Positions 1 to 64,000 of a DNA stretch of 64,000 bases are shown piece after piece. The position numbers and the translations under genes are program-made. The DNA is from Marinomonas arctica (lineage in GTDB: Bacteria; Pseudomonadota; Gammaproteobacteria; Pseudomonadales; Marinomonadaceae), in NCBI RefSeq assembly GCF_003259225.1, contig NZ_QHJF01000005.1:124001-188000 (forward strand). The letters are read 5' to 3'. The notes under the pieces are model-generated. The model had not been told where the DNA came from and did not search any database. It worked only from the letters and a program-made list of their open reading frames with translations. Within the stretch, counting starts at the first letter, position 1, and each line of letters opens with the position of its first letter.

Positions 1-915
1 GCCTTCATTATTTTTGGCGGCATCAAGCGCATTGCAAACTTCACTCAAATCATTGTGCCATTCATGGCAATTGGCTACATTGTGATGGCCTTGATCGTGG
101 TTTTTCTGAATCTAGACAAGGTGCCAGGTATCTTCGGTTTGATCTTTTCTGATGCCTTTACAGCGCAAGCAGGTTTTGGTGCGGCAATCGGTTGGGGTGT
201 AAAACGTGGCGTTTACTCTAACGAAGCAGGTCAAGGTACTGGCCCTCACGCAGCGGCGGCCGCAGAAGTACAACACCCAGCACAGCAAGGTCTGGTTCAA
301 GCCTTCTCTGTCTACGTTGATACACTATTCATTTGTACCGCAACGGCTCTGATGATTTTGATCACTCAACAATACAACGTGCAAGGTTCACTACCTGATG
401 GCCAGTTCATCGTACAAAACGTGGATCCTTCAACCATCATAGCGTCTCCTGCTTTTACTCAGATGGCACTAGCCAGTGTATTTGGTAGCTCAGGCCCCGT
501 GTTTGTCGGTATCGCATTGTTCTTCTTTGCTTTCACAACGATACTGGCTTACTACTACATCGCTGAAACCAATGTGGCATATCTACGTCGTGCGTTGAAC
601 ATCAACGTATCATTGACATTCGTAAAATTGCTTATCATGTTCATGGTGGCATACGGTACCGTCAATACTGCAGGTTACATCTGGAACCTAGGTGACGTTG
701 GTGTAGGTCTGATGGCGTGGCTAAACATCATTGGTATCCTGACCATTTTCTTCATGGCAAAACCTACGATGAAAGCCTTGCGCGATTATGAAGACCAAAA
801 AGCAGCGGGCGTAACAGAATATACTTTTAACCCAAAAGCCCTTGGTATTAAAGGCGCAGAATTCTGGGAAAAACGTTACGATGAGCAACAAGCGAAAAAA
901 GCGGCAGACAAATAA
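1..915 (+). CDS. Sodium:alanine/glycine symporter, AGCS family (5' end outside window)
   Basis: The reading frame is open from base 1, so this is the C-terminal ~304 residues of a longer inner-membrane transporter. AGCS proteins couple uptake of alanine or glycine to Na+ (or H+). The family signature is visible early in the fragment: a stretch reading GWGVKRGVYSNEAGQGTGPHAAAA, split here as GWGVKRGVYSNEAG and QGTGPHAAAA, typical of the conserved substrate/cation region. Several hydrophobic segments follow, and the protein ends in a charged, lysine-rich cytoplasmic tail. A strong terminator follows the stop codon, so this is the last gene of its transcript. The first Met in the window (base 55) is internal, not the start. 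Confidence 0.93.
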   Translation, partial: AFIIFGGIKRIANFTQIIVPFMAIGYIVMALIVVFLNLDKVPGIFGLIFSDAFTAQAGFGAAIGWGVKRGVYSNEAGQGTGPHAAAAAEVQHPAQQGLVQAFSVYVDTLFICTATALMILITQQYNVQGSLPDGQFIVQNVDPSTIIASPAFTQMALASVFGSSGPVFVGIALFFFAFTTILAYYYIAETNVAYLRRALNINVSLTFVKLLIMFMVAYGTVNTAGYIWNLGDVGVGLMAWLNIIGILTIFFMAKPTMKALRDYEDQKAAGVTEYTFNPKALGIKGAEFWEKRYDEQQAKKAADK

Positions 916-944
916 TTTTCGTCGCCACTAACGCAGAGTGTCAT

Positions 945-975
945 AAAAAGGGCCACATTTACGTGGCCCTTTTTT
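945..975 (+). terminator. Rho-independent terminator after the AGCS symporter
   Basis: A 12-bp perfect stem (AAAAAGGGCCAC / GTGGCCCTTTTT) with a 6-nt loop runs straight into a T tract. The A-run on the other side means it could also stop minus-strand transcripts from the DsrE-like gene. Confidence 0.9.
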
Positions 976-1008
976 GTGCTATTCAACCTATTTTATGGAC
1001 AAACGCTT

Positions 1009-1356
1009 CTAAGGCTTAATATAAGCAAAACCCTGCGTTTGCTTTTCGATCAACGTCAGTACGCCGACAGGCTCTACTGTGACAAATTCTGGCAACAAAT
1101 CAATAGCGATACCGGCCCCATTAAGTGAATTCTGACACACAACAAACTCAACCCCATTAGCGACCAACTCTTGTATTGAGTCTGCATAATTTAACGAAGC
1201 ACGATCACCAAAAACCAATACCGCTTTCGCGTTTGACAGCACCATAATATTCGAGGATTCATGATTCACCGCTTTCACAAGATTGCGCACATTAGCAAGA
1301 AGCAATGACCACTTGTCCAGTTCATCGATATGAAACACTACATTTACAGATTGCAT
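1009..1356 (-). CDS. DsrE/DsrF-like family protein
   Basis: Small soluble protein of 115 residues resembling the DsrE/DsrF-like fold (COG1416 group). It shows alternating beta/alpha segments and the family's single conserved cysteine in the stretch FVVCQNSLNG (about residue 79). True DsrE proteins relay sulfur through that cysteine, but most stand-alone homologues have no proven role, so function is unknown. The start is well supported: an AAGGAGGG ribosome-binding site lies three bases ahead of the ATG. It sits alone between the AGCS symporter and a lactate-permease remnant, without other sulfur-relay genes nearby. Confidence 0.75.
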   Translation of the reverse strand: MQSVNVVFHIDELDKWSLLLANVRNLVKAVNHESSNIMVLSNAKAVLVFGDRASLNYADSIQELVANGVEFVVCQNSLNGAGIAIDLLPEFVTVEPVGVLTLIEKQTQGFAYIKP

Positions 1357-1388
1357 TAACCCTCCTTAATACTTTCCAAAATACACGG

Positions 1389-1610
1389 TCAATAAAGCCT
1401 AATCATAGAGAACAAGGCCGCTACCAGAGCATAAGCTAACATAGAGATAATAGTGCGTTTAATAATAAAACCCTCTTTATTACTGACATCTAGGATCGTG
1501 GATATCGCAATAATATTATTAATACATATCATGTTTCCCATGGCGGCACCGGCCGACCGCAACGCCATCACCTCTCTCCCTACTATCAAACTCGACAACA
1601 AGATACTCAC
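1389..1610 (-). pseudogene. C-terminal remnant of an L-lactate permease (LctP family)
   Basis: The 73-residue frame contains LRSAGAAMGNMICINN followed by NKEGFIIKRT and a final hydrophobic helix. This matches the last ~70 residues of LctP-type lactate permeases (usually ~550 residues), where a GAxxGNMxxxxN motif precedes the last membrane segments. Nothing homologous is visible upstream in any frame, and there is no convincing ribosome-binding site. I read it as the surviving tail of a deleted or displaced gene rather than a functional small protein. Confidence 0.65.
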
Positions 1611-1791
1611 CTTAGTTCAACCTGTTTAAAATGTATAATATCGGTCAATATGCTTTACAAGACTGGAAAAATACCGTTAAAAGCCCTATTGTTTAAGGCT
1701 GGCATAATCCATTGCCACAGAAAATCAGCCACTCAAAATCAGTGCCTAATTTTCTTTTATATTAGCGCATGAAGAAAAGAGAACAGGTGAC

Positions 1792-2553
1792 ATGAAGCAA
1801 AAAGACTTTCGAAAACTTGGCTGCGCGGAATGCTCTACAGCTTGCGACTTAGGTTTCGACTTCACTATGGCATTTCAGCCGATTATCAATTGCCAAACAA
1901 AAACTGTCTTTGCTCAAGAAGCACTTGTCCGTGGTGTAAATCAAGAAGGCGCATTCCACGTTTTCAAAAACGTTAACGACACCAATCGTTATCGATTTGA
2001 CCAAAGCTGTCGCGTGAAAGCCATCAAGCTAGCAGCAGAATTAGGCGTGCATGAAAAGAGCTTTTTAAGCATTAATTTTTTACCGAACGCTGTTTACAAA
2101 CCAGAGCTGTGTATAAGAACCACGTTAAACGCCGCTGAAGAGTACAAGTTCCCTAAAGAAAAAATCATTTTTGAATTTACCGAAAATGAACAAATAACCG
2201 ACAGCACGCACTTAGAATCTATTATTCAACATTACCAACAACAGGGCTTTTTGACTGCGACCGATGATTTTGGCTCAGGATTTAATGGTTTAAACCAGCT
2301 TGCTGATCTTAAAACCGATATCACAAAAATCGACATGGCACTGATCAAAAATATAGACCAAGACAAGAAACGCCAAATCATTGTGCGTAACTTGGTGAAT
2401 TTATTTCATGAGCTCGACATGATGGTTGTCGTCGAAGGCGTCGAAACAAAGGCGGAATATCACACCCTAAGAGACATGGGCATCCACCTTTTCCAAGGCT
2501 ATTACTTCGCCAAACCCAGTTTCGAATCCCTCGCGGAAATCAATTGGGATTAA
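1792..2553 (+). CDS. Stand-alone EAL-domain protein, probable cyclic-di-GMP phosphodiesterase
   Basis: A single EAL domain of 253 residues with no attached sensor module. Residues needed for metal and c-di-GMP binding all appear present: E43 in the EALVRG motif, N95, E128, the D158-D159 pair (TDDFGSG), K179, E215 and Q235. It is therefore likely active, hydrolysing c-di-GMP to pGpG in the cytoplasm. The N-terminus carries three closely spaced cysteines (C11, C14, C18, as CxxCxxxC), which could bind a metal or sense redox state. The loop usually written DDFGTGYSSL is DDFGSGFNGL here. Monocistronic. A GGTG-containing purine stretch precedes the ATG. Confidence 0.88.
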   Translation: MKQKDFRKLGCAECSTACDLGFDFTMAFQPIINCQTKTVFAQEALVRGVNQEGAFHVFKNVNDTNRYRFDQSCRVKAIKLAAELGVHEKSFLSINFLPNAVYKPELCIRTTLNAAEEYKFPKEKIIFEFTENEQITDSTHLESIIQHYQQQGFLTATDDFGSGFNGLNQLADLKTDITKIDMALIKNIDQDKKRQIIVRNLVNLFHELDMMVVVEGVETKAEYHTLRDMGIHLFQGYYFAKPSFESLAEINWD

Positions 2554-2593
2554 GCCAACTCTTTATTGAAAAACCACTTCGAATCGCTCTAAC

Positions 2594-2617
2594 ACCAACA
2601 GCCTATCCCCTGTTGGT
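2594..2617 (+). terminator. Hairpin after the EAL gene, possible weak terminator
   Basis: An 8-bp perfect stem ACCAACAG / CTGTTGGT with a C-rich 8-nt loop lies 41 bp after the stop codon. No run of T follows, so it is not a canonical intrinsic terminator. It lies between convergent genes. Confidence 0.4.
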
Positions 2618-2714
2618 TCAATGACTAACGCTTTGTACCCCGCGAAAAAACGCCTAGCGCACTTCTGGCAACCACGCTAACGTTATATTCATCAGCACAA
2701 TAACGCAAAGAGTC

Positions 2715-3623
2715 TTATAAAAGAGACGCTTTTACATACTGTCGCCAATTATGCTGCTCTTTGAAACCAAGCACTTCACGAATTTTACGGTTTGAAAACA
2801 ACGCCTCATGTTCCCCCATTTCTCGGTTCATAGGCACACCCGGAAAAAAGCGCTCCGCTAATTCTTGGGTAGGAATAATCGCGCCATTATGATCGTTTCC
2901 GGCGTTAAAAATCTGAAAGCCCAAACCGTCTTTTTGCAAACATAAATCGACAATTTGACCCAGATCTCGGGCATCAATGTAACAAAATGCATTGCGACGA
3001 CGTACTTCAGGGTGTTCAAAATAATTCGGAAACAGCTCCGCGTATTCATGAGGTTCAATCACATTGCCGATGCGAAGCGCATAAATATCAATGCCTGATC
3101 GGCGCTGAAAACTACGTGCTGTTTTCTCGTTTACGACTTTAGACAGACCATAGCTGTCCATTGGATCAACATCGTAATCTTCTTCTAATGGCAAAGAATG
3201 TGGATCGGTCTGGCCATCAGAAAAACAAATACCGTAAGTGGTTTCTGATGAAGCAATCACCACTTTTTTAATACCCAGCTTGACCGCGGCTTCAATCACA
3301 TTGTAGGTCCCGATGGTATTGACTCGAAAAGTTTCATTATCAGGATGGATTAAAATTCTTGGGACGGCGGCAAAATGCACCACCGCATCAAACACTGGCA
3401 CTCCGTTCCCTGGCTCTAGCTCATCAAATCCTGCATAGGCCGTCATCGCGTTGAACATTTGGCCGGAGTCCGTAATATCAGCCATTAAGTTGTCCACTCC
3501 TGGATAATCCAAAGGCACTAAATCAACATTCAACACTCGATGTCCTTGCGCAAGCAAATAAGCAACAACATGCTTGCCCGCTTTGCCTGAACCACCAGTG
3601 AACAATATGCGTTTTGATGTCAT
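2715..3623 (-). CDS. NAD(P)-dependent epimerase/dehydratase (extended SDR)
   Basis: A 302-residue extended short-chain dehydrogenase. The N-terminal Rossmann motif GGSGKAG is at residues 10-16, and the catalytic Y158-x-x-x-K162 pair (YGLSK) has Ser126 upstream. This family oxidises or epimerises sugars and nucleotide sugars; the short length is also seen in uronate dehydrogenases. No sugar-nucleotide genes are adjacent, so the substrate cannot be told. It lies 13 bp downstream of rsuA on the same strand and may be co-transcribed. A GAGGTAG motif lies about four bases before the ATG. Confidence 0.82.
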   Translation of the reverse strand: MTSKRILFTGGSGKAGKHVVAYLLAQGHRVLNVDLVPLDYPGVDNLMADITDSGQMFNAMTAYAGFDELEPGNGVPVFDAVVHFAAVPRILIHPDNETFRVNTIGTYNVIEAAVKLGIKKVVIASSETTYGICFSDGQTDPHSLPLEEDYDVDPMDSYGLSKVVNEKTARSFQRRSGIDIYALRIGNVIEPHEYAELFPNYFEHPEVRRRNAFCYIDARDLGQIVDLCLQKDGLGFQIFNAGNDHNGAIIPTQELAERFFPGVPMNREMGEHEALFSNRKIREVLGFKEQHNWRQYVKASLL

Positions 3624-3636
3624 ATACCTACCTCAA

Positions 3637-4347
3637 TCAATTGGGATATTTGTGGAAAGACGCCACTTCCTTTTGGGTTAAATAACGCCACTGCTCACTC
3701 TCTACATCAAGGCAAACATCACCTATTTGCTCTCTATGCAGCCACGCCACTCGATTCTGTACAGCCGCAAACATACGTTTTACCTGATGAAATTTGCCTT
3801 CTGTAATGGTCAGTCGCACTTCGTTTGGCGCAATAACCTCTAACATAGCAGGCAATGTTAACTGCGTCTCCCCTTGCAATTTGATGCCTTCTAAAAATCT
3901 CTCAGCCACCGCTTCCGCTTGCTCATGGCTTAACGCTTTAGATAAACCAACACGGTAGACCTTTCGGCAGCCATTGCAGGGGCGCGTAATATCAAAAGAC
4001 CAGCGACCATCGTCCGTAATCAACACCAAGCCCGTTGTGTCGGCATCTAGACGCCCTGCAATGTGTAATTCAGAAACTCTCTCCACCTGTAGATAATTAA
4101 ACAACGATGGATAAGCTTCATCAATATTAGAGCAAACCGTGTTTATCGGTTTATGCAGAAGAAGATAACGAAAATCGCGAGCCTTTAGCCTGTCGCCATT
4201 CAACAACACGGTATTGTTTTCATGCACTTGAACCGACTCATTCGTCACCACCTCACCGTTAACGCTCACTTTCCCAGCATGAATGCATTGAGTGGCAGCG
4301 TCCTTGCACAGCTCGGTACTTTTACAAATAAACTTATCAAGGCGCAT
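3637..4347 (-). CDS. rsuA: 16S rRNA pseudouridine(516) synthase
   Basis: RsuA-family pseudouridine synthase of 236 residues, close to the 231 of E. coli RsuA. The N-terminal S4 RNA-binding domain (RLDKFICKS...) is followed by the catalytic domain with the conserved GRLDADTTGL motif. Asp101 is the expected nucleophile, equivalent to Asp102 in E. coli. The C-terminal KFHQVKRMFAAV motif is also typical. It isomerises U516 in helix 18 of 16S rRNA. It lies between the SDR gene and a membrane-protein gene transcribed in the same direction, 10 bp apart on the upstream side. Confidence 0.93.
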   Translation of the reverse strand: MRLDKFICKSTELCKDAATQCIHAGKVSVNGEVVTNESVQVHENNTVLLNGDRLKARDFRYLLLHKPINTVCSNIDEAYPSLFNYLQVERVSELHIAGRLDADTTGLVLITDDGRWSFDITRPCNGCRKVYRVGLSKALSHEQAEAVAERFLEGIKLQGETQLTLPAMLEVIAPNEVRLTITEGKFHQVKRMFAAVQNRVAWLHREQIGDVCLDVESEQWRYLTQKEVASFHKYPN

Positions 4348-4357
4348 ACTAAAATTC

Positions 4358-5053
4358 TTATTTCTTAACCATCAAATCTTCAAGCTTCAACCCTGTCGCT
4401 TTATGGATGCTGCGCCACAGGTAATAAAATATGGCCATCATCATCACCATAGAAGGAATCGCAATCATAGGATAACTGTACAGCGTCATCTGGCCCAACT
4501 CTTCATTGAACGCGGCCGTTCCCGCTGGACTGGTGACAATCCACTTAGCAAGCACGTAGTTCATAATCGCTGAGAAGGCAAAAGACCCTGCCACAAAATA
4601 AGTGGCCTTCATCAATTTTCTCTCAAAGACCTGAACACTGTTATTTTCCTCTAACTTCTTTTGGATCGTCTCCACATCCATTATGGCTGCGTTAAACAAC
4701 AAAGCTCGCACCAAAGGATAAGGCGTAAAAGTCGACACCAATACCGCAATACCAATAATGGCAGGAATAGACGCTTCTTTAATCGCCAGCCACTTATTAT
4801 CCAGTTCAAACAAGCCGATACTGCCGGTCAACAACACGCTAACCAACCCTAACAAAGCAATAAAATTAAATTTTCTGTATTTGACCAGCTCAAACAACCC
4901 CCAACCAAGCGGAAAAGCAAGAGCAAGCATAAGACCACCACTTACCCCCAACTTATCATCACCGCTTAACTTCATCAAAATAAAAGACGGCAAAATAACA
5001 CTAACAATAAGGTCCACCATAGGACGTGGTTTATGTGCAGGAGAACGATTCAT
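4358..5053 (-). CDS. VC0807-type integral membrane protein
   Basis: Polytopic inner-membrane protein, about 231 residues with about six hydrophobic segments. It resembles proteins annotated as the VC0807 family, whose function is unknown. The basic N-terminus (NRSPAHKPRPMVDL) precedes the first helix. I place the start at the ATG at 5053, because the longer frame opens with TTG nine codons upstream; a GGA lies ~11 bp before this ATG. It ends 10 bp before rsuA and is probably the first gene of a rsuA/SDR transcription unit. No transporter signature or catalytic motif can be picked out by eye. Confidence 0.7.
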   Translation of the reverse strand: MNRSPAHKPRPMVDLIVSVILPSFILMKLSGDDKLGVSGGLMLALAFPLGWGLFELVKYRKFNFIALLGLVSVLLTGSIGLFELDNKWLAIKEASIPAIIGIAVLVSTFTPYPLVRALLFNAAIMDVETIQKKLEENNSVQVFERKLMKATYFVAGSFAFSAIMNYVLAKWIVTSPAGTAAFNEELGQMTLYSYPMIAIPSMVMMMAIFYYLWRSIHKATGLKLEDLMVKK

Positions 5054-5198
5054 AGGTTTACGATTCCAAGTTAAAAACAAAGACGAATAATCAGGCCATT
5101 ATACAGAAAAAACCGTGATCAATGCTCAGACCTCAAAGATAAACCTTTTGTTCAATGATTATTCGCCTATTCAAACAACGCCGCGGCGTTTTTTACGC

Positions 5199-5204
5199 TA
5201 TAAT
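5199..5204 (+). promoter_or_regulatory. Possible -10 element of the RhlE-type helicase gene
   Basis: A perfect TATAAT lies about 57 bp before the chosen helicase start, on the plus strand. No good -35 hexamer is present at 16-18 bp, so this is only a candidate promoter. It does support starting translation at 5262 rather than at the GTG at 5115, which lies upstream of it. Confidence 0.35.
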
Positions 5205-5261
5205 GCAGCACTTTTGTCTTTTGACAAACCCAACCCCTTACGACAATCTGTCCGAGCGCCT

Positions 5262-6476
5262 ATGCCATTTGCAAAACTGGGATTATCCGTCCCCCTAGTA
5301 CAAGCCATTAAAGAAATGGGGTATGCCACCCCAACACCGATCCAAAAACAAGCCATTCCCGTCATTCTTTCCGGAAAGGATCTCATTGCCACCGCGCAAA
5401 CTGGCACAGGCAAAACAGCCGCCTTTGTATTGCCCATATTAGAACGGTTAAGCAGCCCCAAACAAAACCATGAAAAACCTACCTTACGTGGTAAACGTGT
5501 TCGTGTACTGATTCTGGTTCCAACGCGCGAATTAGCGGTACAGGTAGCGTCTAGCGTCAACGACTACAGTAAGCATCTCAACCTTAGCAGCATGGTGGCT
5601 TATGGCGGTGTCGATACCGAACCACAAAAGCAGCGCTTAATTGAAGGCATAGATATTTTAGTGGCAACACCAGGCAGGCTTCTGGATCTAGCTCACCAAC
5701 GTGCGGTCCATTTTGACGAGCTAGACGTGCTGGTTCTAGACGAAGCCGACAGAATGGTCGACATGGGGTTTGTAGGCGACATTAACAAAATCATCGATCG
5801 ACTACCCCAAAATCGTCAAAACCTGTTGTTTTCAGCGACAATGACCGACGATGTTCGCGCCCTAGCCTACGATTTCTCCGATAGCAAAATGACCGATCTC
5901 GCCGCGGAAATAGCTATTTCTCCGAATGTCCGAGCGGCAGCCAATATCAAACAATGGCTGATCACAGTCGATAAAGACACAAAATCTGCCCTACTAAGCC
6001 ATTTAATCAAGGAACACAATTGGGACCAAGCGCTGATTTTTATTGAGAAAAAACACGGTGCCGCCAAACTGGTCGATCAACTTGCAAAACGTGGTATTAA
6101 AGCAGACTCCATACATGGCGACAGAAGCCAAGCCATGCGCGAAAAGATTCTAGCGCAATTCAAATCCGGTGAACTTAAATACTTAGTCGCCACAGGTGTG
6201 GCTGCCCGAGGACTCGACATTGGCGAACTAAGCCGCGTCGTAAATTACGATTTGCCTTTTAAACCAGAAGAATACATTCATCGCATAGGCCGAACAGGGC
6301 GAGCCGAGTCCAAAGGTGAAGCCATATCGTTTGTCGCCATGGGCGATTTCAAAAACCTCTGTGCGATTGAAAGTCGATTGAAGCATGTCATTGATCGTAA
6401 AGACATTGCTGGCTTTCCAGTGAGAAAAACCGTGCCTATCTCAATCTTAAATTATGTACGTAAAAGCAACCGCTAA
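5262..6476 (+). CDS. rhlE: DEAD-box ATP-dependent RNA helicase, RhlE type
   Basis: DEAD-box helicase of 404 residues. All core motifs are visible: Q-motif (TPTPIQKQAIP, ~24-34), Walker A AQTGTGKT (45-52), PTRELA (87-92), DEAD (160-163), SAT (191-193) and HRIGRTGR near the end. The opening MPFAKLGLS matches the usual RhlE N-terminus, which is why I start here instead of at the upstream GTG (5115). RhlE unwinds short RNA duplexes and acts in RNA decay and ribosome maturation. The C-terminal extension after the helicase core is short, so partner-binding tails seen in some RhlE proteins are lacking. Could also be called a generic DEAD/DEAH helicase. Confidence 0.88.
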   Translation: MPFAKLGLSVPLVQAIKEMGYATPTPIQKQAIPVILSGKDLIATAQTGTGKTAAFVLPILERLSSPKQNHEKPTLRGKRVRVLILVPTRELAVQVASSVNDYSKHLNLSSMVAYGGVDTEPQKQRLIEGIDILVATPGRLLDLAHQRAVHFDELDVLVLDEADRMVDMGFVGDINKIIDRLPQNRQNLLFSATMTDDVRALAYDFSDSKMTDLAAEIAISPNVRAAANIKQWLITVDKDTKSALLSHLIKEHNWDQALIFIEKKHGAAKLVDQLAKRGIKADSIHGDRSQAMREKILAQFKSGELKYLVATGVAARGLDIGELSRVVNYDLPFKPEEYIHRIGRTGRAESKGEAISFVAMGDFKNLCAIESRLKHVIDRKDIAGFPVRKTVPISILNYVRKSNR

Positions 6477-6572
6477 TACTAAATCGATATCTTTTAGATA
6501 CAAAAGTTTACAAAGGTAGATAAAATGCTGTATATCTAAGAAATACATTATGGCAGTGGTAAAAGCTAAGGC

Positions 6573-7523
6573 ATGAAAGATCATATAACAATATCGATTT
6601 CTTCAATACATGGAAGTAAGCACTTTAGTTTGGGAAAAAGAACTCGTCATACTGTTAAACTTATCAGCGCTATAATCTTTCTTTGCATACTCATAACCGC
6701 TGCCATTATTTATTATCTAGTGAATGACGCGGAGTTTTCTAAATTAAAACTTCGCGAATTAGAAGATAAATCTTTGTCTTTAAGCAAAGAAATCAAATCA
6801 CTAACTGCACTCAAAATAAACTTAGAACAAGATTTATCTGAACGTGAAGAGCGTATGCAATTAGTATCTGATCGGTTGGATGATCTAGAAAAACTTCTTG
6901 GCATGGACAGCCAAATGGATGCAAAATTTGAATCACGCTTAAATATTGCCGCCATCAATTCATCCATACGGGTCGCCATGTTAACCCAAATTCCAAGCGG
7001 CCCGCCGGTCAAACATGCCAGAACGTCTTCAGGTTATGGTGAACGACAACATCCCGTCACGGGCATTGCCGCGTTTCATCGAGGGCAAGATTTTGCAGTC
7101 AATGTTGGCACCCCTATTTATGCGCCGGCAGATGGTGCGATTGAATCCGTACGCCCAAGCGACAAAGGTTCTGGCAACTATATTCGCATACTTCATGCCT
7201 ACGGATTTTCAAGCTCGTATTCTCATTTGAGCAAATTCGCTGTCAGCCGAGGGAATTTTGTTAAAAAGGGCGACTTAATCGCCTATTCAGGGAACAGTGG
7301 GCTGTCCTCCGGACCACACCTTCATTATGAAGTGAGATTTATTGGACGGCCATTAAATCCAAAGCCCTTTGTGGATTGGAGTGTTGATAATTTTGATACC
7401 ATTTTCAAAAGCATAAGAGGTATACAATGGGAATCTTTGGTGGGCAAAATAGAGTCAAGAGTCAGTCATCAACTACAACGCTCATCGCAGAAGGCTGTAC
7501 CGTCAAAGGACACCTCAAAGTAG
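6573..7523 (+). CDS. Membrane-anchored M23 (LytM-type) murein endopeptidase
   Basis: 316 residues: short cytoplasmic N-terminus, one membrane span (~27-50), a coiled coil rich in Leu/Glu/Lys (~55-110) and a periplasmic M23 zinc peptidase domain (~150-265). Zinc ligands are intact: H169 and D173 in HRGQDF, and H251 in GPHLHYE, with H218 (YSHLS) and H249 as catalytic histidines. It should therefore be an active peptidoglycan cross-link hydrolase rather than an activator-type degenerate LytM. The last 97 bp overlap the start of the bactofilin gene. M23-bactofilin pairs shape cells in other proteobacteria (for example CcmA with Csd proteins in Helicobacter), so a role in cell shape is likely. Confidence 0.9.
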   Translation: MKDHITISISSIHGSKHFSLGKRTRHTVKLISAIIFLCILITAAIIYYLVNDAEFSKLKLRELEDKSLSLSKEIKSLTALKINLEQDLSEREERMQLVSDRLDDLEKLLGMDSQMDAKFESRLNIAAINSSIRVAMLTQIPSGPPVKHARTSSGYGERQHPVTGIAAFHRGQDFAVNVGTPIYAPADGAIESVRPSDKGSGNYIRILHAYGFSSSYSHLSKFAVSRGNFVKKGDLIAYSGNSGLSSGPHLHYEVRFIGRPLNPKPFVDWSVDNFDTIFKSIRGIQWESLVGKIESRVSHQLQRSSQKAVPSKDTSK

Positions 7524-7870
7524 CGAACCAGCTGCAAATTGATGGTCATGTAGAAGGTCAAGTTGATGCGATTACTCAATTAAAAATCAGTGAATCAGGA
7601 AAAGTGCTTGGAGAAATCACCACCGAACGCTTGATTATTAATGGTCATTTCGAAGGCACTTGTCGCGCTAACTACGTTGATATTCTAAGTAACGGACGCA
7701 TTAGCGGCACGGTTTACAGCGATAACCTCAGCATTGAACCTGGTGGAAAATTTACCGGAATCACTCACCCTGCTGAAGCTACCGCACCAAAGCCAGAAGC
7801 AAAAGCCAAAGAAACTCAACAGCTAAATAAAAAGATCGCCTTGATTAGCAATGATCCTCCTATTAGCTGA
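7427..7870 (+). CDS. Bactofilin (polymer-forming cytoskeletal protein)
   Basis: 147 residues. A short flexible N-terminus is followed by the DUF583/bactofilin beta-helix of ~110 residues with its regular turns (IDGHVEGQV, INGHFEGTC, NGRISGTVYS), then a disordered Ala/Lys/Pro-rich tail. Bactofilins polymerise without nucleotide at the membrane and position cell-wall enzymes. The start is supported by an AAGAGG ribosome-binding site 6 bp ahead of the ATG. The conserved core begins near residue 16, still inside the M23 gene, so the 97-bp out-of-frame overlap is genuine whatever the exact start. Likely translationally coupled to the endopeptidase. Confidence 0.92.
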   Translation: MGIFGGQNRVKSQSSTTTLIAEGCTVKGHLKVANQLQIDGHVEGQVDAITQLKISESGKVLGEITTERLIINGHFEGTCRANYVDILSNGRISGTVYSDNLSIEPGGKFTGITHPAEATAPKPEAKAKETQQLNKKIALISNDPPIS

Positions 7871-7880
7871 AGGAATGGCT

Positions 7881-8837
7881 TTATCCCGCAACAAAATGCT
7901 CGAGCAGCTCAGAATTGGTGGGGTAGGTTTGCAATAAATCCACCAGTTTACTGGCGCCTTCTACCGGCTTCAAATGGGTTAGTGACCGTCGTAACGCTCG
8001 TACCTTTTCGATATCCTTGCTATCAATCAGCAACTCTTCACGGCGCGTGCTACTTTTTGCTATGTCGATCGCTGGGAAGATTCGATGGCTTGCCACTTCA
8101 CGTGACAACACAATCTCCATATTGCCCGTCCCTTTGAACTCCTCAAAGATCACCTGATCCATTCGACTCCCTGTGTCCACCAAAATCGTGGCAAGAATCG
8201 TTAATGAACCACCGTTCTCAATATTTCGTGCGGCACCAAACAGTTTGCGGGGAATTTCCAACGCTCTGGTATCCAACCCACCAGACATGGTGCGACCACT
8301 GCTTTTACGATCTGCGTTATGCACCCGCGATAATCGAGTCAACGAATCGATCACAATCATCACATCCTGACCCGCACCAGCCTGAGCACGTGCTTTATCA
8401 AGCAGCTCATCGGCCACTCGAACATGCTGCGCATAACTCTCATCTGAAGAGGATGCATGTACCTCAGCCGACACCCCACGTCTAAAATCCGTTACTTCTT
8501 CTGGCCGTTCATCAATCAGCAAGGCATACAACTTAATATCAGGATAAGCGTCACCAACGGCCTGACAAATATGCTTCAAGATGGTTGTTTTACCAGACCC
8601 AGGTGGCGCCACAATCAAACCTCGCTGCCCCAAACCAATTGGCGTAATTAAATCCATCGCTCGCATGGACAACTGCTGAGATGCAGACGCCAAACGAATG
8701 CAAGGTGCAGGGTGAATGACCACGCCATTTAAAAAGCGCTTTTGTGGATCACTTTCAAACACCTCTTGCCCACCCTCTTCAACAGAGTTGACGTCAGAGG
8801 CACGTTTGCCTTTCAAGCTTAATATTTTTCTCGTCAT
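7881..8837 (-). CDS. Short Rho-like helicase/ATPase lacking the RNA-binding N-terminal domain
   Basis: 318 residues, against ~420 for housekeeping Rho. The ATPase core is complete: Walker A APPGSGKT (77-84), the RPEEV motif with E113/E114 (position of the catalytic glutamate), Walker B IVIDSLTRLSR (~161-171), a Q-loop region (RKSSGRTMSGGLD) and an R-loop region (EEFKGTGNMEI), then STRREELL with the likely arginine finger. The N-terminal helix bundle and cold-shock-like primary RNA-binding domain are absent; only ~35 residues of unrelated, charged sequence precede the core. Walker A differs from the usual APPKAGKT. It is most likely a paralogue, with the true rho elsewhere. It faces bactofilin tail to tail with a 10-bp gap. 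Confidence 0.88.
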   Translation of the reverse strand: MTRKILSLKGKRASDVNSVEEGGQEVFESDPQKRFLNGVVIHPAPCIRLASASQQLSMRAMDLITPIGLGQRGLIVAPPGSGKTTILKHICQAVGDAYPDIKLYALLIDERPEEVTDFRRGVSAEVHASSSDESYAQHVRVADELLDKARAQAGAGQDVMIVIDSLTRLSRVHNADRKSSGRTMSGGLDTRALEIPRKLFGAARNIENGGSLTILATILVDTGSRMDQVIFEEFKGTGNMEIVLSREVASHRIFPAIDIAKSSTRREELLIDSKDIEKVRALRRSLTHLKPVEGASKLVDLLQTYPTNSELLEHFVAG

Positions 8838-8876
8838 GGTATTGGTTACAGCCTTAATAATGAAATGTTGTTGCTA

Positions 8877-8893
8877 ACGTCACGTAATGACGT
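8877..8893. promoter_or_regulatory. Inverted repeat upstream of the Rho-like gene
   Basis: Arms ACGTCA and TGACGT separated by five bases, 40 bp upstream of the Rho-like start. It could be an operator for that gene. No known regulator can be assigned. Confidence 0.3.
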
Positions 8894-8925
8894 CATTAAG
8901 CACTTAACCTAGAAGAAGATAAGTG

Positions 8926-10383
8926 TTACTCATCTTCCAATCGATTCACATGCCGCCCTCTGGGCTCATCCCCAACATGAAGCACAATATCAGAATGCAA
9001 AAACTCAGCCGCCGCGGCAGAATCTTTCACTTTCACCGCACTGCGCTCTAGCATTTCAGCTTCAAACTCCGCTAATACAGCTTGCCTAACTCCCACGTCC
9101 CGCCAATTGGAACCAATCCTACACCCAGCCGCAATGCTTCGAGCCAACGCCAGCGCATCCAACAAGGCTTGATTCGCCCCTTGACCTTTAAATGGACTCA
9201 TTGGGTGAGCGGCATCGCCAATCAAGGTAACATTATTGCCCTTTGCCAACCATTCAGGTTGCAGCAAAGTGCGATCATACACAGGATACCCCGACACCAA
9301 AGACGATGGTGTGGCCGTTAAAATTTGAGGAATCGGGGAATGCCATTGAGTTCTTCGGCAAGCCTCTTCTTTCAACGCTTGTGCTCCTTGCGCACTCAAG
9401 GCTTTCGCATCGCTTTCTGACATTGGAAAACTCAATTGCCACATCACAGAATCTGCCGCATAGGGCATAATATAAATTCTTTCGTTGCCATTGGCGGTTT
9501 GAAAAACCGTGGCCGAATCCAACAGATCGCTCTCAATATCGCCTAGGTCAGCCAATGAACAAATCCCTAAAATGACGATACAACCTAAATAGCGCAGCGG
9601 CGTGGCTTCCTCAGTAATTAACCAACGACGCACCACACTTCGGATACCATCCGCGCCCACGACAAGATCCGCTTTCGCGCTTTTTATCTCGCCACCGACC
9701 TGAAAGCGTAAATCGACACCCTCTTCAGTGTCTTGAAAATCAACCAATTGATGACCCCAATGCAACGCATCGTGACCACCAAGCTGATCAAGCAAAGCCA
9801 AGCGCAAAGCCTGACGTGCAATATGAATATTAGTTCGCTTCGGCGCGGTTTTCGTACCAGAATGCACCCACTTTCGCATTCCCCACTCACCGACCACGTC
9901 ACCTTCCGGTGTATGGACCAAATGCCGCGTGGACACCACGCCCTCTTCTAAAGAGAAAATCCCCAGACCTTCAATCGCCTTACTGGCCTGCTGCAGAGTC
10001 AATCCATAGCCTTGAGATCGAACATCAAAACCACTATCGCGCTCATAAAGCGTAAAAGGAATACCACGGTGCAAACACGCCACCGCCAGAGCCACACCCC
10101 CTATACCACCACCAATAATAGCAACGTGAGGATAATGTTCCGTGTCCGCCACGGGAAAATGATCAGATGGCAACAGCCCAGAACCCGCACACTTCAAGCA
10201 CAACTCAAGATGCGCTTTAGGACGAATTGGCGCTGGCCCCTGTCCCTTCATCTGCTCAAACTCGGTCAATTCTTTTAAGTACGATAAACGTACTTTTTTA
10301 CGCAACCTTCGACTGCGCTTTCCTCGCCCTTGGCAATAGGTACACGCAACCCAATAACCCTCTTTAACGTCCAATCTATTCAC
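8926..10383 (-). CDS. FAD-dependent monooxygenase with N-terminal DnaJ-type zinc ribbon
   Basis: 485 residues in two parts. Residues 14-21 (CTYCQGRG) and 62-69 (CLKCAGSG) are two CxxCxGxG motifs, the zinc-binding element of DnaJ, separated by a basic linker. From ~85 a PHBH/UbiH-type flavoprotein begins: GGGIGG dinucleotide motif (91-96), then a GADGIRS motif (~245) and the FAD-ribose GDAAHPMSPFKGQGAN motif (~397). Such enzymes hydroxylate aromatic or similar substrates with NAD(P)H and O2. The substrate is unknown, and the gene stands alone. The zinc ribbon suggests binding to a protein or nucleic-acid partner. Confidence 0.83.
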   Translation of the reverse strand: MNRLDVKEGYWVACTYCQGRGKRSRRLRKKVRLSYLKELTEFEQMKGQGPAPIRPKAHLELCLKCAGSGLLPSDHFPVADTEHYPHVAIIGGGIGGVALAVACLHRGIPFTLYERDSGFDVRSQGYGLTLQQASKAIEGLGIFSLEEGVVSTRHLVHTPEGDVVGEWGMRKWVHSGTKTAPKRTNIHIARQALRLALLDQLGGHDALHWGHQLVDFQDTEEGVDLRFQVGGEIKSAKADLVVGADGIRSVVRRWLITEEATPLRYLGCIVILGICSLADLGDIESDLLDSATVFQTANGNERIYIMPYAADSVMWQLSFPMSESDAKALSAQGAQALKEEACRRTQWHSPIPQILTATPSSLVSGYPVYDRTLLQPEWLAKGNNVTLIGDAAHPMSPFKGQGANQALLDALALARSIAAGCRIGSNWRDVGVRQAVLAEFEAEMLERSAVKVKDSAAAAEFLHSDIVLHVGDEPRGRHVNRLEDE

Positions 10384-10577
10384 TTCTTCTCAAAAAGAAC
10401 CAACGCTTTATCCCATCGTACTTAGGCAAAGCCTTACATTAATGCTCACTGATGCAAATAATAGCCGATACCAGCTAAGCGACCACCACCTTTTTTAAAA
10501 TTCGATCAAATTAACCCAAAAGCAGCGCACACACAGATGCTAAAAAAGCACCCGTATAATGGGTGGCTTAGAAAAAG

Positions 10578-10615
10578 ATAAAACCACTCATCTAACTATA
10601 GATAAGTGGTTTTAT
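10578..10615 (-). terminator. Terminator of the guanidine-degradation operon
   Basis: A long stem (ATAAAACCACT / AGTGGTTTTAT, extended by ATCT/AGAT with one mismatch) lies 34 bp past the allophanate hydrolase stop. On the minus strand it is followed by ATCTTTTTCT. It fits an intrinsic terminator for the seven-gene operon. Confidence 0.75.
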
Positions 10616-10648
10616 GTTTTGCTCAATAAAAACGATAAACGAGCACTA

Positions 10649-12487
10649 TCACAATGTCGCTAAATACGCTCGCCAGCTATTTAAGTGCGTAATGTCTTTC
10701 GCATTTTCAATGCCATAAGGTTCACAGATAAATCCTGCCACCTGACTGCCGTCTGCCAATCTGACTTTACCGATACCAAGGGGAGCTGGAATACCAGCGA
10801 CGAAGCTGCCGAAATTTATCGTCGGTACAGACCAGACTTCGACATCGATCGCCGCCCCATTCGATTCGTCCAATACCAATCCAGGACGCAGCGGTGGGCC
10901 GCCTGCCAAAGCGTACATACGATACACTGGCGCTGTGGTGGTTTTGCTTTTCAGCTTGGCACCGCGCTCTGTGAGTTGCCAATTAAGCGGTTGACCTACT
11001 AAATGCGCACCACAAACCATAACGTCGATGGTTTGATTATGTCCCACAGATGTCGTGTTGCTTGGCGTCGCCATTACTTCTAAAGCACCTTTTTTAAGTG
11101 GAAGCGCTTGCTGAATGCGGTTAGCAATGGACATCAACATACGATCACTAAAAGTTGGTCCAACGAGCGTGATACCAAACGGCATGTCGTTCTCTGTCAT
11201 CACGGTGGGTACGGCGATGGAAGCTAAATCAATTAAGTTCATAAAGTTGGTGTAGTAACCCAACTCACTGTTGCGCTTAATCGGCTCTTCAAGCATTTCA
11301 GCCATGGTAAAATGGCGCCCCGCCGTTGGGGTGAGTAAACAATCGACCTGTGCCATTTGCGCTAGGCAAATTTGCTTCAAATAGTTAATACGATATTGCG
11401 CTTTAAACAAAGCCGTTGCTGGCGGTTTGCCACCCGGCGCGATGATCTCGCGTACTACAGGGAAAATCGCCTCTGGGTTATCATCGATTAATGGCTGAGT
11501 CGCAATATAGCGCTCGGACACCCAAGGACCTTCGTACAAAAGCTGGGCGATCTCATCAAACGATGCGTAGTCGATCTCTTGGAAAGCAAAGCCCTGCTCT
11601 TTTAACAATTCCAAGGTTTGCAAATAGGCTTTTTCGTAGCTTTCGTCACCGAAGAACTTCAACTGATGAGCAGCAATGACGCCCACTTTTAAAGGCCCTG
11701 TACGCAAACCATACTGCCGCGCTTGATTATCAAATGGATTCTGGCGGCTGTAGCCGTCTCTCTCATCAAAACCCTCTGCCGCCGCTAAGGCGACATTGGC
11801 ATCGTCTGTGTTATAGGCAAAAATCGTCATGCAATCCAAGCTACGACAGGCAGGCAGCATACCCGTTGCGGATAACAAACCAATGCTCGGCTTCACCCCA
11901 ACCAAATTATTAAAGCACGCAGGAATACGACCGGAACCAGCCGTATCTGTTCCTAAGCTAAAACTCGCCAAGCCGAGCGCCACTGCAACCGCCGAACCGG
12001 AACTGGAACCACCACTGATGTAGTCGTAATTAAACGAGTTATGGCACGCTCCAATGGGCGAGCGGGTGCCATTTAAGCCTGTGGCAAACTGATCTAAGTT
12101 CGTTTTACCCACTGGAATTGCACCTGCGTCGATCAACTGCTGTACCACTTGAGATGATTTTTTTGGCGTGTAGGCAAAGGCGTCACAACCCGCAGTAGTG
12201 GGAATATCTGCCAAATCGATATTGTCTTTAATGGCAAAGGGAATTCCCCATAAAGGGTGTGTGTCCATGTCTTTGTCTTTTAAAGCATCCAGCCAAACCG
12301 CTTGTTCCGATTCGGTTAATAGATGAATCCAAATATTGTGATCTTTATAATCGGCAGCACGCTGACGAATGTCGGCCATCACGCTGGCTGGTGTTGCTAC
12401 ACCTGTTTTATAAGACTCACGCAAGGCGCTGAACCCCATGTCTAATGTGTTCTCACTTGTATTGTTAGTCGTCATACTGATGCTCAT
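10649..12487 (-). CDS. atzF: Allophanate hydrolase
   Basis: 612 residues: an amidase-signature domain (~1-460) and a C-terminal domain (~485-612) typical of allophanate hydrolases. The Ser-cisSer-Lys triad is visible as K87 (AIKDN), the GGSSSGS loop (159-165) and S185 in GTDTAGSGR. It hydrolyses allophanate to ammonium and CO2 in the cytoplasm. Its ATG overlaps the carboxylase stop as ATGA, showing tight coupling. As the last gene of a guanidine-riboswitch operon it would finish guanidine breakdown: guanidine to carboxyguanidine to allophanate to ammonium. A second in-frame ATG four codons later (12475) is a possible alternative start. Confidence 0.92.
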   Translation of the reverse strand: MSISMTTNNTSENTLDMGFSALRESYKTGVATPASVMADIRQRAADYKDHNIWIHLLTESEQAVWLDALKDKDMDTHPLWGIPFAIKDNIDLADIPTTAGCDAFAYTPKKSSQVVQQLIDAGAIPVGKTNLDQFATGLNGTRSPIGACHNSFNYDYISGGSSSGSAVAVALGLASFSLGTDTAGSGRIPACFNNLVGVKPSIGLLSATGMLPACRSLDCMTIFAYNTDDANVALAAAEGFDERDGYSRQNPFDNQARQYGLRTGPLKVGVIAAHQLKFFGDESYEKAYLQTLELLKEQGFAFQEIDYASFDEIAQLLYEGPWVSERYIATQPLIDDNPEAIFPVVREIIAPGGKPPATALFKAQYRINYLKQICLAQMAQVDCLLTPTAGRHFTMAEMLEEPIKRNSELGYYTNFMNLIDLASIAVPTVMTENDMPFGITLVGPTFSDRMLMSIANRIQQALPLKKGALEVMATPSNTTSVGHNQTIDVMVCGAHLVGQPLNWQLTERGAKLKSKTTTAPVYRMYALAGGPPLRPGLVLDESNGAAIDVEVWSVPTINFGSFVAGIPAPLGIGKVRLADGSQVAGFICEPYGIENAKDITHLNSWRAYLATL

Positions 12488-15400
12488 GCTTTTCCCTCCA
12501 CTAATTCCGTCACTAATTCTTCTAGCACAACGATGGCCTGGCCGGCGTTGACGCGACTACCGTCTTTTAATAGCAAATCGGACACCACGCCAGACGATGT
12601 CGCATAAATAGGAATCTCCATTTTCATGGATTCTAAAACCACCAGAAGTTGCCCCGCTTTCACTTGATCGCCTACTTTTACTTGGGTTTGCCATACGCTG
12701 CCGGAGACTGGGCTATCAACGACAGTAGCGTCTTCACTCCAAGTGATGTCTGTGGCGACGGCTTCACCTTCGTCCGTATCAAAATGGAATTGTCCATTGG
12801 CGTGCCAACTTGCCAGTTCTTCTTCAAACGCCTGATTACGAATTTGTTTAAAGTCATCAATGCTGTCGCTGTTTTCAGCGATAAAGCTCTGATAATCAGA
12901 CAGGGAAAAGGTACTCTCTTCAATATGAATACCATAGTTATCGTGCGGGAAGTCTTGACGGATTTGATCCAATTCTTCGTGGCTCACTTCGTAAAAACGT
13001 ATCTGATCGAAGAAGCGCAATAGCCAAGGTTGACTAAAGGCACTGGTCAAACGGTAGCGGTTCCACATTTGCAACGTACGACCAACAAATTGATAACCGC
13101 CCGGCCCTTCCATGCCATACACACACAAGTAGGAACCACCAATACCAACGGAATTTTCCGCCGTCCATGTTCGCGCTGGATTGTATTTGGTGGTCACCAA
13201 GCGATGGCGAGGGTCCACTGGTGTGGCCACTGGCGCACCGAGATACACGTCCCCCAAGCCCATGACCAAGTAACTCGCATTAAACAGAATGTCTTTTACG
13301 TCGTTAATGCTGTCTAGACCGTTAATACGACGAATAAACTCTAAATTACTTGGACACCAAGGGGCATTCGCACGGACAGATTGAGCGTATTTATCGATGG
13401 CTTCTTGGCACGCCTTGTCATCCCAAGACAAAGGTAAATGAACAATGCGCGACGGTACGGTCAGCTCAGTCAGTTTTTCACTTAGTGCCGTTTCGGCCGT
13501 TTCTAAATGCACCAATAAATCGGCGTAACTCAGTTGCTGGCTGTCGTAATGAATTTGCAATGAGCGAATACCCGGTGTCAGTTCGCGCATGCCGTTTAAC
13601 GGATGTTGCTCTAGCCATTGCATCAAGGCATGAGCACGAAAACGCAGGCGAATGTCGAGCATTTGCTCGCCATATTCCACCAGCAAAAAATGATCTCCCG
13701 CCGCACGATAGACAATTTCATCACCGAATCGATCTTTCGCTAGGGTTTTCAAAATCGGTGTATGCACTTCACAAGGGGGAATGTAGTTATCGAAGGAGGT
13801 TAAATCAGCCAAAGCTTTATTTTGTGCTGCCTCAAGAACCACCGCATCCTCCAAAGTCACCGGAATGAAACGGATCTTATCGCCAGCACGCAGCTGACCA
13901 AGCTTCCATAAATCTGCCGTTATCACAGTAGCAGGACACACAAATCCTCCAAGCGATGGACCATCTGGCCCGAGAATCACGGGCATGTCGCCCGTGAAAT
14001 CAACGCTACCGAACGCATAAGCATTATCATGAATATTAGATGGATGGAGCCCTGCCTCACCGCCGTCGTTACGTGCCCATTTGGGTTTTGGGCCAATCAA
14101 GCGAACACCCGTTCGGCTAGAGTTATAATGAATCTCCCAGTCTGTGCCGAAGAACATCTCAATGTCTTCTGGGGTAAAAAAGTCTGGTGAGCCATGCGGA
14201 CCGTAAATTACGCGTAGCTCTATTGCGTAGTTAAGCTGAGAAAGTAGTCCCTCAGGCACCGACTTAGCAGGGAAACCACCAAAAGATGAAACATTAGATT
14301 CAAGTACATGCAAGACATCACCGGCTTGAATCGCTCGACCATTGTGTCCGCCAAATTGCCCTAAGGTAAAGGTCGACTTTGATCCCAAATAATTTGGGCA
14401 ATCAAAGCCACCCGCAACGGCTAAGTAGGCTCGAGCACCTCGGTCTTTAATGCGTCCCAACGTTAACGTCTCACCCGCTTTTATCGTGACCACATGATTT
14501 TGTTTAACGGCCTGGCCGTCTATTTTCGCATCAATCATGGCGCCACAAATCACCACACGAGTCTCAAAACTGAACATCAAGCTCGGCCCTTGCAAGGTGA
14601 TTTCCATAGCAGCGGCGGACTCAGCATTATTGAGTAAGCGGTTCGCTAAACGAAAGTGATAACTATCAAACGGGCCAGACGGCGGCACGCCCACATTCCA
14701 ATGGTGCTGACGACCGGGAAAATCTTGTAAGGTGGTTTGTGTACCACCACTTAAGACATCGATACGCGCCGGCTGATAGACAAACTGATTGAGGTAGCGG
14801 GTGCTCACCTCGCCCCCTAATAACACAGGATCGGCGACTAAGTTTCTCAGGTAATCTAGATTGGTTTCTATGCCATATAAAACGCAGTCATCTAGCGTTG
14901 TTTTTAGCTTAGTAAACGCGGCATCGCGATGCGCTTGATGAACAATCACTTTAGCCAACATAGGATCAAAGTAAGGCGACACTTCAATGCCGGTTTCGAT
15001 CCAAGAATCGATACGAACACCCGCGCTAGCATCGGCATTAGTATTAGCAAAAGGCCACTGAACCTGACTCAATAAACCCGCACAAGGTTGAAACTCTTTA
15101 TAAGGATCTTCGGCGTAAATACGCACTTGTACCGCATGACCGTTTGCTTTTAACGCAGCACGCTTTGAATCCAAGACAAGGTCTTCTCCAGCCGCAAGGC
15201 GTATCATCCATTCCACTAAATCCACACCGTAGACCATTTCGGTCACACCATGCTCTACCTGCAAACGCGTATTCACTTCCAGAAAGTAAAATTTATCTGT
15301 GTCCATGTCATAGATAAATTCGACTGTACCAGCATTACGGTACTGTACAGACGACAATAATAATTCGGCGGTTTGATGAAGCTGTTTACGCACGTCGTCG

Positions 15401-16140
15401 GTTAAATTGGGTGCGGGGCACTCTTCGACGACTTTTTGGTTACGACGTTGGCTGGAACAATCGCGCTCACCCAGAGCAAGTGCCTTACCTTTACCATCGG
15501 CAAAAATTTGCACTTCGATGTGACGAGCACGAGCAATGAACTTCTCTAAAAAAACGCCATCGTCGGCAAAGTTATTGGCGCCTAAACGACGCACCGAATC
15601 AAAGCTGTCTCGCAAGCCTTTTTCATCGTGACATAAATGCATACCAATGCCACCGCCACCCGCTGTGCTTTTCAGCATCACAGGATAGCCAATCTCGCTA
15701 GCGATTTGACAAGCGCTGTTTAAATCGGTGAGTAATGCTGAACCTGGCGATAAGGGAACATTGGCTTTTTGTGCCAATTCACGTGCACTGTGTTTTAGAC
15801 CAAACGCCATCATTTGCTCGGCGGTGGGGCCAATAAACGCAATACCTTCCTCTTCACAACGACGCACAAAAGTCGCGTTCTCGCTCAAAAAACCATAGCC
15901 GGGATGAATCGCCTGAGCGCCAGATTGTTTGGCGATATGAAGGATCTTCTCCATATCGAGATAAGTCTCGCTGGCTCCACCCTCGCCTAAGGAGAAAGCT
16001 TCGTCAGCACGTTTGACGTGCAAGCTCTTGGCATCGGATTCAGCGAAGACCGCCACCGAGCCAATCTGCATTTTATTAAGAGTGCGAATGATACGTGTCG
16101 CAATAGCGCCACGATTGGCAATTAAGACCTTGTTAAACAT
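12484..16140 (-). CDS. Biotin-dependent guanidine (urea-type) carboxylase
   Basis: 1218 residues in the urea-carboxylase architecture. A biotin carboxylase with ATP-grasp (~1-450, GGGGIGMHL loop near 160) comes first, then the two carboxyltransferase (AHS/KipAI-like) regions (~465-1060), then a biotinyl domain with the ESMKM motif and biotin-accepting Lys at ~1173. It carboxylates its amide substrate with bicarbonate and ATP. By sequence alone it would be named urea carboxylase. The guanidine-I riboswitch and the two DUF1989 genes in the same operon match the published guanidine carboxylase pathway, where free guanidine is the preferred substrate. It is followed by atzF (4-bp overlap) and preceded by a 93-bp gap with two hairpins. 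Confidence 0.9.
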   Translation of the reverse strand: MFNKVLIANRGAIATRIIRTLNKMQIGSVAVFAESDAKSLHVKRADEAFSLGEGGASETYLDMEKILHIAKQSGAQAIHPGYGFLSENATFVRRCEEEGIAFIGPTAEQMMAFGLKHSARELAQKANVPLSPGSALLTDLNSACQIASEIGYPVMLKSTAGGGGIGMHLCHDEKGLRDSFDSVRRLGANNFADDGVFLEKFIARARHIEVQIFADGKGKALALGERDCSSQRRNQKVVEECPAPNLTDDVRKQLHQTAELLLSSVQYRNAGTVEFIYDMDTDKFYFLEVNTRLQVEHGVTEMVYGVDLVEWMIRLAAGEDLVLDSKRAALKANGHAVQVRIYAEDPYKEFQPCAGLLSQVQWPFANTNADASAGVRIDSWIETGIEVSPYFDPMLAKVIVHQAHRDAAFTKLKTTLDDCVLYGIETNLDYLRNLVADPVLLGGEVSTRYLNQFVYQPARIDVLSGGTQTTLQDFPGRQHHWNVGVPPSGPFDSYHFRLANRLLNNAESAAAMEITLQGPSLMFSFETRVVICGAMIDAKIDGQAVKQNHVVTIKAGETLTLGRIKDRGARAYLAVAGGFDCPNYLGSKSTFTLGQFGGHNGRAIQAGDVLHVLESNVSSFGGFPAKSVPEGLLSQLNYAIELRVIYGPHGSPDFFTPEDIEMFFGTDWEIHYNSSRTGVRLIGPKPKWARNDGGEAGLHPSNIHDNAYAFGSVDFTGDMPVILGPDGPSLGGFVCPATVITADLWKLGQLRAGDKIRFIPVTLEDAVVLEAAQNKALADLTSFDNYIPPCEVHTPILKTLAKDRFGDEIVYRAAGDHFLLVEYGEQMLDIRLRFRAHALMQWLEQHPLNGMRELTPGIRSLQIHYDSQQLSYADLLVHLETAETALSEKLTELTVPSRIVHLPLSWDDKACQEAIDKYAQSVRANAPWCPSNLEFIRRINGLDSINDVKDILFNASYLVMGLGDVYLGAPVATPVDPRHRLVTTKYNPARTWTAENSVGIGGSYLCVYGMEGPGGYQFVGRTLQMWNRYRLTSAFSQPWLLRFFDQIRFYEVSHEELDQIRQDFPHDNYGIHIEESTFSLSDYQSFIAENSDSIDDFKQIRNQAFEEELASWHANGQFHFDTDEGEAVATDITWSEDATVVDSPVSGSVWQTQVKVGDQVKAGQLLVVLESMKMEIPIYATSSGVVSDLLLKDGSRVNAGQAIVVLEELVTELVEGKA

Positions 16141-16153
16141 GGTTCAACCTTGG

Positions 16154-16198
16154 CCGGGCCGTCCCGGAGCGAGATACACATCAGTGGCCGTCCACTGA
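16154..16198 (-). other. Two adjacent intercistronic hairpins before the carboxylase gene
   Basis: Two perfect stems, CCGGG/CCCGG (16154-16167) and TCAGTGG/CCACTGA (16181-16198), each close a CCGT loop (ACGG on the transcribed strand). They lie in the only sizeable gap inside the operon. No T tract follows. They may tune mRNA processing or expression between the DUF1989 genes and the carboxylase. Confidence 0.55.
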
Positions 16199-16233
16199 GC
16201 TAGCTAAAAATCATCGGTTCTGTCGGTTGACAG

Positions 16234-16875
16234 TTATTTATCCCACACGAGCATGTCAACTGGCGTTGGATTGTAGCCGTTGCAAGGGTTATTCAATTGT
16301 GGACAGTTCGAGATCAACACGATGATGTCCATTTTCGCCACCATCTCTACGTATTTGCCGGGCGCAGAAATACCGTCTTCAAAGGTCAAACCACCCGCTT
16401 CCGTAACAGGCACATTCATGAAGAAATTGATGTTATGACTAATATCGCGCTTCGATAACCCAAACTCTGGGTTTTCGGCAATCGCAAGCATCCAGCTGTC
16501 ACGGCAGGCGTGCATGCAACGCTTTTCCAAGTCATAGCGCACGGTATTACTTTCCGTCGCACAGGCTCCGCCCAGGGTGTCGTGACGACCACAAGTGTCC
16601 GCGACGATTTCCAACATGACATTGTTTTCATTGGAGCGAATTTCAGACCCAGCGGTTAAATACACATTGCCTTGTTCACGAATCGTATCGGTGGCGCTGT
16701 AGCGTTCAGCCGGATCATTGGCGTTGTAAAACAAAGTATCCGCGGCTTGGTTGCCTTCTAAATCAACAATTCGAAACGTAGAACCTGCTTTGACGACGCC
16801 GATAAAATAATCACCGGCATCCACGTGGTATATCGCATTAGCGTTTTCTGCTTTTAATAAGCTTTCTTTGATCAT
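16234..16875 (-). CDS. DUF1989 protein, probable carboxyguanidine deiminase subunit (shorter)
   Basis: 213 residues, DUF1989 (urea-carboxylase-associated protein family). Cysteine and histidine residues in DTCGRHD and GGACAT (~120-132) look like metal ligands. Two DUF1989 proteins form the heteromeric carboxyguanidine deiminase CgdAB, which removes ammonia from carboxyguanidine to give allophanate. The neighbouring paralogue (16878-17594), carboxylase and allophanate hydrolase complete the pathway. Which of the two is CgdA and which CgdB cannot be decided here, so no symbol is given. The gap to the upstream paralogue is 2 bp, so they are surely co-translated. Confidence 0.83.
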
Positions 16876-16877
16876 GA

Positions 16878-17594
16878 TTAGGCCTCGGCACCAAAATAGT
16901 AGAGTTCGTTGTTGGCAAAACCCCGTTGATTTTCAGGACGAGATATTTTACAAAAATCATCCTTCGCCACAGGGGCGGCTTTTTCTAATACAATGGCAAC
17001 GGGTTTTCTTGGATAATGGGTGGCCTTGCTCAACGGATGCGGACAAGTGTGCAGCATCACCAAGGTGTCCATTTCAAAACGCAGAGTCACACTGGAACCC
17101 GCTGGACTGTTTCCCTCAACCAATGACATAACACCTTCACTGTCTGTGCAAACTCGACTAAACAAGTTTAAATTCGCAGCTATGTCAGCTTTGGTTAGAC
17201 CGTATTTAGCCATTTCCACCAACATGGCATCGTGACCATTTTGCATCCAATCATTACGATCATTTTGATAGTCACGTTTACCCCACTTCGATTCGATGTG
17301 TGAAGCATGACTATTACCACTGACCGTCTCGTGCCAGCCAACAGTGTCTTCAATGATGGAAGCAAATATGCGCCCCATGTCGGAATACAAACAATGGCCT
17401 TTAGTGAGTTTAAAAGTATGTTGACCTTTCAAGGTGTCAGGTGCGTTGTAACGCTCAAGCAAGTTTTCTGGGTTGTAAAACACCATGCCCACATTGGCAT
17501 CACCTTCCATATCCGTCAGGGTCATTTGCATTCCTCGACGCACGCGAAGCGACCAATGACTGGCAGCGGGGATAAGGGTTTTGTATTTCTTCAT
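16878..17594 (-). CDS. DUF1989 protein, probable carboxyguanidine deiminase subunit (longer)
   Basis: 238 residues, the second DUF1989 paralogue of the operon. It shares the fold-defining segments with the first ([16 protein letters not shown] versus [24 protein letters not shown] versus [12 protein letters not shown]). It lacks the CGRHD motif and has VGWHETVSG at that point, so the two copies differ at the presumed metal site, consistent with one catalytic and one supporting subunit. Its ATG overlaps the ABC ATPase stop (ATGA). Expected to act with its partner in converting carboxyguanidine to allophanate. Confidence 0.83.
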
Positions 17595-18415
17595 AATGCA
17601 GTGTCCTCGATATTTTGGTCCGCATTGGAAAGCGGCCGAATACGTTGATCGATTTCGTCAAAAAGTGGCTCAGCCATATGACCGACAGGTAAGTCGTAGG
17701 TAATAGAAGCGCCATAAGCATTTGGCGCATGAGGATCATGGCGTAACTTGTCAAACACCCATAAGCGCGTACCAAGATAGAAACCTTCTTTTAGATCATG
17801 GGTAACCATGAAAATAGTCAGCTTATGCTTACGCCAAAGATCCAATACCAAAGCATGCATATCAGCACGAATACCGGGATCCAGTGCGCCAAAAGGTTCA
17901 TCCAGCAATAAGATACGCGGTTTACAAATCACCGCTTGGGCAATCGCAAGACGCTGCTTCATGCCACCCGATAATTCGTGTGGATAGCGGTGCAAAGCAT
18001 GACCTAGACCCACTTGCTCTAGCATCTCTGTCGCTTCTTGCTTGGCCGCTTTTTTCTCTTTGCCAAACAAATAGCCAGTGATGGAAGATTTTTGAAACCC
18101 TTTCGCCGCGATCACGTTTTCCAACACCGTCATGTGCGGGAAAACCGAATATTGCTGAAATACAATGCCGCGATCTGAACCTGGCTCATTGGGTATCGGC
18201 TTACCATCCAAAAGCAACTCGCCTTCAGTGGCCGATTCAATACCTAAGATCATTTTCAAAAAAGTACTTTTGCCACAGCCAGACGCGCCAACTAAAGTGA
18301 CAAACTCTCCTTCTTGCACCCTGACATTGACACGCTCAAGAATAATATCTTGACCATAACGCTTGCCGATGTTGTTCGCTTGAATCATGGTTCTTACTAC
18401 TTTTTTCTCGCTCAT
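17591..18415 (-). CDS. ABC transporter ATP-binding protein, guanidine/urea-carboxylase operon
   Basis: 274 residues, NitT/TauT-type nucleotide-binding subunit. Walker A GASGCGKST, signature LSGGMKQRLAIA and Walker B ILLLDEPFGALD are all intact. I start at the ATG at 18415 because it overlaps the permease stop as ATGA; a longer frame runs seven codons further upstream. It powers import by the permease and binding protein encoded just before it. The substrate is inferred from the operon to be guanidine or a related compound, not shown by sequence. Confidence 0.88.
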   Translation of the reverse strand: MSEKKVVRTMIQANNIGKRYGQDIILERVNVRVQEGEFVTLVGASGCGKSTFLKMILGIESATEGELLLDGKPIPNEPGSDRGIVFQQYSVFPHMTVLENVIAAKGFQKSSITGYLFGKEKKAAKQEATEMLEQVGLGHALHRYPHELSGGMKQRLAIAQAVICKPRILLLDEPFGALDPGIRADMHALVLDLWRKHKLTIFMVTHDLKEGFYLGTRLWVFDKLRHDPHAPNAYGASITYDLPVGHMAEPLFDEIDQRIRPLSNADQNIEDTAL

Positions 18416-19230
18416 GATTGCGCCTCCACACTCCAAGGAAAGAGTCGACGGTTTAATTTACTGAGCAGGTAATCCACCAGAAATGCCAGCAGTGTAATCC
18501 ACGCCACATAAGGCAAAATCACATCCATAGACAAATAACGACGCACCAAAAATATTCGATAACCCAGCCCATCTGTTGACGCTATGGCTTCCGCCGCTAT
18601 TAAAAACAACCACCCCGCCCCTAAAGACAAGCGAACAGCATCAATCAATTTCGGCATAATTTGCGGCAATACCACACGGACTAATATCTGGCTGGTACTC
18701 GCGCCTAAGGTTTGCGCTTTCACCAGTTGCTCAGCTGGAATCTCTTGAGTGCGTCGCTGGATATCTCGGGCAATAAAGGGTGTTATTCCTATTGCGATTA
18801 AGGTAATTTTTGACACCTCACCAAGACCAACGACAATAAATAAAATCGGTAACAAGGCCAATGGCGGCACCAAAGACACCACCGTCAGCAAAGGTGAAAA
18901 ACCAGCCGAAAAAATTGGCAAGGCCCCCGTTAGCACCCCAACAAACAAGCCGACAATGGCCGCGATCAGCACACCCAAAGCCAAACGCGTCAAGCTGCTT
19001 GCGGTATCTTGCCAGAACAACAGTTCACCCGAACGCTTACTGGGTTCAAACGCCATGCGATACATAGACTCCCCCATTTGACTAAACGCAGGCAACAGTT
19101 TGTCATCAGGGTTCATGGCCAATCGAGCATCAGAACTCACCATGTACACCATGATGAGCACGGCGAATGGCAACAACCCGAGCAAAATATTGCTTGTTCG
19201 ATTTGGCTTATAATTTATGAGTTTTTTCAT
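18412..19230 (-). CDS. ABC transporter permease, guanidine/urea-carboxylase operon
   Basis: 272 residues, about six membrane spans, binding-protein-dependent permease of the NitT/TauT type. The EAA-like loop is recognisable around AQTLGASTSQILVRVVLP (~residues 168-185). The ATG is preceded by GGGATAAAAGC. It is linked to the ATPase by a 4-bp overlap and separated from the binding protein gene by 61 bp carrying a hairpin. Probably a homodimeric channel. Confidence 0.87.
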   Translation of the reverse strand: MKKLINYKPNRTSNILLGLLPFAVLIMVYMVSSDARLAMNPDDKLLPAFSQMGESMYRMAFEPSKRSGELLFWQDTASSLTRLALGVLIAAIVGLFVGVLTGALPIFSAGFSPLLTVVSLVPPLALLPILFIVVGLGEVSKITLIAIGITPFIARDIQRRTQEIPAEQLVKAQTLGASTSQILVRVVLPQIMPKLIDAVRLSLGAGWLFLIAAEAIASTDGLGYRIFLVRRYLSMDVILPYVAWITLLAFLVDYLLSKLNRRLFPWSVEAQS

Positions 19231-19244
19231 GCTTTTATCCCATG

Positions 19245-19278
19245 ACGCTCTGACTACTATCGCTAGTAAACAGAGCGT
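19245..19278 (-). other. Intercistronic hairpin after the binding-protein gene
   Basis: Arms ACGCTCTG and CAGAGCGT, with an inner ACTA/TAGT pairing, lie between the stop of the binding protein and the permease start. There is no strong T tract after it. Such structures typically protect the upstream mRNA and let the binding protein be made in excess. Confidence 0.55.
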
Positions 19279-19291
19279 TTACTTTGGATGG

Positions 19292-20344
19292 TTACAGTTG
19301 GCCGTCAGCAGCCATTTGCATGTAAGTTGGGTCAAAGCGAAGTTTGATATTGTCGGCGTTACCAAACACACCTGCTGGTGTTTCAATACCAATAACACCG
19401 GCATCTGGCGCGCCATCGCCTAATAAGCCATGATTAAAAGAGAATTCCGCAACATGCTGCATGGTTGCCATCAATTCTTTGCTGTTCGTTAAAGCCAACG
19501 CGGATTGTGGGGTATAAAACATTTTCGTGCTGGCAAGTTGTGCATCGTAGCCTTCTAAATCCGTTTCAGAGGCTTCCGCCATGGCAGTACGCGCATCAAT
19601 CGCCGCTTGATCCGTACCACTCATTAACGCCATGACTTCATACCACGCACCCACTAAAGCTTTGCCTAAATTAGGATTCGCTTTGAGCGTATCGGTATTA
19701 ACGACCAGCATATCAATGATTTCACCGGGGATTTGTGAAGAGTCAAACACATTGTTTGACTTAGGCATGGACGTAATTTCGCTTAGCAAAGGATTCCAAG
19801 TCACCACGGACGTCACGTCACGGGTTCCATAAATAGACACCATGTCAGCATCAGATGTGTTAATTACCTTCACATCGGACTCACTAAGACCCACAGAGTC
19901 CAAAGCACGAGCCAGCAAATAATGAGACACACTCAATTCGACCAAATTGACATTTTGCCCTTTAATATCCGCCAACTGGTTTTTATCTTTTAAGATAACC
20001 GCATCATTACCGTTGGAAAAATCCCCAACAATTAATGCCGTACTATCAATGCCACCCGCCGCCGGAATGGTCAGCGCGTCCATGTTCGTCATCGCACAGG
20101 CATCAAATTGACCTGCGGTATATTGGTTGATGGATTCGACGTAATCGTTGATTTGCACCACATCGATGTCGATACCGTATTTGTCGCCCCATTTTTTAAC
20201 AATACCTTCTTGCGCCGCATAGGCCCAAGGCATCCAACCGACATAAATAGACCAACACACTTTAAATTTATCAGCAGCAAAGGTGTTTGCAGACAGGAGA
20301 AGCGTAAACAGTAGAACGGTTACTTTTTTTGCGGAATTTTTCAT
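19292..20344 (-). CDS. Periplasmic substrate-binding protein of the urea-carboxylase-region ABC transporter
   Basis: 350 residues with a clear Sec signal peptide (MKNSAKKVTVLLFTLLLSA, cleavage after NTFA). The mature protein has the NitT/TauT-like fold and belongs to the binding-protein family repeatedly found beside urea/guanidine carboxylases. I use the ATG at 20344, the one with a proper signal peptide; a longer frame begins at 20395, directly after the riboswitch, and would place 17 extra residues before the signal. An AAGGTAG motif lies about 6 bp upstream. First gene of the operon, and so the one most directly controlled by the riboswitch. Confidence 0.85.
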   Translation of the reverse strand: MKNSAKKVTVLLFTLLLSANTFAADKFKVCWSIYVGWMPWAYAAQEGIVKKWGDKYGIDIDVVQINDYVESINQYTAGQFDACAMTNMDALTIPAAGGIDSTALIVGDFSNGNDAVILKDKNQLADIKGQNVNLVELSVSHYLLARALDSVGLSESDVKVINTSDADMVSIYGTRDVTSVVTWNPLLSEITSMPKSNNVFDSSQIPGEIIDMLVVNTDTLKANPNLGKALVGAWYEVMALMSGTDQAAIDARTAMAEASETDLEGYDAQLASTKMFYTPQSALALTNSKELMATMQHVAEFSFNHGLLGDGAPDAGVIGIETPAGVFGNADNIKLRFDPTYMQMAADGQL

Positions 20345-20401
20345 GGAAGCTACCTTTTCAGTTTGTTTAATTACACACGGAGTACCCTTGGCCATATCGC
20401 C

Positions 20402-20506
20402 ATGTGGTCTCCCGGGCTTTTGTCCCGCCGTGTAACCTTGAAACTGCCAAGGTCGAAAGCTCTCGGACCAGTCATTTCGATAAGATCGAAATCGGAACCC
20501 TAGCTC
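20402..20506 (-). ncRNA. Guanidine-I (ykkC) riboswitch
   Basis: Read on the minus strand the leader has the hallmark ykkC blocks in order: CTAGGGTTCCG, a variable stem (ATTTCGAT...ATCGAAAT), CTGGTCCGAGAG, a second variable stem (CCTTGGCAGTTTCAAGG), then ACACGGCGGGACAAAAG and CCCGGGAGACC. These are the conserved nucleotides of the class I guanidine aptamer. It sits 58 bp upstream of the binding-protein ATG. Guanidine binding normally turns expression on. I do not see a strong terminator in the expression platform, so control may be translational or use a less obvious structure. Confidence 0.95.
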
Positions 20507-20565
20507 TCTATTGATAATCTACATTGTGATGTTCGACTTTCCAAGGGTACGAACAGTTTTGATAA

Positions 20566-20581
20566 AGCAGATTGTGTGCCA
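20566..20581 (-). promoter_or_regulatory. Sigma-54 promoter of the guanidine operon
   Basis: Reads TGGCACACAATCTGCT on the minus strand: GG and GC are exactly ten bases apart, and TGGCAC matches the -24 consensus perfectly. It lies 60 bp before the riboswitch aptamer, so transcription would begin about 50 bp before it. This fits nitrogen control (NtrC-type activation) of an operon that releases ammonium. No clear NtrC palindrome is seen in the 120 bp upstream, only a TGGTGTC half-like site. Confidence 0.7.
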
Positions 20582-20650
20582 GTTATACAGAACGCTTTAT
20601 TTTAAAGGCTCAAGGCATTTTTTTGACACCACCCGTCACTAACAAACAAC

Positions 20651-20676
20651 AAAAAATGGGCCAAAAAAGCCCATTT
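20651..20676 (-). terminator. Terminator of the sodA-ZIP operon
   Basis: Stem AAATGGGC / GCCCATTT with a short A/T loop. On the minus strand it continues into TTTTTTG. It lies 28 bp past the ZIP stop and insulates the guanidine operon from read-through. Confidence 0.8.
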
Positions 20677-20703
20677 CGTTATTAACGCACTATTTTTATG
20701 CAG

Positions 20704-21594
20704 TCAGGCCAACGCCGTATCTAACAGCATCATAAGCACAAAACCCAACATTAAGCCTTTTGTTGCCGCCAGCTCGTGACCTTGACGATGAGATTCAGGA
20801 ATCATTTCATGACTGATCACAAACAACATAGCACCAGCCGCTAAAGCCAACCCTAAAGGCAACAATACGCTAGATTCCCCCAACACCACGGAACCAATAA
20901 CGGCCATAACAGGTTCCGTCAGACCTGACAGTACCGCAATACTCACCGCCAATAAACGGCTGTAGCCCACGGCTAACAACGCCATGGCAACCACTAATCC
21001 TTCAGGAATATCCTGAATCGAGATACCTGTTGTCAACGCCGTAGCCGCCGACACATCACCACTGGCAAAAGACGCACCTATCGCCAAACCTTCCGGGATA
21101 TTATGCAGAGCAATGGCAAAAACAAATAACCAGCTGCGTCGCAAAGTCTGACCACGTAACCTGTCTTCCTCTTTAATAAAATGTTGATGTGGTACCAGCC
21201 GCTCCAACACCAACATAAATGCACCACCAAGCAGAATTGCCACCCCCACAGAACTGGAGCTGTACCATGGCGAAGCACCACTGCCTTCCAACAACGCCAA
21301 AGCAGGGATAATCAGAGAAAACATACAAGCTGCTAACATTACCCCAGCTCCAAACCCCAGCATAACATCATGCAATTTTTGCGATAAGCGATGCAGAAAC
21401 AAAGCAGGCAATGCGCCCATAGCCGTCGCCGCTGCCGCCACAACACCCGCATAAAAAGCATAACGCACCTGAGAATGTTGTTGTAACAACACCACAAACT
21501 GATCGATGGCGGTGTAAGCACCTAGTACTAAAATGATGCTTCCGATCCACTTTCGCACGCGGATCTTAGGTAACGACAACAGAGTCAACTTCAT
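20704..21594 (-). CDS. ZIP-family divalent metal transporter
   Basis: 296 residues, about eight membrane spans. The two ZIP metal-site motifs are visible: HNIPEGLAIG in one helix and QDIPEGLVVA in the next, placing it in the GufA/ZupT-like branch. ZIP proteins import Zn2+, Fe2+ or Mn2+. The start at 21594 has an AGGAG ribosome-binding site six bases upstream; the frame opens further upstream only with GTG inside the sodA end. It follows the superoxide dismutase gene by 2 bp, so Mn or Fe supply for the enzyme is a reasonable guess. Confidence 0.9.
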   Translation of the reverse strand: MKLTLLSLPKIRVRKWIGSIILVLGAYTAIDQFVVLLQQHSQVRYAFYAGVVAAAATAMGALPALFLHRLSQKLHDVMLGFGAGVMLAACMFSLIIPALALLEGSGASPWYSSSSVGVAILLGGAFMLVLERLVPHQHFIKEEDRLRGQTLRRSWLFVFAIALHNIPEGLAIGASFASGDVSAATALTTGISIQDIPEGLVVAMALLAVGYSRLLAVSIAVLSGLTEPVMAVIGSVVLGESSVLLPLGLALAAGAMLFVISHEMIPESHRQGHELAATKGLMLGFVLMMLLDTALA

Positions 21595-21596
21595 GC

Positions 21597-22199
21597 TTAC
21601 TCCTGAAACCACACAGCGACTTGCGACCAGTTGATGACATTAAAAAATGCCGCAACGTAGTCAGGACGTTTATTTTGATACTGCAAATAATAAGCGTGTT
21701 CCCAAACATCCAATCCTAAAATCGGTGTCAATCCATCCATTAATGGGCTGTCTTGATTGGCGCTGCTGGTCACCTGCAATTTACCTTGCTGATCTTTCAC
21801 CAACCAAGCCCAACCACTGCCAAATCGGCTCAATGCCGCTTTAATAAACAGCTGTTTAAATTCTTCAAAACTACCAAAGCTTTGCTGAATCGCGTCTGCT
21901 AATGGTCCTTGTGGCTCCCCACCCCCTTCTGGTGACATCACCAACCAAAACAAACTGTGATTCGCATGACCACCACCATGATTGCGCACCGCCCCCTGAA
22001 CGTTTTCTGGCAATGACGCAATCTCGCGCAACAGGCGCTCAAGAGACCAATCCGCATAAGCGGTTCCTTCTAGAGCAGCATTTAATCCGTTCACATACGT
22101 CTGATGGTGACGACTGTGATGAATCTCCATGGTTAATGCATCAATGTGCGGCTCTAAAGCGGTATAAGCGTAAGGCAATTCAGGTAAGGTAAAAGGCAT
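21597..22199 (-). CDS. sodA: Superoxide dismutase, manganese type
   Basis: 200 residues, Fe/Mn superoxide dismutase. Metal ligands are recognisable as H27 in [10 protein letters not shown] in NHSLFW, and D and H in DVWEHAYY. The [11 protein letters not shown] and ANQDSPL segments (Gly and Gln at the diagnostic positions) point to Mn rather than Fe. It converts superoxide to H2O2 and O2 in the cytoplasm. The start at 22199 has GGAGA six bases upstream; four residues of frame extend further. It is co-transcribed with a ZIP metal transporter, and a Fur-like box lies 22 bp upstream. Confidence 0.93.
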
Positions 22200-22221
22200 C
22201 TTATTCTCCAAAATAAATAAC

Positions 22222-22240
22222 GATAAGAAGAATCATTATT
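22222..22240. promoter_or_regulatory. Possible Fur box upstream of sodA
   Basis: Compared by eye with the 19-bp Fur consensus GATAATGATAATCATTATC, the minus-strand site agrees at about 14 of 19 positions (AATAATGAT...TTATC). Fur repression of Mn-SOD when iron is plentiful is known in E. coli. The position right before the ribosome-binding site suits repression. Confidence 0.45.
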
Positions 22241-22463
22241 ATTTCTATTAATAACAAATGCAAATCCTATTTTTTTACGCTCGCGACGAGAGCTCGACTC
22301 TTTACGGATTTTTATGCCACCGCCTCAGAAATATAGGCCAAGGAAATTCAAGTCTAAACAGACAATGATTTATAGGGAAAAATAACGTTGAGGATACAAG
22401 GATCAGCGCTGAGCAACGCAGCGCTTGAAGCAATCGGAGTTGAACGCAGATACAAAACCAGCG

Positions 22464-22952
22464 CTATGACATTGTCGCTTGATCTATTCTCTTGACCATA
22501 TTCACACTGACCGTTTCATAACCCATTTTAGCGTACAACTTTTGGGCCGCGTCATTATGAGAAAACACATGCAAGCCAATATTGACGATATTGTGCGTTG
22601 CGGCGAAGTCTTCGATTTCCTTGAGAGCAAGCTTGGCATAGCCCTTGCGGCGATGTTCTGCCTTGATTTCTAAATCGTAAATAAACACCGTACTCGTAGT
22701 ACTACTGTTCTCTAACGACAGCCATATCATACCGACTGTTTCGCTCTCTTCTGGTACTCTCATTTCAAAAAAATGATTGTTGTCCGTGTCGATTCCACGC
22801 GGTAACAATCTTTCTATATCTCGTCTGGCTCGGGACAATGATCCTGTTTTCTGCCAACGACCAGACTCTACATTTTCTCGCGCATACTGCACAATCAACT
22901 CTTCAATATAAGAAGCAAAAAAGGCTTTTGACATAGACATTAAAAAAGACAT
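22464..22952 (-). CDS. GNAT-family N-acetyltransferase
   Basis: 162 residues. The acetyl-CoA-binding loop is EHRRKGYAKLAL (R-R-x-G-x-A), followed by NIGLHVFSHNDAAQKLYAKMGYE, shown here in part as HNDAAQKLYAKMGYE, the classic C-terminal GNAT motif. The N-terminal half is less conserved, so the acceptor (small molecule or protein N-terminus) is unknown. The start at 22952 follows CGGAGTGGTT, giving good spacing; the longer frame opens with GTG. No operon partners: flanking gaps exceed 250 bp and show no other gene. Confidence 0.82.
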   Translation of the reverse strand: MSFLMSMSKAFFASYIEELIVQYARENVESGRWQKTGSLSRARRDIERLLPRGIDTDNNHFFEMRVPEESETVGMIWLSLENSSTTSTVFIYDLEIKAEHRRKGYAKLALKEIEDFAATHNIVNIGLHVFSHNDAAQKLYAKMGYETVSVNMVKRIDQATMS

Positions 22953-23205
22953 AACCACTCCGACTCATACTAGACAAAAACAAACTCACCTGTTCAGTAT
23001 TCATCATTTTTACAAAAACAGAAGCTTTATTTACAGCATTTAATTACCAAGTAAAACCCAATCCCTTGGTATGACTGGCTTCTAAAGGTGGGTGGCTTGG
23101 TATTCGTGGTATTCGTTGGCTATCTTTCACATCAAGTTTTAGAATTTAAACCGTCTAAAAAAACATTTCTGATCTCATGAAGTATCTCCCTAGCCAATGA
23201 ATTTA

Positions 23206-23451
23206 CTAAACACTCTGCTTGCTCTGCAATGCCTTCAAAAACTCTGGTGCTAAATCTGCGCCATTCGGCCAAACAATAGTCTCTAGCTCTGGATCGACAG
23301 AGACATTCTGAAACTCGGCCAAATCTTTAAGAGGTTCGAACATCGAGCCTTTGAGCTCATTGGCCAAATCCACTTCTCCTGAGGTTCCATCATCAAAGGC
23401 AATCCACAACTTATAGCCTGATAAATATTTAGCGGACGTAATATGCAGCAT
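23206..23451 (-). CDS. DUF2442 protein
   Basis: 81 residues with the DUF2442 pattern: LSGYKLWIAFDDGTSGEVDL followed by a conserved acidic/hydrophobic segment and a C-terminal WPNGADLAPEFL motif. DUF2442 genes commonly follow DUF4160 genes, as here (3 bp apart), and are suspected to form small toxin-antitoxin-like modules. No biochemical role is established. GGAG lies six bases before the ATG. Confidence 0.85.
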   Translation of the reverse strand: MLHITSAKYLSGYKLWIAFDDGTSGEVDLANELKGSMFEPLKDLAEFQNVSVDPELETIVWPNGADLAPEFLKALQSKQSV

Positions 23452-23454
23452 TGT

Positions 23455-23712
23455 TTACTCCAATGGGGCAATGTCATTTAGAGGTTCACCCGCTTTCGCG
23501 CGAGACCAATTCTCGTCTAGTTCTACTTGATGCATTGCAATCCATTCTTGCACAAAAGCAGATGCACGTTTCGGTAGACTCCCTTCAAGTATCCTCCCAT
23601 CAAATGCGAATAACGCTTCATACCCTGAATACTTCGCATGGAAGTGTGGTGGATTATGATCATTAAAATACATAGCAATCAATATACCGTAAAAACGACT
23701 AATAACTGGCAT
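23455..23712 (-). CDS. DUF4160 protein
   Basis: 85 residues with the diagnostic N-terminus: MPVISRFYGI then MYFNDHNPPHFHAKY, a His-rich stretch unique to DUF4160. It is the first gene of a two-gene unit with DUF2442. The His cluster could bind metal. GGAGGG lies seven bases before the ATG. The pair is often found in mobile or accessory regions, but no such context is visible here. Confidence 0.87.
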   Translation of the reverse strand: MPVISRFYGILIAMYFNDHNPPHFHAKYSGYEALFAFDGRILEGSLPKRASAFVQEWIAMHQVELDENWSRAKAGEPLNDIAPLE

Positions 23713-23910
23713 TCCTTTGCCCTCCGTAATAATTGTTCCCTAATCTTATTACAACTTCCCCGATCGGAGCAAAGCCATTAACCCATACAACTCCACACAA
23801 AATGCCCAACAAATTCAATAACGCGCTCAGAAAATTTCGTAATTGATGCTCCAGCCTAAAAAATCAATGATTCGTAGGGACAAAAAATAACAATAGTCAG
23901 GAGTTTTAAG

Positions 23911-25230
23911 ATGAGCGAATTTTTCAAAACCGTGCCATTTATCAAGTACGAAGGCGCGAGTTCAAACAACCCATTTGCGTTCAAACATTACGATGCGAAC
24001 AAGGTGTTGATGGGGAAAACCATGGCGGAGCATTTACGCGTGGCGGTGTGTTATTGGCACACGTTCTGTTGGCAAGGCAGCGATGTATTTGGCGCAAATA
24101 CCTTTGATCGTCCTTGGTTTAAAGCGGATTCAGAAATGGCAGCAGCGAAGCTAAAAACCGATGCTGCCTTTGAGTTTTTCACTAAACTGGGTGTGCCCTA
24201 TTACAGCTTTCACGATGTGGACGTCAGCCCAGAAGGCCGCACAATCAAAGAGTACATTAATAACTTCGCGCAAATGGTTGAGGTTCTTCAGGCCAAGCAA
24301 GAAGCCACTGGCATCAAGCTATTGTGGGGCACGGCGAATGCTTTTTCCAATCCAAGATACATGTCTGGCGCAGCGTCCAATCCGAACCCTGAAATCTTTG
24401 CTTACGCAGCGACTCAGGTATTTCATGCGATGAATGCCACCAAAGCCCTTAAAGGTGAAAACTACGTTCTGTGGGGCGGCCGTGAAGGTTATGAAACCCT
24501 ATTGAATACCGATCTAAAACGCGAACGCGCTCAGCTTGGCCGCTTCATGCAAATGGTGGTTGAGCACAAATACAAAATCGGTTTTGAAGGCACCTTGTTG
24601 ATCGAACCAAAACCAGCGGAGCCAACCAAGCATCAATACGATTACGATACGGCGACTGTGTATGGCTTCTTGAAAGAGTTTGGGCTTGAAAAAGAGATCA
24701 AGGTCAACATCGAGGCCAACCACGCGACCTTGGCAGGTCACAGTTTCCACCATGAAATTGCCACGGCTTGCTCATTGGGTATTCTTGGCTCCGTCGACGC
24801 CAACCAAGGCGACGCGCAATTAGGCTGGGATACAGACCAATTCCCAACTAGTGTGGAAGAATACACGCTGGTTACTTATGAGATTCTAAAATCGGGCGGT
24901 TTCAAAACCGGCGGTTACATGTTTGATACCAAGCTACGTCGTCAATCGATGGATCTGGAAGATTTATTCCACGGTCACATTGGCGCCATGGACACCTTGG
25001 CCCTGTCGTTAGAGCGCGCGGTTAAGATGATCGAAGACGAGAAACTGGCGAACTTTGTAGATCAACGCTATGCGAAATGGAACGACACCTTGGGTGCCGA
25101 TATCCTAGCGGGCAAACACACATTGCAAGATCTTGCGGAATACGCCGAGAAAAACAACATCGATCCTAAGCCAGTGTCTGGTCGTCAAGAGATGCTAGAA
25201 AACATGGTGAATGGCTATATTTTTAAATAA
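23911..25230 (+). CDS. xylA: Xylose isomerase
   Basis: 439 residues, the same size as E. coli XylA (440). Signature stretches include [13 protein letters not shown] with the catalytic His/Asp, [20 protein letters not shown], and [17 protein letters not shown] with metal ligands. It interconverts D-xylose and D-xylulose and needs Mg2+ or Mn2+. Unlike in E. coli it is not beside xylB; the kinase, transporter and regulator lie 8-14 kb away on the other strand. AGGAG is placed seven bases before the ATG. A terminator follows. Confidence 0.97.
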
Positions 25231-25261
25231 GTTCATTCGTAAGAGCTGAACCAATAAAGAC

Positions 25262-25301
25262 AAAAAAACACAGGCCAACGAAAGCTGACCTGTGTTTTTT
25301 T
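25262..25301. terminator. Bidirectional terminator between xylA and the mutarotase gene
   Basis: Stem core ACACAGG / CCTGTGT extended by A and T runs on both sides. It serves xylA (plus) and the ribose-type operon (minus), which converge here. Confidence 0.85.
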
Positions 25302-25323
25302 ATGACTTGGTTGTACGAAAAAG

Positions 25324-25764
25324 TTAAGAAAAGATCACGCCTTTTTTCAAAAGAAAGCAGCCGTAACCTCGCCCTTCACCAGTCACAACAAAAGCGTAGG
25401 CTTTTTTTGCTGCGTCATAAAAAGCAAAACGCTCTAACGACCCCATTTCCGCGTTGTCACTGTCGGCGGCTTTTAAAACAGCGGCGAATTCTTGCTGCAC
25501 TTCTGGCATCACAGATTCGTCTTCACCCACCACTTGCATACGAGTCACTGGCTGATCAACAAAGGTATCCAACGGCAACACCGATAAAATTGCCTTAGCG
25601 GCCTGAATGACGTTCACGCCATCTAAACGAATAACCGGTTTTCCAGCCGCCATAGAAGCCGCTGGAAAATTACGATCGACCAGTACGATGTCATCACCGT
25701 GCCCCATGGTGCGTAACACGTTCAGTAACTCACCACTTAGCAAAGGATCTATATTTTTTAGCAT
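25324..25764 (-). CDS. RbsD/FucU-family sugar mutarotase
   Basis: 146 residues. The N-terminus MLKNIDPLLSGELLNVL and MGHGDDIVLVDRNFPA are typical of the RbsD/FucU family, closer to FucU. The conserved His (GHGD) and the Tyr near the C-terminus (GRGYGCFLLKKG) are present. These enzymes speed the interconversion of sugar anomers or ring forms after uptake. Last gene of the ribose-type ABC operon, with a 45-bp gap after the permease. The true sugar (ribose, fucose or another) cannot be read from sequence. Confidence 0.88.
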   Translation of the reverse strand: MLKNIDPLLSGELLNVLRTMGHGDDIVLVDRNFPAASMAAGKPVIRLDGVNVIQAAKAILSVLPLDTFVDQPVTRMQVVGEDESVMPEVQQEFAAVLKAADSDNAEMGSLERFAFYDAAKKAYAFVVTGEGRGYGCFLLKKGVIFS

Positions 25765-25809
25765 GTTTTTTCCCTAATCACAGATAGGCTGAAAGCAAAT
25801 ATTGATAAT

Positions 25810-26874
25810 CTATTTTTGCTGCACGATGGCGGCTTTATGCTGTAAGCGGCTTTGTTTTTGGTCGATGATGACAGCAAGAATAATCACCACACCTTTAATG
25901 ACCATTTGCCAAAATTCGCTCACGCCCATCATCACTAAGCCATCGGCCAAAATACCAATAACGAAAGCGCCAATCAGCGTCCCCATAATGGTGCCGCGAC
26001 CACCAGCCAATGAGGTTCCGCCTAACACCACGGCGGCAATGGCGTTCATCTCAAAAGAGACACCCGTTGCTGGATGACTGGCCACCAGTTGTGAAGACAC
26101 CACAATGCCCGCAATCGCCGCACAAAAACCAGAAATGGTGTAAACCCAAACTTTGACACTGCGCACTTTCACACCAGACAACTCGGCAGAATGCTCGTTG
26201 TCACCAATAGCAAAAACATGACGACCAAATTGCGTTCTTTTGGCGATGTAGGCAATCACACCAGCAAGGATAAACATCATCCAAATGGCGTAAGGTAAAC
26301 CCAAGAGTTTCGCAGAACCAATTAACTCAAACCCCGTATTGCCCAGCTGTTCATTACCGGATAAACCCGTAAAGGTTTCACCGCCAGACAACAACATGGA
26401 CGCGCCACGCACAACATACATGGTGCCCAAGGTACAAATAAAAGGCGCGACGTTATAACGGGTAATCAAAATACCGTTAACAGCGCCTATCAAACCACCG
26501 ATAACCAAAACGATAGGCACAATCAGCCAAACACTAGGAAAAATGGCGATGCCAAACATCGGCAAGACGATTCCCTTAGTAATCAGCCAACCCGCGACCA
26601 TGCCACAAAACCCCAGAATCGCACCAATAGAAAGGTCGATACCTGCGGTGATAATGACGAAGGTAATGCCAAGTGCCAAAAAGGCGTTGATGGCAATGTG
26701 CTTCACCATGATGATCACGCTACTCGCCGCCAAGAAACCCGGTACCATAAAGGTGAAGAAAGCGAGGATTAAAAACAACGCAATAAAGGTGCGCATTTTT
26801 AACGCCAGTAATAACAGACTTTCGCCAGAGAAAACCGACGATGGTTGAGACGCCATATTTTGAGAAATTTTCAT
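25810..26874 (-). CDS. Sugar ABC transporter permease (CUT2, ribose type)
   Basis: 354 residues with many hydrophobic segments. The CUT2 permease motif region [18 protein letters not shown] is conserved near residue 285, as in RbsC, and the N-terminal cytoplasmic tail is polar. The start at 26874 has AAGGAC seven bases upstream. It lies directly after the ATPase gene (1-bp gap) and before the mutarotase. It forms the membrane channel for a pentose or similar sugar. Confidence 0.9.
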   Translation of the reverse strand: MKISQNMASQPSSVFSGESLLLLALKMRTFIALFLILAFFTFMVPGFLAASSVIIMVKHIAINAFLALGITFVIITAGIDLSIGAILGFCGMVAGWLITKGIVLPMFGIAIFPSVWLIVPIVLVIGGLIGAVNGILITRYNVAPFICTLGTMYVVRGASMLLSGGETFTGLSGNEQLGNTGFELIGSAKLLGLPYAIWMMFILAGVIAYIAKRTQFGRHVFAIGDNEHSAELSGVKVRSVKVWVYTISGFCAAIAGIVVSSQLVASHPATGVSFEMNAIAAVVLGGTSLAGGRGTIMGTLIGAFVIGILADGLVMMGVSEFWQMVIKGVVIILAVIIDQKQSRLQHKAAIVQQK

Positions 26875-26875
26875 A

Positions 26876-28399
26876 TTAAAGTCCTTGCGCGCTTGCTGAT
26901 ACAAGTGCAGATTCTGTGGCTTCAGATCGAAGTATATTGGCGGTTAGTTTGCCTCCGGACATCACCAGAATGCGATCAGAAACCGCCATGATTTCTTTCA
27001 GGTCAGAGGTTGAGAACAACACGCCGATTCCCTGCTCTGAAAGTGTCACCATCATGTTAAACACGTCGCTCTTGGCACCGATATCAATGCCGCGAGTGGG
27101 CTCATCCAATAACAACACTTTCGGACTGGTTAACAAGGTTCGACCAATCACCACTTTTTGTTGGTTACCACCGCTCAATGCGCGTATTTCAATATCAGGA
27201 GACGATACCTTGATGGATAAATCGCCAATGGCGGACGTCACCGCCTCGGCTTCGGCTTTTTCATCGATGGAAAAACGATGTTTAAGTCGACGCCACAAGC
27301 TCGAAATCGTCATGTTATTGCTCACTGACGAAATGGGGAAAATGCCGTTCTTTTTTCGATCTTCTGGTACCAAACAAATGCCCAATTTAATGCGTTCGCT
27401 AGTGTCCATTTTGGCAGGCACTTTATGCCCCGCAATCTCCACCTCGCCTGAGTATTCTTGCAAACCAAGCAGACATTCCATTAGCTCAGTTCGACCCGCT
27501 CCCATGAGCCCATACACGCCCACAATTTCACCGGATTTCACATTCATCGACACGTCATCAACCAAGGTATGACCCATTTCGTTGATCAGCTTAATGTTTT
27601 TGACATTGAGCACCGGCTCGCCAAATTCACGACCTGGTTTTAAGAAAGTAGACACCGGATCGCTACCCAGCATTTCTCTGACGATCCACGGCACATCGAT
27701 GTCTTTGACCTGCGCTTCAGATTGGAAATGCCCATCGCGTAAAATCGTAATGTAATCACCAATCGCCATCAGCTCTTCTAAGCGATGGGAGATATAGATG
27801 ATAGAAACACCTTGAGCGGTTAAATCTCGAATCACTTTGAACAGCAACTCGACTTCGGTTTTACTCAACGCCGAAGTGGGCTCATCCAAAATCAGCACAT
27901 CCGCTTCATCGGCCAAGGCTTTGGCGATTTCAATCAACTGCTGCTGACCAACTTTTAAGTTAGACAGCAATTCAGATGGCGCAATGTCTTGATCAAGACG
28001 CGCCATGAGCTCAGCAGTCACTCGATGTTGCTCCGCTGTGTCTAGCGGCAGCAGGCCTCGCTGTTTTTCCCGTCCCAAGAAAATATTTTCTGCCACCGTG
28101 AGGTTGCCAAACAGATTCAACTCTTGATGCACCATGCCAATGCCTTTGGCAGCAGCATCACGAGTATGCTGAAAAGACACGGCTTCATCATTGAGATAAA
28201 TAGTACCCTTGCTTGGCTGCTGAACACCCGCCAGAATTTTCATCAAGGTGGATTTACCCGCGCCATTTTCGCCTATGATGACGTTCACCTTGCCACGATA
28301 AACTCGGTAATCCACTTCGTTTAACGCGATAGTGCCTGGGTAAATCATGGAGATTTTTTCAGCGCGAATGACGATGTCTGCGTTAGCTTGGCTCATCAT
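26876..28399 (-). CDS. Sugar ABC transporter ATP-binding protein (CUT2, two ATPase domains)
   Basis: 507 residues, two fused ABC domains like RbsA/XylG. The first has Walker A GENGAGKST and Walker [12 protein letters not shown]. The second has the degenerate Walker A GLMGAGRTE and an intact SGGNQQKVVIGR signature with [12 protein letters not shown], the pattern normal for CUT2 ATPases. The start overlaps the DUF2291 stop as ATGATGA; the second ATG (28396) has better spacing from GGAGG. It energises uptake with the following permease. Confidence 0.92.
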   Translation of the reverse strand: MMSQANADIVIRAEKISMIYPGTIALNEVDYRVYRGKVNVIIGENGAGKSTLMKILAGVQQPSKGTIYLNDEAVSFQHTRDAAAKGIGMVHQELNLFGNLTVAENIFLGREKQRGLLPLDTAEQHRVTAELMARLDQDIAPSELLSNLKVGQQQLIEIAKALADEADVLILDEPTSALSKTEVELLFKVIRDLTAQGVSIIYISHRLEELMAIGDYITILRDGHFQSEAQVKDIDVPWIVREMLGSDPVSTFLKPGREFGEPVLNVKNIKLINEMGHTLVDDVSMNVKSGEIVGVYGLMGAGRTELMECLLGLQEYSGEVEIAGHKVPAKMDTSERIKLGICLVPEDRKKNGIFPISSVSNNMTISSLWRRLKHRFSIDEKAEAEAVTSAIGDLSIKVSSPDIEIRALSGGNQQKVVIGRTLLTSPKVLLLDEPTRGIDIGAKSDVFNMMVTLSEQGIGVLFSTSDLKEIMAVSDRILVMSGGKLTANILRSEATESALVSASAQGL

Positions 28400-29010
28400 T
28401 TGCCTCCACGAGTAATCTGTATTGGCACAGCATCACTGATGACGTTTTGATCTATGGTAATCGCAGCAATAACAGAAGCTGTTTCACCGACCCAGCTAGC
28501 ATCTGGTTCACCAATAGCCGCCATAGCGCGATTGTTCAACTCTCGGGAGATTTGAGCGAAACGAATTTGGTTTTTAAAATCATCAAACAACACATATTGA
28601 GAGGCATCACGAATCGCATTACCTTTGATGATGCGGCCAACTTGTAAGTCGATATCGGTCTCGCCTACTTTCAGCTTAACCACGCCTTTCATTTTGCCTA
28701 AATCCACGCTTTCGATGGTGCCATCTAAGCGCACAAAAAAGCTTTGCTTGGTGTTAATTTGCTGCGCATCCAACTGGGACTTAATGCTTTCCCACGGGGT
28801 GAATGCTTGTGTTGCTTCAGGCAAGACTTTTGGCTGCCAAAGCTGATCGGCCACTTCCGACAAAGTAAAGTCTGCAAAGCTAACCACAGCATTTGGATCT
28901 TTAGGGATAATAGGATTGCCTTCAGCATCTAAGTCCGTAACAGTACAGGCTGTCAGCAGATTAAGGCAGGCAATAAGCCCGATACATTGAAAGAGTTTTT
29001 TATAAGACAT
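28396..29010 (-). CDS. DUF2291 lipoprotein of the sugar ABC operon
   Basis: 204 residues with a lipoprotein signal (LLTAC lipobox, Cys at ~22), so probably anchored in the inner or outer membrane. DUF2291 proteins are repeatedly encoded inside CUT2 sugar-transporter operons between the binding protein and the ATPase, but their function is unknown. The start at 29010 is the ATG giving a normal signal; the frame extends upstream only with TTG. It is preceded by a strong hairpin. Confidence 0.82.
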   Translation of the reverse strand: MSYKKLFQCIGLIACLNLLTACTVTDLDAEGNPIIPKDPNAVVSFADFTLSEVADQLWQPKVLPEATQAFTPWESIKSQLDAQQINTKQSFFVRLDGTIESVDLGKMKGVVKLKVGETDIDLQVGRIIKGNAIRDASQYVLFDDFKNQIRFAQISRELNNRAMAAIGEPDASWVGETASVIAAITIDQNVISDAVPIQITRGGK

Positions 29011-29027
29011 AATGATACCCAAGGAGC

Positions 29028-29053
29028 CGGAGCCCTCATAGGCGAGGACTCCG
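29028..29053 (-). other. Strong intercistronic hairpin after the binding-protein gene
   Basis: A 10-bp stem CGGAGTCCTC / GAGGGCTCCG (one G-T pair) closes a 6-nt loop, between the binding protein stop and DUF2291. It is GC-rich with no T tract, so it is better as an mRNA-stabilising or attenuating structure than as a terminator. Confidence 0.65.
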
Positions 29054-29066
29054 AGTCAGGTTGTTA

Positions 29067-30026
<960 letters not shown>

Positions 30027-30048
30027 TTATTTTTATTAAAATATATCG

Positions 30049-30108
30049 AATAGCAAACGATTGCGTAATCGTTTGCTATTTTTATCTTAAGCATATGGAG
30101 CTTGTCAA
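30049..30108 (-). promoter_or_regulatory. Promoter and LacI-type palindromic operator of the ribose-type operon
   Basis: On the minus strand a TTGACA (30103-30108) is followed after 16 bp by GATAAA (30081-30086). Right after it lies a perfect palindrome, 30049-30080: 14-bp arms AATAGCAAACGATT and its complement around a 4-bp centre. The GCAAACG...CGTTTGC core resembles LacI/PurR/RbsR operators, so the LacI-family gene 270 bp upstream is the likely regulator. In RNA the palindrome would also form a long hairpin near the 5' end. The rest of the 340-bp gap (30087-30348) shows no other clear feature. Confidence 0.8.
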
Positions 30109-30348
30109 TGAATTCTTGACCGATAAGAAAAAAACCCTATTTATCAAACAGTTAAGACACTAAAAACATGAATATCTGGTGTAATTTAACGACAAACAAT
30201 CAAGCGACTGAATTATAAGGACTTTTCTCTATGAAAAAACTTCCAACAAGCCCTATTCTCAATCTTAAAACGCGTTTTTCGTCTAAAATCGAGCAGAGAG
30301 CCCAACAATCTGAAAGGAAAATACACAGAAAATAACAAGACATTGGCG

Positions 30349-31362
30349 CTATATTGTCGATACAGCAGCGACCGACGAACGAACCACTAGGTTGGGCTCC
30401 AACATGATCATCTTGCCTTCTTGGCGTGGATTCTCAATCCGCTCAATCATGGTACTGATCGCCAACTCGGCTAATCGCTCTTTAGGTTGATTAATGGTGG
30501 TTAACGGCGGGCTAAAATAGGCAGAATACAGGCAGTTATCATAACCAATGACAGACAATTGCTGCGGGATCTTAATACCAGACAATTGCGCTTCGCTCAT
30601 GGCCCCCATTGCCATGGCATCGTTACCGATAAACACCGCACTTGGCAAACTCGCACAAGATAACAATTGGCGCATCCCTAATTTACCACCTTCAAATTCG
30701 AAGTCAGATTCAATCACCCAGTCGTCTTGAACGACCAGATTTGCTTGCTCCATGGCTTCAATGAAACCGTCTAAACGCTGCTTCGCGGGCAACTTTTCTA
30801 ACGGGCCACCAATGTACGCAATGCGTTTATGACCTTGCTCTATAAGGTGCTGAATGGCCAGATGCGCGCCTTTTACCGAGTTGTCTTGAATGCGATCAAC
30901 ATAGTCATCAGAAGGACCCCAATCCATTACCACCATAGGCAAATTACGCTGGCCGATCAAAGAGCTAAACAACGAGTCGTCATAGGCGGAACACATGACC
31001 AAAATGCCATCAACACGTTTTTGCGTCAGCATTCGTAGATAAGAATTGGTTTTTTCGAGCTCGCCATCGGTATTACAAAGCACAAGATTGTAACCTTCTC
31101 GATAACAACACTTCTCGACTTCGTTGACCAATTCAGCAAAAAAGGGATTCAAGGTGGTGGTGACTAACATACCAAGGCTTTTGGTATTTTTTACCTTTAA
31201 GCTGCGAGCCACGGCACTGGGCGCATAGTTGAGCTCCTCAGCGGCTTGGAGAACCCGTTCTTGTGTCGCTTTCGCCACAAAGCGCGTTTTATTCAAAACA
31301 TGAGAGACTGTCGTGGTCGATACACCAGCCCGTAACGCAACGTCTTTGATGGTCGCAGACAA
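30349..31362 (-). CDS. LacI-family transcriptional regulator (RbsR-like)
   Basis: 337 residues. The N-terminal helix-turn-helix ATIKDVALRAGVSTTTVSHVLN and hinge region (YAPSAVARSLK) are followed by a periplasmic-binding-protein-like effector domain, as in RbsR. It most likely represses the adjacent sugar transport operon through the 32-bp palindrome, releasing it when the sugar binds. It lies upstream in the same direction with its own 190-bp promoter gap. Confidence 0.9.
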   Translation of the reverse strand: MSATIKDVALRAGVSTTTVSHVLNKTRFVAKATQERVLQAAEELNYAPSAVARSLKVKNTKSLGMLVTTTLNPFFAELVNEVEKCCYREGYNLVLCNTDGELEKTNSYLRMLTQKRVDGILVMCSAYDDSLFSSLIGQRNLPMVVMDWGPSDDYVDRIQDNSVKGAHLAIQHLIEQGHKRIAYIGGPLEKLPAKQRLDGFIEAMEQANLVVQDDWVIESDFEFEGGKLGMRQLLSCASLPSAVFIGNDAMAMGAMSEAQLSGIKIPQQLSVIGYDNCLYSAYFSPPLTTINQPKERLAELAISTMIERIENPRQEGKMIMLEPNLVVRSSVAAVSTI

Positions 31363-31555
31363 ACTTATACTCCCCTTTCATGAACGATCTTAATTAGATG
31401 TAAAGCTCGCCAAGTTTTCCAAATAAAGACAAATAGATCAAGCGCTTACCAGCTCATTTTATTCGTCAAACAATCATCCAGAACCCAATAGCTTTTAGGG
31501 AAGTATACTTAACGGCACTGCCAAAATGCAGCAAGAGTTTTTTTAAATATTCAAA

Positions 31556-32743
31556 TCACGACTTATTGTCTTTACCCAGCCGCGACGACACGCGATATTC
31601 CCCCGGCGTCATACCCAGGTTTTTACGTGATACCGTGTACATGTATTGCACGGAAGGATAGCCACAAGTTCGGGCAATTTCATCAAACGGTAAATCAGTT
31701 GAAGTGATCAATTCACAAGCACGATAAAACTTGGTCATGTGCAGTTGTTCGTGCATTGAGCAGCCAATTTCGTCGATAAAGCGGGTTTCTAGGTTAGTTC
31801 TTGATATACCAATGTAGTCCACAACTTGTGCGACTTTTACCCCACGACAAGCATTATGACGAATAAAATGCATGGCTTGGATGACATATGGGTCGTGCAA
31901 CGCGCGATAATCCGATGACTGCCTTTCCGCAATGCCGATCGGATCGACCACCACCAACGAATTTTCAACAGGATAACCTAACAACATTCTATGCAGCATT
32001 TTTGCCGCTTCATAGCCCATTTGCTTACTACCCTGTTCAACGGAAGACAAGGCGGTGCGATTTAAATACCTTGCCATGCTCTCATTATCAATCCCAACAA
32101 TGGCAACTTGCTCCGGCACCAAGATATTCAAATGATCACAGACCTGCAACAAATGGCGCGCTCGGGAATCGGTAACGGCAATAATGCCAATGGGTTTAGG
32201 CAGGTTATTCAGCCAAGCTTCAAGCGCATGCTGTGCCGTTTCCCAAATTTCCGCCGACGTACAAAAACCTTGATGCACATGGGGTTCAAAGCCGTCAGAA
32301 CGGACTTGCTCAACAAACGCATGCTCCCGCTCACAGGCCCAACGACTGTAATCCGTACTGGGTACACCGTAAAAAGCAAACTGCGGCAAACCTTTACGCT
32401 TTAAATGCTGGTACGCACAGCGCACTAAGGCCGCATTGTCCGTCGCCACATAAGGCAATCTAGGGTAGTCTTTTTTATGGTGATAAGACCCTCCCACTGC
32501 CACGGTGGGAATATCTGTGGTTTTAAGAATCTCTTCCACTTCTGGGTTATCAAAGTCGGCAATGATGCCGTCCCCTTTCCAATGCTTTAGCGCATCAAGG
32601 CGAGAGCGAAAATCATCTTCAAAATAAACGTCCCAGTCGCATTGCGCGGCTTGCAAATATTCACCAATTCCTTCGATCACTTGTCGATCGTAGACCTTGT
32701 TGGCATTGAACACGAGATTGAGTCGGTAGCGTTTTTCAAACAT
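31556..32743 (-). CDS. xylR: Xylose operon regulator XylR
   Basis: 395 residues, essentially the length of E. coli XylR (392). The N-terminal two-thirds is a LacI-type sugar-binding domain (YRLNLVFNANKVYDRQVIEGI start) and the C-terminus an AraC-type double helix-turn-helix (FDEIARTCGYPSVQYMYTVS...MTPGEYR). This fusion is diagnostic of XylR, which activates xylose genes when D-xylose is bound. It follows xylB on the same strand but is separated by a terminator, so it probably has its own promoter. Confidence 0.95.
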   Translation of the reverse strand: MFEKRYRLNLVFNANKVYDRQVIEGIGEYLQAAQCDWDVYFEDDFRSRLDALKHWKGDGIIADFDNPEVEEILKTTDIPTVAVGGSYHHKKDYPRLPYVATDNAALVRCAYQHLKRKGLPQFAFYGVPSTDYSRWACEREHAFVEQVRSDGFEPHVHQGFCTSAEIWETAQHALEAWLNNLPKPIGIIAVTDSRARHLLQVCDHLNILVPEQVAIVGIDNESMARYLNRTALSSVEQGSKQMGYEAAKMLHRMLLGYPVENSLVVVDPIGIAERQSSDYRALHDPYVIQAMHFIRHNACRGVKVAQVVDYIGISRTNLETRFIDEIGCSMHEQLHMTKFYRACELITSTDLPFDEIARTCGYPSVQYMYTVSRKNLGMTPGEYRVSSRLGKDNKS

Positions 32744-32868
32744 ACAAAAGCGTCTCTAATTTTTATTTTAGCTGGCTCGATAATACTCTCTGAGAGTCCA
32801 TTAGTTCTAGAGAATGATAAAAATCAGAAAGGGAATAACAGAAATCGTAATGAGAGAAAGTTTGTCAT

Positions 32869-32898
32869 AAAAAGAGCGGTGTCATAAGGCACCGCTCT
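32869..32898 (-). terminator. Terminator of the xylFGHB operon
   Basis: Stem AGAGCGGTG / CACCGCTCT with an 8-nt loop, followed on the minus strand by TTTTTATGAC. It begins 6 bp past the xylB stop. Confidence 0.85.
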
Positions 32899-32904
32899 CG
32901 CGCA

Positions 32905-34353
32905 TCAAAGTCCTTTTACTCTTTGATATAGCGCCTGAAAGCGCTCGCGCTTTTCAGTATATCGAGTGGCGTTTGCTTGATTTGGCAAATACTGTTTAAT
33001 GAGCTCGGGTTTGCTACAAATGGTCTTTAACGCTTCTTGGCCTTGATAACCTATTGCCGCCAATCGTGCGGCTCCCAAAGCGGGACCAACCTCACCACCT
33101 TCTCGGGAATCCATTGGCACGTTAAAGACATCGGCTAACATTTGTAGCCAATACGCGCTTTTAGCGCCGCCGCCAATCACATCAATACTGTCGTTGATGG
33201 TTTGCGCAGAACGTACAGCATCTAACCCATCCAACAAAGCGAAGGTCACGCCCTCAAGCACCGCCTGAACAAGGTCCGCTGCGGTGGTTTCATGGGTCAT
33301 TCCCCAAAAAACACCTTTTGCATTGGGGTCATTGTGTGGCGTTCTTTCGCCACTTAAATACGGCAAAAAGGTGAGGTTAGTATCGTGATCTATGCGATTT
33401 TCAGCGGCTAAAAGCGCTGCTTCCACGCTGCTAAACTGAGCTAATTTCGTCACCCAATGAAGACAACTTGCCGCGCTCAACATCACTGACATGGTGTGCC
33501 AAGTGTTTGGAATCGCATGACCAAAGCTGTGCAATGCCGCCGCAGGATTGGCGGTAAAGCCATCACTTACTGCAAAAATCACCCCAGATGTACCCAATGA
33601 CAACATGCTTTGCTGAGGTGAAATAATGCCCATTCCCACGGCACCAGCGGCATTATCACCACCACCAGCTACGACAGGCACAATGGGCATAGACCAGCGT
33701 TTTGCTAAATCGTCATAAATCACACCAGTGATTTGGGTTCCTTCGAACACACAAGGCATTTGCTCAGCCGTCAATCCTGTGGCGCTCAACATGGTGTCAC
33801 TCCAAACGCGTTGTTCCATGTTTAACCACAGCGTGCCAGACGCATCAGAAACGTCAGTAGCAAACTCGCCCGTCATCCGAAAACGTAGGTAATCTTTTGG
33901 TAACAACACTTTCGCAATTTGCCCAAAAATTTCTGGTTCATGCTGTTTTACCCACAGCAACTTAGGCGCGGTAAAACCGGGCATCACCAAATTACCCGTA
34001 ATTGCTTGCACTTCTGGGCAGCGCCTTTGCAATAGCAAACATTCTTCGTGGGAACGGCCGTCATTCCATAAGATTGCAGGTCTTAGTACATCACCCTTTT
34101 TATTCAATAAGGTTGCACCATGCATCTGACCCGATAAGCCAATGGCTTTAACACCCTGCAAATCATTCTCTGCAGCCAACTGTAACATGGCCAAATCCGT
34201 GGCTTGCCACCAGTCTTCCGGTGTTTGCTCTGACCACAGATCAAATGGCCGAGACACAGACAAAGGCGAAGAACAGCTGGCCACGACATTACCGTCTTCT
34301 GCCATTAAAATTACTTTGACACCTGAGGTGCCGAGGTCGATGCCTATATACAT
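32905..34353 (-). CDS. xylB: Xylulokinase
   Basis: 482 residues, FGGY carbohydrate kinase like E. coli XylB (484). The N-terminal MYIGIDLGTSGVKVIL phosphate-binding motif and the GLSGQMHGATLL stretch are characteristic; DNAAGAVGMG and GGGAKSAYWLQMLADV mark the second half. It phosphorylates D-xylulose to xylulose 5-phosphate, linking xylose to the pentose phosphate pathway. Fourth and last gene of xylFGHB, 62 bp after xylH. Confidence 0.95.
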   Translation of the reverse strand: MYIGIDLGTSGVKVILMAEDGNVVASCSSPLSVSRPFDLWSEQTPEDWWQATDLAMLQLAAENDLQGVKAIGLSGQMHGATLLNKKGDVLRPAILWNDGRSHEECLLLQRRCPEVQAITGNLVMPGFTAPKLLWVKQHEPEIFGQIAKVLLPKDYLRFRMTGEFATDVSDASGTLWLNMEQRVWSDTMLSATGLTAEQMPCVFEGTQITGVIYDDLAKRWSMPIVPVVAGGGDNAAGAVGMGIISPQQSMLSLGTSGVIFAVSDGFTANPAAALHSFGHAIPNTWHTMSVMLSAASCLHWVTKLAQFSSVEAALLAAENRIDHDTNLTFLPYLSGERTPHNDPNAKGVFWGMTHETTAADLVQAVLEGVTFALLDGLDAVRSAQTINDSIDVIGGGAKSAYWLQMLADVFNVPMDSREGGEVGPALGAARLAAIGYQGQEALKTICSKPELIKQYLPNQANATRYTEKRERFQALYQRVKGL

Positions 34354-34415
34354 AAAACATATCCTTCATTTTGTTAATCGTCATCCTCGCGCGTGAGGTT
34401 GGTGCTAACTTATTT

Positions 34416-35546
34416 TTATTGCGCTTTTTTGGTTTTCACATCCAGCCAGACAGCCAGCAATAAAATCATGCCTTTGACGATTAATTGCCAAAAAGTTGGT
34501 ACATCCAGCATGCTCATGCCGTTGTCTAAACTTGCCATAATCAACGCCCCCATGATGGCACCAAATACCGCACCAACACCGCCAGCCAAACTGGTTCCGC
34601 CAATCACACAGGCCGCAATGGCATCCAGTTCCGCCATGTTTCCGGCCGCTGGAGAACCCGCACCAAGCCGAGAAGTCAGAATCAAAGCGGCCACTGCCAC
34701 CATCATGCCGTTAAAGCCAAACACCAGCATTTTGGTTCGCTCAACGTTCACCCCAGACATACGAGTGGCTTCAATGTTGCCACCAATAGCATAGACTCGA
34801 CGACCAAAGGCAGTGCGTTTGGCAACATAAGTGGCAATAAGGATCAAACCGCCCATGATCAAAATCGGCGTTGGAATACCTCGATAACTTTCCAAGGCAT
34901 ACAACAAGACCAACAACACCACCACAGCAACCAAGGCTTTTGCGTATTCAAATTTTGCCGCTTTATTTTCAACGCCATGCTGTTTTCTTGCCTTGCGTCG
35001 AGCATAGACTTTTGCGATTAGACCTAAACACAATAAGCCCACCACACTGATGCCCCAACCAGAAGGAACATAACTTTGACCAATAACGGCCAGAGAACTC
35101 GACGTTGGTGCAACGGTGGCACCATCGGTCAAACCCACCAAAATACCGCGAAACGCCAACATGCCTGCCAAGGTAACGATGAACGATGGCACCCTTTGAT
35201 AGGCCACCCACCAACCATTAAACAAACCAAGAGCCAAACCCGCGATTACCGTCACCAACACAGTCAGTAAAATCGGAAAGTTAAACCAAACATCCAAAAT
35301 CGCCGCAATACCACCCAATAAGCCCATCATGGAGCCAACCGACAAATCAATTTCGGCACTGATTATGACGAACACCATCCCTATCGCGAGCACGCCCACA
35401 ATCGCTGTTTGGCGAATCAAGTTCGAAATATTCCGTGGCGAGATAAACGCCCCATCGGTGGCAATGGAAAAAAAGACGACAATCAGCAGCATCGCTGCCA
35501 ACATCGCAAACAGTTGTAATTGACTGGTTTTTATTGTTTTAAACAT
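34416..35546 (-). CDS. xylH: D-xylose ABC transporter permease
   Basis: 376 residues, CUT2 permease with ~10 membrane spans. [20 protein letters not shown] is the conserved permease loop. A basic insertion ([19 protein letters not shown], ~200-220) between helices is typical of XylH and absent in RbsC-type permeases. Its start overlaps the xylG stop by 8 bp. Works with XylF and XylG in high-affinity xylose uptake. Confidence 0.93.
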
Positions 35547-37068
35547 TCGCTACACCTTCTTTGATCGCACAATTCATAATCATTTCTTGGGTCAAACCTT
35601 GATGGTCAAATTGCCCTTTTAAACGCCCTTCGTGCATCACCAATACTCGGTCACTGATCCCTATTACTTCGGATAATTCAGACGACACCATGATGATGGA
35701 CATGCCTTGTTTCACTAGAGCAAACATCAACTTGTAGATCTCATATTTCGCGCCCACATCGATACCGCGAGTTGGTTCATCGAGAATCAGAATTTTCGGA
35801 TGGGTTAACAAACATTTGGCGATGATGGCTTTTTGTTGGTTGCCGCCACTGAGGTTTTTAATCGATAAATCTGCGGAGGCCGTTTTGACTTTTAGTTGTG
35901 CGATGTAGTCGTTGATATCATGACTTTCTTTGTCTTCATTGACGGCGCCAAACCAAGAAGAATATTGACCTAATACGGATAGCGTAATATTGCGACCAAC
36001 ACTCATAATAGGCACGATACCATGACGCTTTCTATCTTCTGGCACCATGGCAATACCAGCCTCTAGCGCCACACGTTGAGAACGAATGTTGACCGTTTGG
36101 CCTTCTAACTCGATCTCTGCCTGATACTCACCATCGTAAGAACCATACAGACATTGCATCAGCTCAGTACGGCCAGAACCGATCAAACCAGCGATACCAA
36201 GAATTTCCCCTTGACGCAATTCAAAGCTAACGTCGTCTACCTGAGCCCGGGGCGCGCCTGCTTGTTTGGCGGTAGCGTGTTTAACGCGCAAAACCACATC
36301 ACCGATGTCGTGTTCTTCACGCGGAAATAACTCATCCAACTCGCGACCAACCATCATACTAATGATGTCATTTTGCGTCAGATCAGCCGCGGACTTGGTA
36401 TCAATGTGGTCACCATCTCGAATCACAGTGACCCAATCGGATAAAGCCAACACCTCATCCAATTTATGAGAAATATAAATACAGGCGATACCTTGTTGTT
36501 TTAGCTCACCCACAATGTTCAACAAAATGTCAATTTCTGTCGTCGTCAAAGACGAGGTTGGCTCATCCAAAATTAACAATTTCACGTTTTTATTCAACGC
36601 TTTGGCAATCTCGACCAACTGCTGCTGGCCCACACCAAGGTCTCGTATTGGTGTATCGGGCAACACGTCCAGTTTCACTCGCGCTAACAATTCTGACGTA
36701 CGACGATGCATTTCTTCGTCATTAAGTCGTGCAAAAGAACCCAGCTCGTTACCGAGAAAAATATTCTCCAATACCGATAATTCTTTAACGAGCGCTAACT
36801 CCTGATGGATAATAACAATACCAAGCGCTTCGGTATCGCGGATGGTCGCGGCTTTCACCAGATTGCCTTCGAAAAAAATCTCACCTTCATAGGAACCATG
36901 AGGCCACACACCACTGAGCACCTTCATCAGAGTCGATTTACCAGAACCATTTTCCCCGCAGATAGACAAGGCCTCACCGCGAGCAAGCTGAATGCTGACG
37001 CCATTCAACGCACGAACACCCGAAAAGCTTTTTACAATACCGCGCATGTCCAATAATGGTTGCGTCAT
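35539..37068 (-). CDS. xylG: D-xylose ABC transporter ATP-binding protein
   Basis: 509 residues with two ABC domains, matching E. coli XylG (513). Walker [10 protein letters not shown], the first signature [15 protein letters not shown] and [11 protein letters not shown]; in the second half [21 protein letters not shown] and [12 protein letters not shown]. It hydrolyses ATP to drive xylose import. Lies between xylF (83-bp gap with a hairpin) and xylH (8-bp overlap). Confidence 0.94.
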
Positions 37069-37120
37069 GTTTACACCTCTTTCCTACAGCTTTTTTGCAT
37101 ACAAAAAAACAACAGCAAAT

Positions 37121-37138
37121 GGCGCTCAATGGAGCGCC
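37121..37138 (-). other. Intercistronic hairpin between xylF and xylG
   Basis: Perfect 7-bp stem GGCGCTC / GAGCGCC with a 4-nt loop, 14 bp past the xylF stop. A T-rich stretch (TTGTTTTTTTG) follows about 9 bp later on the minus strand, so partial termination is possible. Probably sets the excess of binding protein over membrane parts. Confidence 0.6.
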
Positions 37139-37151
37139 GTACATTAAAAAG

Positions 37152-38153
37152 TTAAGGGTTGTAAACATCATTGCGAGAGTGGAAGCCATCGGCTATCACG
37201 GTGGCATCTAAGTTATCTTTCGTCACGGCAATAGGCGCAAGTAACACGGCATTAACCTCTTTTGTACCGTTATTCACCGTCCCATTGGATTGAATATTTT
37301 CACCACGAGCCAGCTTCACAGCCATCTCTGCACTGGTTTTGGCAAGACTGGAAATCGGCTTGTATACGGTCATGGTTTGTGTGCCCGCAACAATACGACG
37401 CACCGCGGCTAAGTCTGCATCTTGGCCAGAAATGACCACCTTGCCACTCAAACCTTGTGCGGCAAGCGCTTGAATCGCACCACCTGCGGTTGAATCGTTA
37501 GACGCAACCACCGCGTCAATTTTATTGGCATTGGCCGTCAGCCCGTTTTCCATAATGTTCAAGGCTGCTTCTGCTGACCAACCCATTGCCCATTGGTCAC
37601 CCACGACGTTGATTTTTTTCGCATCGATAGCAGGCTGCAACACATTCATCTGACCTTGACGGAACATCTTTGCGTTGTTATCCGTTGGTGAGCCACCCAT
37701 CAAAAAATAATTGCCCGTTGGTTTTAAGCCCAGTAAGGCTTCAGCCTGCATTTCTCCCACTCGAATGTTGTCAAACGACACATACAAGTCGATGTCGGCA
37801 AATTTAATCAAGCGATCATACGCCAGAACCTTAATGCCTTCGGCCTTGGCTTCGGCCAAAACATTACCAAGTACCTCACCGTTTTCCGGCACGATAACCA
37901 ACACATCAACGCCACGAGAAATCATGTTTTCGATCTGAGAAATCTGAGTCGTTACATCGCCATTGGCAGACTGAGTATAGACCTCTGCGCCCATAGATTC
38001 GGCCGCTTGAGTGAACAAATCACGGTCTTTTTGCCAACGCTCTAAGCGTAAGTCAGACATTAATAAACCGATTTTTTCACCTGCAGCCAATGCAGGAAGT
38101 GATGTCGCAGCACAAAGAGTCGCCAGCAGACTCATAGAAACGATTTTTTTCAT
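37152..38153 (-). CDS. xylF: D-xylose-binding periplasmic protein
   Basis: 333 residues, as E. coli XylF (330). The signal peptide (MKKIVSMSLLATLCAATSLP, cleaved after ALA) and mature start GEKIGLLMSDLRLERWQKDR are characteristic, as is NDSTAGGAIQALAAQGL. I use the ATG at 38153, with AAGGGA eight bases upstream; the frame extends 26 residues upstream without a signal. First gene of xylFGHB, so the xylose promoter should lie in 38154-38369. I see no certain XylR or CRP site there. Confidence 0.95.
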   Translation of the reverse strand: MKKIVSMSLLATLCAATSLPALAAGEKIGLLMSDLRLERWQKDRDLFTQAAESMGAEVYTQSANGDVTTQISQIENMISRGVDVLVIVPENGEVLGNVLAEAKAEGIKVLAYDRLIKFADIDLYVSFDNIRVGEMQAEALLGLKPTGNYFLMGGSPTDNNAKMFRQGQMNVLQPAIDAKKINVVGDQWAMGWSAEAALNIMENGLTANANKIDAVVASNDSTAGGAIQALAAQGLSGKVVISGQDADLAAVRRIVAGTQTMTVYKPISSLAKTSAEMAVKLARGENIQSNGTVNNGTKEVNAVLLAPIAVTKDNLDATVIADGFHSRNDVYNP

Positions 38154-38369
38154 CTTTTCATCCCTTGTTATTTTTATAAAGTGAACGATCTCCGGATGGA
38201 GTAAGAGGAATGTAAATCGATGGTTTACCAAGCGGTATTATCTTTTTTTGTTTTGGTTTAGCGTTTTTACAAAAAAGCTCTTTAAGCGATAGTGCATTGA
38301 AAATGAGAGAATAAGTGTGGGAGCGGCTTTATCTAACAAACCTAAATAATAATTTTTTGCTATTTGCGT

Positions 38370-38819
38370 TCATTCCGTCATCAATCGTGGCCCTGCTCCT
38401 TTTTCGCCCAATTCATCGTACGGATTAAGCAATCGACATCTTTCAAGAGAAAGGCAACCACAGCCGATGCAATCTGTCATCATGTCTCTTAACTCCGTGA
38501 GCTGAGTTATTTTCTTATCAAGCTCGCTTTGCCATCTGGAACCTAATTGCTCCCAATCCTCAAGAGTGACTCGGGTTCGATTTGGCAGTCCTGCAAGTTC
38601 GGACAAAATATCTTCTAATGAAAAGCCTGTGCGTTGCGCTACCAGAATAAGTGACACAATCCGAATAACGTGCTTTGGATATAACCTGTGGTTGGACGCG
38701 TTTCTGTGACTCTTTATTAGCCCCTTTCTTTCATAGAAATGCAAGGCAGACACAGAGACACCGGTTCTTTCACTCAACATACCCACCGAAATCCATTCAG
38801 GAATGATCTTTTTTTGCAT
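38370..38819 (-). CDS. soxR: Redox-sensitive transcriptional activator SoxR
   Basis: 149 residues, MerR family. N-terminal winged helix (VGMLSERTGVSVSALHFYERKG), dimerisation helix, then the [2Fe-2S] cluster motif C117-x2-C120-x-C122-x5-C128 (CIGCGCLSLERC), almost identically placed to E. coli SoxR. Oxidation of the cluster by redox-cycling compounds switches it on. There is no soxS beside it; the divergent genes are a transporter and a flavin reductase, as in non-enteric bacteria where SoxR directly controls efflux and detoxification genes. Confidence 0.96.
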   Translation of the reverse strand: MQKKIIPEWISVGMLSERTGVSVSALHFYERKGLIKSHRNASNHRLYPKHVIRIVSLILVAQRTGFSLEDILSELAGLPNRTRVTLEDWEQLGSRWQSELDKKITQLTELRDMMTDCIGCGCLSLERCRLLNPYDELGEKGAGPRLMTE

Positions 38820-38826
38820 TTGGCGC

Positions 38827-38857
38827 TTGACCTCAACTTAAGTTTAGGTAGCAGAAT
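38827..38857 (+). promoter_or_regulatory. SoxR-controlled promoter with sox box
   Basis: TTGACC (-35) and CAGAAT (-10) are separated by exactly 19 bp, the overlong spacer typical of MerR-family activation. The spacer carries an 18-bp near-perfect palindrome, CCTCAACTTAAGTTTAGG (38831-38848), very close to the known SoxR site CCTCAAGTTAACTTGAGG. It points to the MFS gene (start 38951) and lies 11 bp from the soxR start, so SoxR could also control itself. Confidence 0.88.
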
Positions 38858-38950
38858 AAACACAAATCAAAGCCATCTCAAGCTCAATGACTAAAAATAT
38901 AGCTGAGAAAACTCTGAACCATACTGTCTACATCTAGAAAGAGAGTCTTA

Positions 38951-40132
38951 ATGAAAATCAATCTATTAGAGCCTAAAGTCCTTTGTCTCCTGCTAATTTC
39001 CACTTTAACTGTCATGTCTAACGCCACCATCGCTCCCGCCTTACCGGGTTTAGCAAACGAGTTTTCGGGAACGCCCTCTGCCGATTTGCTCGTCAAAATG
39101 CTGTTACCCATTCCTGCTCTTTTTGTGGTCATTTTTGCACCCTTATTAGGTTGGACAGCGGATAGATTTGGTCGAAGAAAACAAATTATCATCGCAACCA
39201 TCGTCTTTGCTATCGCGGGTGCTTCAGGCGCACAGCTACAGGGATTAGAAGCCATTATTATCAGTCGGGCGATTTTAGGCATTTGCGTCGCAGGACTGAT
39301 GACCGGCATAACAGCCTTAATAGCCGATTATTTTTCTGGCCAACAAAGAAGTCAGTTTATGGGTCTACAACAAGCCTTCTCTAATATCGGCGGCATCCTT
39401 TTCATTATCACTGCAGGGTATTTAGCAAGCATAAACGCACGCTTGCCCTTCTATATTTATGCGGTATCCATTCTATTAGTCCCCTTAATATACCTAGCCA
39501 TTCTAGATAATAAACGAGTACACCAACAAAATAGCAACCCACAAAACAAGACAGATAATCCATGGAAAACACCACTTTTCAGTTGCTCCTTTCTACTTTT
39601 TTGCCACTTAATCGTCTTCTATATTTTACCAACACAAATACCGTTTTTTATGGCGGATATCGGCATCACTGACCCAGCCAAATCAGGCTTAGCTATTGGT
39701 ATGGGCACCTTAACCGCTGCGATAACGGGGGTATTTTTTGGTAAATTGGTCACTAAAATCCAAAGTTATGGCGTCGCGCTCATAGGCTTTACCTCAATGA
39801 GCATTGGCATGCTCGTGCTATCACAAGCAACCTCGTTCAGCTTAGTTGTGCTAGGTTGTGGCCTAATGGGAGTGTGTATGGGATTGGTGATGCCGAATTT
39901 CATGGTAAAAGGCATGGAGTTTGTACCAATCAACAAACGCGGACTCGCATCTGGAGTACTCACCAGCAGCGTCTTTATCGGACAATTTGTTTCTCCCTTT
40001 ATCAATTCAGCTCTTATTTCCAAACTAGGATACAGTGACTTTTACATGGTAGCGGGAGCGTTTACTCTCGTCCTCGCACTGATCAGTGTAAATACGCTAA
40101 AAAAACAATCTACGCTTGCCACACCTTTCTAA
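38951..40132 (+). CDS. MFS transporter, drug-efflux type, SoxR-controlled
   Basis: 393 residues, about 12 membrane spans. MFS motif A is visible between helices 2 and 3 (LLGWTADRFGRRKQ). The general layout resembles drug:H+ antiporters. Being driven by a SoxR promoter, it probably exports redox-active compounds such as quinones or phenazine-like dyes; that is inference from the regulator. It is followed at 25 bp by an FMN reductase in the same direction. Confidence 0.88.
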   Translation: MKINLLEPKVLCLLLISTLTVMSNATIAPALPGLANEFSGTPSADLLVKMLLPIPALFVVIFAPLLGWTADRFGRRKQIIIATIVFAIAGASGAQLQGLEAIIISRAILGICVAGLMTGITALIADYFSGQQRSQFMGLQQAFSNIGGILFIITAGYLASINARLPFYIYAVSILLVPLIYLAILDNKRVHQQNSNPQNKTDNPWKTPLFSCSFLLFCHLIVFYILPTQIPFFMADIGITDPAKSGLAIGMGTLTAAITGVFFGKLVTKIQSYGVALIGFTSMSIGMLVLSQATSFSLVVLGCGLMGVCMGLVMPNFMVKGMEFVPINKRGLASGVLTSSVFIGQFVSPFINSALISKLGYSDFYMVAGAFTLVLALISVNTLKKQSTLATPF

Positions 40133-40157
40133 AAACATTCATCATAGGAGACTAACC

Positions 40158-40682
40158 ATGAAAATACTGGCCTTCGGCACCAGCAACAGCAAACATTCCA
40201 TTAACAAAAAATTGGCTTTTTATGCGGCACAACAAATCAACAACGCAGACGTCTCACTAATCGACATTAACGACTTTGAAATGCCTATATACAGTGAAGA
40301 TAAAGAAAAAGAATCGGGCATTCCACAGCTAGCACACGATTTTTATAACGCCATAGGAGAAGCCAATACGATTATCATTTCATTCGCTGAATACAATGGC
40401 TCTTACACCTCAGCCTATAAAAATTTGTTCGACTGGACATCACGAATCGACATGAAAGTTTTTCAAAATAAAGCCGTTATTATGCTCTCCACGTCGCCAG
40501 GACCTGGAGGAGCACAAAGTGTTTTAGCGACTGCGCAAGCATCAGCACCCTATTTTGCAGCCAACCTAGTCGGTGCCCTCTCACTGCCGAGTTTCTTCGA
40601 TAACTTTGATTCAAAACAAGGTGTTGTCACCCATAACACATTTAAACAGGACCTACTTAGTATTATCAGCAAGCTCTCTTAG
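40158..40682 (+). CDS. NADPH-dependent FMN reductase family protein
   Basis: 174 residues, flavodoxin-like. The FMN phosphate loop FGTSNSKHSINKKLA is at the N-terminus, and FAEYNGSYTSAYKNLFDW is the family motif around the isoalloxazine ring. Such enzymes reduce quinones, azo dyes or flavins with NADPH. The start at 40158 has AGGAG seven bases upstream; the frame extends 14 codons into the MFS gene. Co-transcribed with the MFS pump, so probably a detoxifying reductase of the SoxR response. Confidence 0.88.
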   Translation: MKILAFGTSNSKHSINKKLAFYAAQQINNADVSLIDINDFEMPIYSEDKEKESGIPQLAHDFYNAIGEANTIIISFAEYNGSYTSAYKNLFDWTSRIDMKVFQNKAVIMLSTSPGPGGAQSVLATAQASAPYFAANLVGALSLPSFFDNFDSKQGVVTHNTFKQDLLSIISKLS

Positions 40683-40712
40683 CCACTGACAAACACTGTC
40701 TGACAACAAGCA

Positions 40713-40745
40713 TCGCACATGTTCAACTCATCAGAACATGTGCGA
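40713..40745. other. Long perfect hairpin downstream of the FMN reductase gene
   Basis: A 12-bp perfect stem TCGCACATGTTC / GAACATGTGCGA with a 9-nt loop, 31 bp past the stop. It lacks a T tract on the plus strand (AAAAAA follows), so it would be a better terminator for minus-strand transcription. The rest of the 295-bp gap to the next gene shows no other clear feature. Confidence 0.55.
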
Positions 40746-40977
40746 AAAAATCCAGTCTCTATGGCTTTACTCATATTACGCATTAATACAGCTAATCATT
40801 CATGACTTACCATCAATAACCAACCATCACTTACGCCCAAAATGAATACCTACGCACCACTGTCTCTAGTTCCTTGTCAGGTGCTATTGCCGTTACACTG
40901 CATATGTATCACTATGCAATTATTTTAGTCTTCTTATCTCTTAATAAAATCCATCATGTAAGGACAACACGTTATCC

Positions 40978-42240
40978 ATGCAGATATTTCGGAAATACAC
41001 TGGCTGGCTGGTACTGGGCACTTTGCTGTTTTATCTATTAACTGTTCCGCCATTCATTTCTATATTGCTTCCAACCATACTGGCTTGGTCCGCTAATGTC
41101 GCCATGTGGCATACGTTAGCGCCAAGCGCAAAACGCCAAGTCTCTTGGTTAATGGCAATAGGAATAGCGGCGCTATTGTTTGCCGCCTCAAAAGGTACAT
41201 GGATGACTTGGCAACAAGTTTTTGCGGTCAACTTGCCCATGTTGGCGATGTTTGTTGCGGTGTCTTTTTTAGATCTTACTGGCTCCAAAGATGAAAGCCG
41301 CCCTTTACCTAAAGGCTTAAGCGCTATTTTTAACACCGCTATTGGTGTGCAAGTTTTAGGAGCTGTGATTAATCTGTCGGTGATCATGGTGTTTGCGGAT
41401 CGTATGAAGGGGGCAATTAGACTAACGCCCGTACAGCAATTTATTCTTACACGTAGTTTTTCTGCCGCTGCATGGTGGTCACCTTTTTTTGTCGCCACTG
41501 GGGTGGCCATTACGTATGCACCCGGCATGCAATGGCAAAAGACTCTGTTACCGGGTCTTTTAATGGCGACTATCTCGATTATTTTTTCAAGCATTGAGGC
41601 TTACCGACGTACCAAAGGCGACTTTCACGGCTACCCCATTCGCTTAGAAAGCCTGTTTATTCCCATGTTTTTGGCTTCCTGTGTGATTTTTTTTCATTTT
41701 ATTTGGCCTGATATCAGCATACTCGTGCTTATTTGCATTTTGGCACCCATTGCTGCCATTCTTTTAATGCGCACTCAATCAAGACAAAAGAGCCTGTCTC
41801 ACTTTGTAAACCATAAACTGCCACAGATAGGCAGTCAGTTTGCTCTTTTCCTTGGTGCAGGTGTTTTTTCCAGTGGTATCAGCGCCATTATCCTCAGTTA
41901 TCCGCAGTTTTTTAATCTTGACGCCTTTACCTTTAGCCCTCTGTTATTTTCTCTTACCTTGGCGGCCATGATCATCGCCGGCGTCATTGGCATCCATCCG
42001 GTCGTAAGTGTCGCCATTGCCAGCCCTATGTTATTACCATTAAATCCAGACCCAACCCAGCTGGGCTTTTTGTTTTTAAGTGCTTGGGCCATCGCAGCCG
42101 GTAGCAGCGGGTTAACAGGACTCGGACTATTGATGACCAGCCGTTACCAGATACCGACTCGAACCATTATTAACAACAGCCGCCACTACGCCGTTTTGAT
42201 GTGGCTGCTTTGCTCTATAGTAAATGGCTTTTTATTATAA
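40978..42240 (+). CDS. Polytopic inner-membrane protein of unknown function
   Basis: 420 residues with ten or more hydrophobic segments and short loops. I do not recognise the family with confidence. The helix-rich layout with two halves and a GVIGIHPVVSVAIASPMLLP stretch near residue 345 recalls ion-transporter-superfamily permeases (anion or dicarboxylate carriers), but this is only an impression. A weak AAGGA is placed 13 bp before the ATG, so initiation may be inefficient. It stands alone, without enzyme genes that would suggest a substrate. Confidence 0.7.
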   Translation: MQIFRKYTGWLVLGTLLFYLLTVPPFISILLPTILAWSANVAMWHTLAPSAKRQVSWLMAIGIAALLFAASKGTWMTWQQVFAVNLPMLAMFVAVSFLDLTGSKDESRPLPKGLSAIFNTAIGVQVLGAVINLSVIMVFADRMKGAIRLTPVQQFILTRSFSAAAWWSPFFVATGVAITYAPGMQWQKTLLPGLLMATISIIFSSIEAYRRTKGDFHGYPIRLESLFIPMFLASCVIFFHFIWPDISILVLICILAPIAAILLMRTQSRQKSLSHFVNHKLPQIGSQFALFLGAGVFSSGISAIILSYPQFFNLDAFTFSPLLFSLTLAAMIIAGVIGIHPVVSVAIASPMLLPLNPDPTQLGFLFLSAWAIAAGSSGLTGLGLLMTSRYQIPTRTIINNSRHYAVLMWLLCSIVNGFLL

Positions 42241-42395
42241 AATTCATATAGATAGACCGAACCAAACCTACGTTCAGCAAAGCATTTAAATATCACAGTC
42301 CTTTATAAGGGTTGCATTTTGTGATGCACAAACCTATGGTGGAATATTGAAAACAAACTCTGTCTTTTACTTATAGGCTAAATAAGGAGCAATTA

Positions 42396-42602
42396 ATGGA
42401 AGCGAACAAGACACGCCAAAGTATTGCAAACTTCGCCGCAATAAAAACGGCCATAGCTAATAATGAAAAACAACTGCTAAAAGATTTACTAGCAAACCAA
42501 GCAATGCAAGAACTCGAAAAAAGCTACCTAATCGACCTTGCCAAGCTAAGCAACGACCCTACCATTTTGCAAATACTCAACGATATACCACTAAAAAAAT
42601 AG
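42396..42602 (+). CDS. Small hypothetical protein, 68 residues
   Basis: Highly charged, helical-looking protein without membrane segment or cysteine. It contains NEKQLLKDLLANQAMQELEK, a likely amphipathic helix. An AAGGAG ribosome-binding site stands six bases ahead of the ATG, and the frame is free of rare features, so it is probably real. No family is recognised. It lies between the membrane protein and the tRNA array, with no operon partner. Confidence 0.5.
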   Translation: MEANKTRQSIANFAAIKTAIANNEKQLLKDLLANQAMQELEKSYLIDLAKLSNDPTILQILNDIPLKK

Positions 42603-42663
42603 CGTATACGAACGACAAAAAAGAAGCTGGATATGTGACACAGAAAGATACCAAGCATAGAAT

Positions 42664-42832
42664 TTGAAATGGTTGCGGGAGTTTTTCTTAAGAAATGATT
42701 GCGGGAGCACTTGGTCGAACTTAAAAGTGAACCTACAATTTTTTGAACTTGCTAAAGGAGTTTTTCTTAATAAGTGGCTGCGGGAGCACTTAATTGGAAT
42801 TAAAAGTGAATCTAAGATTTTTTCTTAAGAAA
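42664..42832 (-). repeat. Degenerate repeats carrying fragments of the tRNA-fMet 3' end
   Basis: Three partial copies of the tRNA acceptor 3' strand plus CCA are seen (plus strand TGGTTGCGGGAG at 42670, TGATTGCGGGAGCAC at 42696, TGGCTGCGGGAGCACT at 42775). Flanking pieces repeat too (TTTTTCTTAA, TTAAAAGTGAA twice). They continue the tRNA array downstream but have no tRNA body. Best read as decayed copies left by unequal recombination. Confidence 0.65.
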
Positions 42833-42909
<77 letters not shown>

Positions 42910-42993
42910 ACATGTAACCTATTGATATTAATATAGGTTAATTTTGAAATATATTTTAGAGATATGGTTACCAATTCTTACTGCTTTACGAAT

Positions 42994-43070
<77 letters not shown>

Positions 43071-43154
43071 ACATGTAACCTATTGATATTAATATAGGTT
43101 AATTTTGAAATATATTTTAGAGATATGGTTACCAATTCTTACTGCTTTACGAAT

Positions 43155-43231
<77 letters not shown>

Positions 43232-43315
43232 ACATGTAACCTATTGATATTAATATAGGTTAATTTTGAAATATATTTTAGAGATATGGTTACCAATTCT
43301 TACTGCTTTACGAAT

Positions 43316-43392
<77 letters not shown>

Positions 43393-43475
43393 ACATGTAA
43401 CCTATTGATATTAAATAGGTTAATTCTGAAATATATTTTACAAAATGGTTATAAATTCTTACCACTTTACGAATT

Positions 43476-43552
<77 letters not shown>

Positions 43553-43669
43553 ACAAACTAACTTTTACAAGAATATCTAACGATTTCGTTTGATTAGATT
43601 TCATCTACAATAAAATACGCTGTGGCTCTATTTCTAATTAAAAATAGGAACCTGCTACTTTATTTAAAA

Positions 43670-43746
<77 letters not shown>

Positions 43747-43826
43747 ACTAATCATCATTAATAACAAACATTCATCAATGCTTGTTGGTTAAGCAAATTT
43801 GCTCAACCCTTGCTAACGAGGTGCGT

Positions 43827-43854
43827 ATTATAGGTAGATTAATCCCAGAGTCAA
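43827..43854 (-). promoter_or_regulatory. Promoter of the tRNA-fMet array
   Basis: Minus strand TTGACT and a perfect TATAAT, 16 bp apart, followed by ACGCACCTC, a GC-rich discriminator like those of stable-RNA promoters under stringent control. It lies ~80 bp before the first tRNA. Confidence 0.85.
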
Positions 43855-44026
43855 GCCCACTTGAGAATATATCTACGAATAGTTGAAAATTGACCTTTCC
43901 CCCTCATTATCTAATATCAGTAAACTCAGATCTACGTTAGAGACACCTATCACACCTTGTATAAAAGACTATGGCAGGGTAAAGATAGCTACGAAACTTT
44001 TTCGACCATACGGTTAGGAGATATAA

Positions 44027-44686
44027 ATGCCCAGTAATATTGAAACCATTCTCAAAAAATCAACAATCCCCGCTAAAGCCGATGCTCTTCCTGGTAGAAG
44101 TGCTCCTCTTAAAATCTCTGGGATACACGCTGTCAACAATGAACCGTTTGTCCGCACTAAAAACCCTAATGAATCTGAGATTATCCTAGGCATGGGATGT
44201 TTTTGGGGGGCCGAGCGTAAGTTATGGAATACGCCCGGTGTTATCGTCACTTCTGTTGGCTACGCGGGCGGCTACACCCCCAACCCAACCTATGAAGAAG
44301 TTTGCTCAGGGCAAACAGGACACAGCGAAGTCGTACAGGTTGTGTTTAACCCCTCTATTATTTCATTAGAAGGCGTCCTTAAAGTTTTCTGGGAAAACCA
44401 TGATCCTACCCAAGGTATGCGTCAAGGCAACGACATCGGTAGTCAATACCGTTCTGTTATCTACACCACCAACGATAAAGACATGCCGATTGTGGAAGCC
44501 AGCAAAGCGGCCTTTCAAAAAGAACTACTCGGCGCAGGCCACGGTATGATTACAACAGAAGTCGAACCCCTCGACACCTACTACTTTGCCGAAGAATATC
44601 ACCAGCAGTACCTTCACAAAAACCCGAATGGATATTGTGGCCTCGCAGGCACAGGTGTGAGCTGCCCTATTGGCTTAGGCGTATAA
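44027..44686 (+). CDS. msrA: Peptide-methionine (S)-S-oxide reductase
   Basis: 219 residues, E. coli MsrA length (212). The catalytic Cys58 is in GMGCFWGAE, with SVGYAGGYTPNPTYEEVCSG following. The C-terminal cysteines in NGYCGLAGTGVSCP should serve as resolving residues. It repairs methionine sulfoxide in proteins. GGAG six bases before the ATG fixes the start. A terminator shared with the adhesin follows. Confidence 0.96.
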   Translation: MPSNIETILKKSTIPAKADALPGRSAPLKISGIHAVNNEPFVRTKNPNESEIILGMGCFWGAERKLWNTPGVIVTSVGYAGGYTPNPTYEEVCSGQTGHSEVVQVVFNPSIISLEGVLKVFWENHDPTQGMRQGNDIGSQYRSVIYTTNDKDMPIVEASKAAFQKELLGAGHGMITTEVEPLDTYYFAEEYHQQYLHKNPNGYCGLAGTGVSCPIGLGV

Positions 44687-44737
44687 TTTAAGTTAACAGG
44701 AATAATCACTTTTTAAACTGAATAAGTTACAGAAACG

Positions 44738-44772
44738 AAAAGGCCGAATCGCATAACGATTCGGCCTTTTTT
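44738..44772. terminator. Bidirectional terminator between msrA and the adhesin gene
   Basis: Perfect 14-bp stem AAAAGGCCGAATCG / CGATTCGGCCTTTT with a 5-nt loop and T/A tracts on both sides. It serves both convergent genes. Confidence 0.93.
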
Positions 44773-44795
44773 AGTAACGTCTATTTAGGCCCAGA

Positions 44796-47700
44796 TTAAC
44801 CATCAATATTGATGTTGTACTCTTGGTCATTGTAGATAACTTTGATCGAGTCAGTCGATGACACTGAACCATCCAAGTTAGAATCGAAACTAGAAGCAGA
44901 ACCAAATTCAGCCACATCCTCGCCCCCAACTTTAACATGTCCATCTGTTACCTTAACGTTCTCTGTTAAGAATTTGGTAATCGCATCAACATCGGCATCT
45001 TTACCAGGGTCTCCTTCTATTCCTGTTAACAGATCAGTTAAATCTAATGCGTCCTCAGCCGCGTTAAAATCGGTAATAATATCGATATTTGACACATCTG
45101 CTGTGTCATTCAATATAAAGATATCGTTACCAGCGCCTCCCGTCAGGGTATCTGAAACTTGATCATTACCACCAAACAACACATCATCGCCAGAGTTACC
45201 CAATAACGAATCTTCCCCAGTAGTACCAGACAAGAAATCGTCACCGGAACCTCCAACAATAACAGATTCATCTGTGGTACCAATCAAATCATCATTTACA
45301 CCATTAGTATTAATAGATGCCGTCAGTTCAAAATCATCAAGCTGAGAATTAGAGCTACTAACGACCATTAGGTTGTCTATTGAAGTAACACCACTATCAA
45401 CAGAAACGGTATAGGTTCCATCATCATTTACAGCGAGATCAATACCATTTTGTTGCAATTTAGCGCCCTCAGGGACGCCATTAATAACAACGCTTGATAG
45501 CGTTTCATCTGATGCTAAATCTGAAATATTAACGGTTACCGAATAGCCAGAAACACTACTTCCATCGAATGCTGAAGCATTCCCAATCACGGTGCCATCC
45601 GAGAACTTAAAGTTTTCGAAGTTAGCAAAACGCGATTTAATTCCATCTTTATCTGAGTTGTAGTCAGACCGCGAGTAGGATTCAAACCATACAGAATCAG
45701 AACCCGATCCACCATCGACCCATGCTTCATCTGATACCTTCCCACCGACTACCAGAACATCATTACCTGAACCAAGGTTGATCGAAACCTCTTTCTCAAT
45801 TTTATCGCCGATAGTTAGTCGATCATTACCATCACCCAACTGTATGTCGGCGTCATATCTAACATCATCACCAATCGAGACAACATCATCACCAGAGCCT
45901 GAATGGACTGTTGAATAATTGTTGACATCATTTTTGATGATCAAATTATTATCACCATCACCTAAGTTGATATGTGCACTATGATAACCATTACCCAAGT
46001 CATAACCTATCTGGACACGATCGTTACCGCCACCAGTTTGTATAGTGCTATCAACATTATCTTTAACAAAGATATCATCATCACCACTACCTGTTTTGAT
46101 ACCTGCTGAATTATTTCTATTTACATCGTCTCCAACATAAATTGAGTTATCTCCATCTCCTGCATCAAGCCACTTTTCAACGTCATTATCGATAACAATT
46201 TGATCATTACCTGAACCAAACTGATGCCATTGATCATAATTATAATCGTGGTGAGTTGCAGAATCGATAAGATCAGATTTAGATCCAAATCCATCCCAAT
46301 TCCCATTAATCTCAGCAATAGACACCGTAACGTTTGCAGACGTAGTCGCAGCTTTTACTTCTAGTGTAGCTGTTGCCGTATCTTTACCGCCATTACCATC
46401 TGAAACTGTATAGTTAAAAGAAGCGGTCCCAGTAAAGCCAGAGGCAGGCGTAAAGACCACATTCCCTTCAGAATTCAGGTATGCATACCCATTCTGAGCA
46501 TTACTAACACTCGTCACAGTTAAGGTATCGCCATCAGTATCTGTATCATTGGCAAGTAAACTAGTTACACTAATTTCTAATCCTTGCGCCATCTCACCTG
46601 TAAAAGCATCATTCTGAGCCACAGGAGCGGTGTTCGTTCCGACGTCAATAGATAAAGTCGCCGATGACGTACTACCATCTGAGTCTTGGATCATGTAAGA
46701 GAATGTTTCTTGCGCGCCAGCTGGAATTTTGTCTACAGAAACCGTTACTTGATACGTGTAACTACCGTCTGCATTAAGCACTAAATTACCATATTGACCC
46801 TGAATACTTGAACCGACATTCGCATCAGACTCAGTAACAAGCCCCCCAACAGCGACACTGACAACAGAAGTATCGCCATCTTGACTGAGTGCATCAGCCC
46901 CGGCACCATCATCGCCCTCAAGCACATTACCTGTCGTTTCAGGAAGGCTATATCCTTCACCCTCAACAACTCGAACAACCAACTCGTAACTGGTTGCGGC
47001 ATCCTCATTGGTATAAATGGAAGTAACCACTGGGCCGTCAGGATCATTAATATCTTTAAAACCGACCACTTGTAACGTATAAACCTCACCTTCCCATTCG
47101 AAAGTTACAAAGGTATTTTTAACCGTCACAATATCTCTTGAAGCAAGAGCATCGTTACTATTTGGTGTCTCATTATGATCAAAATCAACTTTCAAGGTAA
47201 CAGGTTGAGTCACACCTGTATCATCCGTGACTGAAAAACTCACCTCCATCGAAGCAGCCGTGATAGCGTTATCATAAACAGGATAGTTATAGTGAGTGAA
47301 TGTCCCAATGACAATGTCTTCATTAAGTTCAAATTGTCCACTTAAACCTGCATCATTATCAATAAAGCCATAACCTGACTGCAAACCAGAACTAGCAGGA
47401 GTTCCCCAACGAATCTGGTCTTTACCATCATCATTATCCAATCCACCAAGCGTCGAAGTACCATCAAATGTTTTCACATTCGTACCGCTTTGATAACTTA
47501 CCCAGTTTGCCTCTATTCCAGTAACCTCAAAGGTTTCTCGACGAACAGTGATACTATCTTCGTCATTTACGGCAACAGGCGCAGAATCTTCAATTGAAAC
47601 AGAGACATACTCAGTCGTTGTCGCAAGGCCATCATTAACCGCAATACCAAAGTCAACAGTAACTGCATCCTCCAATGTGGTATCACCATGATCCACAGGA

Positions 47701-50700
47701 CCACTTAAAGTAACCACATAACCATGCTGACCATCTGTGTCTGTAAGCGCCACACGAATAATTTCAGTCTCACCCGCTTTTGCGACCAAATTGCCACTGC
47801 TGTCGGTTGTCCAAACCAAGGTTACACCACCAGATGTCATGACCTCAGCTGGAGCAACAAGTGATAACGCCAAATTCTGGCCTTCTGCATCACTTATACT
47901 AAATGTCCCAGTCACTGAGGCACCATTCGCTGCTGCAGAATCGCTATCAAGCAAATCTTCTTCGGAAATGACCACAGAATCAGAACCATCAGCAAACGCT
48001 AGCTCAGGAGCAGAATTTTCCCAAGTTGCACTACCGGAAACGGCAGCAGCACCTGGATCTACGGCTGTAGCCGTCGCAGTTACTGACAACTCACCATCAA
48101 AGTCGTCAGGCACTGACAGTACTAAACCTTTAACCGTAACAACACCAGTCTCAGGATCAATCGCTACGTTATTTGTAAAACCGCCACTGTTTAGCGAGAT
48201 TTTCCAAGTTGTTACTCCATTTTCAGTCCCCAGCTTTTCCGCGCCAGACAAAGACGTCCCTTCTGGCGTAGTCACTGTTAACTCCGTAATGTTTTCAGAA
48301 TGGTCTGTATCAGTCGGAGCAGCGGTGATATCTACTGTGTAATTTGTTACAGCCGACTCGTAAGAAACGCTATGAAGCAAGTAATCACTCGTCGCAACAC
48401 GATCCCCAGTTGTCGGTGTAGAAAACTCGATTGCCAATATGGATTTACCCTCTGGCGCGGTCACCGTTACAGGATCACCAATTCGATCATAACCACCTTC
48501 GTCACTATTACCATCGATGGTAAAAGTTGCCGATGTTCCATCACTATACTTGACAGTATAAACAGCCGTCTCATTATGACTATTTAACCAAGCCAACTCG
48601 AACGTTGCGGATGAAGCGGGTTTATCAAGCTCGACGACTAACGTCTCTTGCTTACCAATTTCCGAGTCATCACCATTACTAGCAGCACCAGTAACGCCAA
48701 AACCAGTAGGGCTACCGGAGTCCTTAATGGAAATATCGACTACATTGCCATCACTATTCTTAGCAATAACAGTAAAACCGGCTGGATTGCCAACAGGATC
48801 TTCTACTCCATCAAGCACGTTAGACAAATCTACGCTATAAAGAGTCGTTGTTGTTGTCGGCTCCAACGTCAACTCAACTGTTGGCACATCAGTGACTGGC
48901 GTGACGTTGACGGTTGCCGTCGCTGTGGCTGTATTACCAGCTTCATCTATAACTTGATATGCAATCTCAACCTCACCACTGAAATCCGCAGCCGGTGTAA
49001 AGAGTAGTGTGCCATCTTCATTGACAGTGACAGTCCCTTTTTCAGAGTCAAAAGAGACACTGCCAGGAACCAATACGGCACCACTTTCATCATTTGCGAG
49101 AATATTAATGACTATCGGCTCAGCAGAATCTTCATTCATAGACACTGTTTCACCAGCCACCTCAGCAACCGTATCAAGAGTAAACTCTAACGTACTACTC
49201 TCAGACGTATTTCCTGCAGAATCAACTTGGCGAACAGTCACTGTGTTCACACCTTCCGATGTGGTTGGTGCAGTAGTGATCCATTCTCCATCAACAAAAT
49301 ATTCAAGCGTAGCGCCACTTTCGATACCAGTAATTGTGTAGCTGCCATCATTAGTCAAATTGTCATTCGCTGAACTACCACTATCAGTGTTAAGTGATAT
49401 AACAAGTGAATCTGGCGCGGTAGTATCGACGACATGAGTAGACGTTGTTTTACTCTCAACGGTATTTCCAGCCGCATCAGAAGACGTCACGACAACCTCG
49501 AACTCGGTATCAGCCGCCAAATCACTACCAGCAACAGCAAGGGTCCATAAACCACCGACAGCAACTGTCGTAGAATATTCCTTGCCGTTAATAGTCATCT
49601 TGACAACATCACCAACGGAAATATCACCACCAACAGCCTTACCTGACACAGTGATAGTTTGGCCACTTTCTTCCGCGTTGATCACGTCATCAGAGGTGAT
49701 CGCATTCACGGTCACCGTGCCGGCATCAGCCACTGTATCCTTAACAATCGACTGAGGGTTAGAAACCCCTTCGTTACCATAACCATCTGTTACATTGACG
49801 ACCACACTCAACTCACCATCAGCAAGTGTTGAGACATCAATATTGGTTTCGAAATATGCCCAACCACTGCCATCCTCAGAAATCACAATATTACCAGTCA
49901 GAGTAACCATTTGACCTTCACTGTCAGTAACGGTGATAGAGGTGACATTTCCTCCAACTTCTAACCAACCACCAACAGTTAAATTACCAGCCTCATCAAA
50001 ATTAACCACGCCATCATTGTTGTTTTCAGCTAAAAACACATCAACATCTGCAAATGTATCAACTTTAAAGATCTCTGTACTGTTTGCAGAGAAGGGATTA
50101 CCTGCCTCATCAGTGCCAGTAACAGTAGCAGTCACAAACGGATTAGCTAAAGTTGTATTAGCGAGGTCGGATCCTAAAACATCAATCGAGTATGTATACT
50201 TACCTGAAGCATTTTGCTCATTTGAAACAATACCGGATCCAATCACCTCGCCATCCAAAGTAATAGTAACCGTATCACCAGGCTTAGCATCCCCGCCGAC
50301 CCATCCAGTGATACTCACCATCACACCGTCTGCGGATTCACCACTATTAATCACACTATCGGAAGTAATTCTGCCGATATCAATATTGGCATTAGCCGCA
50401 AGGTCGACCGTATGAGTTGAAGAACCTGTACTTTCGACTGTGTTGCCCGCTTCATCAGAAGACGTCACCACCGCATCGAACGCCGTATCCGCGGCAAGAT
50501 CAGAACCTGCTACGTCCACAGACCAAGTATTGTCTGCACCGACTGTCGTTGTGTAAGTCGTGCCGTTGATCACCAAGGTCACGCTATCGCCTTCTGCGAT
50601 GTCGCCACCTGTCGCCGTACCTGTCACCGCCACGGTGCCTGCCGCTTCTGTCGCGTTGATCACGTCATCAGACGTAATCGCATTCACTGTCACCGTGCCC

Positions 50701-52229
50701 GCATCCGCAGACGTATCGACCGTATGAGTTGACGTTGTTGTTGCGCTAAAAGAGTTACCCGCGCTATCTTGGCCTGTCACACTGGCTTGAAAAGACGCAT
50801 CTTGGGCAAGATCGGAACCTAAAACGTCTACACTCCACGTTTTATTCGCTAACACAACCGCTGTATAAAGGGTACCATTGATGGTCATTGAAACAACATC
50901 ACCAGCGGACGCATCAAAACCCACTCGACCAGAAACTGTTACGCTGCCTTCACTTTCTTCAGCGTTAATAACATCATCAGAGGTGATACTATTAACACTG
51001 ATACTGGCTCTTGAGCCAGTTTTGACTAAATAACTCTCAGTGGTATCTGTTACCCCTTCCTGGCCAATGTTATTCGAAACAACAACGCTTGCCTCCACTA
51101 CACGATCAGAGTCCGCTATTAGGTCTGAACCCGCCACATCAACAGACCAAATGCCATCACTACCTACCTGAGTTTCATAAGTAACGCCGTTAATGACAAC
51201 TGTGACAATACCCGTATTAAATTCGTCTCCAGTAACAGTACCTGTGATGGTCACCATAGCATTGCTTTCAGCAGCGTTAATCGTACTGTCTTCGGTAATA
51301 GGGTCGATATCAATATTAACAAATAATGTGCTTTGATCTACGGTATGCGTCGAGGTACCAATGCTCTCAACTGTATTTCCAGAGCTATTGCTGGACGTCA
51401 CAACCACATCAAATGAGGTATCTGCCGCTAAATCAGAGCCTGCAACACCAATCGACCAAGTACCGGTAGCACTGACTGTCGTGGTGTAAGTGGTTCCATT
51501 GACCACTAACACAACTTGATCTCCTTGAGAAATATCACCGCCAGCCGCCGTACCAGACACGACAATAGTACTGGTTGCTTCGGTCGCATTAATCATGTCG
51601 TCGGAAGTGATCGAATTAACCGTCACAGTACCAGCAACGGCTGCAACAGGAGATACCGTTGTCGATGTTGTCTCAGAGGATGTTCTGTTTGAACTAGAAG
51701 GAACTGAATATTGGTTTTGGCCAGTTTGTCCGCCACTACCATTGTCTGTGTCATAACCGTAAGTCGGTAGAGTGCTGAGCGTATCATTACCAAAAGTAGG
51801 CAGTGCGCTGTTGTCATTTCGGTCAATGTCAACATCAACACGTTGTTGCTCGAAGCCTTGCGCTTCACCTGCCGCTGGTGCATCCTGAATAAGCGTCGGG
51901 TCATCACCCGCTAAAATCGCTTCTTGCAAGGCATCGACATCGGCAGAAGAGTCCGCTACAAGGTCAGCATTATCACCACTGTTGTAAACTTCATCGGTAA
52001 TTTCAACCACAGCATCATTACCAATGACAATCTCTGTACCATCGATAAATGCAATAGCCGCACTGCCATTCGGTCCGGTAAGAACGATCTCTCCAAAGAA
52101 AATCGGATCACCGATTTTAACCACTCGCTCTTGCCCATCAATCGATTGAACAGTAACCGATCCGCTTAATTTTGTAATAAAGCCGATCGCGTTACCTAGT
52201 GTTGCAAATGAAACTTGACTGTCGCTCAT
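44796..52229 (-). CDS. Giant LapA/BapA-type RTX adhesin, type I secreted
   Basis: 2477 residues from the ATG at 52229 (preceded by AGGGAAAA; the frame extends 17 codons upstream from a TTG). N-terminal retention module (1-121: GEIVLTGPNGSAAIAFIDGT pattern) ending in P118-A119-A120-G121, a LapG-type protease site. A linker is followed by seven Ig-like repeats of ~100 residues (from ~200), a cadherin-like/Tandem-95 domain, several VCBS/cadherin-like domains, a region of ~21-residue Gly/Asp repeats, canonical RTX nonapeptides (GGSGDDFLSG, GGAGNDIFIL) and a C-terminal type I secretion signal region. Such proteins stay in the outer membrane through the retention module, build biofilm, and are released by LapG when c-di-GMP falls. 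No type I exporter, LapD or LapG gene lies in the window. Confidence 0.93.
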   Translation of the reverse strand: MSDSQVSFATLGNAIGFITKLSGSVTVQSIDGQERVVKIGDPIFFGEIVLTGPNGSAAIAFIDGTEIVIGNDAVVEITDEVYNSGDNADLVADSSADVDALQEAILAGDDPTLIQDAPAAGEAQGFEQQRVDVDIDRNDNSALPTFGNDTLSTLPTYGYDTDNGSGGQTGQNQYSVPSSSNRTSSETTSTTVSPVAAVAGTVTVNSITSDDMINATEATSTIVVSGTAAGGDISQGDQVVLVVNGTTYTTTVSATGTWSIGVAGSDLAADTSFDVVVTSSNSSGNTVESIGTSTHTVDQSTLFVNIDIDPITEDSTINAAESNAMVTITGTVTGDEFNTGIVTVVINGVTYETQVGSDGIWSVDVAGSDLIADSDRVVEASVVVSNNIGQEGVTDTTESYLVKTGSRASISVNSITSDDVINAEESEGSVTVSGRVGFDASAGDVVSMTINGTLYTAVVLANKTWSVDVLGSDLAQDASFQASVTGQDSAGNSFSATTTSTHTVDTSADAGTVTVNAITSDDVINATEAAGTVAVTGTATGGDIAEGDSVTLVINGTTYTTTVGADNTWSVDVAGSDLAADTAFDAVVTSSDEAGNTVESTGSSTHTVDLAANANIDIGRITSDSVINSGESADGVMVSITGWVGGDAKPGDTVTITLDGEVIGSGIVSNEQNASGKYTYSIDVLGSDLANTTLANPFVTATVTGTDEAGNPFSANSTEIFKVDTFADVDVFLAENNNDGVVNFDEAGNLTVGGWLEVGGNVTSITVTDSEGQMVTLTGNIVISEDGSGWAYFETNIDVSTLADGELSVVVNVTDGYGNEGVSNPQSIVKDTVADAGTVTVNAITSDDVINAEESGQTITVSGKAVGGDISVGDVVKMTINGKEYSTTVAVGGLWTLAVAGSDLAADTEFEVVVTSSDAAGNTVESKTTSTHVVDTTAPDSLVISLNTDSGSSANDNLTNDGSYTITGIESGATLEYFVDGEWITTAPTTSEGVNTVTVRQVDSAGNTSESSTLEFTLDTVAEVAGETVSMNEDSAEPIVINILANDESGAVLVPGSVSFDSEKGTVTVNEDGTLLFTPAADFSGEVEIAYQVIDEAGNTATATATVNVTPVTDVPTVELTLEPTTTTTLYSVDLSNVLDGVEDPVGNPAGFTVIAKNSDGNVVDISIKDSGSPTGFGVTGAASNGDDSEIGKQETLVVELDKPASSATFELAWLNSHNETAVYTVKYSDGTSATFTIDGNSDEGGYDRIGDPVTVTAPEGKSILAIEFSTPTTGDRVATSDYLLHSVSYESAVTNYTVDITAAPTDTDHSENITELTVTTPEGTSLSGAEKLGTENGVTTWKISLNSGGFTNNVAIDPETGVVTVKGLVLSVPDDFDGELSVTATATAVDPGAAAVSGSATWENSAPELAFADGSDSVVISEEDLLDSDSAAANGASVTGTFSISDAEGQNLALSLVAPAEVMTSGGVTLVWTTDSSGNLVAKAGETEIIRVALTDTDGQHGYVVTLSGPVDHGDTTLEDAVTVDFGIAVNDGLATTTEYVSVSIEDSAPVAVNDEDSITVRRETFEVTGIEANWVSYQSGTNVKTFDGTSTLGGLDNDDGKDQIRWGTPASSGLQSGYGFIDNDAGLSGQFELNEDIVIGTFTHYNYPVYDNAITAASMEVSFSVTDDTGVTQPVTLKVDFDHNETPNSNDALASRDIVTVKNTFVTFEWEGEVYTLQVVGFKDINDPDGPVVTSIYTNEDAATSYELVVRVVEGEGYSLPETTGNVLEGDDGAGADALSQDGDTSVVSVAVGGLVTESDANVGSSIQGQYGNLVLNADGSYTYQVTVSVDKIPAGAQETFSYMIQDSDGSTSSATLSIDVGTNTAPVAQNDAFTGEMAQGLEISVTSLLANDTDTDGDTLTVTSVSNAQNGYAYLNSEGNVVFTPASGFTGTASFNYTVSDGNGGKDTATATLEVKAATTSANVTVSIAEINGNWDGFGSKSDLIDSATHHDYNYDQWHQFGSGNDQIVIDNDVEKWLDAGDGDNSIYVGDDVNRNNSAGIKTGSGDDDIFVKDNVDSTIQTGGGNDRVQIGYDLGNGYHSAHINLGDGDNNLIIKNDVNNYSTVHSGSGDDVVSIGDDVRYDADIQLGDGNDRLTIGDKIEKEVSINLGSGNDVLVVGGKVSDEAWVDGGSGSDSVWFESYSRSDYNSDKDGIKSRFANFENFKFSDGTVIGNASAFDGSSVSGYSVTVNISDLASDETLSSVVINGVPEGAKLQQNGIDLAVNDDGTYTVSVDSGVTSIDNLMVVSSSNSQLDDFELTASINTNGVNDDLIGTTDESVIVGGSGDDFLSGTTGEDSLLGNSGDDVLFGGNDQVSDTLTGGAGNDIFILNDTADVSNIDIITDFNAAEDALDLTDLLTGIEGDPGKDADVDAITKFLTENVKVTDGHVKVGGEDVAEFGSASSFDSNLDGSVSSTDSIKVIYNDQEYNINIDG
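45110..45260 (-). repeat. Canonical RTX calcium-binding nonapeptides of the adhesin
   Basis: Encodes GGSGDDFLSG, GTTGEDSLLG, GNSGDDVLFG and GGAGNDIFIL in close succession, the GGxGxDxUx pattern of RTX beta-rolls that fold on Ca2+ after secretion. Confidence 0.88.
45684..46217 (-). repeat. Array of ~21-residue Gly/Asp repeats in the adhesin (unusual solenoid)
   Basis: Nine units begin with GxGxD: GSGNDQIVIDNDV, GDGDNSIYVGDDV, GSGDDDIFVKDNV, GGGNDRVQIGYDL, GDGDNNLIIKNDV, GSGDDVVSIGDDV, GDGNDRLTIGDKI, GSGNDVLVVGGKV and GSGSDSVWF. They are spaced 19, 23, 19, 24, 21, 21, 21 and 21 residues apart. One RTX-like turn per ~21 residues is far longer than the usual nine and suggests a wider beta-solenoid. 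Confidence 0.8.
49420..51632 (-). repeat. Seven Ig-like ~100-residue tandem repeats of the adhesin
   Basis: Units start like GTVTVNAITSDDVINATEA and end in STHTVD. Units 1, 3, 4 and 7 are closely alike in protein and in DNA, while 2, 5 and 6 have diverged. The repeats form the stalk and could expand or contract by recombination. Confidence 0.88.
51867..51878 (-). other. LapG-type cleavage site codons (Pro-Ala-Ala-Gly)
   Basis: CCAGCGGCAGGT encodes P118-A119-A120-G121, at the end of the retention module and just before the linker. LapG cuts between the two alanines of T/P-A-A-G at residue ~108-109 in Pseudomonas LapA. Position and motif agree. Confidence 0.75.
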
Positions 52230-52490
52230 GGTATTTTCCCTAGAAAAGAAGTCTTTAAAAGAGTCTTTAAAAAGACGCAATAATTTTATGATTACTCACA
52301 AGATAGGAGATTAATAACAAGGCCGCTATTGTACCTTGGTACAGTCAGGGCATTTTTTATTTATTTCGTGCAAGACAACCCAGCTTCAGTCCTATTTTTA
52401 AGCGGTAAAAACACTGTTTATGAACTATTCTTTTTAATGATGCTAATAAAGCCCTCACAAATAGGCTTTAAAACAAAAACAAGGAGCATA

Positions 52491-53345
52491 ATGATGACAA
52501 ACATAATTGCTTGTATTGATGGATCTTCTTTATCTGAGCACGTCACCACAGCCTCTGTTTGGGCAGCCAAAAAAATGGGATCTGCGTTGATATTGCTGCA
52601 TTCTTTAGAAAAAGAAGCCATCAAAACCGATGAGGATTTATCTGGCTCTATTGGCCTTGGTAGCCGAGAGCATCTGCTCGATGAACTGGTTGCACTTGAT
52701 GAAAAACGTGCAAAACTTGCGTTTGAACATGGCAAACTGGTGCTCGAAAACGCCAAAGACTTCGCGCAAAGCGCAGGCGCCAAGCAAGTCGCGTTGCTCC
52801 AGCGTCATGGAGACCTAGTCGACAATTTACTGCATTTAGAAGACGAAACTCGTCTTATTGTGGTTGGACGTCATGGCAGCAACCACACCATGGATGCCCA
52901 CACCATTGGTTCACACATAGAACGAGTCGCTCGAACATCACATCGTCCGATTCTTATTAACGTCGGAAAATTCAAAACCCCTCGTAATTTTATGATTGCT
53001 TACGATGGTCGAGAAGCCGCCGATAATGCCATCACACGTATTGCACAAAGCCCACTATTAATTGGATTACCCTGTCATTTGGTCATGGTAGGAGAAGCGA
53101 CACTAGAAAGACGCTATAAATTAGATGAAGCACAGCAAATTCTTGAAGAAGAAGGCTTTGAGGTAATCGCTTCTATTAACCCAGGCAAAATCTACCCGAC
53201 ATTGACCCAATACAAAGAAGAACATCAGATAGAGTTAATGGCAATGGGGGCTTACGGCCACTCGAAACTACGGCAGTTTTTCGTAGGCAGCAATACCAGT
53301 AAAATGATTATTGAAAGTGATATTCCCTTGCTCATCCTTCGTTAA
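52491..53345 (+). CDS. Tandem universal stress protein (two UspA domains)
   Basis: 284 residues, two USP domains of ~140 residues. The second has the ATP-binding motif G-x2-G-x9-G (GAYGHSKLRQFFVGSNT) and the first a similar but less regular GRHGSNHTMDAHTIGS. Related to UspE/UspA tandem proteins induced by stress. AAGGAG lies just before ATGATG; the second ATG (52494) has better spacing, and the long upstream frame has no ribosome-binding site. A terminator shared with the NfeD gene follows. Confidence 0.9.
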   Translation: MMTNIIACIDGSSLSEHVTTASVWAAKKMGSALILLHSLEKEAIKTDEDLSGSIGLGSREHLLDELVALDEKRAKLAFEHGKLVLENAKDFAQSAGAKQVALLQRHGDLVDNLLHLEDETRLIVVGRHGSNHTMDAHTIGSHIERVARTSHRPILINVGKFKTPRNFMIAYDGREAADNAITRIAQSPLLIGLPCHLVMVGEATLERRYKLDEAQQILEEEGFEVIASINPGKIYPTLTQYKEEHQIELMAMGAYGHSKLRQFFVGSNTSKMIIESDIPLLILR

Positions 53346-53375
53346 TTCATCGTTATTGGGCGAAAGCCATATGAC

Positions 53376-53418
53376 AAAAAAAGCGCCAAGTGAGACGTTA
53401 TTCACTTGGCGCTTTTTT
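53376..53418. terminator. Bidirectional terminator between the USP and NfeD genes
   Basis: Stem AGCGCCAAGTGA / TCACTTGGCGCT flanked by A7 on the left and T6 on the right, with an 8-nt loop. Acts on both convergent transcripts. Confidence 0.93.
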
Positions 53419-53434
53419 AGAAAAACAAAAACCC

Positions 53435-53896
53435 TTATTGCAAATCCATCGCTTTGATATGCAATTTACCCACTTCAGCCTCAGTCACTTCGACTTTCGT
53501 TCCAGCTTCAATGGGCTCCTCACTCACCAAAGACCATTCCACACCAGAATAGTGATATTTAGGCGACTGCGTTGGCGATACCGATTCTTTTAAAAAGAAC
53601 TGATGGTCCGTAAATTCGCTTTTGGTTTTTTTAGTACTTACTTTAGATTGCATACGTTTCAGTGGTTTCCACAATACTAAGGCGGCCAAGATAGTCATCA
53701 CGCCCGTACTAAAAGAAGCGCTCAACACACTATTAGGCAATACCCCAACATAAACCAAAGCGCCTGTAGCCATGGCCGCTAAGCCCACAAAGAAGAAGAC
53801 AAAGGTAGAAAAACCTAATACTGTCACTTCAATGACCAATAGAATCAAACCAACAATAAACAAGCTTTGGGCCAGATTATTGGCAATGATATCCAT
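53435..53896 (-). CDS. NfeD-family membrane protein
   Basis: 153 residues: about three membrane segments in the first ~80 residues, then a soluble OB-like domain (GVEWSLVSEEPIEAGTKVEV is its typical end). NfeD proteins partner with SPFH/stomatin proteins, and this gene follows one at 2 bp. Proposed roles concern membrane microdomains and quality control; the exact role is unknown. The E. coli counterpart pair is YbbK (QmcA)-YbbJ. Confidence 0.9.
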   Translation of the reverse strand: MDIIANNLAQSLFIVGLILLVIEVTVLGFSTFVFFFVGLAAMATGALVYVGVLPNSVLSASFSTGVMTILAALVLWKPLKRMQSKVSTKKTKSEFTDHQFFLKESVSPTQSPKYHYSGVEWSLVSEEPIEAGTKVEVTEAEVGKLHIKAMDLQ

Positions 53897-53898
53897 AA

Positions 53899-54837
53899 CT
53901 AGCTCCCTTTCGACATTTTCTGAATAATCGTCATCGCTTGAGCAACCACAGCCGATGCTTCTGTCGCGCCATCCGGCAACAAGACCACGGACGATTCCTT
54001 CGCAATGGCGTGCTTCGCCTCAATGGCTTTGGTTGCCAAATCTAATTGTATGGCTTTTTGACCGGCTTCTGTATTGGCCGCTTCACCAACTTGACGCAAT
54101 GCCTCAGCCTGAGCTGAAGCGACGGCAACAATGGCTTTTGCCTCACCTTCTGCGCGTAACACTTGCTCTTCTTTATCCGCTTCTGCCGCCAAAACCACAG
54201 ACGCTTTTTGACCTTCGGCACGGTTAATCGCCGCTTGACGATCCCCTTCCGACTCCAAGATCTGTGCTCGTTTTACACGTTCCGCTTTCATTTGAGCTTC
54301 CATTGCTTCCATCACAGATTGTGGTGGGACAATGTCTTTTATTTCGTAACGCAACACCTGAATACCCCAAGGGCCTGCCGCATCATTGATAGATGCCACG
54401 ATATTGGTATTCAGCACATCACGTTCTTCAAACGTTTTGTCCAATTCCATCTTACCCAACTCAGAACGCATGGTCGTTTGCGCCAACTGAGTCACAGCAA
54501 AAATATAGTTTTCTACCCCATAAGTCGCTTTATAAGGGTCTAATACTCGAAAATACAACACACCATCAACACGCAAGGAAATATTATCCTTGGTGATAGC
54601 GCTTTGCTCAGGCACATCTACAGCCTGCTCTTTTAAGGTACGATCGGCAGAAATACGATCAATAAAAGGAAAGATGAAATTCAACCCAGCCTCTTTTGTT
54701 GATTGATACTTACCAAAACGCTCAATAACATATGCCTGATTCTGTGGCACAAACTTGATCGAGGTTTTTAGCAGCACAACCACCAGCACAAGCACCAGAG
54801 TCTGAACGCTCAATATATAGCTAAGTAACTCTTCCAT
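53899..54837 (-). CDS. qmcA: SPFH/Band 7 (stomatin-like) membrane protein
   Basis: 312 residues, like E. coli QmcA (305). One N-terminal membrane span, then a Band 7 domain (VPQNQAYVIERFGKYQSTKEAG; FEERDVLNTNIV; VLRYEIKDIVPP) and a long Ala/Glu-rich coiled coil (~190-280). Forms large oligomers at the inner membrane, often with FtsH or NfeD partners. Co-transcribed with nfeD. Confidence 0.92.
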   Translation of the reverse strand: MEELLSYILSVQTLVLVLVVVLLKTSIKFVPQNQAYVIERFGKYQSTKEAGLNFIFPFIDRISADRTLKEQAVDVPEQSAITKDNISLRVDGVLYFRVLDPYKATYGVENYIFAVTQLAQTTMRSELGKMELDKTFEERDVLNTNIVASINDAAGPWGIQVLRYEIKDIVPPQSVMEAMEAQMKAERVKRAQILESEGDRQAAINRAEGQKASVVLAAEADKEEQVLRAEGEAKAIVAVASAQAEALRQVGEAANTEAGQKAIQLDLATKAIEAKHAIAKESSVVLLPDGATEASAVVAQAMTIIQKMSKGS

Positions 54838-55037
54838 AACAATGAATCCTTAATTTTCAAAACATACCCGACTTCATTTTCTTTCCATGATGTTATGAAT
54901 CACCACGCACAAAAATACAAGCGGAACGACAAATTTATCGCCATTACAGTAGGCGCTGTTGAATACCAAAAGTCACCAACAATCGCTTAGTACAACTATC
55001 CAAAAAAACTGTACTCAACTATAGACCTACAAATAGG

Positions 55038-56105
55038 CTATTTAGTTGCAAACTGTCTCGCACTTTTTATAAAAGCTTCCACACCTTCTTTAGATGTTCT
55101 AAAAGATGTTACCAATCGGATCACACCCTCTTCCCAGCGGCCGCCGTAAAAGCCAAAACCTTCGGCTTGCAGGTGATCAATCATTGCCAATGGCAAGGTA
55201 CAAAACAGCATATTTGCCTGAGCAGGTGTATTGATTTTCACACCTGGAACGGTTTTCAAACCTTCTTGTAACAGTGCCATCATGGCATTGGCATGAGTGG
55301 CATTAACGCGCCACAAATCATCGCTCAAATAAGCAATCATTTGCGATGACAACAAACGCATTTTCGAATGCAAATGTCCACCGCGCTTACGACGATAGCC
55401 TAACTCTTTCGCTACTTTCTCACTGGAAATGCCTTTATCCTCTAAAGACTGCTTGAACACCACGATAGCTTCGGCCCCCATCACGCCATTTTTCGTGGCG
55501 CCAAAGGACACCATATCAACACCCGCTTTCCAGGTCATTTCCGCTGGCGTACAACCTAGGGCAAGTAAAGCATTGGCAAAACGTGCACCGTCCATATGAA
55601 CTGGTAAGCCTGCAATCTTTGCCACGTCGGTAATGGCACGAATTTCGTCTAACGAATACACACTGCCCACTTCCGTCACTTGTGACAAGCTAATCACAGA
55701 CGGCTGACAAGAATGCACATCACCAATTTTCTGGCTGACCAATTTCTTCAGTTGAGCAGGGTCCATCTTGGCATCCGCGCCACCCACACCAACAAAACGC
55801 GCACCACTGGTGTAAAACTCCGGCGCGGTACTTTCATCGTTCAACAAATGACTGTCCGAGTGGCACAACACACTGCCCCAAGGTGGCGTCAACGCGCTGA
55901 TACTCAACACATTGGCCGCCGTACCGGTTGAAACCAAAAAGACATCCACATCGCACTCAAACAATTCCGACAACATACGCGTGACTTGCGCTGTACCGTC
56001 ATCATTTCCATACGGCATGGCATCACCTTGCGCGGCCTCCATCATGGCTTTAAACACGACATCCGATGCACCGGCAATATTGTCACTGGTAAACGCAACC
56101 TTCAT
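55038..56105 (-). CDS. ltaE: Low-specificity L-threonine aldolase (PLP enzyme)
   Basis: 355 residues, fold-type I PLP enzyme of the beta-eliminating-lyase/threonine-aldolase family. Landmarks are TGTAANVL (phosphate binding), HMDGARFANAL (Asp to the PLP nitrogen) and SFGATKNG with the Schiff-base lysine. It splits L-threonine or L-allo-threonine into glycine and acetaldehyde. The start at 56105 has GGAG seven bases upstream; the reading frame opens with TTG just before. Monocistronic. Confidence 0.9.
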   Translation of the reverse strand: MKVAFTSDNIAGASDVVFKAMMEAAQGDAMPYGNDDGTAQVTRMLSELFECDVDVFLVSTGTAANVLSISALTPPWGSVLCHSDSHLLNDESTAPEFYTSGARFVGVGGADAKMDPAQLKKLVSQKIGDVHSCQPSVISLSQVTEVGSVYSLDEIRAITDVAKIAGLPVHMDGARFANALLALGCTPAEMTWKAGVDMVSFGATKNGVMGAEAIVVFKQSLEDKGISSEKVAKELGYRRKRGGHLHSKMRLLSSQMIAYLSDDLWRVNATHANAMMALLQEGLKTVPGVKINTPAQANMLFCTLPLAMIDHLQAEGFGFYGGRWEEGVIRLVTSFRTSKEGVEAFIKSARQFATK

Positions 56106-56290
56106 CAAACAACTCCTTAAATTACATTATTTCAGATCAATGAAATACATCATGACAGTCTTTAAAAACGAGCGCTTGGATTTTTGTGCAGAATAAAAAA
56201 ACGAAACGGCACCCTCCTCCCCCCAAAGAGAAGAAGATGCCGTGAATTGACGACCGCGAAAGCAGAAAATAGAAAAGAAAAAACCGTTAT

Positions 56291-57430
56291 TTATTGTGTT
56301 TTTAACACCACAGTCGCTTGCAAACGACTTTGCCCAAAGCGCGACATCTTTTCAAACTCATCTCGCGCAATCGGCACAAACTGACAATCCAATGGGCTTG
56401 GTGGATCATCAGGTAATTTTTTATCATCGTCCAAATCTGGGTCATGCACCAAAATACAATGCTCGTCGTAACCAGACATCACCACCCAGTGCGGAGATTT
56501 TTTACCATCCATACGATATGTACTAATCAGGATAATCGCCAAAGCACCTTCATCGAACGCTTCGATTAATTGTGCCAACGGCATAGCGGTATAGTGCAAG
56601 GGCACCTTCTCCTCTTCGCACTGATTGACAAAATTTTCGTGTACGCGAGTGATCACTGTTTTCTTGAGTTCATTGCGCACACTGTCTACAAACAAAGGAC
56701 CTTCTTCGCTCAACCAAACATCCGCCAACAAGCCGCGTTTTTTCGCTGCCAAAGCCAACCCCATAGGATGACAGCCACCGTGACCAGAAGTCATGAAAAT
56801 TGTCGTCGCTTCGCGCCAAATCTCCAATTCATCGTTTGGCGTTGCCTGGTAGTCTGGGTGCATCGAAGACAACACCATTTGCAAAGAAGCAGGACCGCAA
56901 GTAAATGGCGTACCTTGTGCTAGCCAAGGCATCGCTCGTGTCGTTTGTTCATCACCCGCGTGACGCAAACGCTTTTGCATACGAATCGCATCCGTTTGGT
57001 CTTCATAATAGGCATCATAATGACCAAACTCCTTGTAACCCATTTTTTGATACAAGGCGATGGCATTATGATTCACATCACTGACTTCCAAACGCAGCAG
57101 CATCTTGCCTTTTTTGACTGCTTTTTTCTCACAAGCTTGGATTAACAATTTACCAATCCCAAGGCCTCGTGCTTCTGGGGATACCGCAAGAGAATATAAG
57201 CGCGCTAAACGCGTTCCTTGGCGAAGATGCAACAAAGCGTAACCCAGTAACTCAACTTCCCCTCTCATAGCCACAAACAAAGCTGTGCCAGAGCTCGTAA
57301 TAGCATGACGGAAACTACGACGGCTCAAACGATCCCCACTAAACGACTTACCCTCTAAAACAAGCAAAGCCTTTAAGTCATCTAAACTGGCCAAACGTAT
57401 ATAAATAGGTGCTGAAGTGCTGGTGCTCAT
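56291..57430 (-). CDS. GNAT acetyltransferase - peptidase C39-like fusion
   Basis: 379 residues. The N-terminal half (~8-155) is a RimI-like GNAT domain (VSPEARGLGIGKLLIQAC acetyl-CoA loop, NHNAIALYQKMGY). The C-terminal half (~168-370) is a C39-like papain-fold peptidase with C178 in FTCGPASLQMVL, H314 in SPHWVVMSGY and D330 in VHDPD, all intact. It lies divergent to an RLAN-ATP-grasp ligase gene, a pairing described by comparative genomics as an amidoligase system. Likely acetylates and trims a peptide made or modified by the ligase. The substrate is unknown. Confidence 0.9.
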   Translation of the reverse strand: MSTSTSAPIYIRLASLDDLKALLVLEGKSFSGDRLSRRSFRHAITSSGTALFVAMRGEVELLGYALLHLRQGTRLARLYSLAVSPEARGLGIGKLLIQACEKKAVKKGKMLLRLEVSDVNHNAIALYQKMGYKEFGHYDAYYEDQTDAIRMQKRLRHAGDEQTTRAMPWLAQGTPFTCGPASLQMVLSSMHPDYQATPNDELEIWREATTIFMTSGHGGCHPMGLALAAKKRGLLADVWLSEEGPLFVDSVRNELKKTVITRVHENFVNQCEEEKVPLHYTAMPLAQLIEAFDEGALAIILISTYRMDGKKSPHWVVMSGYDEHCILVHDPDLDDDKKLPDDPPSPLDCQFVPIARDEFEKMSRFGQSRLQATVVLKTQ

Positions 57431-57746
57431 TACATCGCCTCAAAAGGGCAGAAAGCCATTAGAATCGTCCACTGGTTAGCGGTTAAATCCATGCAAAATA
57501 CAGCAAGGAACCCAGAGAATAGAGAAATTTTCGCGCATTCTAGGGCGAAATCTATTTAAAAGATAGCAAAAGATAGACCAAATTTTCAGTAAAAAGACTT
57601 TTTATTTTTTTATATTAGTCTATTGTTAATACAGGAAAACAAGCGCACTATCCGCACAAAATCAGGGTGTCTAAAAGCACCAAAGCGCCTCAATAGTAGG
57701 CGATTAAGCGCGCTAACGCGCTATTTTATAAGGAAAAATAAAGCCA
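57431..57746. promoter_or_regulatory. Divergent promoter region between the C39 fusion and the ATP-grasp gene
   Basis: 316 bp without a gene. It is A/T-rich in the middle (57590-57620). A perfect short inverted repeat AGCGCG-CTAA-CGCGCT (57707-57722) lies just upstream of the ATP-grasp ribosome-binding site (AAGGA), a possible operator. No promoter can be assigned with confidence. Confidence 0.4.
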
Positions 57747-59225
57747 ATGTCACAGACGTACATTGTTGTTGATCAAGCCAAAGATTGGTCAGCCTTTTTA
57801 CCCAGCGACCGCGTCATTACCTTTACTCAGTACCTCAATCTGGCTGCAACAAAAAGCCAAGGCCGCACTCGAATCATCAATCTTTGTAAAAACAGCAAAT
57901 ACTTATCAGACGGCTACTACTGCTCTTTATTAGCAGAAAGCCGAGGTCATCACGTTATGCCATCTGTACGCGTGCTGAATGACCTGAGCAAAAAAGATCT
58001 CTATGAACTTGAAATCTCACAGTGGCTGCCATTGCTAGCCAAAAAACTCGCGAAACCAGAAGCGCCCATGGAAATGAAATTCCACTGTGTTTTTGGTAAA
58101 ACCGTTCATCCAGAGATGAAAGAGTTTGCACGCAAATTATTCGAAAGCTTCCCAAGCCCCGTGCTCGAAGTGACCTTAAAATTCCGCAAAGAGTGGCAAG
58201 TTACCGCCCTATTCTCTACGTCACAGAGCAAACTAACCGACGCAGAAGAAACACTCTTCGCAGAATCGCTAGAAGCGTTCAGCAACAAAGTATGGAGCAA
58301 AGGCCGCATCCAACGTGCCGCTAAATTTGATATGGCTATTTTGGTCAACCCTGAAGAAGCCATGCCACCCAGCGACGACCAGGCTATTAAAAAGTTTATC
58401 CAAGCGGGCAAGCAACTTGGCATTCATGTCGACCTTATTGGCCCGAAAGACATCATGCGTCTACCGGAATACGATGGCTTGTTTATTCGTGAAACCACCA
58501 ACATCGACCACCATACCTATCGCTTCGCGAAAAAAGCAGAAGGCTTGGGTTTGGTCGTAATGGACGATCCACAATCCATTATGCGTTGCACCAACAAAGT
58601 CTACTTAGCCGATTTGTTTAACACCCATAAAGTGCCTTGCCCAAAAACACGCATCGTTCATAAAGGTGAAAGCAACGTAGAAGACGCGTTGGAAGCTGTA
58701 ATCAGCTACCCGATGGTCGTAAAAATACCTGACGGTGCATTTTCCAAAGGCGTGATTAAAGCAGAAAATCGCGAAGCCTTAACCGAGAGCCTAAATACTC
58801 TGTTTAAAAAATCGTCGTTACTATTGGTACAAGAGTATCTGTACACGGAATTTGACTGGCGTATCGGCATATTGAACAACAAACCGATTTTTGCCTGCCG
58901 TTACTATATGGTGAAAAATCACTGGCAAATCTACCAACACACAGGCAGTAAAAGCCAAAGTGGTGGCTTTGATACCTTGCCTACCTTTGAAGTACCACGC
59001 CGTGTATTACAAGCCGCGATTGCCGCCACCAAACCAATTGGTGAAGGCTTATATGGCGTAGACGTAAAAGAAATCAACGGCCGAGGTTATGTCATTGAAG
59101 TCAACGACAACCCAAGCATCGACCGTGGTGTAGAAGACAAATACATCGGCGACGAACTCTACATGCAAATCATGTCAGAATTCTTACGCCGCATGCAAGT
59201 AAAACGAGGCGACCACCAAGCCTAA
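57747..59225 (+). CDS. RimK-like ATP-grasp ligase with N-terminal RLAN domain
   Basis: 492 residues. The N-terminal ~190 residues match the RLAN domain found only in front of RimK-like ligases. A RimK-type pre-ATP-grasp/ATP-grasp module follows, with FVVKIPDGAFSKGV-like lysine region (~330), LLLVQEYLYTEFDWRIGIL and the metal-binding VIEVNDNPSIDRG near residue 460. These enzymes join amino acids (often glutamate) to a carboxylate with ATP. The partner across the divergent promoter is a GNAT-C39 fusion. A terminator follows. Product unknown. Confidence 0.92.
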   Translation: MSQTYIVVDQAKDWSAFLPSDRVITFTQYLNLAATKSQGRTRIINLCKNSKYLSDGYYCSLLAESRGHHVMPSVRVLNDLSKKDLYELEISQWLPLLAKKLAKPEAPMEMKFHCVFGKTVHPEMKEFARKLFESFPSPVLEVTLKFRKEWQVTALFSTSQSKLTDAEETLFAESLEAFSNKVWSKGRIQRAAKFDMAILVNPEEAMPPSDDQAIKKFIQAGKQLGIHVDLIGPKDIMRLPEYDGLFIRETTNIDHHTYRFAKKAEGLGLVVMDDPQSIMRCTNKVYLADLFNTHKVPCPKTRIVHKGESNVEDALEAVISYPMVVKIPDGAFSKGVIKAENREALTESLNTLFKKSSLLLVQEYLYTEFDWRIGILNNKPIFACRYYMVKNHWQIYQHTGSKSQSGGFDTLPTFEVPRRVLQAAIAATKPIGEGLYGVDVKEINGRGYVIEVNDNPSIDRGVEDKYIGDELYMQIMSEFLRRMQVKRGDHQA

Positions 59226-59243
59226 GGGCAAGAAAGCTCTTTT

Positions 59244-59280
59244 CCCCTCCCTTATCTCTTCCAAGGGGAGGGGTTATTCT
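59244..59280 (+). terminator. Terminator of the ATP-grasp gene
   Basis: GC-rich stem CCCCTCCCTT paired with AAGGGGAGGGG (one bulged G), 18 bp past the stop, followed by TTATTCT, which is only moderately T-rich. Confidence 0.65.
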
Positions 59281-59395
59281 CTTCTTTGAAAACCATTCAA
59301 ACGCCTTGTATCCATGACCTTGAATTACGTCCTGACAGTCAGCTAACTTTGTAACACTAATCTACAGCAAGTTTAAAAAACTGGCTCTGCTGCCA

Positions 59396-59794
59396 CTAAG
59401 CTGTCCATTCTCGGTTTTGCAATACCACTCGATAACCATCTATGTCTTCGAAAGTTTTACCGACAACATCCCAGTAGTCATTATAAGATGGCACATGAAC
59501 AAAACCCGCAGACAGCATTTTCTCGCAACATAGTTGCCACACTTGTGCGTCCGTAACATAGAAAATAAGTAAGTTATCTTGGGTTGGGGCTTTACCGACG
59601 GTAGTGCCTTTGTGGTGGGTGAATTCTAAATGATAATTATGTTGTTCATGACCGATAATCGAGCCATCAAAGCCATTGTGTCCTTCAAAGCGACCAAGCA
59701 GTTTAAAACCTAGGCCATTGATGTACATATCTGTTATTTTTTCTAGGTTATCCGTTGGTCTTGCGACACGCATTTTGGTTGTTTTGGGGATCAT
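59396..59794 (-). CDS. VOC-superfamily (glyoxalase-like) protein
   Basis: 132 residues with two beta-alpha-beta-beta-beta units. The start TTKMRVARPTDNLEKITDMY and the EFTHHKG and FEDIDGYRVVLQNR stretches are those of VOC proteins annotated as glyoxalase/bleomycin resistance. A His in HNYHLEF and a C-terminal acidic residue could bind metal. The reaction is unknown. A later ATG (59773) is also possible. Monocistronic. Confidence 0.82.
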   Translation of the reverse strand: MIPKTTKMRVARPTDNLEKITDMYINGLGFKLLGRFEGHNGFDGSIIGHEQHNYHLEFTHHKGTTVGKAPTQDNLLIFYVTDAQVWQLCCEKMLSAGFVHVPSYNDYWDVVGKTFEDIDGYRVVLQNREWTA

Positions 59795-59953
59795 AAGAAA
59801 CGCCTATTTTCGTAGCTAGATTGATAATTCAGCCGAGAAAAGCAGGAGCAATGCAATTTGTTCAATCACTCGTCTTCCCTGACCTATGATGTAAGTTACA
59901 ATAAAACGAAATACAACATCCATTACTGAATAATGTCTATTCAAACACTTCGA

Positions 59954-60385
59954 TCACTTATACAGCATCTCACCACGCATCGGCGCAAGCACCTTTAATA
60001 CTCGATTTTGCTGAACATAAGTTAAGCCCGCTTTTTTCATCGCATTAACCAATAAGTCAACGGTCAAATTAAAGTCAGTTTCAGTAATCTTCTGTCCCTG
60101 ATGGACTTTCAACATAGTATCACCAGTGTAAGTACAGGGGCCGCCGGTATCAACACAAAGATGTTCAATGAATTTTTCTCGAAAGCGTGTGATATTGGTT
60201 TTTTCAAAATAACGATAGATGTCTTTATTGAAGCTAATTTCGTCAATGAAATTATCGGTAATGGCTTCGATAGTTGGCTGCCCACCTATTTCTTCGTATA
60301 AACTGATCGGCGTTTTCGTTGGTGTCGCGCAAGCAACCAACAATACACTCATCATCAGAAGTGCGGTTTTTAGATGGTTTACCAT
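59954..60385 (-). CDS. Lipoprotein with group 1 truncated haemoglobin domain
   Basis: 143 residues. A lipoprotein signal (LLVAC, lipidated Cys19) is followed by a truncated globin domain: SLYEEIGGQPTI start, YRYFEKTNI and proximal His95 in MLKVHQGQ. Two cysteines (C77, C84) in the CD region could form a disulfide. Truncated globins bind O2 or NO. Being membrane-anchored outside the cytoplasm is unusual. The last gene of a three-gene unit with a DUF3034 protein (7-bp overlap) and a cupredoxin. Confidence 0.88.
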   Translation of the reverse strand: MVNHLKTALLMMSVLLVACATPTKTPISLYEEIGGQPTIEAITDNFIDEISFNKDIYRYFEKTNITRFREKFIEHLCVDTGGPCTYTGDTMLKVHQGQKITETDFNLTVDLLVNAMKKAGLTYVQQNRVLKVLAPMRGEMLYK

Positions 60386-61245
60386 AAATACCCCGTCATC
60401 GATAAATAAACGCCTTTTTGATCTTTCTGCGTAGCAACCGTACCCAAATCCGCATAAGCCGCCGTGAAGTTAATATTTTTGTTCGGCATATAACTGACAA
60501 ACAGATCTGTCCAATCGTCTTCTTTGACACTGGATAGATTATTGGGTTTTTGACGATACTCCATGCCCACGACCCAATTAGGCGATAGAAGTAAGCCGAC
60601 ACTGACCTCCATCATCATTTGATAGCCATTGTTGTCTGGCCCACCATAACCTAACAACCCCATCTCATTGGCCTTGGTAGCACGAGCGGTTACGTTCCAA
60701 ACCAGGTTGTAACCCGCAACCGCCCCTAAATGCACCTTAGTCGCAGCAACATAAAAATCCGTACCACTATCGTCTTTTGCACCAAGAGCTGTCGCCACAG
60801 AGTCATCATCTAATTGCTTATGCTGCAAGCCTATACTCAGCTGAGGATAAGTTGAATAAACAACGTCGCCATATAAACGAACCTTTGCACCAATAACGTT
60901 TTGTTTGATCTCACCAACACTTAATTGCTTCACCAAACCGACGGGCAAACCAAACGTCTGTTGAGCATAGCTTAATTCAACTCTGTCGTAGAAACTCGTC
61001 GCCACACCGATCGATGACAATCGATAATCCGTAATATTCACATCCGTCATAAATAACAACGCTGTGGTCTCGTCACGGCTATCGTATCCAGCCAACGTTG
61101 CCCAAGGCACGAGACCGCCACCACCACTGCCCTCTAATTGCGAAAGCCCAGCAGTAGCAAGCAACTTACCTTCTGCTGCCATAATAGGAGTAGCACACAA
61201 AAAAATGCCGCCTACCATCACTGTTTTAATGTGTTTTCCGCGCAT
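60379..61245 (-). CDS. DUF3034 outer-membrane-type protein
   Basis: 288 residues with a Sec signal (MRGKHIKTVMVGGIFLCATP, cleaved after IMA). The mature protein is rich in alternating beta-strands and aromatic residues and ends in a C-terminal Trp (TGYLW), as outer-membrane barrels end in an aromatic. I recognise it as DUF3034. The function is unknown. It lies between a cupredoxin gene (45 bp upstream) and a globin lipoprotein gene (overlap 7 bp). Confidence 0.8.
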   Translation of the reverse strand: MRGKHIKTVMVGGIFLCATPIMAAEGKLLATAGLSQLEGSGGGGLVPWATLAGYDSRDETTALLFMTDVNITDYRLSSIGVATSFYDRVELSYAQQTFGLPVGLVKQLSVGEIKQNVIGAKVRLYGDVVYSTYPQLSIGLQHKQLDDDSVATALGAKDDSGTDFYVAATKVHLGAVAGYNLVWNVTARATKANEMGLLGYGGPDNNGYQMMMEVSVGLLLSPNWVVGMEYRQKPNNLSSVKEDDWTDLFVSYMPNKNINFTAAYADLGTVATQKDQKGVYLSMTGYLW

Positions 61246-61290
61246 TTATTCCTACTTTTATATCTAAAAAGCGTAGACAAAAACCTCGCT

Positions 61291-61914
61291 TTACCATTTT
61301 TTCTTGCCAAACCCTTTATGCGAACTATGGTCTATTACCTCAATAGGAGGTAGTAGCTCTAATGTTACGGTTTGCTCTGTGTCGCTCGTAATATCAATAG
61401 ACTCCAGTGCATTCACACCATCAATCGACCTTTCAGTCCACAACGACACTTTATCACCTTGTTTTACTGGCAAACGAACTTGGCCATTTTTATCCGTTTT
61501 TAAGGTAAGCGCATTATCTGCCACGATAATGTAGCCAATCATGTCATCGTGTATGTTGCAACCGAGTACAACAAGGCCGGGGTTATCAAACAAAATTGGG
61601 GCAACGTCAGTACCCTTATACAACTTAATTTCAAAGGTCTTAGGCTCTGAAAAACTGTAAACGTGATGACGAATATCATCACTGTTAGGAAAACTAACAT
61701 ATTGGCCTTTTTGCACCACAATCACGCGTGGTACGAAGGACTCATCAACCTGATCCATAACAGCGACCGAGCTCGGTGTGCCCACAACGTTTTTGGAAAC
61801 CGTCACCACCGCGTCTGCAACAGGCAGATTATCTTGATCAACAATACTCAAGGTCATATCAGCCCAAGCACTGGGCAAAAAACAGCAAAACATCAACACA
61901 AGTAGGTAACGCAT
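61291..61914 (-). CDS. Periplasmic cupredoxin-like protein (type 1 copper site)
   Basis: 207 residues, signal peptide cleaved near SAWA. A cupredoxin domain carries the likely type 1 copper ligands H83 or H84 (IRHHVYSF), C119, H122 and M125 (GCNIHDDM). A Lys/His-rich tail (SSHKGFGKKKW) follows a second beta-domain. Often annotated as a methylamine utilisation protein, though no amine dehydrogenase genes are present. First gene of the cupredoxin - DUF3034 - globin operon. Probably an electron carrier. Confidence 0.85.
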   Translation of the reverse strand: MRYLLVLMFCCFLPSAWADMTLSIVDQDNLPVADAVVTVSKNVVGTPSSVAVMDQVDESFVPRVIVVQKGQYVSFPNSDDIRHHVYSFSEPKTFEIKLYKGTDVAPILFDNPGLVVLGCNIHDDMIGYIIVADNALTLKTDKNGQVRLPVKQGDKVSLWTERSIDGVNALESIDITSDTEQTVTLELLPPIEVIDHSSHKGFGKKKW

Positions 61915-62052
61915 TTTTTTCCCTTAGGGCCATCGCCTTTGAGTTTATTCGTTTAGCCTTTACTATTTTTATCCTAAAGTATTTAGCAGATCATTATACT
62001 TTCTGTAATATTATTCATCATTCAAGTAAAAGCGGCTTACAAGGAACAAAAG

Positions 62053-62781
62053 ATGCGTGATCTAATAGAAGTAATCACCTACCAAGATACCGCTCATGCT
62101 CATTCGCATCACCACACGCAAATTGTCTTGCCGCTTTCAGGCCGACTCGTCCTCGATGTTGATAATCAACAACAAGCTGTTGAATTCGGCCAAGCCTGTC
62201 TTATTTCTACCAGCCAGCCACATGCCCATTTAGCCAGAGAAGAGAACCGTTGTTTGGTATTGAACTCATTACCGGCATGGAACAGTCAACTCCAAAGCTC
62301 AGCGGTTTTTATCACCCTAAGCGATCAAGCCAAAACCTATTTGCCTTTTTTATCCAGCTTGATCAGCGACCCCAGCGAGATAAAAACACATCAGGCGTTA
62401 AATTTACTGGAACACTTATTGCCCATTCCGCAAGAGAAAATTCTCCAAGCAGACGCTCGATTAGCCAAAGCAAAACAACGACTCGATCATGCCTTTCAAG
62501 AATCATGGAGTTTGGCCGAACTGGCCTCAGAAGTGCATTTAAGTCCCAGCCAACTCAGCGTTTTGTTCAAACGCCATCTTGGCATGACCCCCAAACAATA
62601 CCTACAGCAACGCCGTCTTACAGAAGCCAAACGATGGCTGACGTCAAGCAATAAAAGCTTAGACTATATTGCGCAGAAAGTGGGAATAAACGACGCCAGC
62701 AGCCTTGTTCGCTTGTTTACAAAACACTTCAACACCACACCAGGACACATAAGGAAAAACCACCAAGGCGAGAAACACTAA
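62053..62781 (+). CDS. AraC-family regulator with N-terminal cupin domain
   Basis: 242 residues. A cupin-like sensor domain (HAHSHHHTQIVLPLSGRLVLDV at ~17-38, described in part as HAHSHHHTQIV) is followed by two helix-turn-helix motifs (LAELASEVHLSPSQLSVLFK; DYIAQKVGINDASSLVRLF). The His-rich start of the cupin could hold a metal. The gene ends overlapping the converging binding-protein gene by 4 bp. The target is unknown; the divergent neighbour is the cupredoxin operon, 138 bp away, which it may control. Confidence 0.88.
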   Translation: MRDLIEVITYQDTAHAHSHHHTQIVLPLSGRLVLDVDNQQQAVEFGQACLISTSQPHAHLAREENRCLVLNSLPAWNSQLQSSAVFITLSDQAKTYLPFLSSLISDPSEIKTHQALNLLEHLLPIPQEKILQADARLAKAKQRLDHAFQESWSLAELASEVHLSPSQLSVLFKRHLGMTPKQYLQQRRLTEAKRWLTSSNKSLDYIAQKVGINDASSLVRLFTKHFNTTPGHIRKNHQGEKH

Positions 62782-63842
62782 TCTTCTGAGCTGATTTCCA
62801 GCGCCATCTCCCAGTTGCGAATAAAACGTTTTTGCTTAGCGTAATCGCGCCCTACGAGTAACTGCTGATCTAGCTCGATCACCCCTGTTGGCCCTGGGGC
62901 GCTCACCACGTATGGGTCATTCGCATTATTCATATCAGGACGAATAGGGAATAATAAACCTTGGTTTTGCATCATTTTTTGGGCTTGATCAGATAAAAGA
63001 AAATCTAAAAAAACACCCGCGTCGGCTGCATTAGGCGCGCCTTTTGGAATCAAAGCCGCACGCATCAGCATCAATGTGTAATCTTTTGGAAGGATCATTT
63101 TTAATCGGCTATCGTCACGCGCGCGTTGTGACGCGTACGAACCCAGCAAGTTATAACCCAATACCAATTTACCGGAAGCCACATCATCAATAATGTCGTG
63201 CGTACAACAGTAAGTTTGCACATCGTGACTGCCAAACGCTTCCAACAATCGTCCCCAAGTCACATCCGCCTGACGAGCATCTTGACTGGCAAGCAAATAC
63301 CCAACACCACTCTCACGAATATCGTAAGTACCGATTCGCTTGGTCATGGTTTTTTCATTTTGTCGAATCGTCTGCAAGAGTGATTGTCTATCATCAGGCA
63401 ACTCGCCAGGAAAAGCCTCCTTGTTCACTAACATCACAATCGGCTCAATCGAAAAAGCGAACAACTGATTGCGCCACTTAAAATTATCCGGCAAGTTATC
63501 TGTAAAATCAGACTGGTAGGTCTGCGCATAACCATCATTGACCAGTTTCAAATGCAGATCCATAGCACTACTAATCGCCAAACTCGCAACAGGATGCTTC
63601 TGCTCTTGAATGATTAGATAATACAATTCCAGCGTATTCACATCACGATACACCACTCGAACATCCGGATGAAGCGCAACAAACGCCTTCAAAATAGGCT
63701 CAAACGAGGCCAAATCCATCGCAGAATCAATTGCCAAAACCCTTGGCGCGTTCGCATTACCAAACCATACTGGCTCAGCCGCCCAGACTTTAAAAGGCAT
63801 CATGGATAAGGCAGAAAAAAGAAAAACCACAACGGATCTCAT
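62778..63842 (-). CDS. Extracellular solute-binding protein linked to a sensor kinase (PgtC-like)
   Basis: 354 residues with a Sec signal (cleaved after VWA). The body resembles iron/phosphoglycerate-type binding proteins (LLASQDARQADVTWGRLLEAF; LLSDQAQKMM; PIRPDM). Its ATG overlaps the histidine kinase stop as ATGA, and no permease or ATPase is adjacent. It therefore probably passes a ligand signal to the kinase rather than serving transport, as PgtC does with PgtB. The ligand is unknown. Confidence 0.83.
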   Translation of the reverse strand: MRSVVVFLFSALSMMPFKVWAAEPVWFGNANAPRVLAIDSAMDLASFEPILKAFVALHPDVRVVYRDVNTLELYYLIIQEQKHPVASLAISSAMDLHLKLVNDGYAQTYQSDFTDNLPDNFKWRNQLFAFSIEPIVMLVNKEAFPGELPDDRQSLLQTIRQNEKTMTKRIGTYDIRESGVGYLLASQDARQADVTWGRLLEAFGSHDVQTYCCTHDIIDDVASGKLVLGYNLLGSYASQRARDDSRLKMILPKDYTLMLMRAALIPKGAPNAADAGVFLDFLLSDQAQKMMQNQGLLFPIRPDMNNANDPYVVSAPGPTGVIELDQQLLVGRDYAKQKRFIRNWEMALEISSED

Positions 63843-64000
63843 ACGGTATCCTCATCAAACATAAATTTGGCAAAATCCACCTGAAAGGTCGTTCCTTTAG
63901 GATACGTATCCAATATCTCAATTCTAGCCGAATGATGATCAACGATATCTTTCACCATCGCCAACCCCACCCCACTGCCCGCAATATCATAACGGCCACG
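63839..64000 (-). CDS. Sensor histidine kinase, C-terminal fragment (cut by window edge)
   Basis: 53 residues are visible, open to the window end. GRYDIAGSGVGLAMVKDIVDHHSARIEI, in short the GSGVGLAMV G2 box and following helix, is the end of a HATPase domain. The stop overlaps the binding-protein ATG, so both are one transcription unit. Confidence 0.87.
   Translation of the reverse strand, partial: RGRYDIAGSGVGLAMVKDIVDHHSARIEILDTYPKGTTFQVDFAKFMFDEDTV

Follow-up and report, generated by a model that had tools for sequence, protein, structure and literature searches.

The gene pair lies in a Marinomonas, within a stretch of 64,000 nucleotides that was analysed as a whole (the window), and comprises two divergent genes whose starts are 316 nt apart. 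The ORF list agrees with the original prediction on open reading frames, strands and end coordinates. The features of the locus are:

56291..57430, minus strand: GNAT and C39-like (DUF3335) fusion, 379 aa (ORF and Pfam)
56954..57409, minus strand: GNAT domain of the fusion, approximately residues 8–159, of N-terminal-acetyltransferase type
56300..56932, minus strand: C39-like cysteine hydrolase domain, approximately residues 167–377 (Pfam DUF3335 167–377, and conservation)
57747..59225, plus strand: RLAN and RimK-like ATP-grasp ligase, 492 aa (ORF and Pfam)
57825..58265, plus strand: RLAN N-terminal domain, residues 27–173 (Pfam; outside the RimK-matching part)
58326..59201, plus strand: RimK/LysX-type ligase fold, residues 194–485, with D439, E451 and N453 conserved
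57533..57546, minus strand: putative, conserved promoter-like block GCGCATTCTAGGGC (plus-strand reading), 5' of the GNAT-C39 gene
57623..57651, plus strand: putative, conserved sigma-70-like promoter TTGTTA-N17-CACTAT, 5' of the ligase gene
57707..57722, no strand: inverted repeat AGCGCG-CTAA-CGCGCT, judged incidental

Pfam matches the fusion to DUF3335 (5.7e-83) and Acetyltransf_1 (1.4e-17), and its AlphaFold2 model has a pLDDT of 91.2 and a pTM of 0.86. The catalytic residues are intact, as had been predicted. With the triad assignment taken from that prediction and the C39 pattern, C178 and H314 are each present in 57/57 homologues and D330 in 55/57, giving the fusion the Cys-His-Asp triad of a C39-like cysteine peptidase (DUF3335). 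The acetyl-CoA loop RGLGIG is mostly kept across 44 rows (39 rows with R and 5 with Q at residue 88; G91 in 39; 24 rows with G and 20 with A at residue 93). Three basic residues of the C39 domain, R206, R252 and K256, are invariant in 44/44 rows, so an anionic substrate would fit. A comparison of sequences with the PDB gave nothing meaningful for the C39 domain (best E 0.34), and the fold matches listed for the fusion are filled by the GNAT domain.

Judged by profile and modelled fold, the GNAT domain is of the N-terminal-acetyltransferase type, closest to RimI and Ard1. Such enzymes are its best matches by both approaches, with VIA ranks 1–18 and Foldseek ranks 1–12 taken by Ard1, RimI, NatA, NatC, NAA60 or S18-type enzymes, including 9mto. 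Their Z of 22.4 compares with 19.8 for PaiA and 19.6 for tabtoxin resistance protein, a gap of ~2–3. N-terminal acetyltransferase names also lead a single-sequence search, in which a streptothricin-type acetyltransferase ranks fifth. Residues E115, Y127, Y141 and Y142 are invariant in the 44-row alignment; by RimI numbering, we take E115 and Y127 to be the catalytic Glu and Tyr of RimI. While the GNAT fold is common to RimI and Ard1 (NatA), here it is fused to a C39-like hydrolase, and the fusion scores 72 bits for RimI TIGR01575, under the equivalog cut-off of 86.4. In a GNAT-domain tree of weak support, solo GNATs are interspersed with fused ones and only two changes are forced by starred branches; the own-genome background rows L280 and L282 are void (wrong reading frame).

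The ligase scores 158.1 bits for PF14401 (RLAN, 1.7e-46; cut-off 25) and 44.4 bits for PF08443 (RimK, 1.9e-11; cut-off 21), an RLAN domain being followed by a RimK-like ATP-grasp. Its AlphaFold2 model has a pLDDT of 87.4 and a pTM of 0.75. The ATP-grasp motif previously described as ENDN reads E451-V-N453-D454-N455, which leaves that description correct in substance, and its four named residues each occur in 80–81 of 82 rows. The model has a RimK/LysX fold, the closest among the matches listed being RimK, LysX and ArgX, and the listed structural matches cover residues 190–487. At 75.9–77 bits the ligase falls below the TIGR00768 RimK-family cut-off of 143.4, and a canonical RimK over that cut-off (278.5 bits) is encoded elsewhere in the same genome. 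The ligase differs from RimK, the S6 glutamate ligase found with RimB, in its extra RLAN domain, its score, its partners and the presence of a separate RimK in its own genome.

Upstream of the ligase gene, TTGTTA-N17-CACTAT or its −10 part is found in 11 of 13 Marinomonas promoters, and the block on the GNAT-C39 side recurs, in this form or in one that is similar or truncated, in 12 of 13; the patterns for both were composed only after the sequences had been inspected. The AGCGCG-CTAA-CGCGCT repeat reported in the control region is present at 57707–57722, but its standing as a control element is not supported. The repeat or its TTAA-loop form occurs in just 2 of the 13 promoters compared and is missing from locus L161, a further Marinomonas locus outside that set. 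When the 363 nt upstream were shuffled 300 times by mononucleotide, 41% of the shuffled sequences contained one or more perfect inverted repeats of 6 bp with a loop of 3–8 nt. An operator role was dropped as the repeat is neither conserved nor more frequent than chance.

The GNAT-C39 and RLAN ligase genes form a real pair, and their coupling is very strong. In the class (274 genomes), DUF3335 is matched strongly in 44 genomes, of which 43 encode RLAN too (Fisher 1.6e-33), as do 46 of 47 in a phylum sample of 299 genomes, counts that are not independent because the two sets share genomes. Weak DUF3335 matches (G059, G071, G104 and G171) were excluded from the class test; their inclusion gives 45/48. 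In the exception, G209, DUF3335 is encoded on a contig of 11.4 kb. RLAN ligases are present in 63 of the 274 class genomes, and the 20 regions inspected separately correspond one for one to those class genomes that have RLAN but no strong DUF3335 match. Within the genus, 26 of 35 genomes have RLAN and 9 do not. The two families are both present but apart in at least three genomes. At the loci first compared, fusion and ligase genes are close together in 57 of 85 cases, six of these pairs overlapping by 4 nt by mechanical ORF starts; one comparison set of 80 loci represents the best 80 of 593. Four of six cases scored as same strand, downstream (L119, L138, L145 and L146) reflect over-extended ORF starts, GNAT-C39 actually lying upstream. 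Co-occurrence and adjacency together bear out the earlier view of fusion and ligase as belonging together.

RLAN loci occur in three layouts. A GNAT partner is nearly obligatory, being present at 162 of 191 loci, as the GNAT-C39 fusion at 118 and alone at 44, counts that include near-duplicates (L161/L177, window/L173) and so are not independent. The third layout is a clade with free-standing C39, which also has a ligase of the GCS2 family and in most cases an enzyme resembling N-formylglutamate amidohydrolase (FGase), and which makes up 10 of 109 tree rows (SH-aLRT 100). Since GNAT occurs without C39 at 44 loci, the C39 part is a dispensable module. Families of hydrolases acting on peptides or N-acyl amino acids recur as neighbours: ArgE/M20 is adjacent at 7 loci and further away at 1, DUF2817 at 13 and 0, and M14 at 3 and 0, an enrichment that is optimistic because the families were chosen for having been seen in these very loci. 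Neither FGase (0 adjacent, 7 further) nor argA (0 and 3) is enriched next to the pair, FGase never being adjacent because GCS2 lies between. Neighbour annotation covers some of the neighbour clusters, and the others may include a link to a transporter or to catabolism, as salvage would have it.

Genome-wide, DUF155 shows co-occurrence (20/36, p 4.8e-6) and DUF2817 does not (4/10, p 0.18), counting strong matches, which comprise 36 of 37 matching genomes for DUF155 and 10 of 24 for DUF2817. Neither family was found in the window's own genome, which rules out both as obligatory parts. An anti-phage defence system was dropped as fusion and ligase matched 0 PADLOC families. No conserved precursor was found by short BLAST at 1e-3, a threshold that a very divergent precursor could escape, among 740 small ORFs (18–90 aa, within 2.5 kb and outside larger ORFs) at 109 loci; a single small-ORF family joins two loci and resembles a cold-shock protein.

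An association of RLAN ATP-grasp with a GNAT-papain-like peptidase was reportedly predicted as an amidoligase system by Iyer et al. in 2009 and in Pfam PF14401, with which the earlier assignment by comparative genomics agrees. The pair described here shows no difference in kind. Domains and gene pairing are the same, the neighbouring GNAT is fused to a papain-like (C39/DUF3335) domain, and GCS2 and M20 neighbours recur. Added to that prediction are its quantification, the layouts, the repeated absence of C39, the type of GNAT and the links to DUF2817 and DUF155. The synthesis of N-acetylglutaminylglutamine amide (NAGGN; asnO-ngg-aminopeptidase, PA3459–PA3461) also combines a GNAT, a ligase and a peptidase in N-acetylation and peptide-bond formation (PMC8070244). 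Acetylation and ligation there reside in one protein, Ngg, with an asparagine-synthase partner, whereas in the present pair the GNAT shares its chain with C39 and the ligase is separate, with RLAN. Against TIGR03103 (NAGGN synthetase) the fusion scores 30.3 bits versus 569, the ligase is unmatched among the matches listed and no protein of the genome is over the cut-off; the parallel is thus one of logic only. In rloABC of Pseudomonas an ATP-grasp protein is coupled with a peptidase, its partners being a retropepsin and an inactive transglutaminase, and the portion of the description available mentions no GNAT-C39 (PMC12239564).

We tentatively favour, at somewhat short of an even chance, a two-ended peptide-modification pathway whose product would most likely be a small cytosolic N-capped oligopeptide, NAGGN-like in logic. 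The GNAT domain would acetylate an alpha-amino group, while the RLAN/RimK-type ATP-grasp enzyme, spending ATP, would couple an amino acid to a carboxylate; the likeliest acceptor is the C-terminal carboxylate of an N-acetylated amino acid or of a short acidic peptide. The C39-like domain may hydrolyse or transfer peptide or acyl bonds so that the product is edited or recycled. The analysis establishes the gene structure, the conservation of active-site residues, the folds of the predicted models and the coupling of the genes; we infer the reactions and their order, and likewise that the substrate is acidic and the product a small molecule. The original view that the ligase builds amide bonds and the fusion could trim and acetylate remains the best reading of the sequences. 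The occurrence of GCS2, RLAN ligases and a member of the N-acyl-glutamate-hydrolase family in one clade suggests small-peptide chemistry.

The nearest solved relatives of the GNAT domain act on protein N-termini, and a protein target would fit equally well. The pair might then modify protein termini, GNAT acetylating and C39 trimming the N-terminus of a cellular protein and the ligase extending its C-terminus, with DUF2817 or M14 carboxypeptidases as erasers where present. We consider this, the main rival, rather unlikely overall, though it draws on the N-terminal-acetyltransferase matches by profile and fold, the invariant E115, Y127 and YY141-142, the M14-like neighbours and the proximity of the ligase to RimK, a modifier of a protein C-terminus. 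Its precedent is actin N-terminal maturation by ACTMAP and NAA80, a cysteine protease and an N-terminal acetyltransferase acting in sequence (PMC13367750), to which RimK would be added; these are separate eukaryotic proteins without a ligase, and their likeness to the fusion lies in the enzyme types. The GCS2 and FGase partners of one clade point instead toward free amino acids, and the Z lead over other GNATs is only ~2–3. A bolder version, which we think unlikely, has one dedicated writer/eraser module setting both ends of a single target by C39 trimming, NatA/RimI-type re-acetylation and C-terminal extension by the RLAN ligase, resembling ACTMAP and NAA80 at the actin N-terminus and RimK/tubulin ligases at the C-terminus.

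The patchy distribution within the genus (26/35) and the recurrent hydrolase neighbours would be consistent with salvage or detoxification, in which the pair caps, reseals or degrades peptides or N-acyl amino acids without a dedicated product. The tight coupling of an ATP-consuming ligase to a GNAT suggests dedicated synthesis and makes this improbable. Graspetide-like RiPP maturation of a ribosomal precursor peptide, in which C39 would remove the leader and GNAT would do the capping, finds an echo in two microviridin papers listed among the literature on ATP-grasp, GNAT and C39 together. With no conserved precursor among the small ORFs compared, and with the ligase folding closest to RimK, LysX and ArgX, we regard it as very improbable. 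Hardly any weight falls on the ligase as another modifier of ribosomal protein S6 with the function of RimK. An S6-only role, the outcome named in advance as refuting the original prediction, appears unlikely because this genome has a separate canonical RimK (278.5 bits), and the window ligase (77 bits against 143.4) has an additional RLAN domain and a dedicated GNAT partner.

No experimental account of the substrate, product or phenotype of the pair was found in the open-licence literature, nor any mention there of 'RLAN domain' or 'PF14401'. By gene order at locus L021 and by gene numbering, the RLAN protein of Pseudomonas aeruginosa is presumably PA1345. PMC12802237 lists PA1345, together with a putative site, in a table belonging to its section on Cpx. 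Fosmids of Pseudomonas sp. ANT_H4 encode a GNAT and a 'RimK family protein' whose accessions follow one another, with no function given in the portion available (PMC9756463), and two further papers concern other ATP-grasp systems in the parts available (PMC2922099, PMC4431377). The pair belongs to a widespread bacterial partnership that has already been predicted and whose chemistry we found nowhere described. The comparison makes the system testable, as it consists of two genes and exists in nature also in a form that lacks C39 and in one with GCS2 and FGase. A pair of orphan enzymes as common as this one probably produces a metabolite, or modifies a protein, in a way that current maps lack.

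The divergent gene pair in the window is a case of the previously predicted RLAN/GNAT-papain association. The Pfam RLAN entry, after Iyer et al. 2009, reportedly already describes this association, with GCS2 (amino-acid ligase family) and M20 neighbours, and is said to predict peptide biosynthesis, which places the pair within an already predicted system. The genes, with 316 nt between their start codons, are:

56291-57430, minus strand: fusion gene, DUF3335 (C39-like) and GNAT domain (Pfam)
57747-59225, plus strand: ligase gene, RLAN and RimK-type ATP-grasp (Pfam)

Neither protein reached a family cut-off in an NCBIfam search. The original prediction that the fusion's catalytic triad is intact is borne out among 57 fusion proteins, with C178 and H314 invariant and D330 kept in 55. 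GNAT residues E115, Y127, Y141 and Y142 are invariant in a 44-row alignment, E115 and Y127 presumably corresponding to RimI's catalytic Glu and Tyr, and ligase D439, E451 and N453 are kept in 80-81 of 82 rows. Among the best 80 of 593 matches, the M. rhodophyticola ligase is identical to that of the window (100% over 492 residues), despite a different intergenic spacer; the window's genome is thus assigned to Marinomonas. RLAN is present in 26 of 35 Marinomonas genomes. The window's genome encodes its canonical RimK separately and lacks DUF155 (RMND1/Sif-like). A weak RimK-family (ATP-grasp) match at 15199-15885 (minus strand), within a 1219-codon open frame, is, at a guess, a carboxylase-type ATP-grasp enzyme.

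DUF3335 and RLAN are tightly coupled across genomes. In a class set of 274 genomes searched for both, 44 held strong DUF3335, 63 RLAN, 43 both and 210 neither (Fisher 1.6e-33); with four weak matches included, RLAN occurs in 45 of 48 DUF3335 genomes. A partly overlapping phylum set (299 genomes) gave 47, 56 and 46 with both (Fisher 4.5e-43). An initial comparison took in 85 loci, 20 of which were picked because their genome lacked strong DUF3335; 57 of the 85 hold both genes, usually adjoining. Of these pairs, 29 share a strand with the fusion upstream, 21 are divergent like the window and one is convergent; six scored as same-strand with the fusion downstream, four owing to over-extended ORF starts. 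Three genomes (G504, G332, G115) hold both genes, yet apart or on separate contigs, evidence for a functional link beyond mere position. Additional DUF3335 copies at G508:C15:30144-40372 (L315) and G584:C39:240274-240885 (L302) have no RLAN gene seen beside them, and these genomes also hold a normal pair.

Immediate neighbours were compared with genes further off at the same 109 loci, with p-values that are optimistic because families were chosen after being seen nearby. Enriched were DUF2817 (13 vs 0), GCS2 (9 vs 0), ArgE/M20 (7 vs 1), DUF155 (7 vs 2) and M14 (3 vs 0); N-formylglutamate-amidohydrolase-like FGase (0 vs 7) and argA (0 vs 3) were not. DUF155 also co-occurs with RLAN genome-wide (20/36, p 4.8e-6); such co-occurrence was not found for DUF2817. 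DUF155 recurs at RLAN loci, whichever of the two main layouts they have, adjacent at L107, L112, L125, L142, L190, L201 and L305 and near at L085, L102, L309 and L316. An argE-like (M20) gene lies directly beside the GNAT-C39/RLAN cassette at L114, L126, L128, L137, L140, L141 and L308, and an argA-like gene lies nearby at L124, L126 and L137. The window's threonine-aldolase-like neighbour recurs at 6 of 85 loci, all within the genus, and its glyoxalase-like neighbour at none. Genes like the minus-strand run at 59954-61914 (globin-like PF01152, DUF3034 and a 207-residue protein without Pfam match) were seen again in several Marinomonas loci.

Across 191 RLAN loci, the partner is the GNAT-C39 fusion at 118 and GNAT alone at 44. 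A free-standing C39-like protein, homologous to the fused module (hhalign probability 96.6%), occurs at 11, ten of which also carry GCS2 and FGase; GCS2 occurs without C39 at L100 and L023 (cut at its start), and DUF2817 alone at one. The remaining 15 have no partner above the cut-offs used; seven (L106, L115, L149, L180, L184, L209, L219) lie within ~320 nt of a sequence end, and for L105, L106, L115 and L292 the genome has DUF3335 on another contig. When 109 ligases were placed on a tree, those of the GCS2 layout, the four-gene C39-like/RLAN/GCS2/FGase set (L085, L086, L087, L088, L090, L091, L094, L096, L098, L102), formed one clade of their own (SH-aLRT 100). Strongly supported branches force at least 8 changes for the GNAT-only layout and at least 13 for the fusion layout. 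This is most simply read as repeated gain or loss of the C39 module, with the GNAT retained. A similar pattern would arise if ligases or cassettes had been exchanged between genomes, and the weakly supported GNAT tree does not decide between the two.

Of 13 Marinomonas promoters, 11 have TTGTTA-N17-CACTAT, a sigma-70-like block, or just the -10 half of it upstream of the ligase. On the fusion-gene side, 12 of 13 carry GCGCATTCTAGGGC or a variant of it. Both patterns were defined after inspection of the promoters. The inverted repeat originally proposed as a control-region feature occurs in 2 of 13, at chance level.

Together, GNAT, ligase and cysteine hydrolase most plausibly build a peptide and edit it at its two ends: the GNAT would acetylate the N-terminus, the RLAN/RimK-type enzyme would ligate at the C-terminus and the C39-like hydrolase may edit the peptide. 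A conserved precursor peptide was looked for near RLAN loci and not found. A protein target rather than a small peptide is a plausible, less favoured alternative, given that the GNAT is of N-terminal-acetyltransferase type and the ligase resembles RimK; the actin-maturing protease/acetyltransferase pair ACTMAP/NAA80 (PMC13367750) is a precedent. In N-acetylglutaminylglutamine amide (NAGGN) synthesis, acetyltransferase/ligase, asparagine synthase and peptidase are encoded together (PMC8070244). Two observations favour a small acidic N-capped peptide, by analogy with NAGGN, as the more likely product: the layout with GCS2 and FGase, and the neighbouring hydrolases of N-acyl amino acids.
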